Below the pieces are notes generated by a model that was not told where the DNA came from, searched no databases, and saw nothing but the letters and a program-made list of their open reading frames with translations. From Humitalea rosea (GTDB lineage Bacteria; Pseudomonadota; Alphaproteobacteria; Acetobacterales; Acetobacteraceae): 64,000 nucleotides of DNA. The translations under genes were made by a program, and so were the position numbers. The stretch covers positions 1 to 64,000 of the forward strand of contig NZ_QKYU01000018.1 in NCBI RefSeq assembly GCF_003253705.1. Reading direction: 5' to 3'. Shown here piece by piece: positions 1 to 64,000 of this stretch (its first letter is position 1; every line of letters starts with the position of its first letter).

Positions 1-24
1 AAAACCATCCCGACACCGCCGCCG

Positions 25-56
25 CGCCGTGATCCTGGCATGCCAGGATCACGGCG
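25..56. repeat. Perfect 32-bp palindrome upstream of sufD
   Basis: Every base from 25 to 40 pairs with 56 back to 41; the centre reads CTGGCATGCCAG. As RNA it would fold into a 14-bp stem with a 4-base CATG loop. It lies 40 bases before the sufD start, probably between an upstream suf gene outside the window and sufD. No T-run follows, so it does not look like a classical terminator; an intercistronic mRNA-stabilising hairpin or a protein-binding site is possible. Confidence 0.75.
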
Positions 57-95
57 TCAGGCACTGCAGAAGCAGCATCTGAACGGTAGGGCAGC

Positions 96-1355
96 ATGAC
101 CGCGATCAGCACAGGTGCGGAGGGTTTCCTGGGGCGCTACGCGGGCCTGACCGGCCGGTTGCCTGGTGCGACGCTCCCGGCGGTCGCTGCACTACGTGAA
201 GCCGCGGCGGCAACCTTCCGTCGCACCGGCTTCCCGACGCGGCGGGCCGAGGCCTGGAAGTACACCGACCTCAACCCGGTCGCCCAATCGGCGTTTCATG
301 AGCCGCTGACCGCGGTTGATGGCGCCGTGGCCCTGCCGCCGGAAACCGGCGCGATCCGCGCGGTCTTCGTCGATGGACGCTTCCGCGACGATCTCTCGGC
401 CTTGCCCGCCTATGCCATGCCGCTGGCGCTGGACCCCGCCGCCGCGACCCGTGGGATCGCCGATGCGGTGCTGCCGATGGTCGCGCTGAACACCATGCTG
501 TTCGAGGACGGGCTGGTCGTCGATCTCGCCGAAGGCGTCGATGGCGGCACGCTCGACCTGGTTTCGGCCAGCGACGCGCATCCCACGGCCTTCCATCCGC
601 GCCATGTCATCCGGCTCGGTGCCGGCGCCTCGCTGCTGCTGATCGAGCGGAATGTCTCGGCTGCCGGCATCGCCTCGCTGCACAACCCGGTGTTCGAGAT
701 CGACCTCGGCGCCGGCGCGAAGCTCACGCATCTGCGGCTGAACACCGAGGCGCCGGAGGCCTTCCATGTCGCGACCATCGCCGTGCGCTGCGCCGCCGAT
801 GCGGTCTATGACAGCTTCGCCCTGAACCTCGGCGCCCGCATCACGCGGAACGAGATGCATGTGGCCCTGAACGGCACCGGCGCCGCCGCGCATCTGAACG
901 GCGCGCAGCTTCTGGACGGCACGCGGGTTTGCGACACCTCGACCTACCTCGACCACGCCGCCCCGGGCTGCGCCAGCCGCCAGACCTACAAGTCGGTGCT
1001 GGCCGGCCGCTCCCGGGGCGTGTTCCAGGGCAAGATTTTGGTCCGCCAGATCGCCCAGAAGACCGATGGCTACCAGATGAACCAGGCCTTGCTGCTGAGC
1101 GACGAGGCGGAGATGGACGCCAAGCCGCAGCTCGAAATCTACGCCGATGACGTGAAATGCAGCCATGGCGCCACCATCGGCGCGCTGGATGAGGAAGCAA
1201 TGTTCTTCCTCCGCTCGCGCGGCATTCCGATGACCGAGGCGCGTGCGCTGCTCGTGGAGGCTTTCGTGCAGGACGCCATCGCCCAGATGCCCGAAGAAGC
1301 GGCGCGCGACGCCGTGCGTGCCGTGCTCACCCGCGCCTGGAAGGTGGCCGCGTAA
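96..1355 (+). CDS. sufD: Fe-S cluster assembly protein SufD
   Basis: This 419-residue protein is the SufD subunit of the SufBCD scaffold, which builds Fe-S clusters in the cytoplasm under oxidative stress or iron limitation. The N-terminal part has the SufD-type motif RRAEAWKYTDL near residue 50. The C-terminal half carries the family's beta-helix core and the signature DDVKCSHGATIG near residue 350, followed by the helical tail FLRSRGI. The length is normal for the family. The stop codon overlaps the sufS start by one base, so the two are probably translated together. sufB and sufC are not visible and presumably lie upstream of the window. Confidence 0.95.
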   Translation: MTAISTGAEGFLGRYAGLTGRLPGATLPAVAALREAAAATFRRTGFPTRRAEAWKYTDLNPVAQSAFHEPLTAVDGAVALPPETGAIRAVFVDGRFRDDLSALPAYAMPLALDPAAATRGIADAVLPMVALNTMLFEDGLVVDLAEGVDGGTLDLVSASDAHPTAFHPRHVIRLGAGASLLLIERNVSAAGIASLHNPVFEIDLGAGAKLTHLRLNTEAPEAFHVATIAVRCAADAVYDSFALNLGARITRNEMHVALNGTGAAAHLNGAQLLDGTRVCDTSTYLDHAAPGCASRQTYKSVLAGRSRGVFQGKILVRQIAQKTDGYQMNQALLLSDEAEMDAKPQLEIYADDVKCSHGATIGALDEEAMFFLRSRGIPMTEARALLVEAFVQDAIAQMPEEAARDAVRAVLTRAWKVAA

Positions 1356-2602
1356 TGGACGGCGTGCTTCGCCCCGGCTTCGATGTGACGCGCATCCGGC
1401 AGGATTTCCCGATCCTTTCGGCGCCCACGCCGCGTGGCAAGCCGCTGGTCTTCCTCGACTCCGGTGCCAGCGCCCAAAAACCGCGGCAGGTGATCGCGGC
1501 GATGACGCGCTGCATGGAGACCGCCTACGCGAACGTCCATCGCGGCGCCTATAATCTGTCGGAAGTCGCGACAGAATCCTTCGAGGCCGCGCGCGGCGCC
1601 GTCGCGAAATTCCTCAATGTCGCCGACAGCCGCGAGATCGTCTTCACCCGCAACAGCACCGAGGCCATCAACATGGTCGCCCATGGCCATGGCCGTGGCG
1701 TCATGCGCGCGGGCCAGGCGGTGGTGGTGTCGGAGATGGAGCATCATGCCAACCTCGTGCCCTGGCAGATGCTGCGGGATGCGGGGCGGGGGATCGAACT
1801 CCGCGTCTGCCGCGTCACCGATGCCGGTGAGCTGGACCTCGCGCATCTGGAAGACCTGCTGGCCGATGGCCGCGTCGGCCTCGTCGCGGTGACGCAGATG
1901 TCCAACGTGCTCGGCACGGTGGTTCCCGCCGAACGGGTGGTGGCACTGGCCCATGCCAAGGGTGCCTTGGTGCTGTTCGACGGCAGCCAGGCCGCGGTCC
2001 ATCGCCGCCAGGATCTGACGGCGCTCGGTTGCGATTTCTATGTGTTCACCGGCCACAAGCTCTACGGGCCGACCGGCATCGGCGTGCTCTGGGGCCGGCT
2101 GGCGCTGCTGGAGGCGATGCCCCCACTCTACGGCGGCGGCGACATGATTTCCGAAGTCACGCTGGAACGCAGCCTCTGGGCCCCGGTTCCCGCCAAGCAT
2201 GAGGCGGGAACCCCCGCGATCATCGAGGCTGTCGGCCTGCACGCCGCCATCGACTACGTGAACGCCATCGGCTTCGACGCGATCGAGGCGCATGAGCGCG
2301 AACTGACCGAACACGCCATGGCCAAGCTCTCGGCGGTTGAAGGCCTGTCCATCCTCGGCGCGGCACAGGATCGTGGCGGGGTCTTCGCCTTCAGCCTCGA
2401 CAACGCCCATGCCCATGACCTCTCGACATTGCTGGACCGCGCCGGCATCGCGGTCCGCGCCGGCCGCCATTGCGCCGAGCCCCTGCACACCCGATTTGGA
2501 TTGGACGGCACGTGCCGCGCTTCCTTCGGCATCTACACGACCATCGAGGAAGTGGATTTTCTGGCCGATGCCCTCGGCCATGCTCGAAAGTTTTTCGCCT
2601 GA
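1355..2602 (+). CDS. sufS: Cysteine desulfurase SufS
   Basis: A PLP-dependent class V aminotransferase-fold enzyme of 415 residues that removes sulfur from cysteine to give alanine and a protein-bound persulfide for Fe-S assembly. The PLP lysine lies in FTGHKLYGPTG (near residue 233). The active-site loop is RAGRHCAEPLH with its cysteine near residue 373, the group II (SufS) arrangement. The N-terminal motif RNSTEAINMV is also typical. It starts on the last base of sufD and ends on the first base of the next gene. SufU, encoded next, is the expected sulfur acceptor. Confidence 0.95.
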   Translation: MDGVLRPGFDVTRIRQDFPILSAPTPRGKPLVFLDSGASAQKPRQVIAAMTRCMETAYANVHRGAYNLSEVATESFEAARGAVAKFLNVADSREIVFTRNSTEAINMVAHGHGRGVMRAGQAVVVSEMEHHANLVPWQMLRDAGRGIELRVCRVTDAGELDLAHLEDLLADGRVGLVAVTQMSNVLGTVVPAERVVALAHAKGALVLFDGSQAAVHRRQDLTALGCDFYVFTGHKLYGPTGIGVLWGRLALLEAMPPLYGGGDMISEVTLERSLWAPVPAKHEAGTPAIIEAVGLHAAIDYVNAIGFDAIEAHERELTEHAMAKLSAVEGLSILGAAQDRGGVFAFSLDNAHAHDLSTLLDRAGIAVRAGRHCAEPLHTRFGLDGTCRASFGIYTTIEEVDFLADALGHARKFFA

Positions 2603-3069
2603 TGTTCGACGATCTGCGCGACCTGTACCAGGAAGTCATCCTCGACCACGGCCGCAAGCCGCGGAATTTCCGCCGGCTTGAGAACGCGACCCATCATGCC
2701 CGCGGCGATAATCCGCTCTGCGGCGACCGCATGGAGCTGTTCCTGGCGATGGAGGAGGATGGCAAGATCGCCGATGCCGCCTTTCAGGGCCGCGGCTGTG
2801 CCATCAGCATGGCCAGCGCCAGCCTGATGACGGAGACGGTGCGCGGCAAGACGCCGGCTCAGGCCCGCGCCCTCGGCAATGCCTTCCGCGGCCTGGCGAT
2901 GACCGGCACCTGCCCGGACTGCGGCGCCGAACTCGCTGATGACATGGAGCGTCTCAGCCCCCTGTCCGGCGTGCATGAATTTCCGAGCCGGGTGAAATGC
3001 GCGACCCTGGCCTGGCATACGCTGAACAATGCGCTCGACGACAATCAGGAGGACGCGCGCAGTGAGTGA
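2602..3069 (+). CDS. sufU: SufU/IscU-like Fe-S assembly or sulfur-transfer protein
   Basis: A 155-residue NifU N-domain protein. SufU relatives bind zinc and accept persulfide sulfur from SufS; IscU relatives act as scaffolds. Family cysteines are visible in NPLCGDRMEL, GRGCAISMAS and SRVKCATLAW. The insertion between the second and third cysteines, containing the extra pair CPDCG, fits the SufU type better than IscU. The ATG at 2602 overlaps the sufS stop (TGATG), so the longer upstream reading is rejected. Position between sufS and sufT supports a role in the SUF pathway. Confidence 0.9.
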   Translation: MFDDLRDLYQEVILDHGRKPRNFRRLENATHHARGDNPLCGDRMELFLAMEEDGKIADAAFQGRGCAISMASASLMTETVRGKTPAQARALGNAFRGLAMTGTCPDCGAELADDMERLSPLSGVHEFPSRVKCATLAWHTLNNALDDNQEDARSE

Positions 3070-3421
3070 ACAAGCCCCTGTCCACGGCGCCTGGACCCCC
3101 CAGGGCGAGGACCAGCCCAAGGTCTCCGAGGTCGCGATCATCGACATGATCAAGACCGTCTTCGACCCGGAGATCCCGGTCGACATCTACGAACTCGGCC
3201 TGATCTACGCGATCGAGATCGAGGATTCGGGCAATGTGAAGGTCGAGATGACCCTCACGACTCCCTCCTGCCCCTCTGCGCAGGAACTGCCGCAGCAGGT
3301 CGAGGAAGCCATCCGCATGGTCCCCGGCGTCAATGACGTCACCGTCGAAGTCGTCTGGGACCCGACCTGGGACCAGTCGCGCATGTCGGAAGACGCGCGC
3401 CTCGCCCTGAACATGTTTTGA
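3062..3421 (+). CDS. sufT: SufT-like DUF59 (MIP18 family) protein
   Basis: A 119-residue DUF59 protein. Members of this family (SufT, MIP18/Cia2-like) help deliver or mature Fe-S clusters. The core is clear: IKTVFDPEIPVDIYELGLIY, then TTPSCPSAQELP with the conserved cysteine, and a C-terminal VVWDPTWDQSRMSE. The GTG at 3062 is chosen because AGGAGG lies at 3047-3052, nine bases upstream; an earlier ATG would add residues unlike the family. It overlaps the sufU end by eight bases. SufT usually sits at the end of alphaproteobacterial suf operons, as here. Confidence 0.9.
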   Translation: MSEQAPVHGAWTPQGEDQPKVSEVAIIDMIKTVFDPEIPVDIYELGLIYAIEIEDSGNVKVEMTLTTPSCPSAQELPQQVEEAIRMVPGVNDVTVEVVWDPTWDQSRMSEDARLALNMF

Positions 3422-3434
3422 GGGAGGCCACGTC

Positions 3435-3806
3435 ATGAGCACGACCACCCAACCCCCCGTCCGCGTGAAGCGCGAACTCCCGCCCCTGATGCGGATCAGC
3501 GACGCCGCGGCCGAACGGCTGCGCGGCCTTTACAGCGGCGGCCAGTCCGGCAGGCTGCTGCGGATCGCGGTGAAGACCAAGGGCTGCTCTGGCCTGTCCT
3601 ATGATCTCGGTTGGGTCGATGCGGCCCGCCCAGGTGACGAAGTTGTCACGGACCAGGGGCTGACCGTGCTGGTCGACAGCAAGGCGACGCTTTTCCTCAT
3701 CGGGACCGTCATGGACTATGAAACCAAGGCCATGAGCGCAGGTTTCACCTTCGTAAACCCGAATGAAAAGGGCCGCTGCGGCTGCGGCGAGAGTTTCCAC
3801 GTCTGA
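3435..3806 (+). CDS. sufA: SufA/IscA-type Fe-S carrier protein
   Basis: A 123-residue HesB/IscA-family A-type carrier that takes Fe-S clusters from the scaffold to target proteins. The three invariant cysteines are visible: one in KTKGCSGLSY (near residue 52) and two in the C-terminal GRCGCGESF. A short N-terminal extension precedes the domain. A ribosome site (GGGAGG) lies just upstream of the ATG, 13 bases after sufT. It closes the recognisable suf operon in this window. Confidence 0.93.
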   Translation: MSTTTQPPVRVKRELPPLMRISDAAAERLRGLYSGGQSGRLLRIAVKTKGCSGLSYDLGWVDAARPGDEVVTDQGLTVLVDSKATLFLIGTVMDYETKAMSAGFTFVNPNEKGRCGCGESFHV

Positions 3807-3855
3807 CGGCTGGGGGCATTATCCCGGGGCCGGTCAACGATAGGGAAAATGTCCG

Positions 3856-4155
3856 ATGTCTCTCTACACAGGCACCACCACCGCCGTCGGCGGCCGCAAC
3901 GGGCACGTCGAGTCCAGCGATGGCGTGCTGAGCTTCGACCTCTCGATCCCCAAGGGCATGGGCGGCCCCGGCCGTGACGGCGGCGTTTCCATCGACAAGA
4001 CCGATGCGGGCTTCCGACGTTCCACCACGCTGACCACCAGCCTTCCGGCGCTCGACCGCGCGGTGGCCGAGGCGCTGATGGCCGGGGCGCATCAGGTCTG
4101 CCCCTATTCGAAAGCGATCCGTGGCAACATGCCCGTCACCCTGGAGGTGGCGTAG
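3856..4155 (+). CDS. Ohr/OsmC-family protein with an internal deletion (probably non-peroxidatic)
   Basis: The 99-residue product begins and ends like an organic hydroperoxide resistance protein (Ohr), which is normally about 140 residues. The N-terminus carries the family Arg in AVGGRNGHVES and the C-terminus has HQVCPYSKAIRGN with Cys82. Between Gly42 and Gly43 the expected stretch of about 35-40 residues is missing. That stretch normally holds the PEQLF glutamate and the peroxidatic cysteine (YAACF). The reading frame is intact, so this is an in-frame loss rather than a frameshift. The protein should lack thiol peroxidase activity. It may be an early pseudogene or, less likely, a repurposed fold or an assembly artefact. 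Confidence 0.8.
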   Translation: MSLYTGTTTAVGGRNGHVESSDGVLSFDLSIPKGMGGPGRDGGVSIDKTDAGFRRSTTLTTSLPALDRAVAEALMAGAHQVCPYSKAIRGNMPVTLEVA

Positions 4156-4160
4156 CCTAG

Positions 4161-5651
4161 ATGGCAGAGGGCGAAGCGGGGCTCGTCCCGCGCGCCGTAT
4201 TCTTCCGGCTCTTCCCGTCGATCGCCTTGCCGATGTTCCTGGCGGCGATCGACCAGACCATCGTTGCCACCGCCCTGCCGGCCATCGCCGCCGATCTGGG
4301 GAATGTCGAACATGTCTCCTGGGTCGTCGTCGCCTATCTGATGGCGACCACCATCGCCGCCCCGATCTACGGGCGACTGGGCGATGCCTATGGCCGGCGC
4401 TCGATGCTGCTGGGGGCGCTCGGCGTTTTCCTGACCGGGTCGATCTGCTGCGCCATGGCGCCGAGCGTGGAGGCGCTGGCGGCCGCCCGCCTGTTGCAGG
4501 GCTTCGGCGGTGGCGGGCTGATGACGCTCTCCCAGGCGCTGGTGGGCGAGACGGTGCCGCCACGGCAGCGGGGGCGCTTCCAGGGCTACCTTGCGACCGT
4601 GTTTCTCTGCTCCTCCACCATGGGGCCGCTGCTGGGCGGGCTGCTGGCGCAGCACTTCGGCTGGCGCTCGGTCTTCCTGGTGAACCTGCCGCTGGTCGGG
4701 CTCGCGGCGCTGCTCGCGCTACGTCTCGCCAAACCCACCGCCCCTGGCGGGCGGCTCGGTGCGGTGCTCGACATGCCGGGGGTCGTGATCTTCGCCATGG
4801 CCGCGCCCTGCGTGCTGCTTGGCCTGGATGCTCTGCGCCAGCCGACCTCGGCCCATCTGGTGGCCGCGGCCATTCTGCTGCCGGCGGGCGCCCTCCTGGT
4901 CTGGCTGCTGTTGAAATGGGAGGCGCGGGCGGCGGCCCCCCTGCTGCCCATCGCCTTCATTCGCCGCCCGGAGATCTGGCGGGCGGATGCCATGGCGCTG
5001 TGCCATGGGGCGACCCTGATTTCCCTGGTGTCGTTCCTGCCGTTCTACCTGCAGGTGGTGCGCGGGGTGTCGCCGGCTGAATCCGGGTTGATCCTGCTGC
5101 CGCTGACCGGCGGCATCGCGATCGGCTCGGTCATCACCGGCCAGATCATGAGCCGGACCGGCGTCACCATGATGCTCTCCGGCATCGGCATGACCTTGCT
5201 GGCGGCGGGCCTGTTCTTGCTGGCGATCATGCTGCCGAATATCCCGACGCATTGGCTGCCGCTTTGGTTCGGCCTGCTTTCGCCCTTGCTCGGCACCGTG
5301 ATGCCGGTGGTGCAGATCACCGTGCAATCGGCGGCCGGCAGGACGCAGCTTGGGGCGGCGTCCTCCTCGGTGCAGTTGTCACGTTCGCTGGGGGCGGCCT
5401 CGGGCGCCGCCATCACCGGCACGCTGCTCTTTGCCGCCGCCGCGGCGTTCGCGGGGCAGGGCGGGTTGGCAGCCGTGGTCACGCTGCTGGAATCCGGCTC
5501 GGCCGGGGCCGCGAGCATGAGCGAGTCCGCCGCGGCCCTGGCCCGCCTCGACCTGGGGATCGCCTTTCGCGTCGTGCTCGGGGTGATTGGGCTCTATGCG
5601 GCGACCTCGGCGCTCCTGGCCTGGAGCAATCCGCAACGCCGGGTCGTGTAG
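4161..5651 (+). CDS. MFS multidrug exporter, DHA2 (EmrB/QacA) family
   Basis: A 496-residue inner-membrane protein with about 14 predicted hydrophobic segments, the hallmark of the DHA2 drug:H+ antiporter family. Family motifs are visible: AAIDQTIVATALPAIAADL in the first membrane helix (motif D1), GRLGDAYGRRSMLL between helices 2 and 3 (motif A) and RLLQGFGGGGLM in helix 4. The substrate cannot be told from sequence. It begins five bases after the Ohr-like gene and could share its transcript. No TetR-type regulator or membrane-fusion partner lies beside it. Confidence 0.88.
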   Translation: MAEGEAGLVPRAVFFRLFPSIALPMFLAAIDQTIVATALPAIAADLGNVEHVSWVVVAYLMATTIAAPIYGRLGDAYGRRSMLLGALGVFLTGSICCAMAPSVEALAAARLLQGFGGGGLMTLSQALVGETVPPRQRGRFQGYLATVFLCSSTMGPLLGGLLAQHFGWRSVFLVNLPLVGLAALLALRLAKPTAPGGRLGAVLDMPGVVIFAMAAPCVLLGLDALRQPTSAHLVAAAILLPAGALLVWLLLKWEARAAAPLLPIAFIRRPEIWRADAMALCHGATLISLVSFLPFYLQVVRGVSPAESGLILLPLTGGIAIGSVITGQIMSRTGVTMMLSGIGMTLLAAGLFLLAIMLPNIPTHWLPLWFGLLSPLLGTVMPVVQITVQSAAGRTQLGAASSSVQLSRSLGAASGAAITGTLLFAAAAAFAGQGGLAAVVTLLESGSAGAASMSESAAALARLDLGIAFRVVLGVIGLYAATSALLAWSNPQRRVV

Positions 5652-5690
5652 CGCGTTGTTGCGCTGCGCCCGCGCACGCGGGTGTGATCG

Positions 5691-5721
5691 GGTGGCGCGT
5701 GACGCGGCGTGTCACGCCACC
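5691..5721 (+). terminator. Stem-loop after the MFS exporter gene
   Basis: Arms of 11 bp (GGTGGCG..TGAC and GTCACGCCACC), with a two-base bulge in the left arm, enclose a 7-base loop about 40 bases after the MFS stop. A short GTTTG follows. It could end the suf/MFS transcript; the weak T-tract makes this a candidate only. Confidence 0.45.
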
Positions 5722-5763
5722 GTTTGTCAGCGCATGATGTGGCCATTGGCAGCGGAGGAACGC

Positions 5764-5916
5764 ATGAGTGATGCTGAGCGAGACCAAAAGATCGCTGAGC
5801 TGGAGCGTCTCCTGAACGACCCGTCTGTCCGCATGGACCCGGAGCGGATATGGGCTCTTCTGGCCGAGGTATCCGGCGGGCTCGGCGGGCCGAAGCAGGC
5901 GCCCGCCCCGCGTTAG
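5764..5916 (+). CDS. Small charged protein of unknown function (50 residues)
   Basis: The start at 5764 is supported by GGAGG at 5754-5758. The product is helical and charged (MSDAERDQKIAELERLLNDP at the N-terminus) and continues with PERIWALLAEVS. The DPSVRMDPERIW stretch recalls the small alphaproteobacterial proteins sometimes labelled release-factor-like, but it has no GGQ motif and no release-factor domain. Good codon use and a clear ribosome site suggest it is real. It sits alone between the exporter and the sorbosone dehydrogenase gene. Confidence 0.6.
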   Translation: MSDAERDQKIAELERLLNDPSVRMDPERIWALLAEVSGGLGGPKQAPAPR

Positions 5917-5988
5917 GCGGCCCCTGACGCCCCCGGTAACCACAGCGCTTCACCCACGTTATCCTGTCCGAGACAGAGGTAATGTGCC

Positions 5989-7323
5989 GTGAAGAAAGCT
6001 TTTTTGGCCGTGGTAACGCTGCTCCTGCTGGGCGGCGCGGGCTTCACGCTTTTCGCTTGCAGCGAGAATGCGACGCTCCCCCTATCGGCGGGGATTGGCC
6101 CGGAGCCGCGGCTTCCGCCGCCGAACCCGACCTTGATCCCCACCGTGAACATTGCCCCCGCGGTAGGCTGGTCCGCAGGTGCGCATCCCATTGCGGCGCC
6201 GGGGCTGGGCGTCGTGGCCTTCGCCAGTGGGCTCGACCATCCCCGCAACGTCTATCCCCTGCCCAATGGCGACGTGCTGGTGGCCGAGAGCAACGCCCCG
6301 CCCAAGCCTGAGGACAGCCCCGGGCTGCGGGGCTTCATCATGCGCCGCATCATGGCGCGGGCCGGGGCCGGCGTGCCCAGTGCCGACCGCATCTCCCTCC
6401 TGCGGGATGCGGATGGCGATGGGGTGGCCGAGACGCGGACCGTCTTCTTGCAAGGACTGCATTCCCCCTTCGGCATGGCCCTGATCGGCGACGAGATCTT
6501 TGTCGCGGATACCGATGCGGTGCGCCGCTACCCCTACCAGACCGGCCAGACCAGCATCACCGATCCCGGCACGGTGCTGACCGACCTGCCGGCGGGACCG
6601 ATCAACCATCACTGGACCAAGAACCTGGTGGCGAGCCCGGATGGGCGGTTCCTCTATGTGAGCATCGGCTCCAACAGCAACGTCGGCGAAAACGGGCTGC
6701 CCGCCGAGGAAGGTCGCGCCCAGATATGGGAAGTCGATGCCCGGACCGGCGAGCACCGCAGCTATGCCACCGGCTTGCGCAACCCCAATGGCCTGTCCTT
6801 CGCGCCGGGCCCAACGCCGGTGCTCTGGACCGCGGTCAACGAGCGGGATGAGATCGGCAGCGACTTGGTGCCCGATTTCATGACCTCGGTGCGCGATGGC
6901 GGCTTCTATGGCTGGCCGTTCAGCTACTACGGCCAGCATGTGGATGAGCGGGTCGCCCCCCAGCAGCCGGAGATGGTCGCGCGGGCGATCGTGCCGGATT
7001 ACGCCTTGGGGGCGCATACCGCCTCCCTCGGGCTTGCGATCACGGCGCGCAGCGGGCTGCCCGCGCCCTTCGCCGCCGGGGCCTTTGTCGGGCAGCACGG
7101 GTCGTGGAACCGGCGGCCGCCGAGCGGCTACCGCGTCATCTTCATCCCCTTCGCCGAAGGGCGCCCGAACGGCGAGCCGATCGAGGTGCTGACAGGCTTC
7201 CTGAATGATCAGGGTCAGGCGCGGGGCCGCCCGGTCGGGGTGGCGCTGGATGGGCATGGCGGGCTGCTTGTCGCCGATGACGTCGGCAACATCATCTGGC
7301 GGGTTACCGAAGGGGCGCGGTGA
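5989..7323 (+). CDS. Sorbosone/glucose dehydrogenase-like beta-propeller lipoprotein
   Basis: A 444-residue protein of the GSDH (L-sorbosone or soluble aldose dehydrogenase, PQQ-binding) beta-propeller family. It opens with a signal segment ending LFAC, a plausible lipobox with Cys24, so it is probably a periplasmic lipoprotein. Family blocks include [20 protein letters not shown], the [10 protein letters not shown] calcium-like loop, [31 protein letters not shown] and [16 protein letters not shown]. The GTG start has GAGGT at 5976-5980. It may oxidise aldoses with PQQ, but many family members have no tested substrate. It converges with tlyA, separated by only three bases. Confidence 0.85.
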
Positions 7324-7326
7324 TCC

Positions 7327-8079
7327 TCACGCCTCGGCCCGGCGGGCGGCGATCAGGAATTCACGGTTGCCCTCCGGGCCCAGGATCGGGCTCGGTTCGA
7401 TCCCCAGCACCGTCCAGCCAGGCAGGGCGCTCCACCAGTCGCGGACTCGCTGGCACACCTCCTCATGCACGGCGGGGTCGCGCACCACGCCCCCCTTGCC
7501 GACCTGGGAGGGGCCAGCCTCGAACTGCGGCTTGATCAGCGCGACCGCCCAGGCCCCTGGGCCGCAGAGGGCGAGCGGCGCCGCCAGCACTGTGCGTAGC
7601 CCGATGAAGCTGGCGTCGCAGACCAGCACCCCCGCCGGTTCCGGCACCTGCGTGGCATCGAGATAGCGGGCATTGACCCGTTCCATCACCGTGACCCGCG
7701 GGTCCTGCCGCAAGGTCCAGGCCAATTGCCCGTGCCCCACATCCACGGCCACCACATGCGCCGCCCCACGGGTCAACAACACATCGGTGAAGCCGCCGGT
7801 GGAGGCGCCGATGTCCAGGCAGGTCCGTCCGGTCGGGTCCAGCCCGAAATGGCTCAGCGCATGGTCGAGCTTCAGCCCGCCTCGGCTGACCCAAGGGTGG
7901 TCCTGCCCGCGTAGTTCAAGTGGCTGGTCGGCACGGAGCAGGTCGCCGGGCTTGTTGACCCGCGCCTCGCCGGAAAACACCTTGCCGGCGAGGATATAGG
8001 CCTGGGCGCGGGTGCGGCTTTCGGCGAGGCCGCGCTCCACAAGCGCCAGATCGGCCCGCAGACGGGCTGCGCTGGCCAT
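7327..8079 (-). CDS. tlyA: TlyA-family rRNA 2'-O-methyltransferase
   Basis: A 250-residue protein with an N-terminal S4 RNA-binding domain (RADLALVERGLAESRTRAQ) and an FtsJ-like Rossmann methyltransferase domain starting at LDIGASTGGFTDVLL (near residue 90), the SAM site. TlyA enzymes methylate ribosomal RNA and are often mislabelled haemolysins. It is the last gene of the minus-strand group tusA-HDAC-xseB-ispA-dxs-tlyA and lies 15 bases after dxs, an order seen widely in Alphaproteobacteria. Confidence 0.92.
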   Translation of the reverse strand: MASAARLRADLALVERGLAESRTRAQAYILAGKVFSGEARVNKPGDLLRADQPLELRGQDHPWVSRGGLKLDHALSHFGLDPTGRTCLDIGASTGGFTDVLLTRGAAHVVAVDVGHGQLAWTLRQDPRVTVMERVNARYLDATQVPEPAGVLVCDASFIGLRTVLAAPLALCGPGAWAVALIKPQFEAGPSQVGKGGVVRDPAVHEEVCQRVRDWWSALPGWTVLGIEPSPILGPEGNREFLIAARRAEA

Positions 8080-8094
8080 GATGCTGAAACTCCT

Positions 8095-10017
8095 TCAGGC
8101 GCGGGCGGGACGGGCCTGGGCGTCGGACCCAAGGGCCGCAAGCCCCGCCGCGACGATCTGCGGGGCATTCAGCCCCGCCTCGTCATACTGCTTTCGCGGG
8201 CTGTCGTGGTCGATCAAACGATCGGGCAGGCACAGCGTGCGGATACGCAAGCCACGGTCCAGCAGCCCGGTCTTGGCCAGATGCTGCAACACCATGGCGC
8301 CGAAGCCGCCGGGGGCACCTTCCTCCAGGGTGATGAGCACCGCGTGTTCGCGCGCGAGGCGCTCGATCAGCGCGGTATCCAGCGGCTTGGCGAAGCGCGC
8401 ATCGGCGACGGTGCAGGACAGGCCGCGCGCGGCGAAATCATCCGCCGCCAGCAGCGCTTCCGCGAGGCGGGTGCCGTAGGAGAGCAGGCAGATCGTGGTT
8501 CCCTCCCGCAAAATCCGGCCGCGGCCGATCTCCAGCGGCGTGCCGCGTTCGGGCAGGGCGAGGCCGGTGCTGTCCCCGCGCGGAAAACGCAGCCCGATCG
8601 GGCCCTCGTCGAAGGCGGCGGCGGTCGCGACCATATGGGTCAGCTCCACCTCATCCGCCGCGGCCATGAGCGTCATGCCCGGCAGGCAGCCGAGGAAGGC
8701 GATGTCATAGGCGCCGGCATGGGTCGCGCCATCGGCCCCCACCAGCCCGGCACGGTCCATGGCGAAGCGCACCGGCAGGGATTGCAGCGCCACGTCATGC
8801 ACCACCTGGTCATAGGCGCGTTGGAGGAAGGTCGAGTAGATCGCGACGAAGGGCTTCATGCCCTCGGTCGCCATGCCGGCGGCGAAGGTCACCGCATGCT
8901 GCTCGGCGATGCCGACGTCGAAGCAGCGGGTCGGGAAGGCCTTGGCGAAGGCGTCGAGCCCGGTGCCGCCCGGCATCGCGGCGGTGATGGCGACAATGCG
9001 GTCATCGGCCGAGGCCTCGGTGATCAGCGCCTTGGCGAAGACCTTGGTATAGGCGGGCGGGCCCGGCGGGGCCTTTTGCTGCTCGCCGGTGATGACGTTG
9101 AATTTCTGGACGCCATGGTATTTGTCGGCGGAGGCCTCGGCCGGGGCATAGCCGCGGCCCTTCTGCGTCACCGCATGCAGCAGGATCGGCCGGGCATCCT
9201 CGGCATCCCGCAGGTTGCGCAGGATCGGCAGCAGATGGTCGAGTTCGTGCCCATCCACCGGGCCGACGTAATAGAAGCCGAGTTCCTCGAACAGCGTCCC
9301 GCCGGTCAGCAGCCCACGGGCATATTCATCGGCCCGCCGAGCGGCGCGCTCAAGCGGGGCTGGGAAGCGGCGGGCGACCTTGGCCATCACCTCACGTAGC
9401 GACAGGAAGGGGCGGGAGGAGATCAGCCGCGACAGATAGGCCGAGAGCGCGCCCACCGGGGGGGCGATGCTCATGTCATTGTCGTTGAGGATGACGATCA
9501 GCCGCGACTTCTGCGCCCCGGCATTGTTCATCGCCTCATAGGCCATGCCCGCGCTCATCGCGCCGTCGCCGATGACGGCGATGACATGGCGGTCGTCGCC
9601 CTTCAGGTCGCGGGCGACCGCCATGCCGAGGCCGGCCGAGATGCTGGTGCTGGAATGCGCGGCGCCGAAGGGGTCGTATTCGCTCTCCGACCGCCGGGTG
9701 AAGCCCGAGAGCCCACCGCCCTGGCGCAGGGTGCGGATGCGGTCGCGCCGCCCGGTCAGAATCTTGTGAGGATAGGCTTGGTGGCCGACATCCCAGATCA
9801 GGCGGTCATGCGGCGTGTCGAAGACGGCATGGATCGCGACCGTCAACTCGACCACGCCGAGCGAGGCGCCGAGGTGGCCACCGGTGGTGGAGACAACGTG
9901 GATGGTCTCCGCGCGCAGCTCATCGGCCAATTGCTTGAGCTGTTCGGCCGAGAAATTGCGAAGATCGGCTGGGACGTTCACGCGATCCAGCAGCGGGGTT
10001 ACCGGGCGGGCGGTCAT
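8095..10017 (-). CDS. dxs: 1-deoxy-D-xylulose-5-phosphate synthase
   Basis: A full-length 640-residue thiamine-diphosphate enzyme that condenses pyruvate and glyceraldehyde 3-phosphate, the first step of the MEP isoprenoid pathway. Motifs: [17 protein letters not shown], the ThDP site [20 protein letters not shown] (GDG...N), RFPRGD, and the transketolase pyrimidine domain with [16 protein letters not shown]. Its ATG overlaps the ispA stop (ATGA), so Dxs and the prenyl synthase are probably coupled in translation. Confidence 0.97.
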
Positions 10018-10925
10018 GACCGACGGCCAAGCACATATTGGGCTAGCATGCGTAAAATGTTGGCACGATCACCGAAACTGTCCAGATGCCGGGTGGCCTG
10101 CTCGATCAATCGTTCCGCCTGCGACCGCGCCCGTTCCGGCCCAAGAAGGGCCACCAAGGTCGCTTTTCCGGCCGCGGCATCCTTGGCGGTGCGCTTGCCG
10201 GTCTCCTCAGGCGTCGAGGTCAGGTCCAGCAGGTCGTCGGCGATCTGGAAGGCGGCGCCGACCTCGCGGCCATACAGCGCCAGGGCATGCCGCTGGGCGG
10301 CCGGGGCCTTGCCGAGGATGGCGCCCGCCTCGGCCGAGAATTCGATGAGGCGCCCGGTCTTCATCATCTGCAAACGCCCGACCTCGGCTTCGGTATGCGC
10401 CTGGGTCGCGGATTCCGAGAGAATATCCAGCATCTGCCCGCCGCACATGCCGCGCGCACCGGCGGCACGGGCGAGGCAGCGGACCAGTTCGCAGCGGACG
10501 GCGGGGTCGGCGTGGGTGTCTTCCTCGGAGAGGATCTGGAAGGCGAGGGCCTGGAGCGCATCGCCCGCCAGGATCGCCGTCGCCTCGTCGAAGGCGATGT
10601 GGCAGGTCGGCTTGCCGCGGCGCAAATCATCGTCATCCATCGCCGGCAGGTCGTCGTGGATCAGGGAATAGGCGTGCAGCATCTCGATCGCCGCCGCGAC
10701 CCGCAGGGCGGATTCCCGCGCGACGGTGAATTGCCCGGCCCCTTCCAGCACCAGGAACCCGCGCATCCGCTTGCCGCCGCCGAGTGCGGCATGGCGCATG
10801 GCGGCAAAGAGGCGGGCCTCGTCGCCCTCCTCGATCGGCAGGAGCATGTCGAGCGCTCCCTCGATCTCCGCCCGTGCCAGGGCCAGCGCCGCATGCAGCT
10901 CCACCGGCTCCGCCTGGCCGCTCAT
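10014..10925 (-). CDS. ispA: Polyprenyl synthetase, farnesyl diphosphate synthase type
   Basis: A 303-residue trans-prenyltransferase that elongates dimethylallyl diphosphate with isopentenyl diphosphate, probably to farnesyl diphosphate. Both aspartate-rich motifs are visible: [16 protein letters not shown] (first, near residue 95) and [11 protein letters not shown] (second). [10 protein letters not shown] and [17 protein letters not shown] are also diagnostic. The start at 10925 overlaps the xseB stop (ATGA); the longer upstream reading would overlap all of xseB and is rejected. Chain-length preference is inferred from context with dxs. Confidence 0.94.
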
Positions 10926-11161
10926 TCCATGGGCCTCGTGCCCGCCGCCTGGCCATCGGGGCCGAGGGTGATGGCGAGCACCTTGGCCTCGGCTTCGGCC
11001 AGCAGCCGCTCGCAATGCCGGCGCAGCGCGTCGCCGCGCTCATAGGCGCCGATCGCCTCGGCCAAGGCGCCCTGGCCGGTTTCCAGGCGTTTCACGATGC
11101 CTTCAAGCTCGGCCAGGGCCGCTTCGAAGGACAGGTCGGCGATCTCGGCGGCATCGGCCAT
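10922..11161 (-). CDS. xseB: Exodeoxyribonuclease VII small subunit
   Basis: The 79-residue product matches XseB: LSFEAALAELEGIVKRLETG, then a helix with GALAEAIGAYERGDALRRHCE and a short coiled-coil end. It forms the ExoVII complex with XseA, which is not encoded in this window. It overlaps ispA by four bases and follows the HDAC-like gene by 19. xseB next to ispA is a widespread arrangement. Confidence 0.94.
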   Translation of the reverse strand: MADAAEIADLSFEAALAELEGIVKRLETGQGALAEAIGAYERGDALRRHCERLLAEAEAKVLAITLGPDGQAAGTRPME

Positions 11162-11180
11162 GCCAGGCGGCTCCCATCGG

Positions 11181-12104
11181 TCAGGCCACCATCAGCGCCC
11201 GGACATGGGCGGCGGTGGAGGCGGCTAGTGCGACGAGGTCGTAGCCGCCTTCCAACACGGAAACCACCCGCCCATCCCTGGCCAGGGCGCAGAGCTCGGT
11301 TGTGATCCAGGTGTAGTCGGCCTCCCGCAGCCGGCATTGGGCCAGCGGATCGGCGGCATGGGCGTCAAAACCGGCCGAGATGATGAGCAATTCCGGGTCG
11401 AACGCCACCAGCGCCGGCAGCAGCCGATCCCGCCAGACCGCGCGGAAATCCGCGCCATTGGCGCCCGGATGCAGCGGGCCATTGCAGATATTCCCCCGCG
11501 CGCCGGTCTCGGCCAGGCTGCCGGTGCCGGGATAGAGCGGCATCTGATGGGAGGAGGCGAGGAACAGCCCCTCCGCGTCCCAGAAGGCGGCCTGGGTGCC
11601 ATTGCCATGATGCACGTCGAAATCCGCGACCGCGACGCGGGACAGCCCATGCGCCACCTGGGCGTGGCGGGCGGCGATGGCTGCGGTGCTGAACAGGCAG
11701 AACCCCATGGATTGATTGGGCTCGGCATGGTGCCCCGGCGGGCGGATGGCGCAGAAGGCGCGCAAGACCTCGCCGCGGCAGACGGCATCGACGCCGGCGA
11801 TGGCGGCACCCGTGGCGCGCAGCGCGGCATCGACGCTGCCGGCGCTCATCATCGTGTCGCCATCCAGCGCGACACGCTCATCCCCCTGCGGCCGGATCGC
11901 CAGGATGGCATCCACATGCGCCTCGGGGTGGATGAGGAGCAGCTGCTCCCGGGTCGCCAGCGGCGCGTGGTCGCGCAGCAGGGTCGCGAATTCCTCGCCC
12001 TCCAATGCCGCCAGCACGGCGCGCAGCCGGTCCGGGCATTCCGGATGGCCCTCGCCCATGTCATGGCGCAGGCAGGCGTGATGGGTCAGGAGCAGGACGC
12101 TCAT
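11181..12104 (-). CDS. Histone deacetylase-like (acetoin utilisation/amidohydrolase) protein
   Basis: A 307-residue member of the zinc-dependent HDAC superfamily, which in bacteria removes acetyl groups from polyamines or other small amines and perhaps proteins. Catalytic features are present: RPPGHHAEP with the His-His pair, DFDVHHGNGTQ with metal-binding Asp and His, and ISAGFDAHAADPLA with the second metal Asp. An N-terminal HPECPDRLRAV is also typical. The substrate is unknown. It overlaps tusA by four bases and leads into xseB-ispA-dxs, an order common in Alphaproteobacteria. Confidence 0.9.
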   Translation of the reverse strand: MSVLLLTHHACLRHDMGEGHPECPDRLRAVLAALEGEEFATLLRDHAPLATREQLLLIHPEAHVDAILAIRPQGDERVALDGDTMMSAGSVDAALRATGAAIAGVDAVCRGEVLRAFCAIRPPGHHAEPNQSMGFCLFSTAAIAARHAQVAHGLSRVAVADFDVHHGNGTQAAFWDAEGLFLASSHQMPLYPGTGSLAETGARGNICNGPLHPGANGADFRAVWRDRLLPALVAFDPELLIISAGFDAHAADPLAQCRLREADYTWITTELCALARDGRVVSVLEGGYDLVALAASTAAHVRALMVA

Positions 12105-12337
12105 GGCGCCGCGTCACGCTTGCGCAGGGTGAAGCGCCAGGCGCCCTTATCCTGGCTGACCGAGACCAGCGCATGGCCGGTTTCGGCCGCGTAGGCGTGG
12201 AAATCGGCCACCGAGGCAGGGTCGGTCGCGATCACGGTCAGCCTCGCCCCGGCGGGCAGGCCCCGCAGCGCCTTGTTGGCCTTGAGAACCGGCAGCGGGC
12301 AGGTCAGGCCGCTGACGTCCAGCATCGTCTCGCTCAT
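12101..12337 (-). CDS. TusA-family sulfurtransferase
   Basis: A 78-residue TusA-like protein. The family carries persulfide sulfur on one cysteine for tRNA thiolation, molybdenum cofactor or other uses. The signature LTCPLPVLKANKAL holds the sulfur-carrying Cys13 in the CPxP motif. The protein then follows the usual beta-alpha pattern to the end. Its stop overlaps the HDAC-like start (ATGA). Which pathway it serves is not shown by the sequence. Confidence 0.88.
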   Translation of the reverse strand: MSETMLDVSGLTCPLPVLKANKALRGLPAGARLTVIATDPASVADFHAYAAETGHALVSVSQDKGAWRFTLRKRDAAP

Positions 12338-12366
12338 GCGGCGACTCCACCACCACGGGCCCGCTT

Positions 12367-12395
12367 CGGCAAGCTCAGCGAGTCGGGGCTTGCCG
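12367..12395. repeat. 8-bp inverted repeat between tusA and the ROK kinase gene
   Basis: CGGCAAGC and GCTTGCCG are separated by 13 bases in the 87-base gap between two divergent genes. The left part (TTCGGCAAGCTCAGCGA) resembles a dispersed repeat common in many GC-rich proteobacterial genomes. It may be an operator or just such a repeat. Confidence 0.4.
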
Positions 12396-12424
12396 CGCGC
12401 GCCGCCGTCTTCCACCCTGGGGGG

Positions 12425-13303
12425 ATGCGCATCGGTATCGACCTGGGTGGAACGAAGATAGAAATCGTGGCGCTGGACGCGACGGGCCAGCCCCGCCTGC
12501 GCCGGCGCATCCCAACCCCACATGATGACTATGCTGCCATCATCACCAGCGTGGCCGGGCTGGTGGAGGCCGCCGAGGCCGAGGCTGGCGAGACGGCCAC
12601 CGTCGGCATCGGCATCCCCGGCAGCCCCTCGCCCGAGACCGGGCTGGTGCGCAATGCCAATACCCAGGCGCTGAACGGCCAGCCCTTCGGCGCCGACCTC
12701 TGCGCCCGGCTGGGGCGCGAGGTGCGGGTGGCCAATGATGCGAACTGCCTGGCGCTGTCGGAGGCCACGGATGGCGCCGGCGCGGGCTTTCCCACCGTCT
12801 TCGCGGTGATCCTTGGCACCGGCGTCGGCGGCGGCATCGTGGTCGGCGGCAAGGTGCTGGAGGGGTTGAACGGCATCGCCGGCGAATGGGGCCATACCCC
12901 GCTGCCCTGGATGACGGAGGAGGAATTCCCCGGTCCGATGTGCTGGTGCGGGCGGCGCGGCTGCCTCGAAACCTTCCTCTCCGGCCCGGCGTTGGCGGCG
13001 GATTCGGGCGCGACCACGGGCCGCGCGGTGGAGACCAGGGCGGCGGAAGGCGACCCGCGCGCCCAGGCGGCATTGGACCGCCACGCCCACCGCCTGGCCC
13101 GGGCGCTGGCGATGATCGCCAATATCCTGGACCCGCATTGCATCGTGCTGGCCGGCGGCGTGTCGAAGCTGCAGCACCTCTATGAGCAGGTGCCGGATCT
13201 GATGGCGCCGTGGATGTTCGGGGACCTCAAGCGCGTGGTGCTGCGCGAGGCGCTGCATGGCGACAGCTCCGGGGTGTTCGGTGCCGCCAGGCTCTGGGAC
13301 TAG
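12425..13303 (+). CDS. ROK-family sugar kinase (fructokinase or N-acetylhexosamine kinase type)
   Basis: A 292-residue ROK kinase, expected to phosphorylate a free hexose or amino sugar with ATP. The N-terminal phosphate loop is IGIDLGGTKIEIVALD. A second block, GTGVGGGIVVGGKVLEG, contacts sugar and phosphate. The zinc motif CWCGRRGCLETFLSG sits near residue 175, with the GEWGHTPLPW loop just before. The start at 12425 places the phosphate loop directly at the N-terminus, as in the family; a longer upstream reading overlaps tusA. The substrate cannot be fixed from sequence. Confidence 0.9.
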   Translation: MRIGIDLGGTKIEIVALDATGQPRLRRRIPTPHDDYAAIITSVAGLVEAAEAEAGETATVGIGIPGSPSPETGLVRNANTQALNGQPFGADLCARLGREVRVANDANCLALSEATDGAGAGFPTVFAVILGTGVGGGIVVGGKVLEGLNGIAGEWGHTPLPWMTEEEFPGPMCWCGRRGCLETFLSGPALAADSGATTGRAVETRAAEGDPRAQAALDRHAHRLARALAMIANILDPHCIVLAGGVSKLQHLYEQVPDLMAPWMFGDLKRVVLREALHGDSSGVFGAARLWD

Positions 13304-13322
13304 CCAGGATAGGGGGCGGGGC

Positions 13323-14579
13323 GTGACCAGCCTCTGCCGCGATTGTCTGCACCATGCCGAGGCCGCCTTCCGCAGCTGCCCGTCCTGCGGCAGCGGGCGG
13401 GTGGTGACCCATGCCGAGCTGCTGGCGCTCAGCATCGCCCATGTCGATTGCGACGCCTTCTTCGCCAGTGTCGAGAAGCGCGACGACCCGTCGCTGCGCG
13501 GCAAGCCCGTGCTGATCGGCGGCGGCCGGCGCGGGGTGGTGGCGGCGGCCTGCTATGTCGCGCGGACCCGTGGCGTGCGCTCGGCGATGCCGATGTTCAA
13601 GGCGCTGGAGGCCTGCCCGGATGCGGTGGTGATCAAGCCGAACATGGCGAAATACGCGACCTGCGCCCGCCAGCTCCGCGCGATGATGGAGGCGCTGACC
13701 CCCTTGGTGCAGCCGCTCTCGATCGATGAGGCGGTGCTGGATCTGTCCGGCACCGAGGCGCTGCACCGCGCCCCCCCGGCCGTGACCCTGGCCCGCTTCG
13801 CCCTGGCGGTGGAGCGCGAGGTGGGGGTGACCGTGTCGATCGGCCTGGCCAGCAACCGATTGCTGGCCAAGATCGCCGCGGGGCGGGACAAGCCGCGCGG
13901 CTTCGCGGTGATCGGGGCCGAGGCCCGCGCCCTGCTCGCCTCCGAGCCGGTGCGGCTGCTGCCCGGGATCGGGCCGGCCGCGGCCCAGCGGCTGGCGCGG
14001 GCGGGCATCGTGACCCTCGGCCAGCTCGGCTCGCTCGATGCCAAAGCGGCGCTGCGGTTCGGCGAGGACGGCCCCGCTTTGGCCGCCCGGGCGCGCGGGG
14101 AGGACAACCGCCCCGTGGACCCCGTGCGCGAGACCAAGTCGATCAGTGCCGAGACCACCTTCGACGCCGACCTTGCCACGGCGGAGGCGTTGGAGGCGCC
14201 GCTGTGGCGGCTGTGCGAGCGGCTCGCGCGGCGCCTCGCGGAGAAGGGATTTGCCGCCGGCGGGGTGGTGCTGAAACTCAAGACCGCCGATTTCGCGAGC
14301 CGTACCCGCGCGGCCCGCCTGCCCACGCCGAGCAGCGTGCCCGAGACCCTGTTCGCCGCCATCCGCCCGCTGCTGGCGCGGGAGGTGGACGGCACGGCCT
14401 TCCGGCTGATCGGGATCGGTGCGGCACCTCTGGTGCCGGCCCTCGGCGCCGATGCCGGCGATCTGGCCGACCCGGATGCGCCAAGGCGCGCCGCGCGCTG
14501 GAAGGCGGTCGAGGCGCTGCGGGCGAAATTCGGCGAAGGGGTTTTGGGGGCTGGGCGGGGCCTGCGGCCGAAGCGTTAG
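13323..14579 (+). CDS. dinB: DNA polymerase IV (Y-family) with an N-terminal CxxC pair
   Basis: A 418-residue translesion polymerase. Catalytic blocks: IAHVDCDAFFASVEKRDDP (metal-binding Asp near residue 42), YVARTRGVRSAMPMFKALEA, and PLSIDEAVLDLSGTE with the catalytic SxDE acidic pair. VSIGLASNRLLAKIA and LLPGIGPAAAQRLARAGI (helix-hairpin-helix) follow, then the little-finger domain. An extra 40-residue N-terminus carries CRDC and CPSC, a likely zinc site absent from E. coli DinB. GTG at 13323 is preferred because AGGGGG precedes it. The gene converges on and overlaps the unknown gene that follows by four bases. Confidence 0.93.
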   Translation: MTSLCRDCLHHAEAAFRSCPSCGSGRVVTHAELLALSIAHVDCDAFFASVEKRDDPSLRGKPVLIGGGRRGVVAAACYVARTRGVRSAMPMFKALEACPDAVVIKPNMAKYATCARQLRAMMEALTPLVQPLSIDEAVLDLSGTEALHRAPPAVTLARFALAVEREVGVTVSIGLASNRLLAKIAAGRDKPRGFAVIGAEARALLASEPVRLLPGIGPAAAQRLARAGIVTLGQLGSLDAKAALRFGEDGPALAARARGEDNRPVDPVRETKSISAETTFDADLATAEALEAPLWRLCERLARRLAEKGFAAGGVVLKLKTADFASRTRAARLPTPSSVPETLFAAIRPLLAREVDGTAFRLIGIGAAPLVPALGADAGDLADPDAPRRAARWKAVEALRAKFGEGVLGAGRGLRPKR

Positions 14580-15781
14580 ACCGAGGAGGCGATCGCTGGC
14601 AGGAAAGCCGGATCCCTCGCCGCCGGATGCGCCTGGTTGCGGAAGCGCAGCTCCCCGCCCTCGGCGGCGTCGGGCGGGGTCAGGCCGAACATCTCCATCC
14701 GGCTGCTACAGGAGATCGCCAGCACCGGCTTTGCCGCGCGGTCGGTCAGGAAGCGGCGGGCCGCACCTTCAAGCTCCAGGGTTTCGCGCAGCGCGCGCCA
14801 TTCGCTGCGCTGCAGATCCTCCACGAACATCGCGAGGATGCCTGGCCGCAGCCCCGTCAGCCGGGCCGAGGCCGCGGCTGCCATGCGGCGGGCGACGGCC
14901 GAGGCGATCGCATTCTCCTGCCCCGCCCGCGCCGCCATGACGAAGACGCTGCCGCCCGAGGCATCGCCGGTCACCGCCAGATGCGCCTCATGCCCGAAAC
15001 TCGCGCGCAGGGTGGAGGGCAGGCTGGGGTTCAGGCTCGCCTGGGCACCGGCCAGGATCAGCGGATCGAGCTTCATCACCGCATCGCCCGAGGCGTTCTG
15101 GCGCTTTTGGGCAGCCAGCATGGCCGATATCTGGGCGTGGAGCGCCGCCGTTCGCGTCGGCCCCTGCAACCCCTCCGGCAAGGTCATCTTCAACAGATAC
15201 CGGCCGGGATGCGCGGCGAGCCAGGTCCGCAGGTCCGGGTTCACCATATCCACCAGCGCGCACCAGTCGCCACGATGCACCGGACGGCCTTCCTCGGCCG
15301 AGACCGTCTCGCAGACCACCTCCGCCTCCTGGCCGTCGCGGCGGATCAGCAGGTCATGCGGGCTGTCATCCGCCAGGCCCGCGAAATGCACCTCGAAGCC
15401 CCGGGCGCGCTGCATCGCGGCAACGCGCAGGGTGTGGAACAGGGGGATCAGCGTCGCCTCGCCCTCCAGCCCATCGCGCAGCAGCGCCACCAGACGGGCG
15501 CGGGGGGCGGGGGCGAGGTTGCCGGCCAGCCGCGCTGCCTCCCGTGCGAAGGCCAGGATCAGCCTCTCGCCGCGTGAGGCGCTGGCCGCGGCCGCCGGAT
15601 CGGCCATGCGCGCCAGGGTCAGTTCCAGCGCATGGCGCTGCAAGGTGGCGCGGGCCGCCTGGGAATTGCTTGCGCCCATATCCGTCAGCGCCGCCACCCG
15701 GTTCGCCCAGCGCCGCCGCCCGCAGAGCGCCACGAAGGCGTTGATGTCGGTGGCGGCGGCACGCGGCTGGGCGATCGTCAT
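14576..15781 (-). CDS. Conserved-looking protein of unknown function (401 residues)
   Basis: I do not recognise this family with confidence. The protein is soluble, alanine- and arginine-rich and has no signal peptide or membrane segment. The start at 15781 (MTIAQPRAAATD) is preferred over a longer reading that overlaps the stress-protein gene. Around residues 140-165 the pattern DLLIRRDGQEAEVVCETVS resembles the strand-turn-strand of PD-(D/E)XK nuclease folds, but a clear ExK lysine is missing, so this is only a hint. Neighbours are dinB (convergent, 4-base overlap) and a universal stress protein upstream on the same strand. Codon use matches the region. Confidence 0.7.
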   Translation of the reverse strand: MTIAQPRAAATDINAFVALCGRRRWANRVAALTDMGASNSQAARATLQRHALELTLARMADPAAAASASRGERLILAFAREAARLAGNLAPAPRARLVALLRDGLEGEATLIPLFHTLRVAAMQRARGFEVHFAGLADDSPHDLLIRRDGQEAEVVCETVSAEEGRPVHRGDWCALVDMVNPDLRTWLAAHPGRYLLKMTLPEGLQGPTRTAALHAQISAMLAAQKRQNASGDAVMKLDPLILAGAQASLNPSLPSTLRASFGHEAHLAVTGDASGGSVFVMAARAGQENAIASAVARRMAAAASARLTGLRPGILAMFVEDLQRSEWRALRETLELEGAARRFLTDRAAKPVLAISCSSRMEMFGLTPPDAAEGGELRFRNQAHPAARDPAFLPAIASSV

Positions 15782-15806
15782 GTCGGCTCCGGGGGGCAGG
15801 GAGGGT

Positions 15807-16682
15807 TCAGCGGCACATCTGAACGGCGATATCGGCGTTTTCCAGCACATGCCTAGTCACCCCGCCGAGGATCAACTGGCGCAGGCGGGAATGACTATAG
15901 GCACCCATCACCAGCAGATCGGCACCGAAATCCCGCGACGCGCCCAGCAGCCCGGCGCCCACTTCCCGGGTCTGCGGCGAGAAGGAGATCGTCTCCGCCT
16001 CGATCCCATGCCAGCGCAGATAGGTCTGGATGCCGGAGGCCTCGGGGCCACGGCGCTGGTATTCCGGGCCGTGCAGGATGGCGACGGCCTTGGCGCGATG
16101 CAGCCAGGGCAGCGCCTCGTTGATGCTGGTCGCACTCTGCGCGGTGCCGTTCCAGGCGACGCAGACGCGGTCCCCGATCACCGGCGGCGTCTCGCGCGGG
16201 GCCATCAGCACCGGGCGGCCGCTGTCGAACAGCACGGCATGCAGCGCGTCGGAGGAGGAGACATCCTCGCCCGCTTCGGGGTGCGGGACCACGACAAGGT
16301 CATAGAGCCGCGCCTGCTGGGCGACGATGTCCTCCTCGCGCCCGGCAATGGACTGGAAGGAGAGGGTGGCGCCCGGGGCCTTCATCGCGGCTTCGGCGGA
16401 TTCCGCCAGGGTCACGTCGCGGCCGGCGACGAAGCGGGTCCAGAGGTCCTTCACGCGATCGGCGCGCTGGCCGCTCTCGCGTTCGGTCGCGGCCATCATC
16501 TCCTCGATCATCGCGCCGGAGAGGCCCTCGCCAGCCAGGGGCGCCACATCGCGCGCATCGATGCGCACATGGAGGCAATGGACATGGGCGTCGTAGATCT
16601 GCGCGACATGCAGGGCGGCGTTCAGCGCGGCCTCACCCGAGGCGGTGCCGGTCAAGGGCAGAAGCAGGCGGCGGTAGGCCAT
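15807..16682 (-). CDS. Tandem universal stress protein (two UspA domains)
   Basis: A 291-residue protein with two UspA-like domains. The first opens with MAYRRLLLPLTGTASGEAAL and looks degenerate, ending VVVPHP. The second runs from about residue 155 (DRVCVAWNGTAQS) to the end and keeps the ATP-binding pattern GAYSHSRLRQLILGGVTRHV (G-x2-G-x9-GST-like). Such tandem proteins respond to energy or oxidative stress, but the molecular role is unclear. It is probably transcribed from its own 57-base upstream gap. Confidence 0.88.
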   Translation of the reverse strand: MAYRRLLLPLTGTASGEAALNAALHVAQIYDAHVHCLHVRIDARDVAPLAGEGLSGAMIEEMMAATERESGQRADRVKDLWTRFVAGRDVTLAESAEAAMKAPGATLSFQSIAGREEDIVAQQARLYDLVVVPHPEAGEDVSSSDALHAVLFDSGRPVLMAPRETPPVIGDRVCVAWNGTAQSATSINEALPWLHRAKAVAILHGPEYQRRGPEASGIQTYLRWHGIEAETISFSPQTREVGAGLLGASRDFGADLLVMGAYSHSRLRQLILGGVTRHVLENADIAVQMCR

Positions 16683-16739
16683 GGTGGCTGTCCCCTCGAA
16701 TTGGGTGTGTGCGTCCGGCGATGGGATAGTAGCGCAGTA

Positions 16740-18212
16740 TTACCGGCCGTGCGTCGCCCGTAAAATGTCCTGATCAAGCAGGTCCCGCGCCGCTGGCAAG
16801 GCATCCCCGCTGGCATCCAGCCGTGCCCATTCGATCGTTCCGGGGTCGGCCGCGGCGGAGCGCTCCAGCACGGCGACCGTGGCGTCCGAGGCATCGCCGT
16901 GCCGCCCGGCGACCCGCGCGCGCAGCACGTCGAGCGGCGCCTCCAGCCAGATCCCCCGGAAGCGCGCCGGGCTGGCCGCCGCCCCGACCTCGGCGCGGAT
17001 CAGGGGGTCGAGGAACATCGCATCCAGGATCACGGCATGGCCCGCTGCGATCGCGGCCGCCAGCAGCGCCAACATCTCGGCATGGACCGCGGCGCTGGCG
17101 GCGGGGGTATAGGCGGAGTCGGGCAGGCTGGCCTCGGGCGCCACCCCGTGCAGCCGTTTGCGGATCTCATCGCTGCGCAGGATCACAGCACCCGGAGCGG
17201 GGCCGAGGTCCGGGGCCAGGGCACGGGCGAGGCGGGATTTGCCGGTGCCCTGCAGCCCGCCGATCGCCAGCACCGGGGCGGGGGCAGCGTGCAGGAAGGC
17301 CTCGGCCACGGCCAGCAGCGGCAGGCCGTCATGCCCTGCCGTGGCCTCGCACTGCGCCCGGATCAGCGCCCGGATCGCGAGCCAGACCGGCAGCGGGCCG
17401 AGCAGCCCGGCGTCGCCGCCGCGCCCGACATAGCGGTTCAGCACCCGGTTGGCGGCGGCGCGGCCGCAACGGCGGTCGAGGTCCATCAGCAGGAAGGCGA
17501 GGTCGTAGCCGGTGTCGATCTCGGCCAGGGCCTCGTCGAATTCCAGCGCGTCGAAGGGCGTCGGCCGGCCGTGCCAGAGCAGCAGGTTGCCCAGATGCAG
17601 ATCGCCATGGCAGCGGCGGATATGCCCCTGCCGCGCGGCCAGGCACGGCCTCAGCCCCTGCAGCCGGGAGGTGAGGCTGGCGGCCAGTGCCTCGATGCGC
17701 ACGGGGGGCAGGCCGGCGCCCAATGCGGCGCGGCGGTTGGAGGCCACCACGCCGAGCAGGCGCTCGATCTGGTCCACCCCAGGTACTTCTGGCAGCGCCG
17801 CATGCATGGCCAAGACGGCATCGGCCAGCGCGTCGAGCCGGGTCTCGTCCAACTCGCCACGCGCTGCCACGGCATCGAGGAAATCGCCGGGCGGAACGGG
17901 CGCCATCTCCAGCACCCATTCCTCGGCCGGCTCCGCGCCGAGCACCAATGCGCCATCCCGCCGCCCGATCGGCAGCACGCCGCGATAGAGACCGGGGGCG
18001 AAGGGCGCGTTCAGCTCGAACTCACGCCGCAGGAAGCGCCGCCGGTCGGCCAGGCCGGAAAAGTCCAGGAAGTCGAGCGCCACCGCCTTCTTCATCTTCA
18101 GCACGCGGTCGGGGCCGACATAGACGGCGGAGATATGCGTCTCGATCGGCCGCGCACCCGTCAGCCGCGCCAGCAGGGCGGCGGCCTCGGACTGCGCGGC
18201 CGGGATGGTCAC
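16740..18212 (-). CDS. Fused aminoglycoside-phosphotransferase-like and P-loop kinase protein
   Basis: A 490-residue two-domain protein. The N-terminal two thirds is an aminoglycoside phosphotransferase-like kinase domain (COG2187 type) with the catalytic loop RRCHGDLHLGNLLLW near residue 195 and FDALEFD as the metal-binding region. The C-terminal third starts with a Walker A motif, GGLQGTGKSRLARAL (near residue 318), and resembles the COG0645 adenylate-kinase/zeta-toxin-like group. This fusion recurs in proteobacteria, but its substrate is unknown; nothing suggests real drug resistance. Its start overlaps the pdxH stop by four bases. Confidence 0.85.
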   Translation of the reverse strand: MTIPAAQSEAAALLARLTGARPIETHISAVYVGPDRVLKMKKAVALDFLDFSGLADRRRFLRREFELNAPFAPGLYRGVLPIGRRDGALVLGAEPAEEWVLEMAPVPPGDFLDAVAARGELDETRLDALADAVLAMHAALPEVPGVDQIERLLGVVASNRRAALGAGLPPVRIEALAASLTSRLQGLRPCLAARQGHIRRCHGDLHLGNLLLWHGRPTPFDALEFDEALAEIDTGYDLAFLLMDLDRRCGRAAANRVLNRYVGRGGDAGLLGPLPVWLAIRALIRAQCEATAGHDGLPLLAVAEAFLHAAPAPVLAIGGLQGTGKSRLARALAPDLGPAPGAVILRSDEIRKRLHGVAPEASLPDSAYTPAASAAVHAEMLALLAAAIAAGHAVILDAMFLDPLIRAEVGAAASPARFRGIWLEAPLDVLRARVAGRHGDASDATVAVLERSAAADPGTIEWARLDASGDALPAARDLLDQDILRATHGR

Positions 18213-18796
18213 GGGTACAGCATCTCGATCGCCCAGCCCGTGCCGGCACGGAAGAACACGCGCCGCTCATGCAGGCGGAAGGGCATGTCGCGCCAGAACT
18301 CGATCCGGGAGGGGATGCAGCGGAAGCCGCCCCAATGCGGTGGGCGGGGCACCTCCTCGCCGGGGAAGCGGGCATCGGCGGCCGCGACGCCCGCCTCCAG
18401 CTCGGCGCGGGAGCCGAGCGGGGTGGTCTGGCGCGAGGCCCAGGCGCCGATCCGCGAAAGCCGCGGGCGGGAGGCGTAATAGGCATCGGCCTCGGCATCG
18501 CTCACGCGTTCGATCGCGCCCTCGATGCGGATCTGGCGGCGCAGGCTCTTCCAGTGGAAGCACAGGGCGGCCCGAGGGTTCGCGGCCATCTCATGGCCCT
18601 TGCGGCCATTGTCATGGCTGAAAAAGACGAAGCCGCGCGGGTCGAGCCCCTTCAGCAGCAGGATGCGGACAGCGGGGGCGCCTTCCGGCGTCGCGGTTGC
18701 CACCGACATCGCATTTGGATCGTTCACCTCGGCTGCGGTGGCCTCAGCCATCCACTCTTCGAACAGGGCGAAAGGGTCTTCGGTTGTTGTCTGCAT
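18209..18796 (-). CDS. pdxH: Pyridoxamine/pyridoxine 5'-phosphate oxidase
   Basis: A 195-residue FMN flavoprotein that makes pyridoxal 5'-phosphate, the cofactor of several enzymes nearby (SufS, alanine racemase, the dehydratase). Family motifs: AVRILLLKGLDPRGFVFFS, NPRAALCFHWKSLRRQIRIEG, YYASRPRLSRIGAWAS, and the C-terminal RLHERRVFFR and W..E.LYP end. The start at 18796 (MQTTTEDPF) fits family N-termini; the longer reading would run toward the divergent fabI gene. Confidence 0.95.
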   Translation of the reverse strand: MQTTTEDPFALFEEWMAEATAAEVNDPNAMSVATATPEGAPAVRILLLKGLDPRGFVFFSHDNGRKGHEMAANPRAALCFHWKSLRRQIRIEGAIERVSDAEADAYYASRPRLSRIGAWASRQTTPLGSRAELEAGVAAADARFPGEEVPRPPHWGGFRCIPSRIEFWRDMPFRLHERRVFFRAGTGWAIEMLYP

Positions 18797-18830
18797 GGCG
18801 GGTAGCCTGATATTGGGCGGCGACGGGGCG

Positions 18831-18871
18831 GGGGCAGCTGCCCCTTGCCGCATGGGGTGGCGTGTGCCACC
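18831..18871. promoter_or_regulatory. Two inverted repeats in the pdxH-fabI divergent gap
   Basis: The gap between the divergent pdxH and fabI starts holds a perfect 14-bp palindrome, GGGGCAGCTGCCCC (18831-18844), and a 6-bp hairpin GGTGGC-GTGT-GCCACC (18856-18871). Both would lie in the fabI leader or overlap its promoter. No convincing -35/-10 pair was found, so a regulatory role is a guess. Confidence 0.4.
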
Positions 18872-18907
18872 AGGACGCGACCCTCGCAACCGCTGGTATG
18901 CCTTTAC

Positions 18908-19768
18908 ATGAATGACGCTATTCCTACGCCGCTTTCAGTGGCTCCCGGCCTGGACGCGCCCCTGAAGGGCACGCTGATGGCGGGCAAGCGCGGGCTGGTG
19001 ATGGGCGTGGCCAACAACCACTCCCTCGCCTGGGGCATCGCCGCCGCCTGCGCCGCGCAAGGCGCCGAAGTCGCCTTCACCTACCAGGGCGAGACGCTGG
19101 AGCGGCGCGTGCGCCCGCTCGCGGCCAGCATCGGCAGCGACGTGCTGCTGCCCTGTGACGTGACGGATGAGGCGAGCATGGATGCCGCCTTCGCCACCAT
19201 CGGCGAGAAATGGGGCAAGCTGGACTTCCTGGTCCATGCCATCGGTTTCGCCGACAAGCAGTTCCTGCGCGGGCGCTACCTGGACACGCCGCGCGAGGCC
19301 TTCCTGCAGGCGCTCGACATCTCTTGCTATTCCTTCGTCGCGGTCGCGCAGCGCGCGGTGCCGCTAATGTCGCCCGGCGGGTCGCTGCTCACCCTGTCCT
19401 ACATCGGGGCCGAGCGGGTCACGCCGCATTACAATGTGATGGGTGTCGCCAAGGCGGCGCTGGAGGCCTCGGTTCGCTACATGGCGGTCGATCTGGGCGG
19501 CGCCGGCATCCGGGTGAACGCGATCAGCGCCGGCCCGATCAAGACCCTGGCCGCCAGCGGGATCGGCGATTTCCGCTACATCCTGAAGTGGAACCAGTAT
19601 AATTCCCCGTTGAAACGAAACGTGACCATCGAGGATGTCGGCGGCGCGGGTCTGTATCTGCTCTCGGATCTGGCCTCGGGCGTCACCGGCGAGGTGCATC
19701 ATGTGGACAGCGGCTACCACGTCGTCGGCATGAAATCCGTGGACGCTCCGGATATCGCCACGGTCTAG
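18908..19768 (+). CDS. fabI: Enoyl-[acyl-carrier-protein] reductase (NADH), FabI
   Basis: A 286-residue atypical SDR that reduces trans-2-enoyl-ACP in the last step of each fatty acid elongation cycle. Diagnostic blocks: [19 protein letters not shown] (NAD-binding, with the FabI-type NNHSLAWG), HAIGFADK, and the Y-x6-K catalytic pattern in [27 protein letters not shown] follows. About 22 residues precede the NAD-binding strand, slightly longer than most; an internal ATG near 18977 is a possible alternative start. aroC follows after two bases. Confidence 0.95.
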
Positions 19769-19770
19769 CC

Positions 19771-20877
19771 GTGAGCCACAACAGCTTCGGCCACCTTTTC
19801 CGCGTCACCACCTGGGGCGAGAGCCATGGGCCCGCGATCGGCTGCGTCGTCGATGGCTGCCCGCCGGGGTTGGCACTGACTGAGGATGACATCCAGCCCT
19901 TCCTGGATCGCCGCCGTCCCGGACAGTCCAAATTCGTGACCCAGCGGCAGGAGCCGGACCGCGTCCGCATCCTGTCGGGCGTGTTCGGCGGGCTGACGAC
20001 CGGCACGCCAATCGCCTTGCAGATCGAGAATGAGGACCAGCGCTCGCGCGATTACGGCGATATCGCGGACAGCTTCCGGCCAGGCCATGCCGACCTCACC
20101 TACCACCTGAAATACGGCGTGCGGGACCACCGCGGCGGCGGACGCTCCAGCGCGCGGGAAACCGCGATGCGCGTCGCCGCCGGGGCGATCGCGCGCAAGG
20201 TTTTGGGCACGGGCGTCTCCATCCGGGGCGCGCTGGTGCAGATCGGCGCCGAGGCGGTGGACCGCGCCGCCTGGGATTGGGCGGTGGTGGAGCAAAACCC
20301 CTTCTTCTGCCCCGATCCCGCGACCGCCTCGCGCTGGGAAGCCACGCTGACCGCCGCGCGCAAATCCGGCAGCAGCCTTGGCGCCATCATCGAGGTGCAG
20401 GCCACGGGCGTGCCCCCGGGCCTTGGCGCGCCGATCTATGGCAAGCTCGATGCCGAGATCGCGGGCGCGCTGATGTCGATCAATGCCGTGAAGGCGGTCG
20501 AGATCGGCGATGGTTTTGCGGCCGCGGCGCTGTCGGGCGAGAGCAATGCCGATGAGATGCGCATGGCGCCCGATGGCACCGTGCAATTCCTCTCCAACCA
20601 TGCCGGCGGCATTCTGGGCGGCATCAGCACCGGCCAGCCGGTGGTGGCGCGCTTCGCCGTCAAGCCGACCAGCTCGATCCTGACGCCCCGGCTTTCGGTC
20701 GATCGGCATGGCCAGGACGTGGAAATCCTGACCAAGGGCCGCCACGACCCTTGCGTCGGCATCCGCGCGGTGCCGGTGGGGGAGGCGATGCTGGCCTGTG
20801 TCCTGGCGGATCATGTGCTGCGGCACCGGGCGCAGGTGCCGGATGCCCCGACCACGACGCGGCTGCCGCGGAACTAA
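19771..20877 (+). CDS. aroC: Chorismate synthase
   Basis: A 368-residue FMN-dependent lyase that makes chorismate from 5-enolpyruvylshikimate 3-phosphate. Signatures: [19 protein letters not shown] at the N-terminus, [57 protein letters not shown] and [18 protein letters not shown]. Length is normal. It follows fabI by two bases, a common alphaproteobacterial pairing that probably means a shared transcript. Confidence 0.97.
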
Positions 20878-20979
20878 ACATCACGGCGGTGAATGACGCC
20901 GATGCCGGTTTCTGCATCGCAACGCCTGCCTTCGCATCCTATTTCGGCGGCATACCTTTTCTCACAAGGATGTCCGATC

Positions 20980-21687
20980 ATGATTGACGTTCGACCCTTC
21001 GGCACACTCGGCGGCGCCGACCACGGCTGGCTCAAGGCCCGCCATCACTTCTCCTTCGCCAATTACAACGACCCCGAGCGCATGGGCTGGGGCCGCCTGC
21101 GCGTCTGGAACGATGACGAGATCGCCGCCGGCACCGGCTTCGACGCGCATCCCCACCGCGACATGGAGATCATCACCTTCGTCCGCGATGGCGCGATCAC
21201 TCATAAGGACAACCTCGGCAACATGGGCCGGACGGCGGCGGGCGATGTGCAGATCATGTCGGCCGGGCGCGGCGTGACCCATGCCGAATACAACCTGGAA
21301 TCCGAGACGACCCGGATCTTCCAGATCTGGATCACGCCGGACAAGCGCGGCGCCGAGCCTCGCTGGGGCGCCAAGGAATTCCCCAAGGCGACCGGTGATG
21401 GCGCGATCACGGTGCTCGCCTCGGGCCGGCCTGGCGATGCGGAGAGCGGCGCGCTGCCGATCAATGCCGATGCGGCGGTGATGGCGACGAAGCTGACCAA
21501 GGGGCAGACCGCGACGCTGAAGCTGGCGCCGGGCCGCGCCGCCTATCTGGTGCCGGCCAAGGGCTCGGTCACGGTCAATGGCGTCGCTGTCGCCACCCGC
21601 GACGGGGCGGCGATCCGCGACGAGGCCGAGGCCGTGATCACCGCGACCGAGGATGCCGAGGTCGTCATCGTCGAACTCCCCGTCTGA
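20980..21687 (+). CDS. Pirin-family bicupin protein (YhhW-like)
   Basis: A 235-residue two-cupin protein. The first cupin carries the metal-binding pattern FDAHPHRDMEIITFV plus the downstream histidine in GRGVTHAEYN. The second cupin lacks a clear metal site. Relatives such as E. coli YhhW act as quercetin 2,3-dioxygenases in vitro, while their natural role is unclear. The ATG at 20980 is chosen because AAGGA lies at 20966-20970. The gene stands alone after aroC and ends at a likely shared terminator. Confidence 0.9.
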   Translation: MIDVRPFGTLGGADHGWLKARHHFSFANYNDPERMGWGRLRVWNDDEIAAGTGFDAHPHRDMEIITFVRDGAITHKDNLGNMGRTAAGDVQIMSAGRGVTHAEYNLESETTRIFQIWITPDKRGAEPRWGAKEFPKATGDGAITVLASGRPGDAESGALPINADAAVMATKLTKGQTATLKLAPGRAAYLVPAKGSVTVNGVAVATRDGAAIRDEAEAVITATEDAEVVIVELPV

Positions 21688-21694
21688 CCGAAGG

Positions 21695-21716
21695 CGGGAG
21701 GGGGCGACCCCTCCCG
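21695..21716. terminator. Bidirectional stem-loop between pirin and DJ-1-like genes
   Basis: A 9-bp stem (CGGGAGGGG with CCCCTCCCG) and GCGA loop lie exactly between two convergent genes. T-runs are absent on both sides. Position and stability favour a shared terminator. Confidence 0.5.
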
Positions 21717-21720
21717 GCCC

Positions 21721-22401
21721 TCAGGCCTCGGCGAGCGCCGCCACCAGGCGCTCGCCGACTGCGCCCGCCGAGGCGGGGTTCTGGCCGGTGATCAGCGTGC
21801 CGTCGCGCACCGCGAAGCTCTTGCCGGGCGCGCCCATCTCGTACCGGGCACCGAGCGACCGCAGGCGGTCCTCCAGCAGGAAGGGGACGACCTTGGTCAG
21901 CCCGACGGAGTCTTCCTCGGCATTGGTGAAGCCCGCGACGGTGCGGCCCGCGATCAGCGGCATCCCATCCGCCCGCTTGGCCGAAACCAGCCCGGCCGGC
22001 CCGTGGCAGACCGCCGCGACCGGCTTGCCGGCCGCATCGAAATCCGTGAGCAGCCGTGCCAGCGCCGCGTTATCCGCCAGATCCCACATCGGGCCATGCC
22101 CGCCGGGCAGGAAGATGGCGGCGAAATCCTCGGCATCGATCCCGTCCAGCGGCACCGAATGCTTCATCCGGTCGAGCAGCGCGTCATCGGCCAGGAAGCG
22201 GACGGTCGCCGCATCCTGGTCGGCCAGGCTCTTGGGGTCGAAGGGGATGTTCCCGCCATTGGGGGAGGCGATGGTCGCCTGATGCCCCGCCGCGATGAGG
22301 GCGTAATAGGGCTCGGCCAGCTCGCTGATCCACAGCCCGGTGGGTTTGCCGGTATCGCCCAGCCGGTCGTGATTGGTCGTGACGATCAGCACCTGAGCCA
22401 T
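21721..22401 (-). CDS. DJ-1/PfpI-family protein (Hsp31/YhbO-like)
   Basis: A 226-residue class I amidotransferase-like protein. The nucleophile elbow is AAVCHGPAG with the conserved Cys-His pair, and FLPGGHGPMWDL supplies the usual acidic/loop region. Hsp31-like relatives act as glyoxalase III or protein deglycase/chaperones against methylglyoxal; the exact activity is not proven here. GGAGG six bases before the ATG supports the start at 22401. The next gene upstream on this strand encodes a medium-chain reductase, and together they could detoxify reactive carbonyls. Confidence 0.88.
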   Translation of the reverse strand: MAQVLIVTTNHDRLGDTGKPTGLWISELAEPYYALIAAGHQATIASPNGGNIPFDPKSLADQDAATVRFLADDALLDRMKHSVPLDGIDAEDFAAIFLPGGHGPMWDLADNAALARLLTDFDAAGKPVAAVCHGPAGLVSAKRADGMPLIAGRTVAGFTNAEEDSVGLTKVVPFLLEDRLRSLGARYEMGAPGKSFAVRDGTLITGQNPASAGAVGERLVAALAEA

Positions 22402-22473
22402 GGGGAGCCTCCGGAAACGGGCCGCGTCGCGGCCATCCTGGCAGCAACGCGGCCCGAGGAGACGGGTTGCGAC

Positions 22474-23493
22474 TCAGGCGATGCGCACGACCAGCTTGCC
22501 GAAGTTGGCGCCCTTGAGCAGGCCGATGAAGGCCTCGGGGGCTGCGTTCAGCCCATCCACCACGTCTTCCCGCCAGACCAGCCCGGACTTCATATGGTCG
22601 AGCATCTCAGCCCGGAATTTCCCGTAGCGCGGCCAGCCGGTATCACTGACGATGAAGCCCTGGATGCGCAGACGCTTGCGGACCACGGCACCCAGGTTGG
22701 GCCCCGGCGGCGCTGCCGAGACATCCGCGCCGGGCGCCTCATTGTACTGGCTGATCATCCCGCACATCACCATGCGGCCGAAATCGCGCAGCCGGGGGAA
22801 GACCGCGGCCTGCACCGCGCCGCCCACATTCTCCCAATAGACATCCACCCCATCGGGGGCCGCTTCGTCCAGCGCCGCGCCGAGGTCCGGGCCGCGATGG
22901 TCGAGGCAGGCATCGAAGCCCAGCGTCTTGGTCACGAAGGCGCATTTCTCAGGCCCCCCCGCGATGCCGATCACCTTGGCGCCGCGCCGCTTGGCGATCT
23001 GCCCCACGACCTGGCCGACGGCGCCGGAGGCGGCGCTGACCACCACCGTCTCGCCCGGCTTCGGCTGGCCGATATCCTCAAGCCCGACCCAGGCGGTCAG
23101 TCCCGGCATCCCGAGCACGCCGAGGCTGGCCGAAAGGGGGGCCTCATCCTCATTGATCTTGATCAGCCGGCCGGCGGGGACCGAGGAATACTGCTGCCAG
23201 CCGAACCCCCCCATCACCGCATCGCCGGGGGCGAAGCGGGAATCGCGGCTTTCCACGACATGGCCGACGCAGGCGCCCTCCATCACCGCGCCGATGGCGA
23301 CCGGCTTGGCATAGGATTTCGCATCCGACATCCGCCCGCGCATGTAGGGGTCGAGGCTGAGGTAGCGGTGCTGCACCAGCACCTCGCCCAGGCTGGGGGC
23401 GGGCATCGACCCGCGTTCGACGGTGAAATCCTCGGCCACGGGCGCCCCATTGGGGCGGCGGGCCAGCAGGACGCGAAGGTTGGTCACGCTCAT
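22474..23493 (-). CDS. Zinc-independent medium-chain NADP-dependent oxidoreductase (CurA/LTB4DH type)
   Basis: A 339-residue MDR-superfamily protein of the leukotriene B4 12-hydroxydehydrogenase/CurA group, which reduces the C=C bond of enones and enals with NADPH. Visible features: LSLDPYMRGRMSD near residue 50, GETVVVSAASGAVGQVVGQIA (nucleotide-binding, near 150), VDVYWENVGG and the C-terminal GLNAAPEAFIGLLKGANFGK. There are no structural zinc cysteines, as expected. It lies 13 bases after dctM on the same strand and may be the last gene of the TRAP transporter transcript. Confidence 0.9.
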   Translation of the reverse strand: MSVTNLRVLLARRPNGAPVAEDFTVERGSMPAPSLGEVLVQHRYLSLDPYMRGRMSDAKSYAKPVAIGAVMEGACVGHVVESRDSRFAPGDAVMGGFGWQQYSSVPAGRLIKINEDEAPLSASLGVLGMPGLTAWVGLEDIGQPKPGETVVVSAASGAVGQVVGQIAKRRGAKVIGIAGGPEKCAFVTKTLGFDACLDHRGPDLGAALDEAAPDGVDVYWENVGGAVQAAVFPRLRDFGRMVMCGMISQYNEAPGADVSAAPPGPNLGAVVRKRLRIQGFIVSDTGWPRYGKFRAEMLDHMKSGLVWREDVVDGLNAAPEAFIGLLKGANFGKLVVRIA

Positions 23494-23506
23494 CGGTGGG
23501 GTGTCC

Positions 23507-24784
23507 TCAGCGAAACAGGAGATTCGGCAGGGTCAGCGCCAAGGCAGGGACATAGGTCACGACCATCAGACAGGCAAAGATCACGGCGATGAAGACCACG
23601 AGATAGCGCATCATCTGGTCCACGCCGCAGCCCGCGACCTGGGCCGCGGCGAAGAGGTTCACGCCGAAGGGCGGCGTGATCATGCCCAAGGCCAGGTTGA
23701 CCACCATGATGGTGCCGAAGTGGACGCCGTCGATGCCGAAGCGCCCGGCGGCATCGGCCAGGATCGGCGCCAGCACGATGATGGAGGCCGAGGTCTCGAC
23801 GAACATCCCGATCACGAACAGGAACAGGTTCACGCCGAGCAGGAACAGCGCCGGGCTGTCAAAGATCTGCACCATCCAGGCCGCCGCCGCATCGGGCACG
23901 CCCTGGCGGTTGAGCAGATAGGCGAACATCGCCGCGCAGGCGATGATGAACATGATCACAGCACTGCTGATCACCGATTTGCGGAAGATCGGGTAGAGGT
24001 CGCGCACCCCGATCTCGCGGTGAAAGAACAGCCCGACCAGCAGCGCGTAGAAGACGGCGATGACGCTGGCCTCGGTCGGCGTGGTGACGCCGCCATAGAT
24101 GCCGCCCAGCACCACCACCGGCATGAACAGCGCGAAGCCCGCCTGCTTCGTCGCGGCGCGGATGGCGAGGCGCCCGTCGCCATCCTGCTTGCCCCAGCCC
24201 TTGATACGGCACCAGATCAGCACGGTCGCGACCAGGGCGCCGCCGATGAACAGCCCGGGGCCGAAGCCCGCGAGGAAGAGTTCCGGGATCGAGGTCTGCG
24301 TCGTCACGCCGTAGAGGATCATCGGGATCGAGGGCGGGATGATCACCCCAAGCTCGGCCGCGGTCGCCTGCAGGGCCGCGGCAAAGGCCACCGGATAGCC
24401 ATGGCGCACCAGCGCGGGGATCATGACGGTGCCGACCGCGAAAGTCGTCGCGACCGAACTGCCGCTGATCGCGGCGAAGATCATGCAGGTGACGACGCAG
24501 GTCGCGGGCAGCCCCCCCTGCACGCCGCCGACGATGGATTGCGCGAAGGCGACGAGGCGGCGGGAGATCCCGCCGATGTCCATCAGATTCCCGGCCAGGA
24601 TGAAGAAGGGGATGGCGGCCAAAGGAAACTTGTCGAGCGCGACATAGATCTGCTGTGCGGCAACGATCAGCGGGAAGTTGGTCCAGCCCTGGATGCCGAT
24701 GACGGCGGCGATGCCGATGGCGATGGCGACCGGGACGCTGGCCGCGAACAGCACCAGCATCACCGTGAGCATGACACCGCTCAT
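23507..24784 (-). CDS. dctM: TRAP transporter large permease (DctM)
   Basis: A 425-residue membrane protein with about 12 hydrophobic segments, the channel subunit of a sodium- or proton-driven TRAP importer for organic acids. Typical blocks include PLAAIPFFILAGNLMDIGGI, AAISGSSVATTFAVGTVMIP, IIPPSIPMILYGVTTQTSI and NLALGMITPPFGVNLFAAA. The start overlaps the dctQ stop (ATGA). The substrate is not predictable. Confidence 0.95.
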   Translation of the reverse strand: MSGVMLTVMLVLFAASVPVAIAIGIAAVIGIQGWTNFPLIVAAQQIYVALDKFPLAAIPFFILAGNLMDIGGISRRLVAFAQSIVGGVQGGLPATCVVTCMIFAAISGSSVATTFAVGTVMIPALVRHGYPVAFAAALQATAAELGVIIPPSIPMILYGVTTQTSIPELFLAGFGPGLFIGGALVATVLIWCRIKGWGKQDGDGRLAIRAATKQAGFALFMPVVVLGGIYGGVTTPTEASVIAVFYALLVGLFFHREIGVRDLYPIFRKSVISSAVIMFIIACAAMFAYLLNRQGVPDAAAAWMVQIFDSPALFLLGVNLFLFVIGMFVETSASIIVLAPILADAAGRFGIDGVHFGTIMVVNLALGMITPPFGVNLFAAAQVAGCGVDQMMRYLVVFIAVIFACLMVVTYVPALALTLPNLLFR

Positions 24785-25374
24785 ACCGCGGCCTCCAGTT
24801 CTTCCGAGCGGCTATCGAGGAAATGTCCGAGCACGCCGATGATCGCGAAGCCCGCGCCGACCGGGATCGCGGCGTAGCCCCAGGAGATCGAGACCTCGAG
24901 CCCTGCCATTTCCTGGAACTGCACGCGCTGGGCCATGGTCCAGCCGAACCAGAACAGTACTCCCATCAGCGAGGCGCTGGCGGCGAGCGAAGCGGCTTCC
25001 AGCCCCGTGCGCAGGCGCGGGCCGGCCAGGCGGCGGGCGACGTCGATCGAGACCAGCGCGCCGGTCCGCAAGGCGACCGACAGCCCCAGCAGCCCCATCC
25101 AGATCAGCGCGGTGCGGACCAGCGCCTCGGACCAGATCGAGGGGGTCTCGGTCGCGAAGCGGGCGATCACCTGCCACATCCCGGCGAAGCAGGCGATGCC
25201 GAGGGCGGCGCAGGCGAGAAGCGTGGCGATGGTGATGGCAACGCCATCCAGCAGCAGGATCGCCTGCCGCAACCGCGACGCGGCAGGCCCCGGCCCGCGC
25301 GCCCAGAATGCGACGAGCACCAGCCCCACCGTTGCCATCCCGATGCCTTGGAGGACCAGCGTATTGCCCATCAT
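24781..25374 (-). CDS. dctQ: TRAP transporter small permease (DctQ)
   Basis: A 197-residue protein with four or five hydrophobic segments that matches the DctQ family, which binds DctM in the inner membrane. WSEALVRTALIWMGLLGLSVALR is the conserved region preceding VSIDVARR. The ATG at 25374 is preceded by GAGGGG and directly followed by a second ATG. It overlaps dctM by four bases, so Q and M are coupled, whereas a hairpin and repeats separate it from dctP. Confidence 0.88.
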   Translation of the reverse strand: MMGNTLVLQGIGMATVGLVLVAFWARGPGPAASRLRQAILLLDGVAITIATLLACAALGIACFAGMWQVIARFATETPSIWSEALVRTALIWMGLLGLSVALRTGALVSIDVARRLAGPRLRTGLEAASLAASASLMGVLFWFGWTMAQRVQFQEMAGLEVSISWGYAAIPVGAGFAIIGVLGHFLDSRSEELEAAV

Positions 25375-25393
25375 CGACCCCTCAAACCGAAGA

Positions 25394-25419
25394 GGCGCGG
25401 GGGGTGGTCCCCCCGCGCC
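25394..25419 (-). promoter_or_regulatory. Strong GC hairpin between dctP and dctQ
   Basis: A perfect 11-bp stem (GGCGCGGGGGG with its complement) and a 4-base loop lie between the dctP stop and the dctQ start. In the direction of transcription it comes after dctP, where a stem-loop could protect the dctP message or stop part of the transcripts, giving more binding protein than permease. Confidence 0.6.
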
Positions 25420-25447
25420 CCGCCTCTCCACCAGCCCTTCGGCCGAT

Positions 25448-25503
25448 GCGGATGCCTACTGGCGGATGCCTACTGGAGGATGCCTACTGGAGGATGCCTA
25501 CTG
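25448..25503. repeat. Four tandem 14-bp repeats over the dctP stop codon
   Basis: Units at 25448-25461, 25462-25475, 25476-25489 and 25490-25503 read G[CA]GGATGCCTACTG; only the second base varies. The unit nearest the gene contains the last dctP codon and its TAG stop, so the array looks like repeated duplication of the gene's own 3' end. Confidence 0.9.
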
Positions 25504-26502
25504 GGCGTGCCAGTCGCGGATGCGCCGCAGCAGGGCGCCGTCCAGCTCCCGCTCATAGACCGCGAAGGCCGGCGCGAGCGAGGCCTGGAAGGCCGCGGTG
25601 TCCACTTCCGTCGTCACGATCATGCCGCGGCGGCGCAGTTCGGCGACGCCATTGTTCACATCCTCCGTGACGCGGTCACGATTGGCGGTCGCGGCGGCCT
25701 TGGCGGCGGTCATGAAATGCGCGCGGTCGGCAGGCGTCATCCGCGCCAGCATCGCCGGGTTGCAGATCAGGATGGCCGGCGAATAGACGTGCCCGGTCAG
25801 CGTCAGATAGCGCTGCACCTGGTTCAGGTTGTTGGCGACGATCACCCCGATCGGGTTCTCCTGCCCGTCCACGGTGCCCTGCTGCAAAGCCGGCACCAAC
25901 TCGGAGAAGGCCATCGGCGTCGGCAGCGCGCCGAGCGTGCTGAAGGCGCGCATATGCACCGGGTTTTCCATGGTGCGGACCTTCAGCCCCTGCACATCGG
26001 CGGGCACATGCACCTCGTGCCGGCTGTTGGTCAGGTGGCGGAATCCGTTCTCCATCCAGGCGACGCCGGCAAGGCCGCGCGAGGAGAAGCGGGCGAGCAG
26101 CCCCTGGCCGATCTCGCCGTCCAGCACGCCGCGGGCATGGGCGGTGTTGCGGAACAGGAAGGGCACGTCGAGCACGCGGACCTCGGACACGAAATTGCCG
26201 ACCGGGCCAGTGGAGGTGACGGTGCAGTCGAGCGTGCCGATCTGCACGCTCTCGACCATCTCGCGCTCATTGTCGTTGCGCTGTTCGGTGACGCGGTAGC
26301 GGCCGCTGGTGAGGCGCTCGAAATTCTCCTTCAGTGCCGCGGCGCCGGCGCCGTAGTGGCTGTTCAGCGGCAGGGCGTGCTGGACGGTGATCTCGGTCTG
26401 CGCCAGCGCCGAGGTGGAGACAAAGGGGGCGGCGGCGAAGAGGGGGGCGCCCAGGGCTGCCACCCAAAGGCGTGACAAAGCGGTGCGGCGGGTCTGCGTC
26501 AT
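25498..26502 (-). CDS. dctP: TRAP transporter solute-binding protein (DctP family)
   Basis: A 334-residue periplasmic binding protein that captures an organic anion for the DctQM permease. The N-terminus has a signal peptide with RRTALSRLW, which may use the Tat route, and a cleavage region near ALAQTEI. Family features: LPLNSHYGAGAAALKENFE, the region ending GLKVRTMENPVHMRAFSTLG with the substrate-contact Arg, and PLQ-like GTVDGQENPIGVI. AGGAGG precedes the ATG. The stop codon lies in a tandem repeat array. Confidence 0.94.
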   Translation of the reverse strand: MTQTRRTALSRLWVAALGAPLFAAAPFVSTSALAQTEITVQHALPLNSHYGAGAAALKENFERLTSGRYRVTEQRNDNEREMVESVQIGTLDCTVTSTGPVGNFVSEVRVLDVPFLFRNTAHARGVLDGEIGQGLLARFSSRGLAGVAWMENGFRHLTNSRHEVHVPADVQGLKVRTMENPVHMRAFSTLGALPTPMAFSELVPALQQGTVDGQENPIGVIVANNLNQVQRYLTLTGHVYSPAILICNPAMLARMTPADRAHFMTAAKAAATANRDRVTEDVNNGVAELRRRGMIVTTEVDTAAFQASLAPAFAVYERELDGALLRRIRDWHAQ

Positions 26503-26525
26503 CTCGTGTTTCCTCCTGGCGGCTT

Positions 26526-26550
26526 GGGGCCGGCCTTGTGGGCCGGACCC
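26526..26550 (-). terminator. Imperfect hairpin between the polyferredoxin gene and dctP
   Basis: Ten-base arms with one mismatch (GGGGCCGGCC against GGCCGGACCC) enclose five bases, in the 81-base gap after the polyferredoxin stop. It could end that transcript before dctP. No T-run follows. Confidence 0.35.
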
Positions 26551-26583
26551 TATCGGCGCGCGGCGCGGGAGGCAAACCCTGGG

Positions 26584-28599
26584 CTATTCCTTGTCGCGCG
26601 CCTTGTCCCGCGCCGCCTCGCGCAGCCAGTCCTCGGTGGTCTTGGTCGGCGGGCGGGCGGGGCCGGCATAGGGATCGACGCCGCCGAGCGTCGCCTCGAT
26701 GGCGCGGCAATCCTCGCACATCTCCAGCACCGCCATCCGCGCGGGATCGGCGAACATCCAATGCGCGGACAGCTTGGCCCGCACCCGGTCGATGCTGGCG
26801 CGGGTGCCGAAGGCCTTCTGGCAGCGCGTGCAGGTCGCCGGCGCTTCGGCCTTGACCACCCGGCGCTGCGCCGCCTCGGGGCGAAGATCGAGGCGGGGGG
26901 CCAGGGAAATCACCTTCTCCGGGCAGGTCGCGACGCAGAGCCCGCATTGCACGCAGGCATCCTCCAGGAAGGAGAGTTCCGGCGTCTCGGGATTGGCCGC
27001 GAAGGCACCGGTCGGACAGACCATGGTGCAGGCGAGGCAGAGGGTGCAGCCATCGGTCGCGACCTCGGCGCCGCCGAAGCCGGCGAGGGCCGGCAGCGGA
27101 ATCGCGGCCAGGGGGGCGGCCGAAGCCTCTCGCAGCGCGCGCCATCCGGTCAGCGTCACCTCACGTGGCGCGCCCATCGGCAGGAAGCTCGCGGGGGCGA
27201 ACCGCCAGGGGGTGCGCGGCATCGCCCGCAGCGCGTCACCGAGCGTGAAGGGGTCGTCGGTCTCGATCGCCGCCGCCCGGTCCTCGGCCAGGCCCAGCCC
27301 GGCGAGGATGGCATTGGCGGTGTCGATGTTGCGGAACAGCCCCTCGGTGCCATGCGGTCGCCGCCCCGGCAGCAGCGCCAGCATGCGCGTGGCGCCCCAG
27401 GCGAAGCCACCGGCGAAAAGCGAGAGGTCCGCCGCCGTCACCGCATTCATCTGCACCGGCAGGACATTGGCGGGCAGCCCCTGGCCCTGGCGCGCCAGCG
27501 CCTCGATCAGCGGGGTGCCGTGCTGCGCGTCATGCAGCAGCACCACGGGGGCCGCGCCGCCCGCCTCGCGATAGGTCAGCAGCAGCGTCCGCAGCCGCTG
27601 CGCCAAGGGGGCAGCAGGCGGCAGCGCATAGGTGATCGCACCGGTCGGGCAGACCGCGGCGCAGGCGCCGCAGCCGGCGCAGATCTCGGCGCTGACCAGC
27701 ACGCTGTCGCGCCCGGGGGTGATGGCGCCGGTCGGGCAGAGGTCCAGGCAGCGGGTGCAGCCGGTGCGCTTGTTGCGCGCATGGGCGCAGATATCCGGGG
27801 CGATGCTGACGAAGCGCGGCTTCTCATAGGTGCCGATCAGCCCCGCGGCCTCGGCCACCACGCGCGCCACGGCGGCGGCATCGGCGGGATCGGCGCGGAG
27901 ATACCCATCGCGTCCGGTGGGGAAGAGGGCAGGCGCTCCGGAAAAATCCACCACCAGGTCGCAGCGGCTGGTCGAGCGCGGGCGCAGCGGGCCCCATTCA
28001 TAGGCGGCGCGGGAGGAGGCCTTGGGCATCGCCACGCCCTCGACCGCTACTTCGAAGCCGCCGAGCCAGCCGGTCGCACCGCTTGCACGGCCGCGCAGCA
28101 CGGGGAAGGCGGCCTCACGCGCCGGCTGCACCGGCTCGGCGCCGGTCAGCAGCAAGGTCACGTCCAGCGTCGCGGCAAGCTGGGCCGCGGCGGCCAGGGC
28201 GATCTCGTCACGGCCCAGCACCAGCGCGACTCCGGCCGATTCCATCGGCACCAGCGGCACCTCGGGCATCGGCTCGGCGGCGGCGGCGAGCAACGCGGCC
28301 ATCTTTGGGCCGGATTTGGCGGCTTCATCGGACCAGCCGGCCTGTTCGCGGATGTTGACGAAGCGCAGGCCCTGGGTGTGGCCCGCCGCCTCGGCCTCCT
28401 GGGTGAACAGCGGGGCCTCCTGGGTGCAGGCCACCGTCACCTCGCCCGTGCCGAGCACGGCCAGGAACCGGTCGAGCTGGGTGCGGCACAAATGCTCGGC
28501 TTCCTTCACCGCCGAACCGCGGCAGCCCCGCGCGATGGTGCGCCCATCCAGCGGCATGCTGTCCTCGCAGGTGCAGATGAAGGTGGTGGCATTGGCCAT
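26584..28599 (-). CDS. Polyferredoxin (four 4Fe-4S sites) divergent from the formate dehydrogenase cluster
   Basis: A 671-residue soluble protein. It starts at 28599 with CTCEDSMPL. Two ferredoxin motifs lie near residues 270-330 (CTRCLDLCPTGAI and CAGCGACAAVCPTGAI), and two more near 515-560 (CTLCLACTMVCPTGAF and CVQCGLCVATCPEKVI). The C-terminus adds two CxxC pairs (CTRCQ, CEDC) that may hold zinc or another cluster. Relatives are regularly found beside FDH accessory genes in Alphaproteobacteria, so it probably passes electrons to or from formate dehydrogenase or serves its maturation; this is inference. It shares a 91-base divergent promoter region with the ligase-like gene. Confidence 0.85.
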   Translation of the reverse strand: MANATTFICTCEDSMPLDGRTIARGCRGSAVKEAEHLCRTQLDRFLAVLGTGEVTVACTQEAPLFTQEAEAAGHTQGLRFVNIREQAGWSDEAAKSGPKMAALLAAAAEPMPEVPLVPMESAGVALVLGRDEIALAAAAQLAATLDVTLLLTGAEPVQPAREAAFPVLRGRASGATGWLGGFEVAVEGVAMPKASSRAAYEWGPLRPRSTSRCDLVVDFSGAPALFPTGRDGYLRADPADAAAVARVVAEAAGLIGTYEKPRFVSIAPDICAHARNKRTGCTRCLDLCPTGAITPGRDSVLVSAEICAGCGACAAVCPTGAITYALPPAAPLAQRLRTLLLTYREAGGAAPVVLLHDAQHGTPLIEALARQGQGLPANVLPVQMNAVTAADLSLFAGGFAWGATRMLALLPGRRPHGTEGLFRNIDTANAILAGLGLAEDRAAAIETDDPFTLGDALRAMPRTPWRFAPASFLPMGAPREVTLTGWRALREASAAPLAAIPLPALAGFGGAEVATDGCTLCLACTMVCPTGAFAANPETPELSFLEDACVQCGLCVATCPEKVISLAPRLDLRPEAAQRRVVKAEAPATCTRCQKAFGTRASIDRVRAKLSAHWMFADPARMAVLEMCEDCRAIEATLGGVDPYAGPARPPTKTTEDWLREAARDKARDKE

Positions 28600-28629
28600 G
28601 CGCGCTATCGATCCCCGGTGGACCCCGTG

Positions 28630-28658
28630 TTGGAGCGGCGTCCGCCACACAATATACG
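28630..28658 (+). promoter_or_regulatory. Candidate sigma-70 promoter for the FDH accessory genes
   Basis: TTGGAG at 28630-28635 and TATACG at 28653-28658, with a 17-base spacer, lie in the divergent gap. Transcription would begin near 28665, about 25 bases before the GTG of the ligase-like gene. Found by eye only. Confidence 0.45.
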
Positions 28659-28690
28659 TTCGCGCACACGGAACGGGGAGGGCGCGCCAG

Positions 28691-29374
28691 GTGCTGCGCG
28701 ACGGATTGCCGGAACTGCCGAGCCTCTTCACCCCGATCCCCTTGCGGGAAGCGGGGGATGCGATGGCGCGCGCGATCGCGATGGCGCCCGGCCATGGCGC
28801 CGGAACCCTGGCCTGGGTGCGGGCGATGTCGCGGATCGAGGCGGCGGTGGTGCTGGAGCCAGAACAGCCGCTGGGTGCCGCGCGGCTGGTGCTGTTCGCG
28901 GCCATCTCGGCCCTGGCCGATGCCGTGGTGGCGCTGGGTCCGCCCGAGATCCCGGTCTCGCTGCGCTGGCCCGCGACCCTGATTGTGAATGGGGGCGAGG
29001 TCGGGCTGGCGCGGCTTGCCTCCCCGCCCGGTGCTGCGGCCGATGTGCCGCCGGACTGGCTGGTAGTCGGGGTCGAGGCCCGCTTCGTCAACGCGCCCGG
29101 CCTGGAGCCCGGCTTTGCCCCCACCCGCAGCAGCCTGGAGGCCGAGGGCTGGGACGAGACCGATCCCGCCGAGATCACCGCCGCCTGGGCGCGGCATCTG
29201 ATGGCGGGGCTGGCCGAATGGGAGCGGGACGGGCCGCAGCGGGTCGCCGAGCGCTACCTCGCTCGTTTGGAACACGACCCGGAGACCGAGGGCGCCCGCC
29301 GCGCGCTCGACACCGGGACCGCTGAACTGCTCTGGGAGCGGGATGGCGCGCGCCACCGCAGGGCCTGGGTATGA
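28691..29374 (+). CDS. Biotin/lipoate ligase-fold protein (DUF4444 type) lacking active-site residues
   Basis: A 227-residue protein like the biotin/lipoate A/B ligase-family members of FDH clusters. Compared with the BirA fold, the GRGRRGR loop is replaced by GHGAGTLAW (34-42), KWPND by RWPAT (92-96), and the reactive-site lysine of the RKLAG segment by glutamate in GGEVGLA (101-107). It therefore probably does not adenylate biotin or lipoate and may be a binding or scaffold protein. GTG at 28691 is chosen because GGGAGGG lies just upstream. It overlaps the next gene by four bases and starts the FDH accessory chain. Confidence 0.8.
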   Translation: MLRDGLPELPSLFTPIPLREAGDAMARAIAMAPGHGAGTLAWVRAMSRIEAAVVLEPEQPLGAARLVLFAAISALADAVVALGPPEIPVSLRWPATLIVNGGEVGLARLASPPGAAADVPPDWLVVGVEARFVNAPGLEPGFAPTRSSLEAEGWDETDPAEITAAWARHLMAGLAEWERDGPQRVAERYLARLEHDPETEGARRALDTGTAELLWERDGARHRRAWV

Positions 29375-29910
29375 GCCGGCTGCTGCCGCGCACCTTGCGG
29401 CTCGACCCCTCCGATTCGGTGGTGTTCGAGCATGCGGCCGCACCCGGCGAATGGGCGGTCGCCGGCGGCTTCGCCTTCTGGGACGAGGACCCGGCGAGCA
29501 TGACCGGAAAGCGCCGCCAGGCATTCCGCTCCGGGTTTTTGGGATTGGGCAGCTTCGGCTGGTCCACGCTGGTCGAGGTGGCGCCCGTGACCGAGGCCGA
29601 GGCCGAGGCGGCCTTGGAGGCGCTGGCCGGGCATATCCTCACCGCCTATGGCGCCCCCGATGCGGCCACGGCGCGTGCCGCGGCGGCGGAGGAGGTCGCC
29701 TTCGCCGCCTCCCTTTGCGCCGGCCATGAGCCCGGCACCGTGCTGGCCCTGGCCCGGACCATCGAGGACGGGGCCCAGCGCGAGGCCTTCCGCACCCTGC
29801 ACAAACGCTCCGCCCCGCGCGGCGACTTCGGCGCGCTGCCGGTCTTCGGCATCGTCGAGGTGACCGAGGATGAAACGCCGCTCGACATGTCGGACCTGAT
29901 GCCGCGATGA
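29371..29910 (+). CDS. DUF6505-like FDH-cluster accessory protein
   Basis: A 179-residue protein of unknown role. It begins MSRLLPRTLRLDPSDSVVFE, passes through WAVAGGFAFWDEDP and GKRRQAFRSGFLGLGSFGWS, and ends with DFGALPVFGIVEVTEDE. These features match, from memory, a DUF6505-like family found only next to FDH accessory genes. It has no signal peptide and no membrane segment, so it should be cytoplasmic. Four-base overlaps with both neighbours place it in a tightly coupled operon. No catalytic motif is evident. Confidence 0.75.
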   Translation: MSRLLPRTLRLDPSDSVVFEHAAAPGEWAVAGGFAFWDEDPASMTGKRRQAFRSGFLGLGSFGWSTLVEVAPVTEAEAEAALEALAGHILTAYGAPDAATARAAAAEEVAFAASLCAGHEPGTVLALARTIEDGAQREAFRTLHKRSAPRGDFGALPVFGIVEVTEDETPLDMSDLMPR

Positions 29911-30938
29911 GCCTCACGACCTTCCTGCCCGCGCCCGGCGAGTTCTGGCTCGCCTCCGGCCATGCCCTGTGCGATCGCACGCCGGAGGGGTTGCTGGTCG
30001 CGACCCCGGACCTGTGGCGCGCCTTCCTGGCCAGGCCCGAGCTGCTGCCGCCGGAGGAGGCCTGCGACGCGGAACGGGCGCTGCATGCGCGGATGATGGA
30101 GGACCCCCTCGGCACGATCGAGACCGGCGCTTTGGCCGACCCGGATGCCGCCGAGAATTGGCAGGTCTTCAGGGGGTTCCGTGACCGGGTGATGGCGCAG
30201 CCGACCTTGGAGGCCGCCTGGTGCGCGCTCTATCGCGGGGGTGTCGCGGGGGTGCCACCGCTGTTCCTGCAGATGCTGACCCATCTCGTCACCCGCGCCG
30301 CGATGGATGGGGTGGGCGACCCCTATGCGCTGCGCGCCGCCGAATGCCTGTTCCGCCCGCAGCGCGCCGCCATCACCCAGGGCGCGACCTTGCTCGCGGA
30401 TGAGGAAGTGCTGGCCAGCCGCGCCGCGGATGCCGATCTCGGCCCGCTCGGGCGATTGCTGACCGAGGCGGGGGCGACCCCGCGCGAGGCGGAGTTCGAC
30501 GTGCTGAACGATGTCGGTGGCCCGCATTACGCGCCGCGGTCGGATGCGCATGATTTCGCGCTGGACATTGCCGAGGACCGCCCCGGCCAGCATGGGCTGG
30601 CCCGGGCGCTGGAACGCTTCTGCGCGCATGTTCTTGGCGTGCGGGCAAAAATCCGCCCGGTGCCGGTGATCGAGGACCGCAACTGGTCCTGGCATGTCGG
30701 GCTGGATGTCGAGGCGATGGCGATCGCCAATGACCTCTGGCACGGCAAGAAGGTCGCGCAGGCGCGTCTGGCGCGCATCCTGTGGCTGGGCGTGCTGGAA
30801 TTCGAGGATGCCTCGCAGGCGGTGGCCAGGCTGCGCGGCAAGCCGGTGTATGTGGCGCTGGCCATGGATGCCTCCCAGGTGGTGCGGATGAAGCCCCAGA
30901 ACCTGCTGACCGGCCTGCCGCTGGCGCCGCCGTCATGA
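29907..30938 (+). CDS. DUF6352-like FDH-cluster accessory protein
   Basis: A 343-residue cytoplasmic protein of unknown function. It opens with FWLASGHALCDRTPEGLLV and continues LARPELLPPEEACDAERALH, which fits, from memory, the DUF6352 family. The C-terminal part has ending blocks RNWSWHVGLDVEAMAIANDL and WLGVLEFEDASQAVARL. The family occurs in the same FDH gene neighbourhoods, suggesting a role in maturation or insertion of cofactor, but no enzyme motif is seen. It overlaps the preceding and following genes by four bases each. Confidence 0.75.
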   Translation: MSLTTFLPAPGEFWLASGHALCDRTPEGLLVATPDLWRAFLARPELLPPEEACDAERALHARMMEDPLGTIETGALADPDAAENWQVFRGFRDRVMAQPTLEAAWCALYRGGVAGVPPLFLQMLTHLVTRAAMDGVGDPYALRAAECLFRPQRAAITQGATLLADEEVLASRAADADLGPLGRLLTEAGATPREAEFDVLNDVGGPHYAPRSDAHDFALDIAEDRPGQHGLARALERFCAHVLGVRAKIRPVPVIEDRNWSWHVGLDVEAMAIANDLWHGKKVAQARLARILWLGVLEFEDASQAVARLRGKPVYVALAMDASQVVRMKPQNLLTGLPLAPPS

Positions 30939-31438
30939 TCGACCACCCCGACGCGCTGCGGATTCCCCTGGGCGTGCTGGTCGAGCGCCGGCCGGGCGTC
31001 ACCAAATGGGCCGATGAGGTCTGGCGCGTGGTCGAGGTGCTGGACGACCCGCCCGACATCCCCGCCTGGACCCTGCTGCGGGAGAACGAGGGCCGCAGCC
31101 TGTTCTTCGCCGGGGTGTCCGAGGCGGTGCTGCACCCGACCGACACCGACAATTTCAAGCACAACATCGACGCCGCCTCGCCCAGCGCCTGGGTGGTGCT
31201 GCGTGCCGCCCCGACGCCACCGGGGCTGGTCGTGCAACTCGTTACCGTCGATGCCGGGGAGGCCGAGAGCCTGGCCTGCGCCGGTGACGACCTGCTGGAG
31301 CAGGTGCCGATGCCGCCCGGGCTGCTGAACGCGGTCCGCGCCTATGTCGTGCAGCACCATCGCGAACGCGGCTTCTGGAAGCGCCGGCGCGATGGCGGCG
31401 GCGACTGGCGCCAGAAGCGCGAGGAGGCGGACGAGTGA
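30935..31438 (+). CDS. DUF3305 protein
   Basis: A 167-residue protein recognisable as DUF3305 by IPLGVLVERRPGVTKWADEV near the N-terminus and LYL-like REN..RSLFFAGVSEAVLHP. The end is basic (RERGFWKRRRDGGGDW). Function is unknown; it nearly always accompanies DUF3306 and Cys-type FDH genes. The ATG at 30935 overlaps the previous stop (ATGA), which excludes the longer reading; the stop again overlaps the DUF3306 start. Confidence 0.85.
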   Translation: MIDHPDALRIPLGVLVERRPGVTKWADEVWRVVEVLDDPPDIPAWTLLRENEGRSLFFAGVSEAVLHPTDTDNFKHNIDAASPSAWVVLRAAPTPPGLVVQLVTVDAGEAESLACAGDDLLEQVPMPPGLLNAVRAYVVQHHRERGFWKRRRDGGGDWRQKREEADE

Positions 31439-32145
31439 CCTCCGACCCCGAAGGCTTCCTCTCCCGCTGGTCGCGCCGCAAGCGCGGCGGCGCGCTGCCG
31501 GCCGAGGATGTGGCGCCGGTGGAGGTCCCGCCGGTGGAGGAGGAGACGCTGCCGTTTCCCGCCACCGTCACGCCGATCGCGGCGGAGGTGGCGTCACCCG
31601 AGCCGGAACCGGCCCCGTCGCCCGCCCTGCCTCCGCCGGAGTTGCCGTCCATCGACAGCCTGGTCGCCGAGAGCGACATCTCGGCCTTCCTCCGCCCGGG
31701 CGTTCCCTCAGGGCTCAGGCATGCGGCGATGCGGCGGATGTGGTCGCTGGACACCGCGATCCGGGACTTCATCGGCCCGGCGGATTACGCCTGGGACTAC
31801 AATGCGGTGGACGGCGTGCCCGGCGGCACGACCTCGCTCGTGACCAATGATCTGCGCAGCATGCTGGCCCAGGCGATCGGCCGGACCGAGGTGCAGCTCG
31901 ATGCCGAGGATGCGGCTGCGCAAGGGGACGACTCGCCACTGGCCGAGCCCTCCCTGCTGCCCCAGGCCCCGGTGGAGTACCTGGCCGGGGCGGTGCAGCC
32001 CGAACAGGAGGCGGACATCCCCGCCTTCATCCCGCCCGAGATCATCGCCGAGGCCCGCCCCCAGCTTGCTTTGTTTTCCCCCGCTGCACCCGTGCCGGAG
32101 ACGCCGAATCCGCGCCGGCGGCATGGCGGCGCGCTGCCCGTGTAG
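31435..32145 (+). CDS. DUF3306 protein
   Basis: A 236-residue protein. The N-terminal EGFLSRWSRRKR and the central LRHAAMRRMWSLDTAIRDF with DYAWDYNA are the DUF3306 signature. The segments between these (residues 35-75 and after 130) are proline-, glutamate- and alanine-rich and look disordered. The C-terminus ends RRRHGGALPV. Function is unknown; it may act as a flexible adaptor for FDH assembly. Starts with GTG in a GTGA overlap with DUF3305. Confidence 0.85.
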   Translation: MTSDPEGFLSRWSRRKRGGALPAEDVAPVEVPPVEEETLPFPATVTPIAAEVASPEPEPAPSPALPPPELPSIDSLVAESDISAFLRPGVPSGLRHAAMRRMWSLDTAIRDFIGPADYAWDYNAVDGVPGGTTSLVTNDLRSMLAQAIGRTEVQLDAEDAAAQGDDSPLAEPSLLPQAPVEYLAGAVQPEQEADIPAFIPPEIIAEARPQLALFSPAAPVPETPNPRRRHGGALPV

Positions 32146-32154
32146 GGGGTACAG

Positions 32155-32171
32155 TTGCGAGCCGCTCGCAA
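32155..32171. promoter_or_regulatory. Operator-like inverted repeat upstream of torD/FDH genes
   Basis: TTGCGAG and CTCGCAA form perfect 7-bp arms around three bases, followed by TAAAA, in the 124-base gap before the chaperone gene. A dimeric regulator site is the likeliest reading; the distance to the candidate -35 (about 24 bases) suits upstream activation. A weak terminator for the accessory genes is the alternative. Confidence 0.45.
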
Positions 32172-32194
32172 TAAAAGCCTGACATTCCAAGTTC

Positions 32195-32223
32195 TTGCAC
32201 TTCGCCAGACAGCATGCACATAT
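32195..32223 (+). promoter_or_regulatory. Candidate promoter before torD and the FDH structural genes
   Basis: TTGCAC at 32195-32200 is followed after 17 bases by ACATAT in a locally AT-richer stretch. It would give the chaperone and FDH structural genes a start separate from the accessory genes. The -10 match is poor. Confidence 0.3.
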
Positions 32224-32269
32224 CGTTGATCAAACTGTAGATTGACGTAGGGAGAGGCATCGGTCCGAC

Positions 32270-32872
32270 ATGGGCGAGTCAGCCAAAAGCAACGGTATGG
32301 CCGAGGCGGGGGACGAAGGCCGGGCACGGCTGTTCGCCCTGCTCGGGCGCCTATGCGTCGCTGCCCCGGATGCCGGGTTGCTGACCGCGCTCCGCGGCCT
32401 TGAGGGCGATGCCACCCCGATCGGGCAGGCCGTGGCCGCCCTGGCGCGTGCCGCCGCCGCGACCGACCCGGACCGCAGCAGCCGCGAATATTTCGACCTC
32501 TTCATCGGCGTCGGCCGCGGCGAGGTCCTGCCCTTCGGCTCCTATTACATCACCGGTTTCCTGCATGACCGGCCGCTGGCCGATCTGCGCGCCGACCTGC
32601 GTCGCTTCGGGCTGGAACGCGCCGTCGGCGTCGCCGAACCCGAGGATCATCTGGGCTTCCTCTGCGAAACCTATGCTGGGCTGCTGGCCGGAGAATTCCC
32701 CGGGGGCGCGCTTGCCGCCGAACGGATCTTCGCGCGGCACATGGCGCCCTGGGTCGGGCGCTGCTTCGCCGACATCGAACGTGCCGAAGTGGCGCGCTTT
32801 TACCGTGCCGTGGGGGCCCTCGGGCGCACGGCGATCGAGATCGAACAGGCAGCGGCAGCGCTGCCGGCATGA
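32270..32872 (+). CDS. TorD/DmsD-family chaperone for molybdoenzyme maturation
   Basis: A 200-residue all-helical protein of the TorD family, which binds Tat signal peptides and holds apo-molybdoenzymes in the cytoplasm until cofactor is inserted. The family pattern is seen in EYFDLFIGVGRGEVLPFGSY, PEDHLGFLCETYAGLLAGEF and the histidine-containing HMAPWVGRCFADIE. It lies directly upstream of the small Tat protein and the FDH alpha gene, its likely client. Confidence 0.88.
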   Translation: MGESAKSNGMAEAGDEGRARLFALLGRLCVAAPDAGLLTALRGLEGDATPIGQAVAALARAAAATDPDRSSREYFDLFIGVGRGEVLPFGSYYITGFLHDRPLADLRADLRRFGLERAVGVAEPEDHLGFLCETYAGLLAGEFPGGALAAERIFARHMAPWVGRCFADIERAEVARFYRAVGALGRTAIEIEQAAAALPA

Positions 32873-32884
32873 GGAACCTTCACC

Positions 32885-33121
32885 ATGGCCGATGACACGA
32901 CCTCCGAACGGCGCGGCTTCCTCAAGACCCTTGGGATTGGCGCGGCCGCGGCCGCGAGCACTGCCGCGGCGGCCCAGGCCGCCAACCTCCCGGGCTATGA
33001 TCGCGCCGACGCGGTGTCCGCCGGCGTGCCGGTCGCCAAGGAAAACCGGGACGACCGGCTGAAGGCCCGGTATCGCGAGACCGAGCACGTCGCGACCTAT
33101 TATCGCACCAACCGCTACTGA
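32885..33121 (+). CDS. Small Tat-signal protein of the formate dehydrogenase region
   Basis: A 78-residue protein with a Tat-like signal, ERRGFLKTLGIGAAAAAS, then a short charged tail ending ATYYRTNRY. It matches the family described as formate dehydrogenase region Tat target (TIGR02811 type). The mature part is only about 45 residues. It may accompany the FDH alpha subunit through the Tat system or help its assembly; no activity is known. It follows the TorD-like gene by 12 bases and precedes FDH alpha by ten. Confidence 0.88.
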   Translation: MADDTTSERRGFLKTLGIGAAAAASTAAAAQAANLPGYDRADAVSAGVPVAKENRDDRLKARYRETEHVATYYRTNRY

Positions 33122-33131
33122 GGCCGGACCC

Positions 33132-36083
33132 ATGCTGATCAAACGCTCCGATCGCACCGCTGCCCGGCAGCGCCTCGCGAATGCCTATGAGGGCCTGTCC
33201 TCCGGCGGGCTCGATCGCCGCTCCTTCCTCAAGCAGGCCGGCGTCGCCGGCGGCGTGCTGGCCGGCCTCGGCGCCATCCCGCTCTCCACCGTGCGTCAGG
33301 CCCATGCCGGGCCGACCAATTTCGCGCTGCCGATCACGCGGGTGAAGAACATCTGCACCCATTGCTCGGTGGGCTGCACGGTGATCGCCGAAGTGCAGAA
33401 CGGCGTCTGGGTCGGGCAGGAGCCCGCCTACGAAAGCCCGATCAACCGCGGCACCCATTGCGCCAAGGGCGCCTCGGTCCGCGAACTGGTCCATGGCGAC
33501 CGCCGCATCAAATACCCGATGAAGCTGGTCGGCGGGCAGTGGCAGCGCATGAGCTGGGACGCGGCGCTGGCCGAGGTCGGCGACAAGCTGATGGCGATCC
33601 GCCAGAAGAGCGGGCCGGACAGCGTGTTCTGGCTCGGCAGCGCCAAGTTCAGCAATGAGGGTGCCTATCTCTATCGCAAGATGGCGGCGTTCTGGGGGAC
33701 CAATTCGGTCGATCACCAGGCGCGCATCTGCCATTCGACCACTGTCGCGGGTGTGGCCAACACCTGGGGCTATGGCGCGATGACGAACTCCTACAACGAC
33801 ATCCGCAATGCCAAGACCATGATCATCATGGGCGGCAATCCGGCGGAAGCGCATCCGGTGTCCTTGCAGCATCTGCTCGCGGGCAAGGAGCAGCAGAACG
33901 CCAACATGATCGTCATCGACCCGCGGTTCACGCGGACGGCGGCGCATGCGACCGAATTCGTGCGGATCCGGCCGGGCACCGACATCCCCATCATCTGGGG
34001 CCTGCTCTACCACATCTTCGCCAATGGCTGGGAAGACAAGGAGTTCATCAACCAGCGGGTCTACGGCATGGATGACATCCGTGCCGAGACCGCCAAATGG
34101 ACCCCGGCCGAGGTCGAGCGCGTCGCCGGCGTGCCCGAGGCGCAGATGAAGAGTGTCGCGCAGACCTTCGCGACCCAGAAGCCTTCGACGCTCATCTGGT
34201 GCATGGGTGCCACGCAGAAGACCGTCGGCACCGCGAATGTGCGCGCCTTCTGCATCCTGCTGCTCGCCACCGGCAATGTCGGCGCGGCGGGGACGGGTGC
34301 CAACATCTTCCGCGGCCATTGCAATGTGCAGGGGGCGACAGACTTCGGGCTCGATGTCACTTCGCTGCCCGGCTACTACGGGCTGGACGCCAATGCCTGG
34401 CGGCACTGGTCGCGCGTCTGGGATGTGACCTACGAAAGCATGGTCGCGCGCTTCGACAGCCCGGCGATGATGGAGATGCCGGGCATCCCGACCACGCGGT
34501 ATTTCGATGCGGTGCAGATGCCGGGCCTCGGCGCCCGCCCGGCCGGCAGCGAGAACTATGTGCAGCAGCGGGATTCGCTGAAGGGGATGGTGGTCTTCGG
34601 CCATGGCGGCAACACCGTCACGCGCATGCCCGAAGCGGTGAAGGGGCTGGAGGCGCTGGATCTGCTGGTCGTCGCCGACCCGCATCCGACGACCTTCGCC
34701 GCCCTCTCGAACCGGCGCGACAACACCTATCTGCTGCCGATCTGCTCGCAGTTCGAAACCTCAGGCAGCCGCACCGCCTCCAACCGTTCGCTCCAATGGG
34801 GCGAGAAGGTCGTGGAGCCGGTCTTCGAATCCAAGAGCGACTATGAGGCGATGTACCGCCTCTCCGCCGCCATCGACGCGGCCGCTGAGAAGCGCAGCAT
34901 GACCTTCCGCATGCAGGCGGAGGTGTTCAAGCTGTTCGAGATCAAGAACAACGCGCCGACCTCCGAAAGCATCCTGCGCGAGATCAACCGCGGCTGCTGG
35001 AGCACGGGCTACACTGGCCAGTCGCCGGAGCGCCTGCGCCAGCACATGGCGAACCAGGACAAGTTCGACCTGGTCACCCTGCGCGGCGCCGCAGGCTCCG
35101 AGGTCGCGAACGAGGTCTATGGCCTGCCCTGGCCCTGCTGGGGCACGCCCGAGCAGAAGCACCCCGGCACGCATCTGCTCTACAACACCAGCCTGCATGT
35201 GAAGGATGGCGGCGGCACCTTCCGCGCCCGCTTCGGCGTCGAACGGAACGGCGAGACGCTGCTGGCCCAGGGCTCCTGGACCAAGGGCTCGGACATCGAG
35301 GATGGCTACCCCGAATTCACCACCGCGGTGCTCCAGCGCCTTGGCTGGTTCGATGATCTGACCGCCGAGGAGAAGGCGCAGATCGCGCGCCAGGGCGGCA
35401 GCGCCTCCTGGGCGACCGATCTTTCGGGCGGCGTCACCCGCGTCGCGCTGGAACACGGCTGCATCCCCTATGGCAACGGCAAGGCCCGGGCGAATGCCTG
35501 GAACCTGCCCGACCCGGTGCCGGTGCATCGCGAGCCGATCTACACCCCGCGCAACGACCTGATCGCGCAATACCCGACGCTGCCCGACCGGCGCGGCTTC
35601 CGCCTGCCGCATCTGGGGCAGTCGGTGCAGGCGCGCAGCCCGCAGGTCGCGGCCAACTTCCCGTTGATCCTCACCTCCGGCCGCCTGGTCGAATATGAGG
35701 GCGGCGGCGAGGAGACCCGGTCCAACCGCTGGCTGGCCGAGTTGCAGCAGGACATGTTCATCGAGATCAGCACCGCCGACGCCGCATCCCGCAACATCAA
35801 GGACGGTGCCTGGGTGCAGGTTGCCGGGCCGGAAATGCCGCAGGGGCGCTGGATCCGCGTGAAGGCGCTGGTCACCGACCGTGTCGGCACCGGGGTCGCC
35901 TTCATGCCCTTCCACTTCGCCGGCTACTTCATGGGGGAGGACCAGCGGAGCAAGTATCCGCCGGGCACCGATCCCATCGTGCTCGGCGAAAGTGCGAATA
36001 CGGTCACGACCTATGGCTATGACCCGGTGACCTTCATGCAGGAAACCAAGGTCACGATCTGCCAAATCCGCGCTGCGGTCTGA
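33132..36083 (+). CDS. Formate dehydrogenase catalytic (alpha) subunit, Cys type, Tat-exported
   Basis: A 983-residue Mo/W-bis-MGD oxidoreductase. The N-terminus has a Tat signal (GLDRRSFLKQAGVAGG, Arg29-Arg30). The 4Fe-4S site is CTHCSVGC plus HCAKG (Cys75, 78, 82 and 110). The metal ligand is Cys200 in QARICHSTTV, followed by the catalytic His, so the enzyme uses cysteine where E. coli FDH-N uses selenocysteine. The molybdopterin-dinucleotide binding domain forms the C-terminus (about residue 835 onward). It oxidises formate to CO2 in the periplasm and passes electrons to the beta and gamma subunits encoded next. Confidence 0.95.
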   Translation: MLIKRSDRTAARQRLANAYEGLSSGGLDRRSFLKQAGVAGGVLAGLGAIPLSTVRQAHAGPTNFALPITRVKNICTHCSVGCTVIAEVQNGVWVGQEPAYESPINRGTHCAKGASVRELVHGDRRIKYPMKLVGGQWQRMSWDAALAEVGDKLMAIRQKSGPDSVFWLGSAKFSNEGAYLYRKMAAFWGTNSVDHQARICHSTTVAGVANTWGYGAMTNSYNDIRNAKTMIIMGGNPAEAHPVSLQHLLAGKEQQNANMIVIDPRFTRTAAHATEFVRIRPGTDIPIIWGLLYHIFANGWEDKEFINQRVYGMDDIRAETAKWTPAEVERVAGVPEAQMKSVAQTFATQKPSTLIWCMGATQKTVGTANVRAFCILLLATGNVGAAGTGANIFRGHCNVQGATDFGLDVTSLPGYYGLDANAWRHWSRVWDVTYESMVARFDSPAMMEMPGIPTTRYFDAVQMPGLGARPAGSENYVQQRDSLKGMVVFGHGGNTVTRMPEAVKGLEALDLLVVADPHPTTFAALSNRRDNTYLLPICSQFETSGSRTASNRSLQWGEKVVEPVFESKSDYEAMYRLSAAIDAAAEKRSMTFRMQAEVFKLFEIKNNAPTSESILREINRGCWSTGYTGQSPERLRQHMANQDKFDLVTLRGAAGSEVANEVYGLPWPCWGTPEQKHPGTHLLYNTSLHVKDGGGTFRARFGVERNGETLLAQGSWTKGSDIEDGYPEFTTAVLQRLGWFDDLTAEEKAQIARQGGSASWATDLSGGVTRVALEHGCIPYGNGKARANAWNLPDPVPVHREPIYTPRNDLIAQYPTLPDRRGFRLPHLGQSVQARSPQVAANFPLILTSGRLVEYEGGGEETRSNRWLAELQQDMFIEISTADAASRNIKDGAWVQVAGPEMPQGRWIRVKALVTDRVGTGVAFMPFHFAGYFMGEDQRSKYPPGTDPIVLGESANTVTTYGYDPVTFMQETKVTICQIRAAV

Positions 36084-36097
36084 GGGAGCTTACCAAC

Positions 36098-36694
36098 ATG
36101 GCTCGCATGAAATTCCTCTGCGACGCGGATCGCTGCATCGAATGCAACGCCTGCGTCACCGCCTGCAAGAACGAGAACGAGGTGCCCTGGGGCATCAACC
36201 GCCGCCGCGTCGTCACCATCAATGATGGCCGGCCGGGGGAGCGTTCGATCTCGATGGCCTGCATGCATTGCACCGACGCGCCCTGTGCGGCGGTCTGCCC
36301 GACCTCGTGCTTCTACACGACCGCGGATGCGATCGTGCTGCACGACAAGGATCTGTGCATCGGCTGCGGCTACTGCTTCTACGCCTGCCCATTCGGCGCG
36401 CCGCAGTATCCGCGCGTCGGCAACTTCGGTGGCCGTGGCAAGATGGACAAATGCACCTACTGCGCCGGCGGCCCGCAGGCCGACAATAGCCAGGCGGAAT
36501 ACATCCAGTACGGCGCCAACCGTATCGCCGAGGGCAAGCTGCCGCTCTGCGCCGAGATGTGCTCGACCAAGGCGTTGCTCGCCGGCGATGGCGACATCAT
36601 CGCCAGCATCTACCGCGAACGGGTGCAGAAGCGCGGCTATGGCTCCGGGGCCTGGGGGTGGCGCACCGCCTACCGCCAGGATGTGAGCGTCTGA
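36098..36694 (+). CDS. Formate dehydrogenase iron-sulfur (beta) subunit
   Basis: A 198-residue protein with four 4Fe-4S motifs: CIECNACVTACKNE, CMHCTDAPCAAVCP, CIGCGYCFYACPFG, and CTYC paired with the later CAEMC. It carries electrons from the alpha subunit to the cytochrome. There is no C-terminal membrane anchor, unlike E. coli FdnH, so it is the shorter fdh3B-like form. It has no signal of its own and would be exported together with the alpha subunit. Its stop overlaps the gamma start by one base. Confidence 0.94.
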   Translation: MARMKFLCDADRCIECNACVTACKNENEVPWGINRRRVVTINDGRPGERSISMACMHCTDAPCAAVCPTSCFYTTADAIVLHDKDLCIGCGYCFYACPFGAPQYPRVGNFGGRGKMDKCTYCAGGPQADNSQAEYIQYGANRIAEGKLPLCAEMCSTKALLAGDGDIIASIYRERVQKRGYGSGAWGWRTAYRQDVSV

Positions 36695-37719
36695 TGCGCG
36701 CGCCCCTCAGGTTCGTCCTTGCCGCGATGCTGATGCTCGCGGCCGGACCCGTGCTGGTGGTCCCCGTGCTGGTGCTCCCCGTGCTGGCCCAGCCGGTGAC
36801 CGATGCCGCGCGCGGCAACATCAGCGCCTCGGAGATGGAACTCCAGGCGACCTTGCGTGGGGACATCATCCGCGGCCGCATCACCATCCCCGACAGCCGC
36901 GCCGCCAATCTCATCCAGCCCGAAGGGCGCGAGTGGCGGGAATTCCACAACGTCACCCTGGGCTGGATTGGCGGGATCGCCGTGCTCGGCATGCTGGCGC
37001 TGCTGGTGATCTTCTACCTCGCGCGCGGGAAGATCCGGATGGAGGGCGGGCCGTCCGGCCGCACCATCCAGCGCTTCAACTGGTTCGAGCGCGCCAACCA
37101 TTGGATGACGGCCTCGACCTTCATCATCCTGGCCCTGTCGGGGCTGAACATCACCTTCGGCCGCTACCTGCTGCTGCCGCTGTTCGGCCCCGAGATCTTC
37201 GCCGAGGCGACCCAGCTGGGGAAGATCGCGCATAACTATCTGTCCTTCCCCTTCGCGCTCGGCATCGTCGTGATGTTCCTGCTGTGGATACGGGACAACA
37301 TCCCGAACGCGCTGGATGTCGCCTGGCTGCGGGCCGGCGGCGGCATCATCGGCCATGGGCATCCCCCGGCCGACCGCTTCAACGCCGGCCAGAAGATGAT
37401 CTTCTGGATCACGGTGCTGGGCGGCGGGCTGGTCGCGGCATCGGGCTATTTGCTGATCTTCCCGTTTTTCTTCACCGGGATGCAGGGCATGCAACTGGCG
37501 CTCATCGTTCATGGCATCCTGGCGGTGCTGATGATCGCGGCGATGCTCGGGCACATCTACATCGGCACCATCGGCATGGAAGGCGCCTTCGATGCGATGG
37601 GCACCGGGCAGGTGGACTACAATTGGGCCCGGGCGCATCACTCCCTCTGGGTCGAGAAGGAAGTGGTCCGTGCCCGCAGCACCATTGACGGCACGGCCAA
37701 GCCTGCCGGCGCCGATTGA
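36694..37719 (+). CDS. Formate dehydrogenase cytochrome b (gamma) subunit
   Basis: A 341-residue membrane protein. After a signal segment there is a hydrophilic region, then a first helix near residues 90-112, and a four-helix cytochrome b561-like domain beginning at RFNWFERANHWMTA with a heme-ligand histidine. Further histidines are in ILALSG..., KIAHNYLSF and LIVHGILAV. It anchors the enzyme and should transfer electrons to quinone. The start at 36694 overlaps the beta stop; a longer reading is rejected. The signal peptide contains three 15-bp repeats. Confidence 0.92.
   Translation: MRAPLRFVLAAMLMLAAGPVLVVPVLVLPVLAQPVTDAARGNISASEMELQATLRGDIIRGRITIPDSRAANLIQPEGREWREFHNVTLGWIGGIAVLGMLALLVIFYLARGKIRMEGGPSGRTIQRFNWFERANHWMTASTFIILALSGLNITFGRYLLLPLFGPEIFAEATQLGKIAHNYLSFPFALGIVVMFLLWIRDNIPNALDVAWLRAGGGIIGHGHPPADRFNAGQKMIFWITVLGGGLVAASGYLLIFPFFFTGMQGMQLALIVHGILAVLMIAAMLGHIYIGTIGMEGAFDAMGTGQVDYNWARAHHSLWVEKEVVRARSTIDGTAKPAGAD
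36748..36792 (+). repeat. Three 15-bp tandem repeats in the FDH gamma signal peptide
   Basis: Units at 36748-36762, 36763-36777 and 36778-36792 each begin CCCGTGCTGG and encode PVLVV, PVLVL and PVLAQ. They form the hydrophobic core and cleavage region of the signal peptide. Loss or gain of a unit would stay in frame. Confidence 0.85.
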
Positions 37720-37725
37720 CCGGAC

Positions 37726-37748
37726 CGGCCCCGGCAGCGCCGGGGCCG
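37726..37748 (+). terminator. Hairpin after FDH gamma
   Basis: A 10-bp GC stem (CGGCCCCGGC with its complement) and a 3-base loop lie seven bases after the gamma stop and before mobB. It is followed by TCCTTCCC, not a T-run. It may end or stabilise the FDH message. Confidence 0.5.
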
Positions 37749-37770
37749 TCCTTCCCACGAAGGCAGAGTG

Positions 37771-38271
37771 ATGCGCCTGATCGGCCTTGCCGGCTGGAGC
37801 GGGGCGGGCAAGACCACGCTCCTCTCCCGCCTTATTCCCGAACTCGGCCGGCAAGGGGTGGGTGTCTCCACCCTCAAGCATGCCCACCACGCCTTTGACG
37901 TGGACCAGCCCGGCAAGGACAGCCACATCCACCGGCAGGCGGGCGCGCGGCAGGTACTGGTGTCCTCGGTCAACCGCTGGGCGCTGATGACCGAGCATCG
38001 CGGCGCGCCGGAGCCCTCGGTCGATAGCCTGCTGGCGCGTCTGGACCCGGTCGATCTGGTCATCATCGAGGGCTTCAAGCGCGGCGCCCATCCGAAGATC
38101 GAGGTGTTCCGGGCCGCCAATGGCAAGCCCTGGCAGTATCCCGACGACCCGATGATCCGCGCCATCGCGGCCGATACCAGGCCCGAGGTGGGACTGCCCT
38201 TCGCCGAACTTGATGATGTCGCGGCCATTGCCGCACTGGTTCTGGAGCATGCGGTGCCATGGCCCAGCTGA
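37771..38271 (+). CDS. mobB: Molybdopterin-guanine dinucleotide biosynthesis protein B
   Basis: A 166-residue GTP-binding protein with Walker A GWSGAGKTTLLSRLIP at the N-terminus, STLKHAHHAFDVDQPGKDS and IIEGFKRGAHPKIEVFR, all typical of MobB. It assists MobA in making the bis-MGD cofactor needed by the FDH alpha subunit. The ATG at 37771 is chosen because GAAGG lies seven bases before; a GTG directly upstream is the alternative. It overlaps moeA by 13 bases. Confidence 0.93.
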   Translation: MRLIGLAGWSGAGKTTLLSRLIPELGRQGVGVSTLKHAHHAFDVDQPGKDSHIHRQAGARQVLVSSVNRWALMTEHRGAPEPSVDSLLARLDPVDLVIIEGFKRGAHPKIEVFRAANGKPWQYPDDPMIRAIAADTRPEVGLPFAELDDVAAIAALVLEHAVPWPS

Positions 38272-39506
38272 CCGATGACTGCTTCGCCTTCGGCGGCCCG
38301 CTGCTGACGGTGGACCAGGCGGCGGCGCTGATCGCCGAGCGCGTGCCGCCCTTGGCAGAGGCCGAAAGCCTGCCGCTGGCCGAGGCCCTGGGCCGCGTGC
38401 TGGCAGTGTCCCTGGTCGCGCCCAACCCGCTGCCCCCCTTCGGCAACAGCGCCGTCGATGGCTATGCCTTCGCCCATGCCGCCTTGATCCCAGGCCAGCC
38501 GACGCGCCTGCCGGTGGTGGCCCGCATCGCGGCAGGCCAGGTTGCCGAGGCGCTGCCGCCCGGGACCGCCGCACGCGTCTTCACCGGGGCGCCGATGCCG
38601 CCCGGCGCCGATACCGTCGTGATGCAGGAGGATGCCGCCCTCAACGGCACGGGCGTGCTGGTGCCGCCTGGGCTGAAGCCCGGCGCCAATGCCCGCGCCG
38701 CCGGCGAGGATGTGCCGCTCGGTGCCACGGCCCTTCTCGCCGGGCGGCGGCTCGGCCCGGCCGAGGTTGCCCTGGCGGCCGCCCTCGGCTTCGCGCGCCT
38801 GCCGGTGACGCGCAGGGTGCGGGTCGGGGTCTTCTCCACCGGCGATGAGCTGGCCGAACCGGGGACGGTGCTTGGCCCCGCCAGCACCTATGACAGCAAC
38901 CGATTTATGCTGTTGGCGCTGCTGGCGCGGCTGCCGGTCGAGGCGCAGGACCTCGGCATCCTGCCCGACCGCGCCGAGGCGACGGTCGCCGCCCTGACCG
39001 CCGCGGCTGGCGCCTTCGACCTGCTGCTGACCACCGGCGGCGTCAGCGCCGGGGAGGAAGACCACGTCCGCGCCGCGATCGAGGGCGCAGGCACGCTCGT
39101 CTTCTGGCGCCTCGCCGTGAAGCCCGGCCGCCCCGCCGCCATGGGCGTGGTGGCCGGCACGCCTGTCGTTGGGCTGCCGGGCAATCCGGTCGCGGCCATC
39201 GTCACCTTCCTGCATCTGGCGCGGCCTTTGGTCCTGCGCCTCGCGGCGGCGGCGCCCAGGCCGCTGCTGCGGCTGCCGGCGGTGGCGGATTTCGCCTATC
39301 GCAAGAAGGAAGGGCGGCGCGAATACGTGCGCGTCGCGTTGCGCGAGGATGGCGCGCGGCTCATTGCCAGCCGCTTCGCGCGCGACGGGGCGGGGCTGCT
39401 GACCTCGCTCACCGAATCGGATGGCTTTGCCGAACTGCCGGAGGAGGCGACCGCCGTCGCCCCGGGCGATGTCCTGAAGATCCTGCCCTTCGCCGCATTG
39501 TTCTGA
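38259..39506 (+). CDS. moeA: Molybdopterin molybdotransferase
   Basis: A 415-residue MoeA that inserts molybdate into adenylylated molybdopterin. Signatures: PPFGNSAVDGYAFAH near residue 65, RVFTGAPMPPGADTVVMQED, RVGVFSTGDELAEPG, TTGGVSAGEEDHV and GLPGNPVAAIVTF. It supplies molybdenum cofactor for the adjacent FDH. The 13-base overlap with mobB suggests coupled translation. Confidence 0.95.
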   Translation: MAQLTDDCFAFGGPLLTVDQAAALIAERVPPLAEAESLPLAEALGRVLAVSLVAPNPLPPFGNSAVDGYAFAHAALIPGQPTRLPVVARIAAGQVAEALPPGTAARVFTGAPMPPGADTVVMQEDAALNGTGVLVPPGLKPGANARAAGEDVPLGATALLAGRRLGPAEVALAAALGFARLPVTRRVRVGVFSTGDELAEPGTVLGPASTYDSNRFMLLALLARLPVEAQDLGILPDRAEATVAALTAAAGAFDLLLTTGGVSAGEEDHVRAAIEGAGTLVFWRLAVKPGRPAAMGVVAGTPVVGLPGNPVAAIVTFLHLARPLVLRLAAAAPRPLLRLPAVADFAYRKKEGRREYVRVALREDGARLIASRFARDGAGLLTSLTESDGFAELPEEATAVAPGDVLKILPFAALF

Positions 39507-39517
39507 GGCTGCCGCCC

Positions 39518-40477
39518 ATGTTCACCGCCGATGACCACGCCGCCGCCCGCGCCATCGTCGCGCGCGCGATGCCGCCGACACCGCAATACGACTGGCCGTT
39601 GCTGGCCTCGCGCCTGGGTGTCGAGGTCTGGGTCAAGCATGAGAACCACACCCCCACCGGCGCCTTCAAGGTGCGGGGCGGGCTGGTCTATCTGGATCGC
39701 CTGGTGCGCGAACGGCCGCAGGTCGCGGGGCTGATTTCCGCCACGCGCGGCAACCATGGCCAGAGCCTCGCCTACGCCGGTGCCCGCCATGGCGTGCCGG
39801 TGACAATCGTGGTGCCGCGCGGCAATTCCGTCGAGAAGAATGCGGCCATGCAGGCCCAGGGCGCGCGGCTGATCGAGCATGGCGAGGATTTCGAGGCCGC
39901 GCGCCTGGAAGCCGGGCGGCTGGCCGAGCAAGGCGGGCTGGAGATGGTCCCCTCCTTCCATCGCGACCTGGTGCTCGGGGTTTCGACCTATGCGACGGAG
40001 CTGCTGACCGCGGTGCCGGATCTGCACACGCTCTATGTCCCGATCGGCCAGGGCTCGGGCTGCTGCGGCTGCATCGCGGCGCGGGACCATCTGGGGTTGA
40101 AGACCGAGATCGTCGGGGTCCAATCCGTGGGCGCGCCCGCCTATGCGCTGTCCCTGGCCGCCGGGCGGGTCGTCTCCACCGCCGCCGCCGATACGCTGGC
40201 CGATGGCATGGCCACGCGGGTGCCGGACCCGGATGCCTTCGAGATGATCCGCAAGGGCGTGGCCCGCATCGTCCAGGTGGCGGATGCCGAGGTCGCGACC
40301 GCCATCCGCACCTATTGGACCGATACCCACAACCTTGCCGAGGGCGCCGGCGCCGCCCCGCTGGCGGCGCTGATGCAGGAGCGTGCGGCGATGGCCGGGC
40401 GCCGCGTCGGCGTCATCCTCTGCGGCGGCAATATCGACCTCGCGCTGTTCCGCGACTGGGTGATGGCCTCAGGGTAG
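39518..40477 (+). CDS. PLP-dependent serine/threonine dehydratase-like enzyme
   Basis: A 319-residue fold-type II PLP enzyme. The PLP lysine is in TPTGAFKVRGGL (Lys near residue 53), and SATRGNHGQSLAYAG is the asparagine loop; a glycine-rich phosphate loop is seen as GQGSGCCGCIAAR. It probably deaminates threonine or serine to the 2-oxo acid. No ACT regulatory domain follows, so it is of the short, catabolic type. It starts 11 bases after moeA but is functionally unrelated, and overlaps the convergent acyl-CoA ligase by nine bases. Confidence 0.88.
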   Translation: MFTADDHAAARAIVARAMPPTPQYDWPLLASRLGVEVWVKHENHTPTGAFKVRGGLVYLDRLVRERPQVAGLISATRGNHGQSLAYAGARHGVPVTIVVPRGNSVEKNAAMQAQGARLIEHGEDFEAARLEAGRLAEQGGLEMVPSFHRDLVLGVSTYATELLTAVPDLHTLYVPIGQGSGCCGCIAARDHLGLKTEIVGVQSVGAPAYALSLAAGRVVSTAAADTLADGMATRVPDPDAFEMIRKGVARIVQVADAEVATAIRTYWTDTHNLAEGAGAAPLAALMQERAAMAGRRVGVILCGGNIDLALFRDWVMASG

Positions 40478-41962
40478 CAGCCGCGCCATGCTGGCCAGCC
40501 GGTGCTTCAGCACCTTCCCCGCGCCGCTGGCGGGCAGGCTCTCCAGCCGTATCCAGCGCGTCGGGCGCTTGTAGGGGGCGAGCTTCTGGGCGGTGTGGGC
40601 GACAAGGCTTGCCTCATCCACCTCGCCCTGGGCGGTGTAGAAGGCGACGACCTCCTCGTTGCCCTCCGCCGCCGGGCGGCCGACCACGGCGACCTGGACG
40701 ATCGCGGGATGGGTCGCGATGGCGCCCTCCACCTCGGCGGGGTGCACGTTGAAGCCGCTGCGGATGATGAGTTCGCGCGACCGTCCGATCAGCCAGAGCC
40801 GCCCCTGCTCGTCGATCCGCCCCAGGTCGCCGGTGCGCAGGAAGCCATCCTCGGTGAAGGCGGCGGCCGTCGCCGCCGGGTCGCGGTAGTAGCCGAGCAT
40901 GATGCCGGGGCCGCGCGCCTCGATCTCCCCATCCGCCGCGATGCGGGCCTCCACGCCGGCCATGATCGGGCCGGTGGAGAGGTCGTCCTGCGGCACCCGC
41001 GTCTGGCTGATGGTCGGCCCGGCCTCGGTCAGCCCGTAGCCATTGTGCGGCAGCAGGCCGAAGACCCGGCGCAGCCCATGCTGTACCGCCGGGTCCATCG
41101 GCGAGCCGCCGCTCGACAGCACCCGCAGCCGGGGCGCGAAGGGCAGCCGGCCCTCGGCGCGGACATGGGCCAGCAGCCGCGCGAAGATGGCGGGCACGCC
41201 CTGGATGACCGAGACACCATCCTCGATCGCCGCCAGCATCGCGGCGGGATCGAAGCGCGGGACGAGGCGCAGGCTCGCCCCCGCCACCAGCCCGCCCAGC
41301 AGCATGTTGGCGAGGCCGAAGACGTGGCTCATCGGCAGCACGCCATACATCACGTCATCGGCGCGCCAGCCGCGCACCCGCACCCCCATCTCCGCCATGA
41401 AGAGCAGCGAGCGATGCGACAGCATCACCCCCTTGGGCCGGCCCGTGGTGCCGGAGGTGTAGATCAGCGCCGCGCATTGCAGCGCGGGGTCGTCATGGAC
41501 CGGCTCGGGCACCGAATCGGCCTCCACCGCCGAAACCATGACCCCGGCCATGCTGCCCCAAGGCGTCGCCTCCCCGGCATGGGCGGCGGCGGCGGGGCTG
41601 CAGGCGGTGCAATAGAGGCTGACCCGCACCCCGGCATGGTCGTGGATGCCCGCGACCTCGGCGGGCGTCAGCCGGGCATTGGCCGGGATCGCCCAGGCGT
41701 CGATGCGCCCGCAGGCCAGCAGCAGCACGGCCATCGCCGGCTCGTTTTCGCCCAGGATCAGCACCCGATCGCCGCCCCGCACGCCGAGCGCACGCAGATC
41801 CTGGGCGGCCGCCTCCACCGCACGGGACAACTCCGGCCAGGTCAGGCTGGCGGTATCGCCGATCAGTGCATCTTCATCGCGGCCGGCATGCGGGGCGATG
41901 ACGTCGGCGCATCGGCGTGGCAGGGCCGCGAGCAGGGCCGCGATCTCCTCCGATTGCATCAT
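40469..41962 (-). CDS. AMP-dependent acyl-CoA ligase
   Basis: A 497-residue ANL-superfamily enzyme that activates a carboxylic acid with ATP and joins it to CoA. Motifs: AALIYTSGTTGRPKGVMLSH (P-loop, near residue 155), NGYGLTEAGP, LRTGDLGRIDEQGRLWLIGR and the C-terminal lysine in PASGAGKVLKHRL. The acid substrate (fatty, aromatic or other) is not fixed by sequence. Two consecutive ATGs make the exact start uncertain by one codon. Confidence 0.9.
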   Translation of the reverse strand: MMQSEEIAALLAALPRRCADVIAPHAGRDEDALIGDTASLTWPELSRAVEAAAQDLRALGVRGGDRVLILGENEPAMAVLLLACGRIDAWAIPANARLTPAEVAGIHDHAGVRVSLYCTACSPAAAAHAGEATPWGSMAGVMVSAVEADSVPEPVHDDPALQCAALIYTSGTTGRPKGVMLSHRSLLFMAEMGVRVRGWRADDVMYGVLPMSHVFGLANMLLGGLVAGASLRLVPRFDPAAMLAAIEDGVSVIQGVPAIFARLLAHVRAEGRLPFAPRLRVLSSGGSPMDPAVQHGLRRVFGLLPHNGYGLTEAGPTISQTRVPQDDLSTGPIMAGVEARIAADGEIEARGPGIMLGYYRDPAATAAAFTEDGFLRTGDLGRIDEQGRLWLIGRSRELIIRSGFNVHPAEVEGAIATHPAIVQVAVVGRPAAEGNEEVVAFYTAQGEVDEASLVAHTAQKLAPYKRPTRWIRLESLPASGAGKVLKHRLASMARLLP

Positions 41963-42017
41963 CGCCTGGGATCCTCCTCAGGGCACGGTCGCGGAGGCCC
42001 GGAACCCTGTCCAGCCC

Positions 42018-42031
42018 TTTGCGCGCGCAAG
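42018..42031. promoter_or_regulatory. Palindrome in the acyl-CoA ligase / HAD divergent gap
   Basis: TTGCGCGCGCAA at 42019-42030 is a perfect 12-bp palindrome, and flanking CC/GG bases extend it with one T-G pair. It lies in the 217-base gap between the divergent ligase and dehalogenase starts. No clear promoter is seen in the rest of the gap. Confidence 0.35.
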
Positions 42032-42179
42032 GGAGGGGCTTGGCGGGCCGCCCGTGCCGACGCAGGCTAGGGGCAATCGCCACGCAGACCAGCCGCGGCG
42101 CAAGAATGGCCCGAGGACGTCCCATGCTCCATCTCAGCCTACCCGCCCGATTTCAGCTCCCCTGCGGGACGCGCCGCGC

Positions 42180-42884
42180 ATGACCCGCGCCCTGCTGTTC
42201 GACGTCTTCGGGACGGTCGTGGACTGGCGCAACGGCGTGGCGCGCGAGGCGGCGCCGATCCTGGCCGCCCTCGGCCGGGGCGATATCGATCCCCATGCCT
42301 TCGCCGATGCCTGGCGCGCGGGATACCAGCCGGCGATGGAGGAGGTCCGCAGCGGGCGGCGCCCCTTCACCCGGCTCGACGTGCTGCACCGGGAGAATCT
42401 GGAGACGCTGCTGGCGCGCCATGGCATCGTCGATGTGCCCGAGCCGGTGATGATCACGCTGAACACCGCCTGGCATCGGCTCGACCCCTGGCCGGATGTG
42501 GTGGCGGGGCTGACGCGGCTGAGGACCCGCTTCATCCTGGCACCCCTGTCCAACGGCAACATCGCGCTGATGCTGAACATGGCCAAGCGCGCCGGGTTGC
42601 CCTGGGATGCCATCCTGGGCTCGGAGGTCTCCCAGGCCTTCAAGCCGACGCCCCAGGCCTATCTGCGCACCGCTGAGGTGCTGGGCCTGTCGCCCGGCGA
42701 ATGCATGCTGGTCGCCGCGCACAACAAGGATCTGGCGGCGGCGCGGGCCTGCGGCTTCGGCACCGCCTTCGTCGCGCGGCCGACCGAGAAGGGGCCCGGC
42801 CAGACGATCGACCTGCGCGCCGAACAGGAGTGGGACCAGGTCGCGACGGATTTCGGCGCGCTGGCGACCGCGCTCGGCTGCTGA
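42180..42884 (+). CDS. HAD-superfamily hydrolase, haloacid dehalogenase type II
   Basis: A 234-residue HAD protein. The nucleophile aspartate is in LLFDVFGTVVDWRNG, a pattern typical of type II 2-haloacid dehalogenases. Motif II is LAPLSNGN, the lysine is in SQAFKPTPQAYL, and motif IV is MLVAAHNKDLAAAR. It may hydrolyse short 2-haloacids or a related substrate; the name does not prove the activity. The stop directly abuts the convergent GNAT stop (TGATCA). Confidence 0.88.
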   Translation: MTRALLFDVFGTVVDWRNGVAREAAPILAALGRGDIDPHAFADAWRAGYQPAMEEVRSGRRPFTRLDVLHRENLETLLARHGIVDVPEPVMITLNTAWHRLDPWPDVVAGLTRLRTRFILAPLSNGNIALMLNMAKRAGLPWDAILGSEVSQAFKPTPQAYLRTAEVLGLSPGECMLVAAHNKDLAAARACGFGTAFVARPTEKGPGQTIDLRAEQEWDQVATDFGALATALGC

Positions 42885-43337
42885 TCAGCCGAGCGGCTTC
42901 TCCATCACCACTCGTTCGAAGCCGTCCTGGGTGACGTAGCCCGTTTCGGCATAGCCGAGACGGGCGTAGAGCCGCCGGTTCGCCGCCATCAGCACGTGGG
43001 TGTAGAGCCGCAGCCGAGCATGCCCGCGGGTCCGCGCCTCGGCCTCGGCGAAGGCGATCAGCCGCCGGCCGAGGCCCTGGCCGGTCAGATCGGGCAGCAC
43101 CGCGACGGTATCCAGCCAGAGGTCGCCGTCCTTTTCCTCCAGCACCAGCACGCCGGCGAGCCCGCCGTCTCCTGGCAGCACCCAGCACTGCCCGGCCGCG
43201 ATCCGGGCGACGGGATCATCCGCCATCGGCCCGGGGATGCGGCCGATGACGGCGATCCAGGGGGTGAAGGCGGCGGCGATCACCGTGGTGCAGGCGGCGG
43301 CTTCGTCGGGGCGGGCGCGGCGGATCGGCGGGCTCAC
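42885..43337 (-). CDS. GNAT-family N-acetyltransferase
   Basis: A 150-residue acetyltransferase fold. The acetyl-CoA loop is seen in DTVAVLPDLTGQGLGRRLIA (Q/RxxGxG/A type) and the C-terminal NRRLYARLGYAETGYV is typical. The substrate is unknown. The GTG at 43337 is preferred because the GNAT domain begins just after it (IRRARPDEAAACTTVI). The stop of a 16-codon ORF overlaps this GTG, suggesting translational coupling. A longer start at 43406 is possible. Confidence 0.82.
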   Translation of the reverse strand: MSPPIRRARPDEAAACTTVIAAAFTPWIAVIGRIPGPMADDPVARIAAGQCWVLPGDGGLAGVLVLEEKDGDLWLDTVAVLPDLTGQGLGRRLIAFAEAEARTRGHARLRLYTHVLMAANRRLYARLGYAETGYVTQDGFERVVMEKPLG

Positions 43338-43384
43338 GCTGGGGGCATTCTTGTCGCCATCGGAAATTCGTCGTCTCGTGCCAT
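43334..43384 (-). CDS. Possible 16-residue leader peptide coupled to the GNAT gene
   Basis: An ATG at 43384 is preceded by a strong GAGGAGG. It opens a 16-codon reading frame, MARDDEFPMATRMPPA, whose TGA overlaps the GNAT GTG as GTGA. The GNAT GTG itself has no good ribosome site, so ribosomes finishing the leader could restart there. The peptide itself may have no function. Confidence 0.4.
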   Translation of the reverse strand: MARDDEFPMATRMPPA

Positions 43385-43443
43385 CGGCCTCCTCGTTTCG
43401 CAACACTCACGGCGCAGAGGCACGCCAAGGGAGGCATCGCCGC

Positions 43444-44163
43444 ATGACCTGGTCGATCATTGCACGAGACCCCGCGACCGGTGCCTTCGCCGTCGCCATC
43501 GCCACGGCCAATCTGGCGGTGGGCGCCTCCTGCCCCTACCTCCGCGCCGGGGTGGGCGCGGTGTCGACCCAGTCGATGACCAACCGCTACCTCGGCCCGG
43601 CCGTGCTGGACGGGCTGGCGCGGGGGCTCGCCCCGGCGGCGGCGATCGAGGGGGCGCTGTCAGGCGACGAGGGGCGGCACCTGCGCCAGGTCCACGCCAT
43701 CGACCGGCACGGCCGCACCGCCGCCTGGACCGGGCGGAACTGCGTCGATTGGGCAGGCGACCATCGTGGCCATGACTTCAGCGTCGCGGGAAACATGCTG
43801 TCGGGGCCGGCGACGCTCGCCGACACGGTCGCGGCCTTCGCCACCATGGACGGGCTGCCGCTGCCGGAACGGCTGGTCGCGGCGATGCTGGCGGGGGAGG
43901 CGGCGGGCGGGGACCGGCGCGGGCGGCAATCCGCGGCGCTGGTGCTGACGACGACCGAGGATTTTCCTGACATCGACCTGCGCGTCGATGACCATACCGG
44001 CCCGGTCGAGGAGTTGCAGCGTCTGCTGGGTGTCTGGCGCGTGCAGCGGGAGCCGGGGATGGAGCGGTCGCCGAGCAAGGCAAGACCGTCGGGCGTCACC
44101 GATCTGGACGAGTTGGAGGCGGATTGGATCCGGAAGGGCCTACCCCTCCGCTTCAAGCGATAG
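43444..44163 (+). CDS. DUF1028 Ntn-hydrolase-like protein
   Basis: A 239-residue DUF1028 protein. The family has an N-terminal-nucleophile-hydrolase fold, and the start matches its signature: MTWSIIARDPATGAFAVAIA, then GVGAVSTQSMTNRYLGP. GNMLSGPATLADTVAAF and DLRVDDHTGPVEELQRLL are also typical. The reaction is unknown, though it is often found near peptide or amino acid catabolism genes. The ATG at 43444 gives the usual family N-terminus; a longer reading overlaps the GNAT leader region. Confidence 0.88.
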   Translation: MTWSIIARDPATGAFAVAIATANLAVGASCPYLRAGVGAVSTQSMTNRYLGPAVLDGLARGLAPAAAIEGALSGDEGRHLRQVHAIDRHGRTAAWTGRNCVDWAGDHRGHDFSVAGNMLSGPATLADTVAAFATMDGLPLPERLVAAMLAGEAAGGDRRGRQSAALVLTTTEDFPDIDLRVDDHTGPVEELQRLLGVWRVQREPGMERSPSKARPSGVTDLDELEADWIRKGLPLRFKR

Positions 44164-44186
44164 GGGCCACCCCGAAGGGCGGCCCC
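44163..44186. terminator. Bidirectional hairpin between DUF1028 and cold-shock genes
   Basis: GGGGCC and GGCCCC arms enclose an inner CCC-GAA-GGG stem, located right after the DUF1028 stop and 11 bases before the convergent cold-shock gene stop. Probably a shared terminator. Confidence 0.55.
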
Positions 44187-44197
44187 AGTCGTACTGC

Positions 44198-44848
44198 TCA
44201 GGCGTCGGCGACGCTGGCGGCTTCGGGGCCCTTCTTGCCCTGAACGACGCGGACGGTGACCACCTGGCCTTCGGCCAGGGAGGCCACGCCGCTACGCTCA
44301 AGCGCCGTCGCATGGACAAAGACATCCTTGCCGCCGCTTTCCGGCGTCACGAAGCCAAAGCCCTTCTCGGCGCTGTACCACTTCACGGTGGCGCGCATGT
44401 CCTCGCCACCGGTCGGCGGCGGGCCGCCACGGAATTCCTGGCGCGGGGCACGCGGGGGGGCGGCCGGCGCGAAGCCGGGTTCCGCATCCGCAATGTCCAG
44501 AACCTCAGTGACCTGCAGACCCTTTTGACCAGGGCCGACGCGAACGGTCAGCTTGGCACCGGGATTCACGGCCTTGGCGCCGGCCCGTTCCAGGGCACTG
44601 GCATGCAGGAAGGCATCGCCCCCGCCACCATCGACCTCGACGAAGCCAAAGCCCTTTTCGGGGTTAAACCACTTCACCACCGCCTTGACCTCGGGGCCCG
44701 TCGCAAAAGGCGACGGACGCCGTGGCGCTCCGGCATCGGCGAAGGACGGGGTCGGCGGGGTCCACACGCCCCCATCGGAGAAGTTGTCGTCATCGAAGCC
44801 GCCCCTACCGCGGGGTCTGCGGGAACGCCCGCCTCCAGTGCTCGCCAT
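44198..44848 (-). CDS. Double cold-shock-domain protein
   Basis: A 216-residue protein with two cold-shock domains, an arrangement common in Alphaproteobacteria. The first domain (about residues 52-120) has [14 protein letters not shown] and [10 protein letters not shown]; the second (about 150-216) has [14 protein letters not shown] and [11 protein letters not shown] basic, glycine- and arginine-rich N-terminus and a proline-rich linker flank them. It should bind single-stranded RNA or DNA as a chaperone. The 199-base upstream gap suggests a separate promoter and long leader, as in regulated csp genes. Confidence 0.93.
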
Positions 44849-44945
44849 GTCCTTGCCTTGCCTATGTCCCTAAGGGTGTCCGCGGCCGATCGGGTCAACC
44901 GGCCCTTTGTCTGTCGCATGTCCGGCCAGACGCCAAACATGTGCA

Positions 44946-44962
44946 AGGCCGATATACGGCCT
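44946..44962. terminator. Hairpin between the enoyl-CoA hydratase and cold-shock genes
   Basis: AGGCCG and CGGCCT flank ATATA in the 199-base gap. It could terminate the hydratase transcript. TTGCAC on the minus strand begins just downstream and might serve as a -35 for the cold-shock gene, but no good -10 was found. Confidence 0.35.
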
Positions 44963-45047
44963 CGGGGGGGGTCCGCAACAGCACATCACGTCTCGAGCAG
45001 CATTTCGGCTGATTCTTCCGACGCTTGTCGCGCTATTTGCACGATGA

Positions 45048-45836
45048 TCAACGCGCCCAGCTCGGTTTGCGCTTTTGCTGGAAGGCGAGGATGCCCTCCT
45101 TGGCCTCCGGCCCGGTGGCGCAGGCGCTGAAGGCTGCCGCACCGGCTTCGGCATAGCCCGCGGGGGCGACCGGCCCCAGCGCCGCCAGCAGCCGCTTGGT
45201 CTCCGCCAGCGCCAGGGGCGAGCCTTGCAGGATCTCGGCGATGCTGGCCGCGACGGCGGCGTCCAGCGCCGCGGCATCGGCCACCACCTGATGCACCAGC
45301 CCCACCGCGGCGGCCTCTGGCGCCGTCAGGGTCCGGCCCTCCAGCACCATGCGCGTCGCGGCGGCGCGGCCCATGCGGCGGACCATCCAGGGCAGGATCT
45401 GCGCCGGCACCAGCCCGCGCCGGGTTTCGGGTGCCGCGAAGCGGGCATCGGCCGAGGCGATGGCGATATCCGCGCCGCAGACGAAGCCGAGGCCGCCCGC
45501 ATGGGCGCTGCCCTCGATCCGCGCGATCACCACCTGCGGCAGGGCGGAGAGGGCGGCGAAGCGCTCGCCCGTCCGCCGGTTGCGGGCAAGCTGGGCGGCG
45601 AGCCGCGTTGCGGCATCCCCGCTCGCGTCCCCGACCTCGCCGAGGTCCAGCCCCGCGCAGAAATGCCCGCCCGCCCCGGTCAGCACCAGCACCCGGGCCG
45701 TGGGGTCGGCAGCCAGATCGGCCAGCAGCGCATCCAGCGCCGCGACCAGCGCGGCGCTCATGGCATTGCGCCGCGCCGGGCGGTTCAGCGTCGCGGTGAC
45801 GACGGCGCCCTCGCGGCTGACAAGCACCTCGCTCAT
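45048..45836 (-). CDS. Enoyl-CoA hydratase/isomerase-family protein
   Basis: A 262-residue crotonase-fold enzyme. Oxyanion-hole loops: GGHFCAGLDLGEVGD (near residue 62) and EGSAHAGGLGFVCGADIAIA (near 110). The catalytic-type glutamate is kept in APETRRGLVPAQILP. It resembles methylglutaconyl-CoA or short-chain enoyl-CoA hydratases, but the substrate is uncertain. The start overlaps the BKACE gene stop by four bases, so the two probably work in one CoA-ester degradation route. Confidence 0.88.
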   Translation of the reverse strand: MSEVLVSREGAVVTATLNRPARRNAMSAALVAALDALLADLAADPTARVLVLTGAGGHFCAGLDLGEVGDASGDAATRLAAQLARNRRTGERFAALSALPQVVIARIEGSAHAGGLGFVCGADIAIASADARFAAPETRRGLVPAQILPWMVRRMGRAAATRMVLEGRTLTAPEAAAVGLVHQVVADAAALDAAVAASIAEILQGSPLALAETKRLLAALGPVAPAGYAEAGAAAFSACATGPEAKEGILAFQQKRKPSWAR

Positions 45837-46711
45837 GCGGCGATTCCCAGGATCTGGCGCGCTTCGGCCGGTGTCGCCACCTCCGAGCCCAGGGCTCGGA
45901 TGATCACCGCGGCGCGGTCCACCAGCGAGGCATTGCCCGGCGCGAGCTGGCCTCGGGCGAGGTAGAGGTTGTCCTCCAGCCCGACCCGCACGTGGCCGCC
46001 GAGGATGGTCGCCTGGGCCACCATGGGGAATTGCTGGCGGCTGATGCCGAAACCGGACCAGAGCGCGTCCTTGGGCAGCACGCCGAGGATGGCGAGCATC
46101 GCCTGCGTGGTTGCCGGCGCGCCCCAGGGGATGCCGGTGCAGAGCTGGAACCAGGGGGTGCCGGCAAAGCAGCCCTTCTCGGCCATGGAGGCGGCGAGCC
46201 AGGCGTGGCCGAGGTCGAACACCTCCAACTCCGGCTTCACGCCAGCGTCGCGGATCATCTTCGCCATGCGTTCCAGATGGCCGGGGACGTTGACGAAGGC
46301 ATGCGCGCCGAAATTCATCGTCGCGATGTCGAGCGAGCAGATGTCCGGCAGAAGCTCCAGCACATGCTCCACGCGATTCTCGGGGGTGGCCATGGTGGTG
46401 CCGGGGCCGACGCGGCTCATGTCCTCGTCGTTCGGCGTGTAGCGGGCGCCGGAGCCGGTGGTCAGGTTGATCAGCACCTCAGTGCCGGCCTCGCGGATGC
46501 GGGCCACCGTCTCGCGGTACAGGCCGAGTTCGCGCGAGGGCTTACCCGTCACCGGGTCGCGCACGTGGATATGCACGATGGCCGCGCCTGCGGCATGGGC
46601 GGCGAGGGCCTCGGCGGCGATCTGGGCCGGGGTGATTGGCACATGCGGGCTGGCGCCGGTGCTGTCGGCGCCGCCGGTCAGGGCGGCGGTGATGATGACG
46701 GGACGGCTCAT
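45833..46711 (-). CDS. BKACE-family (DUF849) beta-keto acid cleavage enzyme
   Basis: A 292-residue TIM-barrel protein of the 3-keto-5-aminohexanoate cleavage family. Metal-binding histidines are in AAIVHIHVRDPVTGKPS, and NLTTGSGARYTP, GTTMATPENR, TPWFQLCTGIPWGAP and GGHVRVGLEDNLYLARGQLA are family hallmarks. Members cleave beta-keto acids with acetyl-CoA, producing a CoA ester and acetoacetate. The start at 46711 (MSRPVIITAALTG) fits the family. The CoA ester product would suit the downstream hydratase. Confidence 0.92.
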   Translation of the reverse strand: MSRPVIITAALTGGADSTGASPHVPITPAQIAAEALAAHAAGAAIVHIHVRDPVTGKPSRELGLYRETVARIREAGTEVLINLTTGSGARYTPNDEDMSRVGPGTTMATPENRVEHVLELLPDICSLDIATMNFGAHAFVNVPGHLERMAKMIRDAGVKPELEVFDLGHAWLAASMAEKGCFAGTPWFQLCTGIPWGAPATTQAMLAILGVLPKDALWSGFGISRQQFPMVAQATILGGHVRVGLEDNLYLARGQLAPGNASLVDRAAVIIRALGSEVATPAEARQILGIAA

Positions 46712-46736
46712 CCTTCGGGGACCTTTCTTGCTTGGT

Positions 46737-47067
46737 TCAGCGCCACAGTGTGCCCATGGCTTCCGCCCCGCGCACATAGGCGGCGGGTCGCGAATCGCTC
46801 CGTCACCGCTGGGCGGGGAGCGGCCGCATCGCCTTCGGCGGCGGTGCGCGCGAAGGGGATGAAGCTGCCCTCGCGGTCGCAGGGTTCGCGGGCCAGGGCA
46901 ACGGCACGGCTCGCATCGGCACGGCTCGCATCGGCCCGGTACAGGTTCCCGCCGGTATAGATGCCGAGCGGCACGGCGATATTCGGCAGCCGCACCCCCG
47001 CACGCTCATTGCCATCGGCATCCACCGCCGGCACCAGCCGGAGGGGGCCATGTGGCCGGTGGTCCAA
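46737..47067 (-). pseudogene. C-terminal remnant of an alpha/beta-hydrolase-domain protein (frameshifted)
   Basis: The frame from 47067 reads LVPAVDADGNERAGVRLPNI, then VPLGIYTGGNLYR and REGSFIPFARTAAEGDA, matching the C-terminal end of large alpha/beta hydrolase domain-containing proteins. Near 46783, after ERFATR, the homologous ending (YVRGAEAMGTLWR, stop at 46737-46739) continues in another frame, consistent with one extra base. The several-hundred-residue N-terminal part is missing. An internal 15-bp duplication adds RADAS. This accounts for most of the gap between minE and the BKACE gene. Confidence 0.75.
46902..46931. repeat. 15-bp tandem duplication inside the hydrolase remnant
   Basis: CGGCACGGCTCGCAT occurs at 46902-46916 and again at 46917-46931. 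In the remnant's frame it encodes the doubled RADAS. Confidence 0.9.
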
Positions 47068-47157
47068 AGGACAATCCGTTGCATGCGCCCCCCTTTCGCG
47101 AAGTCCCGCGAAGGATGCGCGGGGCGCCGTTACACGTCCAGCGCGCGGGCCCCGGCG

Positions 47158-47433
47158 TCAGCCGGCGCGGCGGACCTCTTTCACCGGCGGCAGCTCAACC
47201 TCGATCGCCAAGGTGGACAGATCCGCGCCGCGCTCGGTCGAGATCTTCACCTTGGACGGATCGACGTTCACGTAGCGCAGCACGACCTCCATCAGGTCCT
47301 TCTGCATACGCGGCAGGAAATCATCGCCATTGCGGCGATTGCCGCCGGTCGCGACGATCATCGTCAACCGGTCGCGCGCGATATCGGCCGAGGCGGGCTC
47401 GGCCTTGCCGCGAAAGAAGTTGAGCCAGCTCAT
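47158..47433 (-). CDS. minE: Cell division topological specificity factor MinE
   Basis: A 91-residue MinE. The N-terminal membrane-targeting helix is MSWLNFFRGK; the MinD-interaction region RLTMIVA follows, then the dimerisation domain with KDLMEVVLRYVNVD. It drives pole-to-pole oscillation of MinCD. It overlaps minD by four bases and is last in the minC-minD-minE operon. Confidence 0.96.
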   Translation of the reverse strand: MSWLNFFRGKAEPASADIARDRLTMIVATGGNRRNGDDFLPRMQKDLMEVVLRYVNVDPSKVKISTERGADLSTLAIEVELPPVKEVRRAG

Positions 47434-48248
47434 GCCGCCCTCCCACCGAACAGCCGCCCGAAGATGCCCTTCTTTTCGGCTTCGACGAAGCGCATCGGCT
47501 TGTCTTCGCCAAGGAAGCGGGAGACGGCATCGGCATAGGCCTGCGCCGCCGAGGTCTCCGCATCCAGGATCACCGGCGTGCCGGCATTGGAAGCCTTCAG
47601 CACCGCCTCGCTCTCCGGGATCACGCCCAGCAGCGGCACGGCGAGAATCGCCTGCACATCCTCAAGCTTCAGCATCTCGCCCTTGGCGACGCGGATGGGG
47701 TCGTAGCGGGTGACCAGCAGATGCTCGCGCACCGGCTCGCGGTTGTCTTCCGCGCGCTTGGACTTGGACTGGATGACGCCAAGGATGCGGTCGCTGTCAC
47801 GCACGGAGGAGACTTCGGGGTTCGTCACCACGATCGCGCTGTCGGCGAAATAGAGCGCGAGCAGCGCGCCTTTCTCGATGCCGGCGGGGCTGTCGCAGAT
47901 GATGTAGTCGAATTCCTTCGACAGCTCCTCGATGATCTTGGCCACGCCTTCCTTGTTCAGCGCGTCCTTGTCCCGCGTCTGGCTGGCGGGGAGGATGGCC
48001 AGGGTCTCGACCCGCTTGTCGCGGATCAGCGCCTGGTTCAGCCGGGCCTCGCCCTGGATGACGTTCACGATGTCGAAGACGACACGGCGCTCGACCCCCA
48101 TGATCAGGTCAAGGTTCCTGAGGCCGACGTCAAAATCGATGACGACGACCTTCTTGCCGCGCTGCGCGAGGCCGGTGGAAAACGCGGCCGAGGACGTCGT
48201 CTTGCCAACGCCGCCCTTGCCCGATGTGACGGTCACGACCTGCGCCAT
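47430..48248 (-). CDS. minD: Septum site-determining ATPase MinD
   Basis: A 272-residue deviant-Walker ATPase with TSGKGGVGKTTSSAAF at the N-terminus, VVIDFDVGLRNLDLIMG, and DYIICDSPAGIEKGAL. The C-terminus ends in an amphipathic membrane-targeting helix, KKGIFGRLFGG. It recruits MinC to the membrane and is displaced by MinE. The ATG at 48248 gives the usual N-terminus; the longer reading runs into minC. Confidence 0.97.
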   Translation of the reverse strand: MAQVVTVTSGKGGVGKTTSSAAFSTGLAQRGKKVVVIDFDVGLRNLDLIMGVERRVVFDIVNVIQGEARLNQALIRDKRVETLAILPASQTRDKDALNKEGVAKIIEELSKEFDYIICDSPAGIEKGALLALYFADSAIVVTNPEVSSVRDSDRILGVIQSKSKRAEDNREPVREHLLVTRYDPIRVAKGEMLKLEDVQAILAVPLLGVIPESEAVLKASNAGTPVILDAETSAAQAYADAVSRFLGEDKPMRFVEAEKKGIFGRLFGGRAA

Positions 48249-48273
48249 GCCCAAGCCCTCCTGTTTTTGAATG

Positions 48274-49023
48274 TCAGCCGATGCGGTCGAAGCGCATGGT
48301 CTCACCGACCAGACGCACCTGGACCGCGCGCCCCATGGGGGCATCGCCATAGCCGTCGCGGACCGCGTAGTAGCCCGCGATCGAAACCAGTTCCGGATCG
48401 AATTGCAGCGCGAAGACCCGCGCCTGCATGTTGTCCGAGCCGCCCGCGATCGCCCGGCCGCGCAGCGCGCCGTAGACGTGCAGGCTGCCGTCGGCGATCA
48501 CCTCGGCCCCCGGGTTCACCGTGCCGTTGATGACGAGGTCCGCCCCCTGCGCCCAGATGCGCTGCCCGGCGCGGACCGGCTGGTCCACGAACATGGTCGG
48601 ACGCGCGGGGGTGATGCTCGACTCGGGCGGGGGCGCCACAGGAGCTGGCTCGGCCACCACCGGGACGGCGATCGGCGGGGCTGTGTCGTGCCCGGCGCCA
48701 CGAAGGGGGGCGAGGCCGGCACTCTGTGCCGCCGCCCGCATCTCGGCGCTGCCACCGCTGGTGCCGATCGGCAGGATGGCGTGCTCCCGCAGGCCCGCGA
48801 CCAGGGCGGCGAAATCCACCTCATCAGGCCGCACCGCCAGATCATCCAGCCCGATCACCACCGGCGCATGGCGCAGCATGCCCGGGGCGCGGCGGAACTG
48901 ATCGCCGATCGCCGGCACCACCACCTCCACCCGCGGGTCAAGCAGGCGGAGCACCAGAAGGTTGAAATTCGCCCCGCGCAGGCGGAAGGGTTCGATACGG
49001 GCAGGCGGGGCGGCGGCAGACAT
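48274..49023 (-). CDS. minC: Septum site-determining protein MinC
   Basis: A 249-residue division inhibitor that blocks FtsZ assembly away from midcell. The N-terminal domain runs from RIEPFRLRGANFNLLVLRL. A proline-rich linker spans about residues 115-140. The C-terminal beta-helix, PVRAGQRIWAQGADLVINGT through GGSDNMQARVFALQFDPELV, is the MinD-binding domain. It heads the min operon, 25 bases before minD. Confidence 0.95.
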   Translation of the reverse strand: MSAAAPPARIEPFRLRGANFNLLVLRLLDPRVEVVVPAIGDQFRRAPGMLRHAPVVIGLDDLAVRPDEVDFAALVAGLREHAILPIGTSGGSAEMRAAAQSAGLAPLRGAGHDTAPPIAVPVVAEPAPVAPPPESSITPARPTMFVDQPVRAGQRIWAQGADLVINGTVNPGAEVIADGSLHVYGALRGRAIAGGSDNMQARVFALQFDPELVSIAGYYAVRDGYGDAPMGRAVQVRLVGETMRFDRIG

Positions 49024-49095
49024 GCGGATTCGCGGAGGCTCCGTGGGCTTGCGTAAACCAGGACCGTAGCAGCGCCCCGCGCCGCAGCGAAGCCC

Positions 49096-49311
49096 TTACC
49101 CGCCATGGATGCCGGCACCACGCACGACTGTGCTCCATTTGGCGACTTCGGCCGTCAAATAGGCCGCCGCGGCTGCCGCCGAGCTGTCCGGTAAGGGCTC
49201 GACCCCGGATACGACCAGACGCTGTGCCACCGCAGGGTCGGCCAGGGCCTTCCGCGTCGCCGATTCCAGTGCCGCGCGAATCGGGGCAGGGATGCCGGAA
49301 CACAGATCGCC
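49096..49311 (-). pseudogene. C-terminal remnant of a Bug/TctC solute-binding protein
   Basis: About 70 codons ending at TAA 49096-49098 read PAPIRAALESATRKALADP, VAQRLVVSGVEPLPD and EVAKWSTVVRGAGI. This is the typical end of Bug-family tripartite tricarboxylate transporter binding proteins. No homology is seen further upstream, where the frame breaks down. Most of the gene (normally about 320 residues) is lost. It fills the gap beyond minC. Confidence 0.65.
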
Positions 49312-49376
49312 TGCTTGGCCGAGACCGTGAGGAAGCACAGCTCCTCCGGGGGCTTGGCGGGTTGCCGTCTGCCGAT

Positions 49377-49595
49377 ATGGTGGCGGCGTCGCCGGGGGAT
49401 GCCGTCTTGACCGCGTTTGTCTTGCAGGAGCCATTCCGCGCGATGTTCTCCGCCCCCTTCTATGCCGCCCCTCTGCTGTCGGGCGCGGCTGAGCCCGTCT
49501 TCCCTCGCCAAGCCTTCGAGTGGCTCGAGGCTTCGATGCTGGCTGCCGGGGCGGTCGCCGGCGCCCTTGGCTACGAGGCCTGCATCATCGACTGA
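49377..49595 (+). CDS. Possible small orphan protein (72 residues)
   Basis: The frame from ATG 49377 has GC-rich wobble positions like the neighbours and encodes FRAMFSAPFYAAPLLSGAA and FEWLEASMLAAGAVAGALGY. No family is recognised and no good ribosome site is visible. It ends 13 bases before the thioesterase gene. It could be a genuine small gene or a decayed end of something larger. Confidence 0.35.
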   Translation: MVAASPGDAVLTAFVLQEPFRAMFSAPFYAAPLLSGAAEPVFPRQAFEWLEASMLAAGAVAGALGYEACIID

Positions 49596-49608
49596 GGAGT
49601 TTCTTCGC

Positions 49609-50046
49609 ATGGCCCAGACCGCCACGACCCGTGACGACTACCGCTTCTTCCTGGAAATCCCGACCCGCTGGGCGGACAACGACATGTTCGCGCATGTGAA
49701 CAATGTCGTATATTATTCCTACTTCGATACGGTCGTCGCCCGCTTCCTGCTCGGCTCCGGCGCGATCGATTTCGCGACCACGGAGATCGTGGGTGTGGTG
49801 GTCGAGACGCAATGCCGGTACCTGGCCCCGCTCGCCTTCCCCGATCTGGTGACGGCGGGGCTGCGGGTGGAGCGGATCGGCACCTCCTCCGTCCGCTACG
49901 GCATCGGGATTTTCCGGAATGAGGCGACCTCGGCCAGTGCCGAGGGGCATTTCGTCCATGTCTATGTGGACAAGGCGACGATGAAGCAGCCGACGCCGCT
50001 GCCGGCCCGCTTCAGGGACTTGCTGGCCCCCTTGCTCGTCGAGTGA
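49609..50046 (+). CDS. Acyl-CoA thioesterase, 4-hydroxybenzoyl-CoA thioesterase (hotdog) type
   Basis: A 145-residue hotdog-fold thioesterase. The active-site loop is TRWADNDMFAHVNNVVYYSY, with the aspartate and the HVNN pattern of the 4HBT/YbgC group. ETQCRYLAPLAFPDLV and an FVHVYVDKATMKQ strand follow. It should hydrolyse an acyl- or aryl-CoA ester, but the natural substrate is not evident. The ATG at 49609 is preceded by GAGGAG. Confidence 0.9.
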   Translation: MAQTATTRDDYRFFLEIPTRWADNDMFAHVNNVVYYSYFDTVVARFLLGSGAIDFATTEIVGVVVETQCRYLAPLAFPDLVTAGLRVERIGTSSVRYGIGIFRNEATSASAEGHFVHVYVDKATMKQPTPLPARFRDLLAPLLVE

Positions 50047-50061
50047 TACGCCCCGCCTGCC

Positions 50062-50484
50062 ATGATGATTCCCGTGACCAACCGCATCAGCCTGGATGAG
50101 AGCGAACTGCACGAGGATTTTCTGCGCGCGTCGGGTGCCGGGGGGCAGAACGTCAACAAGGTCGAGACCGCGGTCCAACTGCGCTTCGACGTGCGGAACT
50201 CACCGAACCTGCCCGAGGCGGTGCGCGAGCGGCTCGAACGCCTCTCCGGCCGTCGCCTGACCAAGGATGGCGTGCTCATCATCTCCGCCCAGCGTCACCG
50301 CACGCGGGAGCGGAACCGGGATGATGCGCTGGAGCGGCTGATCGCCCTGATCCGCGAGGCCGCGACGCCACCGCCGCCGATCCGGCGCCCGACCCGGCCC
50401 ACGCGGGGATCGAAGGAGCGGCGGCTGGAGGGCAAATCCATCCGCGCCGATGTCAAAAAGGGCCGCGGCCGCCCGTCAGAGTGA
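50062..50484 (+). CDS. arfB: Alternative ribosome-rescue factor B (peptidyl-tRNA hydrolase)
   Basis: A 140-residue ArfB (YaeJ). The catalytic motif is ASGAGGQNVNKVET (GGQ near residue 29), shared with release factors, and the basic C-terminal tail KGRGRP with KERRLEGKSIRADVKK inserts into the mRNA channel of stalled ribosomes. There is no codon-recognition domain. It releases nascent chains on non-stop ribosomes. It overlaps the convergent SDR gene by nine bases. Confidence 0.93.
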   Translation: MMIPVTNRISLDESELHEDFLRASGAGGQNVNKVETAVQLRFDVRNSPNLPEAVRERLERLSGRRLTKDGVLIISAQRHRTRERNRDDALERLIALIREAATPPPPIRRPTRPTRGSKERRLEGKSIRADVKKGRGRPSE

Positions 50485-51192
50485 GATGCGGCCGAGGATC
50501 TGGCCGTTGCGCGTCTCATCCGCCTGGCACAGCGCCACGATCTCGGGCGCCACATCGGCGGGCTGGGCCAGGGTGGAGGGGTCCTCGCCCGGCATCGCGA
50601 TCTTCCGCATCTGGGTCGCGACGATACCGGGATCGTAGAGGTTCACGCGCGTCGTGGAGGAGGCGACCTCCTCCGCCCAGGTCTTCACCAGATGCTCCAT
50701 CCCCGCCTTGGTCGCGCCATAGGCGCCCCAATAGGCTTTGGGCCGGGCCACACGCCCGCTGGTGATGAACACAGCGCGGCCGGCGGGTGCGGCCCGCAGC
50801 GGCGGATCGCAGGTGCGGATCAGGCGCCAGGAGGCGGTGAGGTTCACCCCCACCACATCGGCCCAGTCGCGCGGCTGGATATGGGCCACGGGCGTCAGCG
50901 CGCCGAGCGCCCCCGCCGCATGGATCAGGATATCCAGCCGTCCGAAGCGTGCGACGATGGAGGGGCCGAGCATGTCGATCTTCTCGACATCCTTGACCAG
51001 GTCCATCGGCAGCAAGGTCGCGGAGGATCCGGCGGCGCGAATGGCGTCATCCGTCTCCTCCAAGCCGCCCTGCGTGCGCGCGACCAGCACAAGCTGGGCC
51101 CCGGCCCGCGCCAGTTCGACCGCAACGGCCGCCCCGATCCCGCGTGACGCGCCGGTGACGAGCGCGACCTGGCCCAGCAGTGGGCGGCTCAC
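50476..51192 (-). CDS. Short-chain dehydrogenase/reductase downstream of purF
   Basis: A 238-residue classical SDR. The NAD(P) site is VALVTGASRGIGAAVAVEL; LIHAAGA is the NAG-like motif; catalytic residues appear as the serine in FITSGRVARP and Y-x3-K in WGAYGATKAGME. The substrate is unknown. The start is GTG at 51192, overlapping the purF stop as GTGA. An SDR after purF is a conserved alphaproteobacterial arrangement. Confidence 0.88.
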   Translation of the reverse strand: MSRPLLGQVALVTGASRGIGAAVAVELARAGAQLVLVARTQGGLEETDDAIRAAGSSATLLPMDLVKDVEKIDMLGPSIVARFGRLDILIHAAGALGALTPVAHIQPRDWADVVGVNLTASWRLIRTCDPPLRAAPAGRAVFITSGRVARPKAYWGAYGATKAGMEHLVKTWAEEVASSTTRVNLYDPGIVATQMRKIAMPGEDPSTLAQPADVAPEIVALCQADETRNGQILGRISL

Positions 51193-52658
51193 TCGGCGAC
51201 AGCCGGAAGCATGGACAGCGGCGCGGTGCGGTTCTCGAGGTTGTCGGTCACCGGGATGGCGTAGTCGCCGGTGAAACAGGCGTCGCAATAGGCGGGCTTC
51301 TTCTCGTCGCGCCCAGGCTTGCCGAGGGCGCGATACAGCCCGTCCAGCGAGATGAAGGCCAGGCTGTCCACGCCGATGATCCGCGCCATTTCCGCGACGT
51401 CATGGTTGGCGGCCATCAGCTGCGAACGTTCCGGCGTGTCGATGCCGTAGAAGCAGGAATGGGTCGTCGGCGGGCTGCTGATCCGCATATGGACCTCGAC
51501 CGCGCCGGCATGGCGGACCATCTCCACGATCTTGCGGCTGGTGGTGCCGCGCACGATGGAATCATCGACGAGGATGACGCGCTTGCCTTCCAGCATGGCG
51601 CGATTGGCCGAGTGCTTCAGCTTCACGCCCAGGTGGCGGATGTGGTCGGTCGGCTCGATGAAGGTGCGGCCGACATAGTGGTTGCGGATGATGCCAAGCT
51701 CGAAGGGGATCCCCGCCTCAAGGGAAAAGCCCATCGCCGCCGGGACACCGCTGTCCGGCACCGGAACCACGAGGTCGGCTTCCACCGGCGACTCGCGCGC
51801 GAGTTCGGCGCCGATCTGCTTGCGGGTGGTGTAGACGGGCGTGCCCTCGACCACCGAATCCGGCCGCGCGAAATAGATGTACTCGAAGATGCAGAAACGC
51901 TCGGGGACGGCGGCGAAGGGCTTGATGCTGGTCACGCCGCGGTCGTCGATCGTCACGATCTCACCCGGCTCCACGTCGCGTACGAAATCCGCGCCGACGA
52001 TGTCGAGCGCGCAGGTCTCGCTGGCCATGACCCAGGAGGCGCCTTCACCGGTGCCGAGGCGGCCCAGCACCAGGGGCCGCACCCCGCGCGGATCGCGCGC
52101 GCCGATCAGCGCGCCATCATGCAGCGCCACGAGCGAATAGGCGCCCTGCACCTGCTTCATGGCGTCGATCAGCCGGTCGATGACCGTATCGTAGAGGCTG
52201 ATGGCGATGAGGTGGATGAAGACCTCCGAATCGGTGGTCGATTGGAAGATGCAGCCGCGCCGCACCAGCTCCCGCTTCAGCTTCACCGCATTGGTCAGGT
52301 TGCCGTTATGCGCCACGGCGAAGCCGCCGAAGACGAAATCGGCATAGAGCGGCTGCACGTTGCGCAGCGCCGTCTCGCCGGTGGTGGCGTAGCGGTTGTG
52401 GCCGACCGCTGCCCGGCCGGGCAGGCCCGCCATGGTCTTGGCATCGGAGAAATTGTCGCCGACCAGCCCACGCCCCTTATGGGTATGGAAGCGGCCGCGA
52501 TCGAGCGAGACGATGCCCGCGGCCTCCTGACCTCGATGCTGCAGCGCGTGCAGGCCGAGGGCGGTCAGGGCGGCGGCATCCGTCGCTCCCCAGACGCCGA
52601 AAACGCCGCATTCCTCATGGAAATGATCGTCGTCCAGAGGATTCGTGGTCATGGGCAT
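51189..52658 (-). CDS. purF: Amidophosphoribosyltransferase
   Basis: A 489-residue PurF that makes 5-phosphoribosylamine from PRPP and glutamine, the first committed step of purine synthesis. A short propeptide precedes the N-terminal nucleophile in HEECGVFGVWG. LGLHALQHRGQEAAGIV and RYATTGETALRNVQPLY are glutaminase motifs; the PRPP site is VILVDDSIVRGTTSRKIV. C-terminal cysteines (AYCDACFTGDY) resemble the Bacillus-type family with an Fe-S site. The ATG at 52658 has AAAGG upstream; a second ATG two codons on is possible. Confidence 0.95.
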   Translation of the reverse strand: MPMTTNPLDDDHFHEECGVFGVWGATDAAALTALGLHALQHRGQEAAGIVSLDRGRFHTHKGRGLVGDNFSDAKTMAGLPGRAAVGHNRYATTGETALRNVQPLYADFVFGGFAVAHNGNLTNAVKLKRELVRRGCIFQSTTDSEVFIHLIAISLYDTVIDRLIDAMKQVQGAYSLVALHDGALIGARDPRGVRPLVLGRLGTGEGASWVMASETCALDIVGADFVRDVEPGEIVTIDDRGVTSIKPFAAVPERFCIFEYIYFARPDSVVEGTPVYTTRKQIGAELARESPVEADLVVPVPDSGVPAAMGFSLEAGIPFELGIIRNHYVGRTFIEPTDHIRHLGVKLKHSANRAMLEGKRVILVDDSIVRGTTSRKIVEMVRHAGAVEVHMRISSPPTTHSCFYGIDTPERSQLMAANHDVAEMARIIGVDSLAFISLDGLYRALGKPGRDEKKPAYCDACFTGDYAIPVTDNLENRTAPLSMLPAVAE

Positions 52659-52731
52659 CGGGAGAAAACCTTTGCACGCGCATAGAACGAACCACCGGAT
52701 CGGGGACGATCCGGGGGCTGCCTTGCGGCTG

Positions 52732-53292
52732 TCATGTGCGGCTTCTGGCAGCCGGCCGCAACAGGTCCTCTTGCGTCGGCACCCGCCGACCCGGCAGGTC
52801 TGGCAGGCGTGGACGGTATTCCACCGGCATCTGGTCCGCGATCCACGCCGCGCCATCGGCCACATGCGGCAAGGCCCGCGCCTCGCGGACCGCCTCGGGC
52901 CAGCGATCGGTCGCGGGGACGAACAGCCCGGCCACGATATAGGCAAGGATGGCGAGGAAGGCCCCGCGCGCCAGTCCGAACAGCACGCCCAGGCTGCGAT
53001 CCACGCCCCCCAGCGCCGAGCGCTGGATATGGCCCGAGATCCAGGCGATCAGCAGCTTGAGGAAGACCAGGGTGATCAGGAACACGGCGCCGACGGCCAC
53101 CACCTCAGCGACCCAGCGCGGCTCGATGAACGGCAGCAGGAAGGCGACCGAGAGCGGCTTGGTCAGGAAGGCAAGTGCGATTGCCCCGACCCAGGCGGCA
53201 ACGCCCAGGGTCTCGGCCACGAAGCCGCGGAAGAACGAGATGAGCGCCGAAAGAGCGAGCACCACGAGCAGAGCGATATCGACCCAGGTCAT
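52732..53292 (-). CDS. cvpA: CvpA-family membrane protein
   Basis: A 186-residue inner-membrane protein with about four hydrophobic segments. It matches CvpA: MTWVDIALLVVLALSALISF, then RGFVAETLGVAAWVGAIALA and SALGGVDRSLGVLFGLARGA. Family members affect colicin V production and envelope homeostasis, with the mechanism unclear. It stands between radA and purF, as often in proteobacteria. Confidence 0.9.
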   Translation of the reverse strand: MTWVDIALLVVLALSALISFFRGFVAETLGVAAWVGAIALAFLTKPLSVAFLLPFIEPRWVAEVVAVGAVFLITLVFLKLLIAWISGHIQRSALGGVDRSLGVLFGLARGAFLAILAYIVAGLFVPATDRWPEAVREARALPHVADGAAWIADQMPVEYRPRLPDLPGRRVPTQEDLLRPAARSRT

Positions 53293-53326
53293 GCGCCAAG
53301 CCCTATAGCGGGCCGATGGGCCGCCG

Positions 53327-54736
<1,410 letters not shown>

Positions 54737-54794
54737 GTTGGGGCTTTACTGCCAGGGGTTGGGGCAAAACGTGAACATCATGCCACCCCGGCCG

Positions 54795-55568
54795 CTATTT
54801 CCGCAACTCCATCTGGATCGGCCCCTCGCGTTCGCCGCGGGCGAACTGGTCCACCATGGGATTGCCGGTCTGGCCCAGGGTCGCGGCGGGGCCATTCCAG
54901 ATGATTTTGCCCTTGTGGATCATCGCCGCGTCATCGCCGATGCGCCGGGCGCTGGCCATGTCATGGGTGATGGCGACGGTGGTGGCGCCGAGACGCTTCA
55001 CGCAATCCACGATCAGCCCATCGATGACGGCTCCCATGATCGGGTCCAGCCCGGTGGTGGGCTCATCCAGGAACAGGATGTCGGGTTCGGCGGCAATGGC
55101 GCGGGCCAGGGCCACGCGCTTCTGCATGCCGCCGGAGAGCTCGGCCGGCGAAAGATCGCCGACGCTCGGCGCCAGCCCGACCTGCGCCAGGATCTCGGCG
55201 GCCTTGTCGCGGGCCTTGGCCCTGGAAATGCGCTTCTGGGCGAGCAGCTTGAAGCAGACGTTCTCCCAGACCGGCAGGCTGTCGAACAGCGCGCCGTTCT
55301 GGAACAGCATCCCGGTGCGGTCCATGATCTCGGTCCGCTGGCGGTCCGTCATCGCGGAGACGTCGCGACCGTCGATCTCGATCAGCCCGGAATCGGGGCG
55401 GATCAGCCCCAGGACGCATTTGATGGTGACGGACTTGCCCGATCCCGAGCCGCCCAGCACCACCATCCCGTGCCTGGCCCGGACATCCAGATCCACACCG
55501 TCCAGCACCACCTTGCTGCCGAACGCCTTGCGGACGTCGCGCAGCCGGATCTTTGGCGTATCGGTCAT
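54795..55568 (-). CDS. ABC transporter ATPase, MlaF/Ttg2A type
   Basis: A 257-residue ATPase with Walker A VVLGGSGSGKSVTIK, signature ELSGGMQKRVALARA, and Walker B DILFLDEPTTGLDPIM. The close fit is to MlaF, which with MlaE moves phospholipids between membranes to preserve outer-membrane asymmetry. The start overlaps the permease stop (ATGA). No MlaD, MlaB or MlaC gene follows here. Confidence 0.92.
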   Translation of the reverse strand: MTDTPKIRLRDVRKAFGSKVVLDGVDLDVRARHGMVVLGGSGSGKSVTIKCVLGLIRPDSGLIEIDGRDVSAMTDRQRTEIMDRTGMLFQNGALFDSLPVWENVCFKLLAQKRISRAKARDKAAEILAQVGLAPSVGDLSPAELSGGMQKRVALARAIAAEPDILFLDEPTTGLDPIMGAVIDGLIVDCVKRLGATTVAITHDMASARRIGDDAAMIHKGKIIWNGPAATLGQTGNPMVDQFARGEREGPIQMELRK

Positions 55569-56350
55569 CGTGCGAAGAACATCTCGGTCAGCACATAATC
55601 CAGCGCCAGGATCAGGATCGAGGCCGATACCACCGCCGAGGTCGTCGCCTGCCCCACGCCCTGCGCGCCGCCCTTGGAGCGGTAACCATGCCAGCAGCCC
55701 ATCAGGGTCACGACGAAGCCAAAGACCGCCGCCTTCACCAGGCCCGAGACCACATCCTCGGTCTTCAGCGTATCCATGGTGGAAACGAGGTAGGCGCCGG
55801 AGCCGAAGCCGAGCTTGGCGGTGGCGATGAGCCAGCCGCCCATGACGCCGAGCACATCGGCGACCACCACCAGCAGGGGCATGGCGAGCGTGCCCGCGAC
55901 GAGGCGGGGGGTGACCAGATACTTCATGGGATCGGTGGAGAGCGTGGTGAGCGCATCGATCTGGTCGGTGACGCGCATGGTGCCGATCTCGGCGGCAAAG
56001 GAGGCGCCGATGCGCCCCGCGACCATCAGCGCCGCCAGCACGGGGCCGAGTTCGCGGGTGATGGACAGCACCACCACCGCCGCGGTCGCGCTCTCGGCAT
56101 TGAAGCGGGAGAAGCCGGTGTAGGATTGCAGCGCCAGCACCATGCCGGTGAAGACCGCGGTCAGCGCCACCACCGGCAGCGAGAAGAAGGCGATCTCGAC
56201 GAAGGACTGCCACAGCATGCGCCAGAACACCGGCGGCCGCAGCACATTGGACAGGCCATTGCCGGCAAAGATCGAGATCTCGCCGGTGTAGCGGCACACG
56301 CCGATCACGCTGCGGCCCGTGGCCGCCAAGGCATCGAGGGGATTGATCAC
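55565..56350 (-). CDS. MlaE-family phospholipid ABC transporter permease
   Basis: A 261-residue membrane protein of the MlaE/DUF140 family with five or six hydrophobic segments. Family motifs: VFTGMVLALQSYTGFSRFNA, RELGPVLAALMVAGRIGASF and AAEIGTMRVTDQIDALTTLS. GTG at 56350 is chosen because it overlaps the alr stop as GTGA; the longer TTG reading is less likely. It pairs with the following ATPase. Confidence 0.92.
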   Translation of the reverse strand: MINPLDALAATGRSVIGVCRYTGEISIFAGNGLSNVLRPPVFWRMLWQSFVEIAFFSLPVVALTAVFTGMVLALQSYTGFSRFNAESATAAVVVLSITRELGPVLAALMVAGRIGASFAAEIGTMRVTDQIDALTTLSTDPMKYLVTPRLVAGTLAMPLLVVVADVLGVMGGWLIATAKLGFGSGAYLVSTMDTLKTEDVVSGLVKAAVFGFVVTLMGCWHGYRSKGGAQGVGQATTSAVVSASILILALDYVLTEMFFAR

Positions 56351-57402
56351 GCGACCCAAGCCCTGTCGTAGCGGGCGCCAAGGCTGGTCAGCATCTCATA
56401 GCCGATGGTCCCGGCCACATGCCCGAGGTCATCCGGCGCGACGCCCTTGCCCATCAGGGTGATCATCTCGCCCGGCGCCGGTTCAGGCCCATCCGTCGCA
56501 TCGAAGGTCAACAGATCCATGGAAACCCGGCCCACCAGCGGCACCCTCCGCCCGGCCAAGATGGCCCAGCCCCTGCCTGACAAGGCTCGGAGATAGCCGT
56601 CCGCATACCCCGCGGCAACGGTGGCGATGCAGGAGGGGCGGGTGGCGGTCCAGGCCGCGCCATAGCCGACGCTCTCCCCGGTCCGGACCTGACGTATCTG
56701 GAGGATGGGTGCCTCCAGTGTCACCACCGGCTGCATCGGGTTGGGCTGGCCCGGCGTCGGGTTCAGCCCGTAGAGCGCCGCCCCAGGTCGCGCGAGCGCC
56801 GTTGCGTAGCCGGCGCCCAGGAACAGGCCGGAGGAATTGGCCAGGCTCCGCGGCACATCGGGGTAGGGCGCGCAGGCGGCGGCGAAGCGCTCCTGCTGGG
56901 CTTCGTTCAGCGGATGGGCAGGCTCATCGGCGCAGCACAGATGCGTCATCACGAACCGCAGCACGATTCCCTGCCGCAGGGAGGGGGCGCCGGCAAGGAT
57001 CATCTGTTCCGCCGCATCCAGCCCCAGCCGTGCCATGCCGGTATCGAGATGCAGGATCGCCTCCCGCCCCATCCCGGACCAGGCGTTGACATCGGGGAGG
57101 CTGTTCAGCACCGGCACCAGATCGCTGTCGTCGGGGGCGAAGCCGTTCAGCACCGCGATCATTGGCCCGGGGCCGATCGCCTGGCGCAGCGCCACACCCT
57201 CCTGCCGATGCGCCACGAAGAAATGGCGGCAGCCGGCATCGCGCAGCGCCGGGCCGATCGCGGCGGCGCCCAAGCCATAGGCGTCGGCCTTCATCACCGC
57301 CGCGGCCGTCTGGCCCGGATGCATCGCGCCCAGCAGGCGCCAATTGGCGATGATGGCGCCCAGGTTGACCGTGAGCCGGCCGCGCCCGATTTCAGTAAGC
57401 AT
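56347..57402 (-). CDS. alr: Alanine racemase
   Basis: A 351-residue PLP enzyme that converts L- to D-alanine for peptidoglycan. The PLP lysine is in AAVMKADAYGLGA (near residue 38), and the catalytic tyrosine is in ESVGYGAAWTA on the C-terminal half. HLDTGMARLGLD and GRVSMDLLTFDAT are further family marks. The start overlaps the dnaB end by 11 bases. Confidence 0.95.
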   Translation of the reverse strand: MLTEIGRGRLTVNLGAIIANWRLLGAMHPGQTAAAVMKADAYGLGAAAIGPALRDAGCRHFFVAHRQEGVALRQAIGPGPMIAVLNGFAPDDSDLVPVLNSLPDVNAWSGMGREAILHLDTGMARLGLDAAEQMILAGAPSLRQGIVLRFVMTHLCCADEPAHPLNEAQQERFAAACAPYPDVPRSLANSSGLFLGAGYATALARPGAALYGLNPTPGQPNPMQPVVTLEAPILQIRQVRTGESVGYGAAWTATRPSCIATVAAGYADGYLRALSGRGWAILAGRRVPLVGRVSMDLLTFDATDGPEPAPGEMITLMGKGVAPDDLGHVAGTIGYEMLTSLGARYDRAWVA

Positions 57403-58879
57403 CCTGGCCGTGCGTCACGTCCAGATTGCCGAAGCGGGTGAATTCCGCCTCGAAATACAGGTCGATTTTGCCGGTCGGACCGTGCCGTTGCTTGCCGAGA
57501 TGCAGCTCGGCGCGGTTGTGGACCATCGACATGTCTTCCTTCCACTTGTCGTGGGCGGCGTGGAATTTCTCGCGGTCCGGGAAGTTCATCTCCTTCGGCT
57601 CTTTCTGCTGAAGGTAGTAGTCGTCGCGATAGACGAACATGACCACGTCGGCGTCCTGCTCGATCGACCCGGATTCACGCAGGTCGGAGAGCTGCGGCCG
57701 CTTGTCTTCGCGGCTTTCGACCGCGCGCGACAGCTGGGACAGCGCGAGCACCGGCACCGAGAGTTCCTTGGCGATCGCTTTCAGCCCCTGGGTGATCTGG
57801 CTGATTTCCTGCACGCGGTTTTCCGGCTTGGTGCCGGCGGCGGGGCGCATCAGCTGGAGGTAATCGACCACCACCAGATCCAGCCCCTTCTGGCGCTGCA
57901 ACCGGCGGCAGCGGGTGCGCAGGGCGGAGATGGAGATGGCCGGCGTATCGTCGATGTAGATCGGCAGCAGCGACAATTCGCGGCTGGCCTCCACGAAGCG
58001 GTCGAAGTCGCGCTGGTCGATCTCGCCGCGCCGGATGCGGTCGCCGGAGATGCGGGCTTCTTCCGACAGCAATCGGGTAGCGAGCTGGTCGGCACTCATT
58101 TCCAGCGAGAAGACGGCGACGCCCGCCTTGGGGACCGCCATCGGCCCGCCCTTCTCCCGCGCCTCGGCCAGCAGGGATTTGGCCGCACCGAAGGCGATCT
58201 TCGTCGCCAGCGCGGTCTTGCCCATGCCCGGCCGCCCGGCGAGGATCATCAGATCCGAGGGGTGCAGCCCGCCCATCTTGGCATCGAGGTCGCGCAGCCC
58301 GGTCGATAGCCCCGAGACGCCCTCGCCGCGCGTGAAGGCGCGGGCGGCGGCCTCGACCGCCTGGGTCAGCGCGCGGTCGAAGCCCAGGAATCCGCCGCCC
58401 GTGGCGGTGTCCTTGCCCAGGTCGAACAGCGCCTGCTCGGCGGCCTCCACCTGTTCGCTGGCGATCAGCCCCTCGGCATCGCCGAAGGCGCGGTTCACGA
58501 CGGTCTCGCCAAGGTCGATCAACTGCCGCCGCAGCCAGGCGTCATGGATGACGCGGCCATATTCGCCGGCATTGATGACGCCGACCGTCGCGGACAGCAG
58601 CTGCGCGAGGTAGGCGGCACCGCCGACCTCCACCAATTGCCCGGAATGTTCGAATTGGGCGCGGAGCGTGACCGCATCGGCCAATTGGCCGTTTTCCAGC
58701 CGCTGCTGGATCGCCTTGAAGATCAGCCCGTGGATCGAGTCGGCGAAGTGCTCGGCCGCCAGGAATTCGGAAACCCGCTCATAGGCCTTGTTATTGGCGA
58801 GCAGGGCGCCGAGCAAAGCCTGCTCGGCGGCGACATTGTGCGGCGGCAGGCGCGGCGTGACGGGCAGAAGTGAATCCAT
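57392..58879 (-). CDS. dnaB: Replicative DNA helicase DnaB
   Basis: A 495-residue hexameric helicase. The N-terminal domain begins RLPPHNVAAEQALLGALLAN. The RecA-like core has Walker A MILAGRPGMGKTALATKIA (near residue 210), and VVVDYLQLMRPAAG as Walker B. FRESG-like LRESGSIEQDADVVMFVYR is the usual late motif. No intein is present. An ATG four codons further upstream (58891) is an equal alternative start. Confidence 0.96.
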   Translation of the reverse strand: MDSLLPVTPRLPPHNVAAEQALLGALLANNKAYERVSEFLAAEHFADSIHGLIFKAIQQRLENGQLADAVTLRAQFEHSGQLVEVGGAAYLAQLLSATVGVINAGEYGRVIHDAWLRRQLIDLGETVVNRAFGDAEGLIASEQVEAAEQALFDLGKDTATGGGFLGFDRALTQAVEAAARAFTRGEGVSGLSTGLRDLDAKMGGLHPSDLMILAGRPGMGKTALATKIAFGAAKSLLAEAREKGGPMAVPKAGVAVFSLEMSADQLATRLLSEEARISGDRIRRGEIDQRDFDRFVEASRELSLLPIYIDDTPAISISALRTRCRRLQRQKGLDLVVVDYLQLMRPAAGTKPENRVQEISQITQGLKAIAKELSVPVLALSQLSRAVESREDKRPQLSDLRESGSIEQDADVVMFVYRDDYYLQQKEPKEMNFPDREKFHAAHDKWKEDMSMVHNRAELHLGKQRHGPTGKIDLYFEAEFTRFGNLDVTHGQDAY

Positions 58880-58902
58880 ACCCGGCACCATAGCCCATCA
58901 GG

Positions 58903-58956
58903 CGGGGCCCGTGGGGGCCCCGGCCTGTGGATAACGGGCGCAGTTTGCGCGCCCGT
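58903..58956 (-). terminator. Two tandem hairpins between rplI and dnaB
   Basis: Reading on the minus strand, the first hairpin (58934-58956) has an 8-bp stem ACGGGCGC with its complement, five bases after the rplI stop, followed by TTATCC. The second (58903-58922) has an 8-bp stem CGGGGCCC with a 4-base loop. They may attenuate transcription between the ribosomal and replication genes. Confidence 0.5.
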
Positions 58957-58960
58957 CGTG

Positions 58961-59527
58961 TTACTCGCTGGCGGCGCCCAATTCGGCCAGCTCGGCGGCC
59001 AGTTCGGCCTCCAGGCTCGCTTCCTCGGCTTCGTCGGCGGCCTTCAGATCTTCGCCGCGGGCTTGCTTATCGGCCTGCTCGACGCTGCGGGCGATGTTCA
59101 CGATCACGGGGAAATGCACTTCCGGGTGCAGCTCCACCTGGACGGTGTGCAGGCCGACCGTCTTGATCGGCTGCTCCAGCAGCACCTGGGCGCGGGACAC
59201 GGTCAGGCCACCGGCGGCGCAGCCGTCGGCGATGTCGCGCGGGCTGACGGAGCCATAGAGGCCGCCGCTCTCACCCGCCTGGCGGATGATGGTGACGGTC
59301 AGGCCGGAGACGCGCTCGGCGACCCGCTCGGCCTCTTCGCGCTGCTTGAGGTTCTGGGCCTCGAGCTGGGCGCGCTGTTCGGCGAATTTGGCGAGGTTGT
59401 CGCGGTTGGCGCGCATCGCCTTGCCCTGCGGCAACAGGAAGTTGCGCGCATAGCCCGGACGGACCTTCACCGTCTCGCCCATCTGGCCGAGCTTGGCGAC
59501 GCGCTGCATCAGAATGAGATCGATCAT
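58961..59527 (-). CDS. rplI: 50S ribosomal protein bL9
   Basis: A 188-residue bL9. The N-terminal domain is [20 protein letters not shown] with [13 protein letters not shown], followed by the long connecting helix and the C-terminal domain around [13 protein letters not shown]. An extra acidic tail of about 40 residues ([20 protein letters not shown]) is longer than in E. coli and common in Alphaproteobacteria. It ends the rpsF-rpsR-DUF2232-rplI group. Confidence 0.97.
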
Positions 59528-59553
59528 CGGGTAGGTTTCCCGTCCTTCATGTA

Positions 59554-60468
59554 TCAGGTGGTGCCGCGCGCGGGGCGGGCGGCGAAGTGGTCGAAAAGGG
59601 CAAGTCCCACCAGGAAGATCGCGGTGGGCAGGCTGAAAATCGCAAGCGCGACATAGATGGCGCCGAGCATCAGCCCACCACCCTTGCGTCCGCGGCTGCG
59701 CGTATGGATGACGCCGAGACCGCGCAGCAGCATCGGCAGCAGCAGGATGATCAGCAGCGACAGCGTGGTGCCGCCGAAGCCATCCAGCAGTGCCGCGGCG
59801 AGGGCGATGGCCGGCAGGACCGGATAGGCGAAGGGCAGGCGCGTCGTGGCCAACCCCGGGTTCGGCACCAGGGCCAGGCCCCGCCGCGCGAGAAAACGCT
59901 GCGCGCCGATGCCGTTCACCAGCATCGCGACGGAGAGCCAGAAGCCCACCGCGGCCGCCATCACCGGGACGATATCGGCGACGAGGGCCTCGGAGGCCTC
60001 CATGCCCATCCGGTCGATACCAACCTTGACCAGGGCGGTCAGCACGACCTCCAGCCCGCCACTATCGGCCAGCAGCCCTTCGGCCACCAGGATGCACAAC
60101 GCCGGGTAGGCACCGAGCAGGGCCATCGGCACCGAGGCCGTGAATCGCCCTTGCCGCAGACCCGTCGCGACCACCAGCATTGCCGGGATCGCGAAGGCTG
60201 CCGCATAGACGGCCACCGGAATCGTGCCGCCGAGCAGCGCCAACCCGAGGGCTGCCACCACGACGGCGCCGAGCAGACTGGGCAGGCCGAAGCCGAACCC
60301 CGCCAGGAACAGCGGCATCGGCGACAGCCAAAGCAAGGCCGGACCGAGCGGCAGGCCGCGGAAGGCCCACATCGCCAGCGCAGCCGAGGCAAATCCTCCC
60401 GCGCCGGCGGCAAGCCAGCGCGGATCGTTCACCAAGCTACCCGGGGAAGGGAGCGCCACCGTCGACAT
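59554..60468 (-). CDS. DUF2232 membrane protein
   Basis: A 304-residue inner-membrane protein with about eight hydrophobic segments, placed between rpsR and rplI as DUF2232 (YybS-like) genes usually are in Alphaproteobacteria. No catalytic motif is visible. The charged loop [15 protein letters not shown] lies before the last helices. Function is unknown; constant association with ribosomal genes suggests co-expression rather than a shared role. Confidence 0.85.
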
Positions 60469-60494
60469 GCCTCCGGTTCCGTGCCCGTCCGCAA

Positions 60495-60767
60495 TCAGTC
60501 CGCGATCACATAGGGCAGAAGGGCGAGGAACCGCGCGCGCTTGATGGCGTTCGCGAGTTCACGCTGCTTCTTGCCCGAGACGGCGGTGATGCGGCTCGGC
60601 ACGATCTTGCCGCGCTCCGACAGGAAGCGGGACAGCAGGCGCACGTCCTTGTAGTCGATCTTCGGCGCATTCGGGCCGGAGAAGGGGCAGGACTTGCGAC
60701 GACGGTAGAAGGGGCGACGCGCGCCGACCGCGGTGCGGCGGCCAGCCGGGCTGGTATCCTCGGACAT
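60495..60767 (-). CDS. rpsR: 30S ribosomal protein bS18
   Basis: A 90-residue bS18 with [40 protein letters not shown] and [20 protein letters not shown], all invariant regions. It binds bS6 on the platform of the small subunit. It follows rpsF by three bases. Confidence 0.98.
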
Positions 60768-60770
60768 CGC

Positions 60771-61262
60771 TTATTCCTCCCCGCCGCGGGGACGATACTC
60801 GCCGCCGCCTTCGTCGCCGTCATCGCGCCCACGGGCGCGGAATTCCTCGCGGTCGTCGCGCTCACGACCACGGCCGCTGCCGAAACGGCCAGCCGGACGG
60901 GGGCCGCGGAAGCCGCGGTCGCGCTCACGGTCGTCGGCGCGCTTCGCCAGGATCGCCGAGGGGGCCTCGGGGTCGATCTCTTCGACGCGCAGCGTCATGT
61001 GACGCAGGATGTCTTCGTTGAGGCCGAACTGCCGGGCCACTTCCTGCTCCGCCGCGGGCGGGCATTCCATGCCGAGGAGCATGTAATGCCCCTTGCGGTT
61101 CTTCTTGATGCGGTAGGCGAGGCCGCGGAGGCCCCAATATTCCCGCTTCTTGACCTCACCGCCGGTGGTGCCGATGATTTCGGCAACCTGATCGGCAATG
61201 GCTTCGACCTGAGCTTGGGTCAGATCATTGCGTGCGATGAACACGCTTTCGTACAACGGCAC
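60771..61262 (-). CDS. rpsF: 30S ribosomal protein bS6
   Basis: A 163-residue bS6. The fold starts MPLYESVFIARNDLTQAQVE and includes REYWGLRGLAYRIKKNRKGH, the rRNA- and S18-contacting segment. The C-terminus is extended by about 50 residues rich in Arg, Asp and Gly (RDRGFRGPRPAGRF), likely disordered. It heads the operon and is preceded by a structured leader. Confidence 0.97.
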   Translation of the reverse strand: MPLYESVFIARNDLTQAQVEAIADQVAEIIGTTGGEVKKREYWGLRGLAYRIKKNRKGHYMLLGMECPPAAEQEVARQFGLNEDILRHMTLRVEEIDPEAPSAILAKRADDRERDRGFRGPRPAGRFGSGRGRERDDREEFRARGRDDGDEGGGEYRPRGGEE

Positions 61263-61293
61263 CGGTTTTCCCTTCGGCTGGCTCAGCCCGGAT

Positions 61294-61359
61294 GGCGATC
61301 GGCGGAATGCCGATGGCCACGGAAACGGGCATAGCCGGGCGCGATGCCACGCGCCCGGC
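61294..61359 (-). promoter_or_regulatory. Two-hairpin leader of the rpsF operon, candidate S6:S18 autoregulatory element
   Basis: On the minus strand, a perfect 10-bp hairpin with a 6-base loop (61334-61359) is followed by a second hairpin (61294-61318) of 6 + 3 bp interrupted by a C-C mismatch with GCC/CCG-rich arms. They lie 32 to 97 bases before the rpsF start. Structured leaders bound by the S6:S18 pair are known upstream of rpsF in many bacteria; a match to that RNA family has not been tested. Confidence 0.45.
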
Positions 61360-61446
61360 AGGGGCGCCGGCGTAGACCATATTTAACGGCGACAGGGAAG
61401 GGGCTTTGTGGGCCAGCCCCCGCCCAGCGCATCGGAAAGCCTGACG

Positions 61447-62196
61447 CTACGCCGGATTGAGCGCGCCGAACACCGCCGCGTAGCGGCCTTCCGCCTCGGC
61501 ATTGCGCAGCACCTTGACCCGCTCGACCAGGATTTCGGTGGCGGCGGGGGTGTCGCGCAGCAGGCCCATGCTCTCGCGGATGAAATCCGCGAGCGGCAGC
61601 GCCTGCGGGTTCGCCGCCTGCCCAGGGGTCAGGTCGGTGGCGACCAGCGGCGGGGCCCATTCGATCACCTGCACCGAGGTCCCGCGCAGTTGGTGGCGCA
61701 GCGCCTCGCTATAGGAATGCATGGCCGCCTTGGTGGCGCCGTAGGTCGGCGTCGCCGCCAGCGGCACGAAGGCGAGGCCGGAGGTGACGTTTATGACCGC
61801 GGCCGCGGCTTTGCCTCGCAGATGCGGCAGCAGCGCGGCGGTCAGGCGGATCGGACCGAGCAAATTGGTAGTGATCGTCGCCTCGGCGTCGGCGAGGTCC
61901 ACCGCCTCGGCCAGCAGATTCTCCGACCGCATGATGCCGGCATTGTTGATGAGGACGTTTAGCCCGGGGTGGTCCTGCACCACCGCCGCGGCGAAGGCCT
62001 TGATGGCCTCGGGGTCCTCGATGTCGAGCACGGCGAAGGCCATGCCGGGGCTGGCCGCGGCCGTCGCCTCCAGTGCCTGCCGGCGGCGGCCGGCGATGAT
62101 GACCTGGTTGCCCGCGGCATGGAGGGCCTCGGCGATGGCGCGGCCGATGCCGGAGCCGCCGCCGGTGATGAGGATGGTGTTGCCTGTGATCTGCAT
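61447..62196 (-). CDS. Short-chain oxidoreductase (DltE-like SDR)
   Basis: A 249-residue SDR with NTILITGGGSGIGRAIAEAL, VLINNAGIMRSENL, a catalytic serine in INVTSGLAFVPL and the Y-x3-K motif in PTYGATKAAMHSYS. It belongs to the DltE-like group often beside HxlR or MarR regulators. Substrate unknown. The divergent HxlR gene probably controls it from the shared gap. Confidence 0.88.
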   Translation of the reverse strand: MQITGNTILITGGGSGIGRAIAEALHAAGNQVIIAGRRRQALEATAAASPGMAFAVLDIEDPEAIKAFAAAVVQDHPGLNVLINNAGIMRSENLLAEAVDLADAEATITTNLLGPIRLTAALLPHLRGKAAAAVINVTSGLAFVPLAATPTYGATKAAMHSYSEALRHQLRGTSVQVIEWAPPLVATDLTPGQAANPQALPLADFIRESMGLLRDTPAATEILVERVKVLRNAEAEGRYAAVFGALNPA

Positions 62197-62241
62197 GGGT
62201 CGCGCCTTGGAAAACTACGTGGAACTGCGTGCGGCGTTGAT

Positions 62242-62292
62242 ATAGAAGTCATGGTTTCTATCAGAAAGTAGGCACCTAAAAGTGCTATACTT
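62242..62292. promoter_or_regulatory. Divergent control region with two inverted repeats
   Basis: ATAGAA and TTCTAT (62242-62261, 8-base spacer) form one repeat; GCAC and GTGC with imperfect flanks (62266-62292, 6-base spacer) form another. A -10-like TATACT (62286-62291) for the HxlR gene overlaps the second. The region is clearly richer in A and T than its surroundings. This suits autoregulation by HxlR together with control of the SDR gene. Confidence 0.5.
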
Positions 62293-62312
62293 ACCCAATG
62301 GAGAGTGAGCGG

Positions 62313-62699
62313 ATGCCTCTCGGTCTGGAGCAGCCCGAACTCGATCCTAAGGTCGAGGCGCTGGTGAACGAGTTGATCGGCCGGGTTGCCGATAAATGGA
62401 CCATGATCGTCTTGGATGTGCTGGCCGAGCATGGCGAGCTGCGCTTCACCCGGCTTGGCCAGCTTGCGGGGGGTATCAGCCAGAAGATGCTGACCCAGAC
62501 CCTGCGCCAGATGGAGCGGGACGGGCTGGTGATCAGGACCATCCATCCGGTCATCCCGCCCAAGGTTGAATACCGCCTGACCGAGCTTGGCCTCAGCCTG
62601 GGCACCGCATTTTGCGGCGTCTGGATCTGGGCGGGCGAGAATCTGGAGCGGATCGAGCAGTCCCGCCGCGCCTTCGATGCGGCCGCCGGCAAGGGCTGA
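62313..62699 (+). CDS. HxlR-family transcriptional regulator
   Basis: A 128-residue winged-helix regulator. The family core is ADKWTMIVLDVLAEHGELRF, GISQKMLTQTLRQMERDGLV and the wing IPPKVEYRLTELGLSL. The usual N-terminal cysteine of redox-sensing HxlR members is absent; one cysteine lies in the C-terminal helix (AFCGVWIWAG). The ATG at 62313 is preferred because GGAGAG lies just upstream; ATG 62298 has no such site and would sit at the predicted transcription start. Confidence 0.88.
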   Translation: MPLGLEQPELDPKVEALVNELIGRVADKWTMIVLDVLAEHGELRFTRLGQLAGGISQKMLTQTLRQMERDGLVIRTIHPVIPPKVEYRLTELGLSLGTAFCGVWIWAGENLERIEQSRRAFDAAAGKG

Positions 62700-62713
62700 A
62701 TCCCCGCTTCGCA

Positions 62714-62742
62714 TTGACAGCAGGCCCCCCCGCCGTTAGGCG
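62714..62742 (+). promoter_or_regulatory. Candidate promoter for fabD-fabG
   Basis: A perfect -35 TTGACA (62714-62719) is followed after 17 bases by TAGGCG (62737-62742), 40 bases before the fabD ATG. Confidence 0.55.
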
Positions 62743-62781
62743 CGGCCCCCACCGCATAGCCAGAAGAAGCGCTGCACCCCC

Positions 62782-63744
62782 ATGGCAATCGCCTTTGTTT
62801 TCCCCGGTCAGGGCAGTCAGGCCCCCGGCATGGGCCGCGACCTCGCCGCTGCCTTTCCCATCGCCCGCGAAGTCTTTGGCGCGGTGGATGAGACGCTGAA
62901 GCAGCACCTCTCCCGGCTGATGTTCGAGGGGCCGCCGGAAGAGCTGACGCTCACCGCCAATGCCCAGCCGGCGTTGATGGCGCATTCCCTGGCGGTGCTG
63001 CGGGTGCTGGAATCCGAGGGCGGTTTCCGCCTTGCCGACCGCGTGGCGCTGGTCGCGGGGCATTCGCTCGGCGAATACGCCGCCCTTTGCGCGGCTGGGG
63101 CCTTCGATCTGGCGACCGCCGCACGGCTGCTCCGTATGCGCGGCGATGCGATGCAGAACGCGGTGGCCCCTGGCGTCGGCGCCATGGCGGCGCTGCTGGG
63201 CGTGGAGATGGCGCAGGCGATGGCGATCTGCGAACGCGCGGCCCGCGACCCGGAGACCGAGCAGCTTGAGGTGGTGGAGGCCGCCAATGACAATGGCGGC
63301 GGGCAGGTCGTGATCAGCGGGCATCGCACCGCGGTCGAGCGCGCCGTCGAAATCGCCAAGGCCGATGGCGTGAAGCGGGCGATGATCCTGCCCGTCTCCG
63401 CCCCCTTCCACTGCGCTTTGATGGCGCCCGCCGCCGATGTGATGCGCCAGGCACTGGGCGAGGCCACCATCCTGGCTCCCCTCGTGCCGGTGGTCGCCAA
63501 TGTGACCGCCGCCAAGGCGATCGAGCCGGCCGAGATCCGTGACCTGCTGGTCCGCCAGGTCACCGCGACCGTGCGCTGGCGGGAGAGTGTCGCCGCCATG
63601 GTCGCCATGGGCTGCGACCGCTTCATCGAGATCGGCACCGGCCGGGTGCTGACCGGGCTTGCCAAGCGCAACGCGCCCGAGGCCCAGGCCATGGCCTGCG
63701 GCACCCCCGCCGATATCGAAGCCGTGTTGAGGAGCCTCACATGA
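62782..63744 (+). CDS. fabD: Malonyl-CoA:ACP transacylase
   Basis: A 320-residue FabD that loads malonyl groups on acyl carrier protein. Motifs: FPGQGSQAPGMGRDLA at the N-terminus, the catalytic serine in VAGHSLGEYAALCAAGA (near residue 95), the catalytic histidine in PVSAPFHCALMAPA (near 210), and GTGRVLTGLAKR at the end. Its stop overlaps the fabG start (ATGA), the standard fabD-fabG arrangement. Confidence 0.97.
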   Translation: MAIAFVFPGQGSQAPGMGRDLAAAFPIAREVFGAVDETLKQHLSRLMFEGPPEELTLTANAQPALMAHSLAVLRVLESEGGFRLADRVALVAGHSLGEYAALCAAGAFDLATAARLLRMRGDAMQNAVAPGVGAMAALLGVEMAQAMAICERAARDPETEQLEVVEAANDNGGGQVVISGHRTAVERAVEIAKADGVKRAMILPVSAPFHCALMAPAADVMRQALGEATILAPLVPVVANVTAAKAIEPAEIRDLLVRQVTATVRWRESVAAMVAMGCDRFIEIGTGRVLTGLAKRNAPEAQAMACGTPADIEAVLRSLT

Positions 63745-64000
63745 CCGCCCTGTTCCGCCTGGATGGCAAAGCGGCCCTGGTCACCGGGGCCACCGGCGGC
63801 ATCGGCGCCGCGATCGCCCGCGCGCTGCACGCCCAAGGGGCGCGCGTCGCGCTTACCGGCCGGCGCGAGTCCGAACTCGCCGCCCTGGCCGCCGAACTGG
63901 GAGAGGGCGCCTTCGTGCTGCCTGCCGACCTCACCGATCCCGAGGCCCCGGCGGCGCTGATCGAGCGCATGGAGGCCGAACTCGGCGCCTGCGACATCCT
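63741..64000 (+). CDS. fabG: 3-oxoacyl-[acyl-carrier-protein] reductase, 5' part
   Basis: The first 86 or so codons are present and run off the window end. They show MTALFRLDGKAALVTGATGG followed by IGAAIARALHAQGARVAL, the NADP-binding start of FabG, and LPADLTDPEA. GGAG lies just upstream inside fabD, and the ATG overlaps the fabD stop. Position after fabD makes FabG much likelier than another SDR. Confidence 0.9.
   Translation, partial: MTALFRLDGKAALVTGATGGIGAAIARALHAQGARVALTGRRESELAALAAELGEGAFVLPADLTDPEAPAALIERMEAELGACDI

Follow-up and report, generated by a model that had tools for sequence, protein, structure and literature searches.

The cytoplasmic accessory factor FdhE serves the Tat-exported formate dehydrogenases (FDHs) FDH-N and FDH-O of E. 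coli. FdhE is needed only for Tat-exported FDHs, and proofreading before export has been proposed; according to a recent review, it systematically accompanies periplasmic FDHs (PMC10609526). For the tungsten (W) cofactor, a pathway of MoeA1, MobB, MobA and FdhD has been worked out in Methylorubrum extorquens with the cytosolic enzyme MeFDH1, and that paper mentions neither FDH3, the enzyme type discussed below, nor TorD or FdhE (PMC13197769). Also, DmsD-fdhGHI operons have been published in which genes for DUF3305 and DUF3306 lie upstream of the fdh genes (PMC4464133), so that the linkage of these two families to FDH is not new. In the consulted part of that study, the two are called putative membrane proteins, the association is given as neighbourhood frequencies, and biotin protein ligase (BPL)-like, DUF6505 and DUF6352 proteins are not mentioned.

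We analysed a stretch of 64,000 nucleotides from Humitalea rosea, here called the window, in which the same two DUF genes and the same TorD/DmsD-type chaperone gene lie upstream of FDH genes (Table 1). In contrast to the published description, the DUF3305 and DUF3306 proteins of the window have no transmembrane-like stretch, and the association was examined here by a genome-wide co-occurrence test instead of neighbourhood frequencies. The enzyme is of the FDH3 type: the beta subunit scores above the curated cut-off, the alpha subunit has both an active-site Cys and a Tat signal, and the gamma subunit is a cytochrome b. The alpha subunit reaches 440 bits against the equivalog TIGR01591, below the cut-off of 666, and is a relative outside that equivalog. 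Its ARICHS motif is common to all 22 FDH alphas compared, in agreement with the Cys-type enzyme recognised in a first-pass annotation of this DNA. The Pfam assignments of the five genes upstream of TorD are unambiguous. As noted in the first-pass annotation, these genes (28691-32145) share exactly 4 nt at each of their four junctions, with the letters ATGA, ATGA, ATGA and GTGA. A count over related named loci (up to 80) found an identical overlap of 4 nt in 60/75, 65/78, 56/78 and 64/72 cases, from the first junction to the fourth, and because it recurs across related loci, it is more than chance. TorD is indeed the next gene downstream, but the tight coupling that was said to lead into it ends earlier, since 124 nt without overlap separate the end of DUF3306 (32145) from the start of TorD (32270). 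A scan of this region found no sigma-70 promoter or terminator motif, and the RNA fold of the gap is not unusual (z = +1.06). Across loci, the module is syntenic with TorD, MobB, MoeA, MobA, FdhD and TupABC. Methylobacterium bullatum is among the relatives that have it.

Table 1. Genes of the FDH3 locus in the window, with the evidence for their assignment
Feature	Position	Strand	Remarks
671-aa Fe-S protein	26584-28599	-	Divergently transcribed; Pfam Fer4, ferredoxin-type [4Fe-4S] regions
BPL-like (PF16917)	28691-29374	+	GTG start; PF16917 E=4e-49; relative of PDB 3bfm; catalytic residues gone
DUF6505 (PF20115)	29371-29910	+	PF20115 E=8e-60
DUF6352 (PF19879)	29907-30938	+	PF19879 E=3e-56
DUF3305 (PF11749)	30935-31438	+	PF11749 E=2e-31; obligate FDH3 partner
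DUF3306 (PF11748)	31435-32145	+	PF11748 E=1e-21; obligate FDH3 partner
TorD/DmsD-like chaperone	32270-32872	+	PF02613 97 bits, above cut-off of 22.2
Small twin-arginine protein	32885-33121	+	TIGR02811 42.7 bits, below cut-off of 48.45; RRGFL at residue 9
FDH alpha	33132-36083	+	Tat signal RRSFL; active-site Cys, motif ARICHS
FDH3 beta, Fe-S subunit	36098-36694	+	NF038355 335 bits, above curated cut-off of 240
FDH gamma, cytochrome b subunit	36691-37719	+	TIGR01583 157 bits, above cut-off of 115.85
MobB	37768-38271	+	TIGR00176 140.7 bits, cut-off 76.2
MoeA	38259-39506	+	Tungsten-type pocket residues R291 and A312

Co-occurrence was determined in 200 Pseudomonadota genomes, using the same set for every family. 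FDH3 beta is present in 22 of these genomes, spanning ten families, and both DUF3305 and DUF3306 were found in the same 22 and in none of the others. DUF6505 occurs in 15 of the FDH3 genomes, a strong BPL-like match in the same 15, and DUF6352 in 9, all nested in the 22. In six families some genomes are positive and others negative, and within these families FDH3 and the accessory traits vary in concert. The co-occurrence includes genomes in which the genes are unlinked to FDH3, which applies to DUF6505, DUF6352 and the BPL-like gene in one genome (G016) and to DUF6352 in another (G019). Three loci (L158, L161 and L168) have kept the accessory operon without an intact adjacent FDH; a search that covered these three, with L164 left out, located FDH3 elsewhere in each genome (3/3), so that an accessory operon without its FDH was rejected for these three. 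The tie between the five families and this FDH, as claimed in the first-pass annotation, thus holds: across the 200 genomes they occur only within the set that has FDH3, and families commonly occurring without FDH were not seen. Since they are confined to FDH3 owners, the accessory proteins are almost certainly dedicated FDH3 helpers. The idea that the five make up one machine fared less well, as two of the genes always accompany FDH3, two more are present or absent together and one varies alone. The 4 TupA-positive and 58 FdhD-positive genomes without FDH3 contain neither DUF3305 nor DUF3306, indicating that these two track FDH3 and not tungsten or FdhD in general. For the BPL-like, DUF6505 and DUF6352 proteins the independent evidence is modest, because as few as 2 changes on the FdhA tree account for the BPL/DUF6505 pattern, and 3 for that of DUF6352. 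Co-occurrence indicates dependence, not mechanism, and the proteins could also be electron-transfer partners or regulators. Taking the gene content together, we propose, with a probability of about 0.7, that the five genes, the divergent Fe-S gene and TorD form a maturation or assembly module dedicated to the Tat-exported, Cys-type, three-subunit FDH3, which would probably contain W-bis-MGD. A maturation-type role had been suggested before, and maturation or assembly is indeed likely to be their task, rather than catalysis or electron transfer.

The first-pass annotation correctly noted that fdhD and fdhE are absent from the window, and suggested that the five proteins may replace or supplement them. 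However, the genome does encode fdhD outside the window (G000:C4:154930-155625) and FdhD is present in 22/22 FDH3 genomes, therefore a replacement of FdhD was rejected. FdhE (PF04216), on the other hand, was found neither in the whole genome of the window nor in any of the 22 FDH3 genomes, compared to 24 of the 200 genomes overall. This absence makes an FdhE substitute plausible, and the five proteins may plausibly supplement or replace it, although the reason may simply be that these genomes have a single type of periplasmic FDH. Like FdhE, the chain proteins appear as cytoplasmic accessory factors for a Tat-exported FDH; no Tat motif, signal-like hydrophobic N-terminus or transmembrane-like stretch was found in any of the five. 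Unlike FdhE, they contain no CxxC motif, and none of them matches the FdhE family. A role in sulfuration, another earlier suggestion, is unlikely because of the missing CxxC motifs, and the family alignments of DUF3305, DUF3306 and the BPL-like protein hold no conserved cysteine at all; the only conserved cysteines in the chain are C116 of DUF6505 (97%) and C53 of DUF6352 (100%).

A TupA-type tungstate importer is encoded in 22/22 FDH3 genomes versus 4/178 others, and TupABC is present in the genome of the window. The TupA proteins (three members) match NF041772 over their full length with 190-219 bits, which makes them homologous, yet below the equivalog cut-off of 400. W-selective MoeA of the MoeA1 type is recognised by Arg 291 and Ala 312 instead of Lys and Ser (PMC13197769). 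In the window, MobB and MoeA follow the FDH3 genes and MoeA has, in the same numbering, R291 and A312, compared to K and S in E. coli MoeA. By these pocket residues it is of the W type, and a preference for tungstate is predicted. We regard FDH3 as probably a tungsten enzyme, carrying W-bis-MGD. Uptake of tungsten may also supply a cytosolic enzyme of the FDH1 type, and in Alloyangia the two lie together. Besides the strict association with TupA and the W-type MoeA-MobB, the NCBIfam model NF011058 for a MobA-DUF3305 fusion matches the DUF3305 protein of the window at profile positions 220-363; the fusion is known from this model alone, and no genome with an actual fusion was found among the loci examined. 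Both observations would fit a role of the five proteins in tungsten cofactor synthesis itself, either W insertion or the selection of W versus Mo, and not on the FDH3 apoenzyme. We consider this quite unlikely, since one genome (G135) combines TupABC, FdhD, MobA and MobB with a W-type MoeA, yet lacks FDH3 as well as every one of the DUFs, and in M. extorquens MoeA1, MobB and FdhD are essential for W-MeFDH1, whereas the consulted part of that paper names none of the five families (PMC13197769).

The 671-aa Fe-S protein on the opposite strand, which the first-pass annotation had left out, belongs to the same module as the five-gene chain. It is conserved in 21/22 FDH3 loci and in 74/80 named loci, carries an N-terminal CTCE motif and a C-terminal CxxC...CxxC knuckle, and is the sole CxxC-rich accessory protein of the module. 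This polyferredoxin-like protein is almost as universal as DUF3305 and DUF3306, its family alignment shows many invariant cysteines, and its best solved-structure matches are ferredoxin domains in redox complexes such as Hdr and Fwd. It might thus be the redox member of a set in which the five proteins work with FDH3 from the cytoplasm, as electron-transfer or structural partners, for example in formate oxidation coupled to a cytoplasmic acceptor or in supercomplex assembly. However, because the alpha subunit is Tat-exported and the five proteins have no export or membrane signals, they probably make no contact with mature FDH3 in the periplasm. Also, none of them contains cofactor motifs, and their neighbours are cofactor-synthesis and chaperone genes, which makes such a set unlikely.

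A dedicated maturation module could operate in the following putative order. Tungstate would be imported by TupABC and inserted by the W-type MoeA with MobB, bis-MGD would be made by MobA, and the cofactor would be sulfurated and delivered by FdhD, while TorD would hold the Tat signal of the alpha subunit. Tentatively, DUF3305 and DUF3306 can be placed on the cytoplasmic apo-FdhAB complex, at the step that FdhE takes for FDH-N and FDH-O, where they would exert quality control or hold the complex until the cofactor is in place. The BPL-like, DUF6505 and DUF6352 proteins would form a second, dispensable layer. A more detailed version, a second, FdhE-independent and tungsten-specialised route in which DUF3305, DUF3306 and TorD control export of the apoenzyme, and the pseudo-biotin-ligase, DUF6505 and DUF6352, a candidate new fold, provide a carrier or binding platform for W-bis-MGD or apo-FdhA, is on the whole doubtful. 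For a whole FDH class that lacks FdhE and spans ten families of the sample, the constant companion proteins are now named, and DUF6505, DUF6352, DUF3305 and DUF3306 have received a defined prediction. CO2 reduction is an application for which W-dependent FDHs are sought, and maturation of their alpha subunit in a foreign host has been described as a bottleneck (PMC13396061), for which the module offers a short list of candidate missing factors.

The predicted structures of DUF6352 (pLDDT 92.6; Foldseek best E=0.54, best VIA Z 2.9, rmsd 3.0 over 60 residues) and DUF6505 (pLDDT 84; best E=0.43, best Z 2.3) gave no convincing PDB match, and the profiles of DUF6505, DUF6352 and DUF3305 gave nothing significant against PDB sequences. 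A hidden TorD-like chaperone in DUF6352 was not supported by a structural match in the model, and the two may still be related. The BPL-like protein does belong to a known fold family, BPL/LplA/LipB (PF16917, 167 bits; cut-off 27), and is homologous to BirA (E about 1e-5). This homology, together with its strict pairing with DUF6505 (15/15 genomes) and a DUF6505 lysine, K47, that is conserved in about 86% of the sequences, could point to an active ligase or transferase that puts lipoate, biotin or another acyl group on DUF6505 or an FDH subunit, with the other proteins helping. However, K47 is not invariant, and the catalytic Lys and adenylate loop of BirA are missing: in place of BirA K183 the window protein has E and other members have V, R, L or S, and the family alignment has no GRGRRGR-like loop and no invariant Lys. 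Without these residues ligation is unlikely; an active lipoate/biotin ligase was rejected, and we regard this whole explanation as very improbable. The BPL-like protein would rather bind without catalysis, as a partner of DUF6505. We found no literature on DUF6505, DUF6352 or PDB 3bfm, the latter described as a 'biotin protein ligase-like protein of unknown function'. The 3bfm protein is a full-length member of the BPL-like family (298 bits), and FDH3 maturation is a likely context for this solved structure.

The five genes of the chain, encoding a biotin protein ligase (BPL)-like protein (PF16917), DUF6505, DUF6352, DUF3305 and DUF3306, are part of a modular accessory system dedicated to FDH3, a Tat-exported, Cys-type, three-subunit formate dehydrogenase. 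Each family was searched in the same 200 Pseudomonadota genomes, and the FDH3 beta subunit (NF038355) exceeded its curated cut-off of 240 bits in 22 of them. DUF3305 and DUF3306 were each present in 22 genomes, and both lists are identical to the beta subunit list. DUF6505 was found in 15 genomes, the same 15 that give strong PF16917 matches (>90 bits; the next match scored 58), and DUF6352 in 9. All of these are nested inside the 22 FDH3 genomes, and the phylogenetic profiling suggested in the first-pass annotation thus ties all five families to formate dehydrogenase. FDH3 and DUF3305/DUF3306 vary together within six families (f1, f2, f8, f12, f26 and f34), each of which mixes positive and negative genomes, thus shared ancestry alone is insufficient to account for the match. 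On the tree of FDH alpha subunits, the BPL/DUF6505 pattern takes two changes and that of DUF6352 three, and the number of independent events for these three genes is small. In a plasmid collection, the FDH3 beta subunit was found on 96 plasmids, DUF3305 on 88, DUF6505 on 77 and DUF6352 on 10, with closely matching host genera. The dependence of the accessory genes on FDH3 is evident from these data. The system has a near-constant core, consisting of the Fe-S protein, DUF3305, DUF3306 and TorD, and an optional layer of the BPL-like protein with DUF6505, and DUF6352.

Linkage to FDH3 can break, but dependence on it does not. In one genome (G016), the BPL-like gene, DUF6505 and DUF6352 are dispersed at a distance from FDH3, and in another (G019) DUF6352 is likewise remote from it, yet all of them are present. 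The best 80 of at least 592 DUF6505 relatives in the collection were examined as loci, and nearly all show, to contig limits, a divergent Fe-S gene followed by BPL-6505-6352-3305-3306-TorD-FDH. Four of the 80 have no intact adjoining FDH genes (L158, L161, L164 and L168, the last with remnants only), and FDH3 is located elsewhere in all three genomes searched (L158, L161 and L168); that of L168 contains a full FDH3 and a decayed copy with a stop. In L168 and L164, the region from TorD to MobB has naturally lost its FDH structural genes while the accessory operon stays intact; FdhB/FdhC remnants are retained at the L168 site. By their best tblastn hits, L186 and L228 appear to have the order BPL-6352-6505. 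In L181, L199 and L233, DUF3306-TorD-FDH lies on the opposite side of the Fe-S gene.

The reading frames of the chain are five real genes, each with a clear Pfam family, and the four-base overlap claimed for its junctions is exactly 4 nt at all four (ATGA three times, GTGA once). Such junctions recur among the named relatives examined (60/75, 65/78, 56/78 and 64/72 cases across the four junctions), so the five genes form a conserved and probably translationally coupled unit. The chain had also been described as leading into TorD, a small Tat protein and the FDH subunits; this order holds, with a 124-nt gap preceding TorD, and continues as TorD, small Tat protein, FDH alpha (Cys, Tat), FDH3 beta, FDH gamma, MobB and MoeA. 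The DUF3306-TorD gap contains a perfect inverted repeat, TTGCGAG-CCG-CTCGCAA, which may act as an operator or belong to a second promoter region. Directly 3' of MoeA lies a threonine dehydratase-type gene (PRK06110), which is probably unrelated to the module.

Coordinates of the features discussed (window positions unless a locus or contig is named)
Feature	Position	Strand
Fe-S protein	26584-28599	-
Five-gene chain	28691-32145	
DUF6352	29907-30938	
Inverted repeat	32153-32169	
Threonine dehydratase-type gene	39518-40477	
TupA-type substrate-binding protein of the TupABC-like importer (L247)	G000:C18:82244-83035	
Cytosolic-type FDH, sensor kinase and sigma-54-dependent regulator, L252	499-7077, 20536-21912	
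FDH deletion site, L168	13406-13896	
FDH deletion site, L164	13602-13838	

It had been proposed that the five proteins replace or supplement FdhD and FdhE. Replacement of FdhD does not hold, as FdhD is present in all 22 FDH3 genomes; in the window's genome it lies outside the window, adjoining MobA. For FdhE the proposal is plausible: FdhE was found in 24 of the 200 genomes and in none of the 22 with FDH3. If kinship is ignored, zero overlap within the 80 genomes that carry FdhD would arise by chance with a probability of ~1e-4. According to a 2023 review, fdhE is systematically associated with periplasmic FDHs and is likely a pre-export proofreader (PMC10609526), and its absence thus makes FDH3 a broad exception to this rule. 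TorD and DUF3305/DUF3306 are constant candidates for the job of FdhE. Most likely, the accessory system serves apoenzyme assembly and export control around W-bis-MGD insertion, a mechanism that we infer, and it would act in place of FdhE and alongside FdhD.

The Fe-S protein, omitted from the first-pass annotation, is 671 aa long and contains several [4Fe-4S] motifs; its gene lies upstream of the chain in divergent orientation, ~90 nt from the GTG start. It is kept in 21 of the 22 FDH3 loci, and three of the five chain genes are less constant. A comparison of its C-terminal CxxC pairs with the rubredoxin-like motifs of FdhE is speculation. In five Rhodobacterales-like loci (L138, L140, L143, L145 and L252), the BPL-like/DUF6505 pair is separated from the Fe-S protein by genes for an Mrp/NBP35 ATPase and a small protein of the DUF6494 type, hinting at Fe-S delivery.

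The BPL-like protein is related to BirA and to 3bfm, a solved structure without function. Its identity as a ligase was rejected, since every aligned member has lost the catalytic lysine and the adenylate loop, and the alignment suggests a binding protein instead. None of the five proteins has a CxxC motif, and their only conserved cysteines are C116 of DUF6505 and C53 of DUF6352. A simple hydropathy scan revealed no clear transmembrane stretch in any of them; a 2015 paper calls DUF3305/DUF3306 putative membrane proteins and already reports their adjacency to fdh genes (PMC4464133). New relative to the literature searched are the strict co-occurrence profile of the families, the absence of FdhE from FDH3 genomes, the link with TupA, and the context given to DUF6505, DUF6352 and the 3bfm family. 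The structure models of DUF6352 (pLDDT 92.6) and DUF6505 (pLDDT 84.4) gave no convincing match among solved structures, and DUF6352 is a candidate new fold. The NCBIfam MobA-DUF3305 fusion model matches the DUF3305 of the window and so connects this family with cofactor synthesis at its guanylylation step.

A TupA-type substrate-binding protein was detected by profile search in all 22 FDH3 genomes versus 4 of the 178 others; the three of them scored against NF041772 TupA are homologous to it over their full length, yet fall under its strict cut-off. TupABC-like tungstate importers lie inside the clusters of several relatives, and that of the window's genome is on the same contig, outside the window and ~45 kb downstream of FDH3. 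On a Sinorhizobium meliloti plasmid, one island combines a TupABC-like importer, the Fe-S protein, all five chain genes, TorD, FDH3, MoeA, MobA and FdhD. In M. extorquens, a W-specific pathway requires MoeA1, MobB and FdhD, and R291 and A312 of MoeA1, where canonical Mo-type enzymes have K and S, favour tungsten (PMC13197769). The MoeA of the window carries R291 and A312 under identical numbering, at positions occupied by K and S in E. coli. In a scan of FDH3 neighbourhoods together with related loci, 36 MoeA genes have an R/A pocket and 7 a K/S pocket. The five comparison genes from plasmids comprise three K/S, one K/A and one R/A, the latter from Tritonibacter and linked to FdhD-MobA-MobB. 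One genome (G135) has TupABC, FdhD, MobA, MobB and a W-type MoeA but lacks FDH3 and all the DUFs, indicating that the DUFs track the FDH3 enzyme and not tungsten in general. On an Alloyangia pacifica plasmid (L252), the FDH3 cluster is flanked on one side by a sensor kinase and a cytosolic-type FDH, comprising alpha and an NAD(P)H-dependent subunit, and on the other by a sigma-54-dependent regulator. As a caveat, this FDH could be a further tungsten user beside FDH3.
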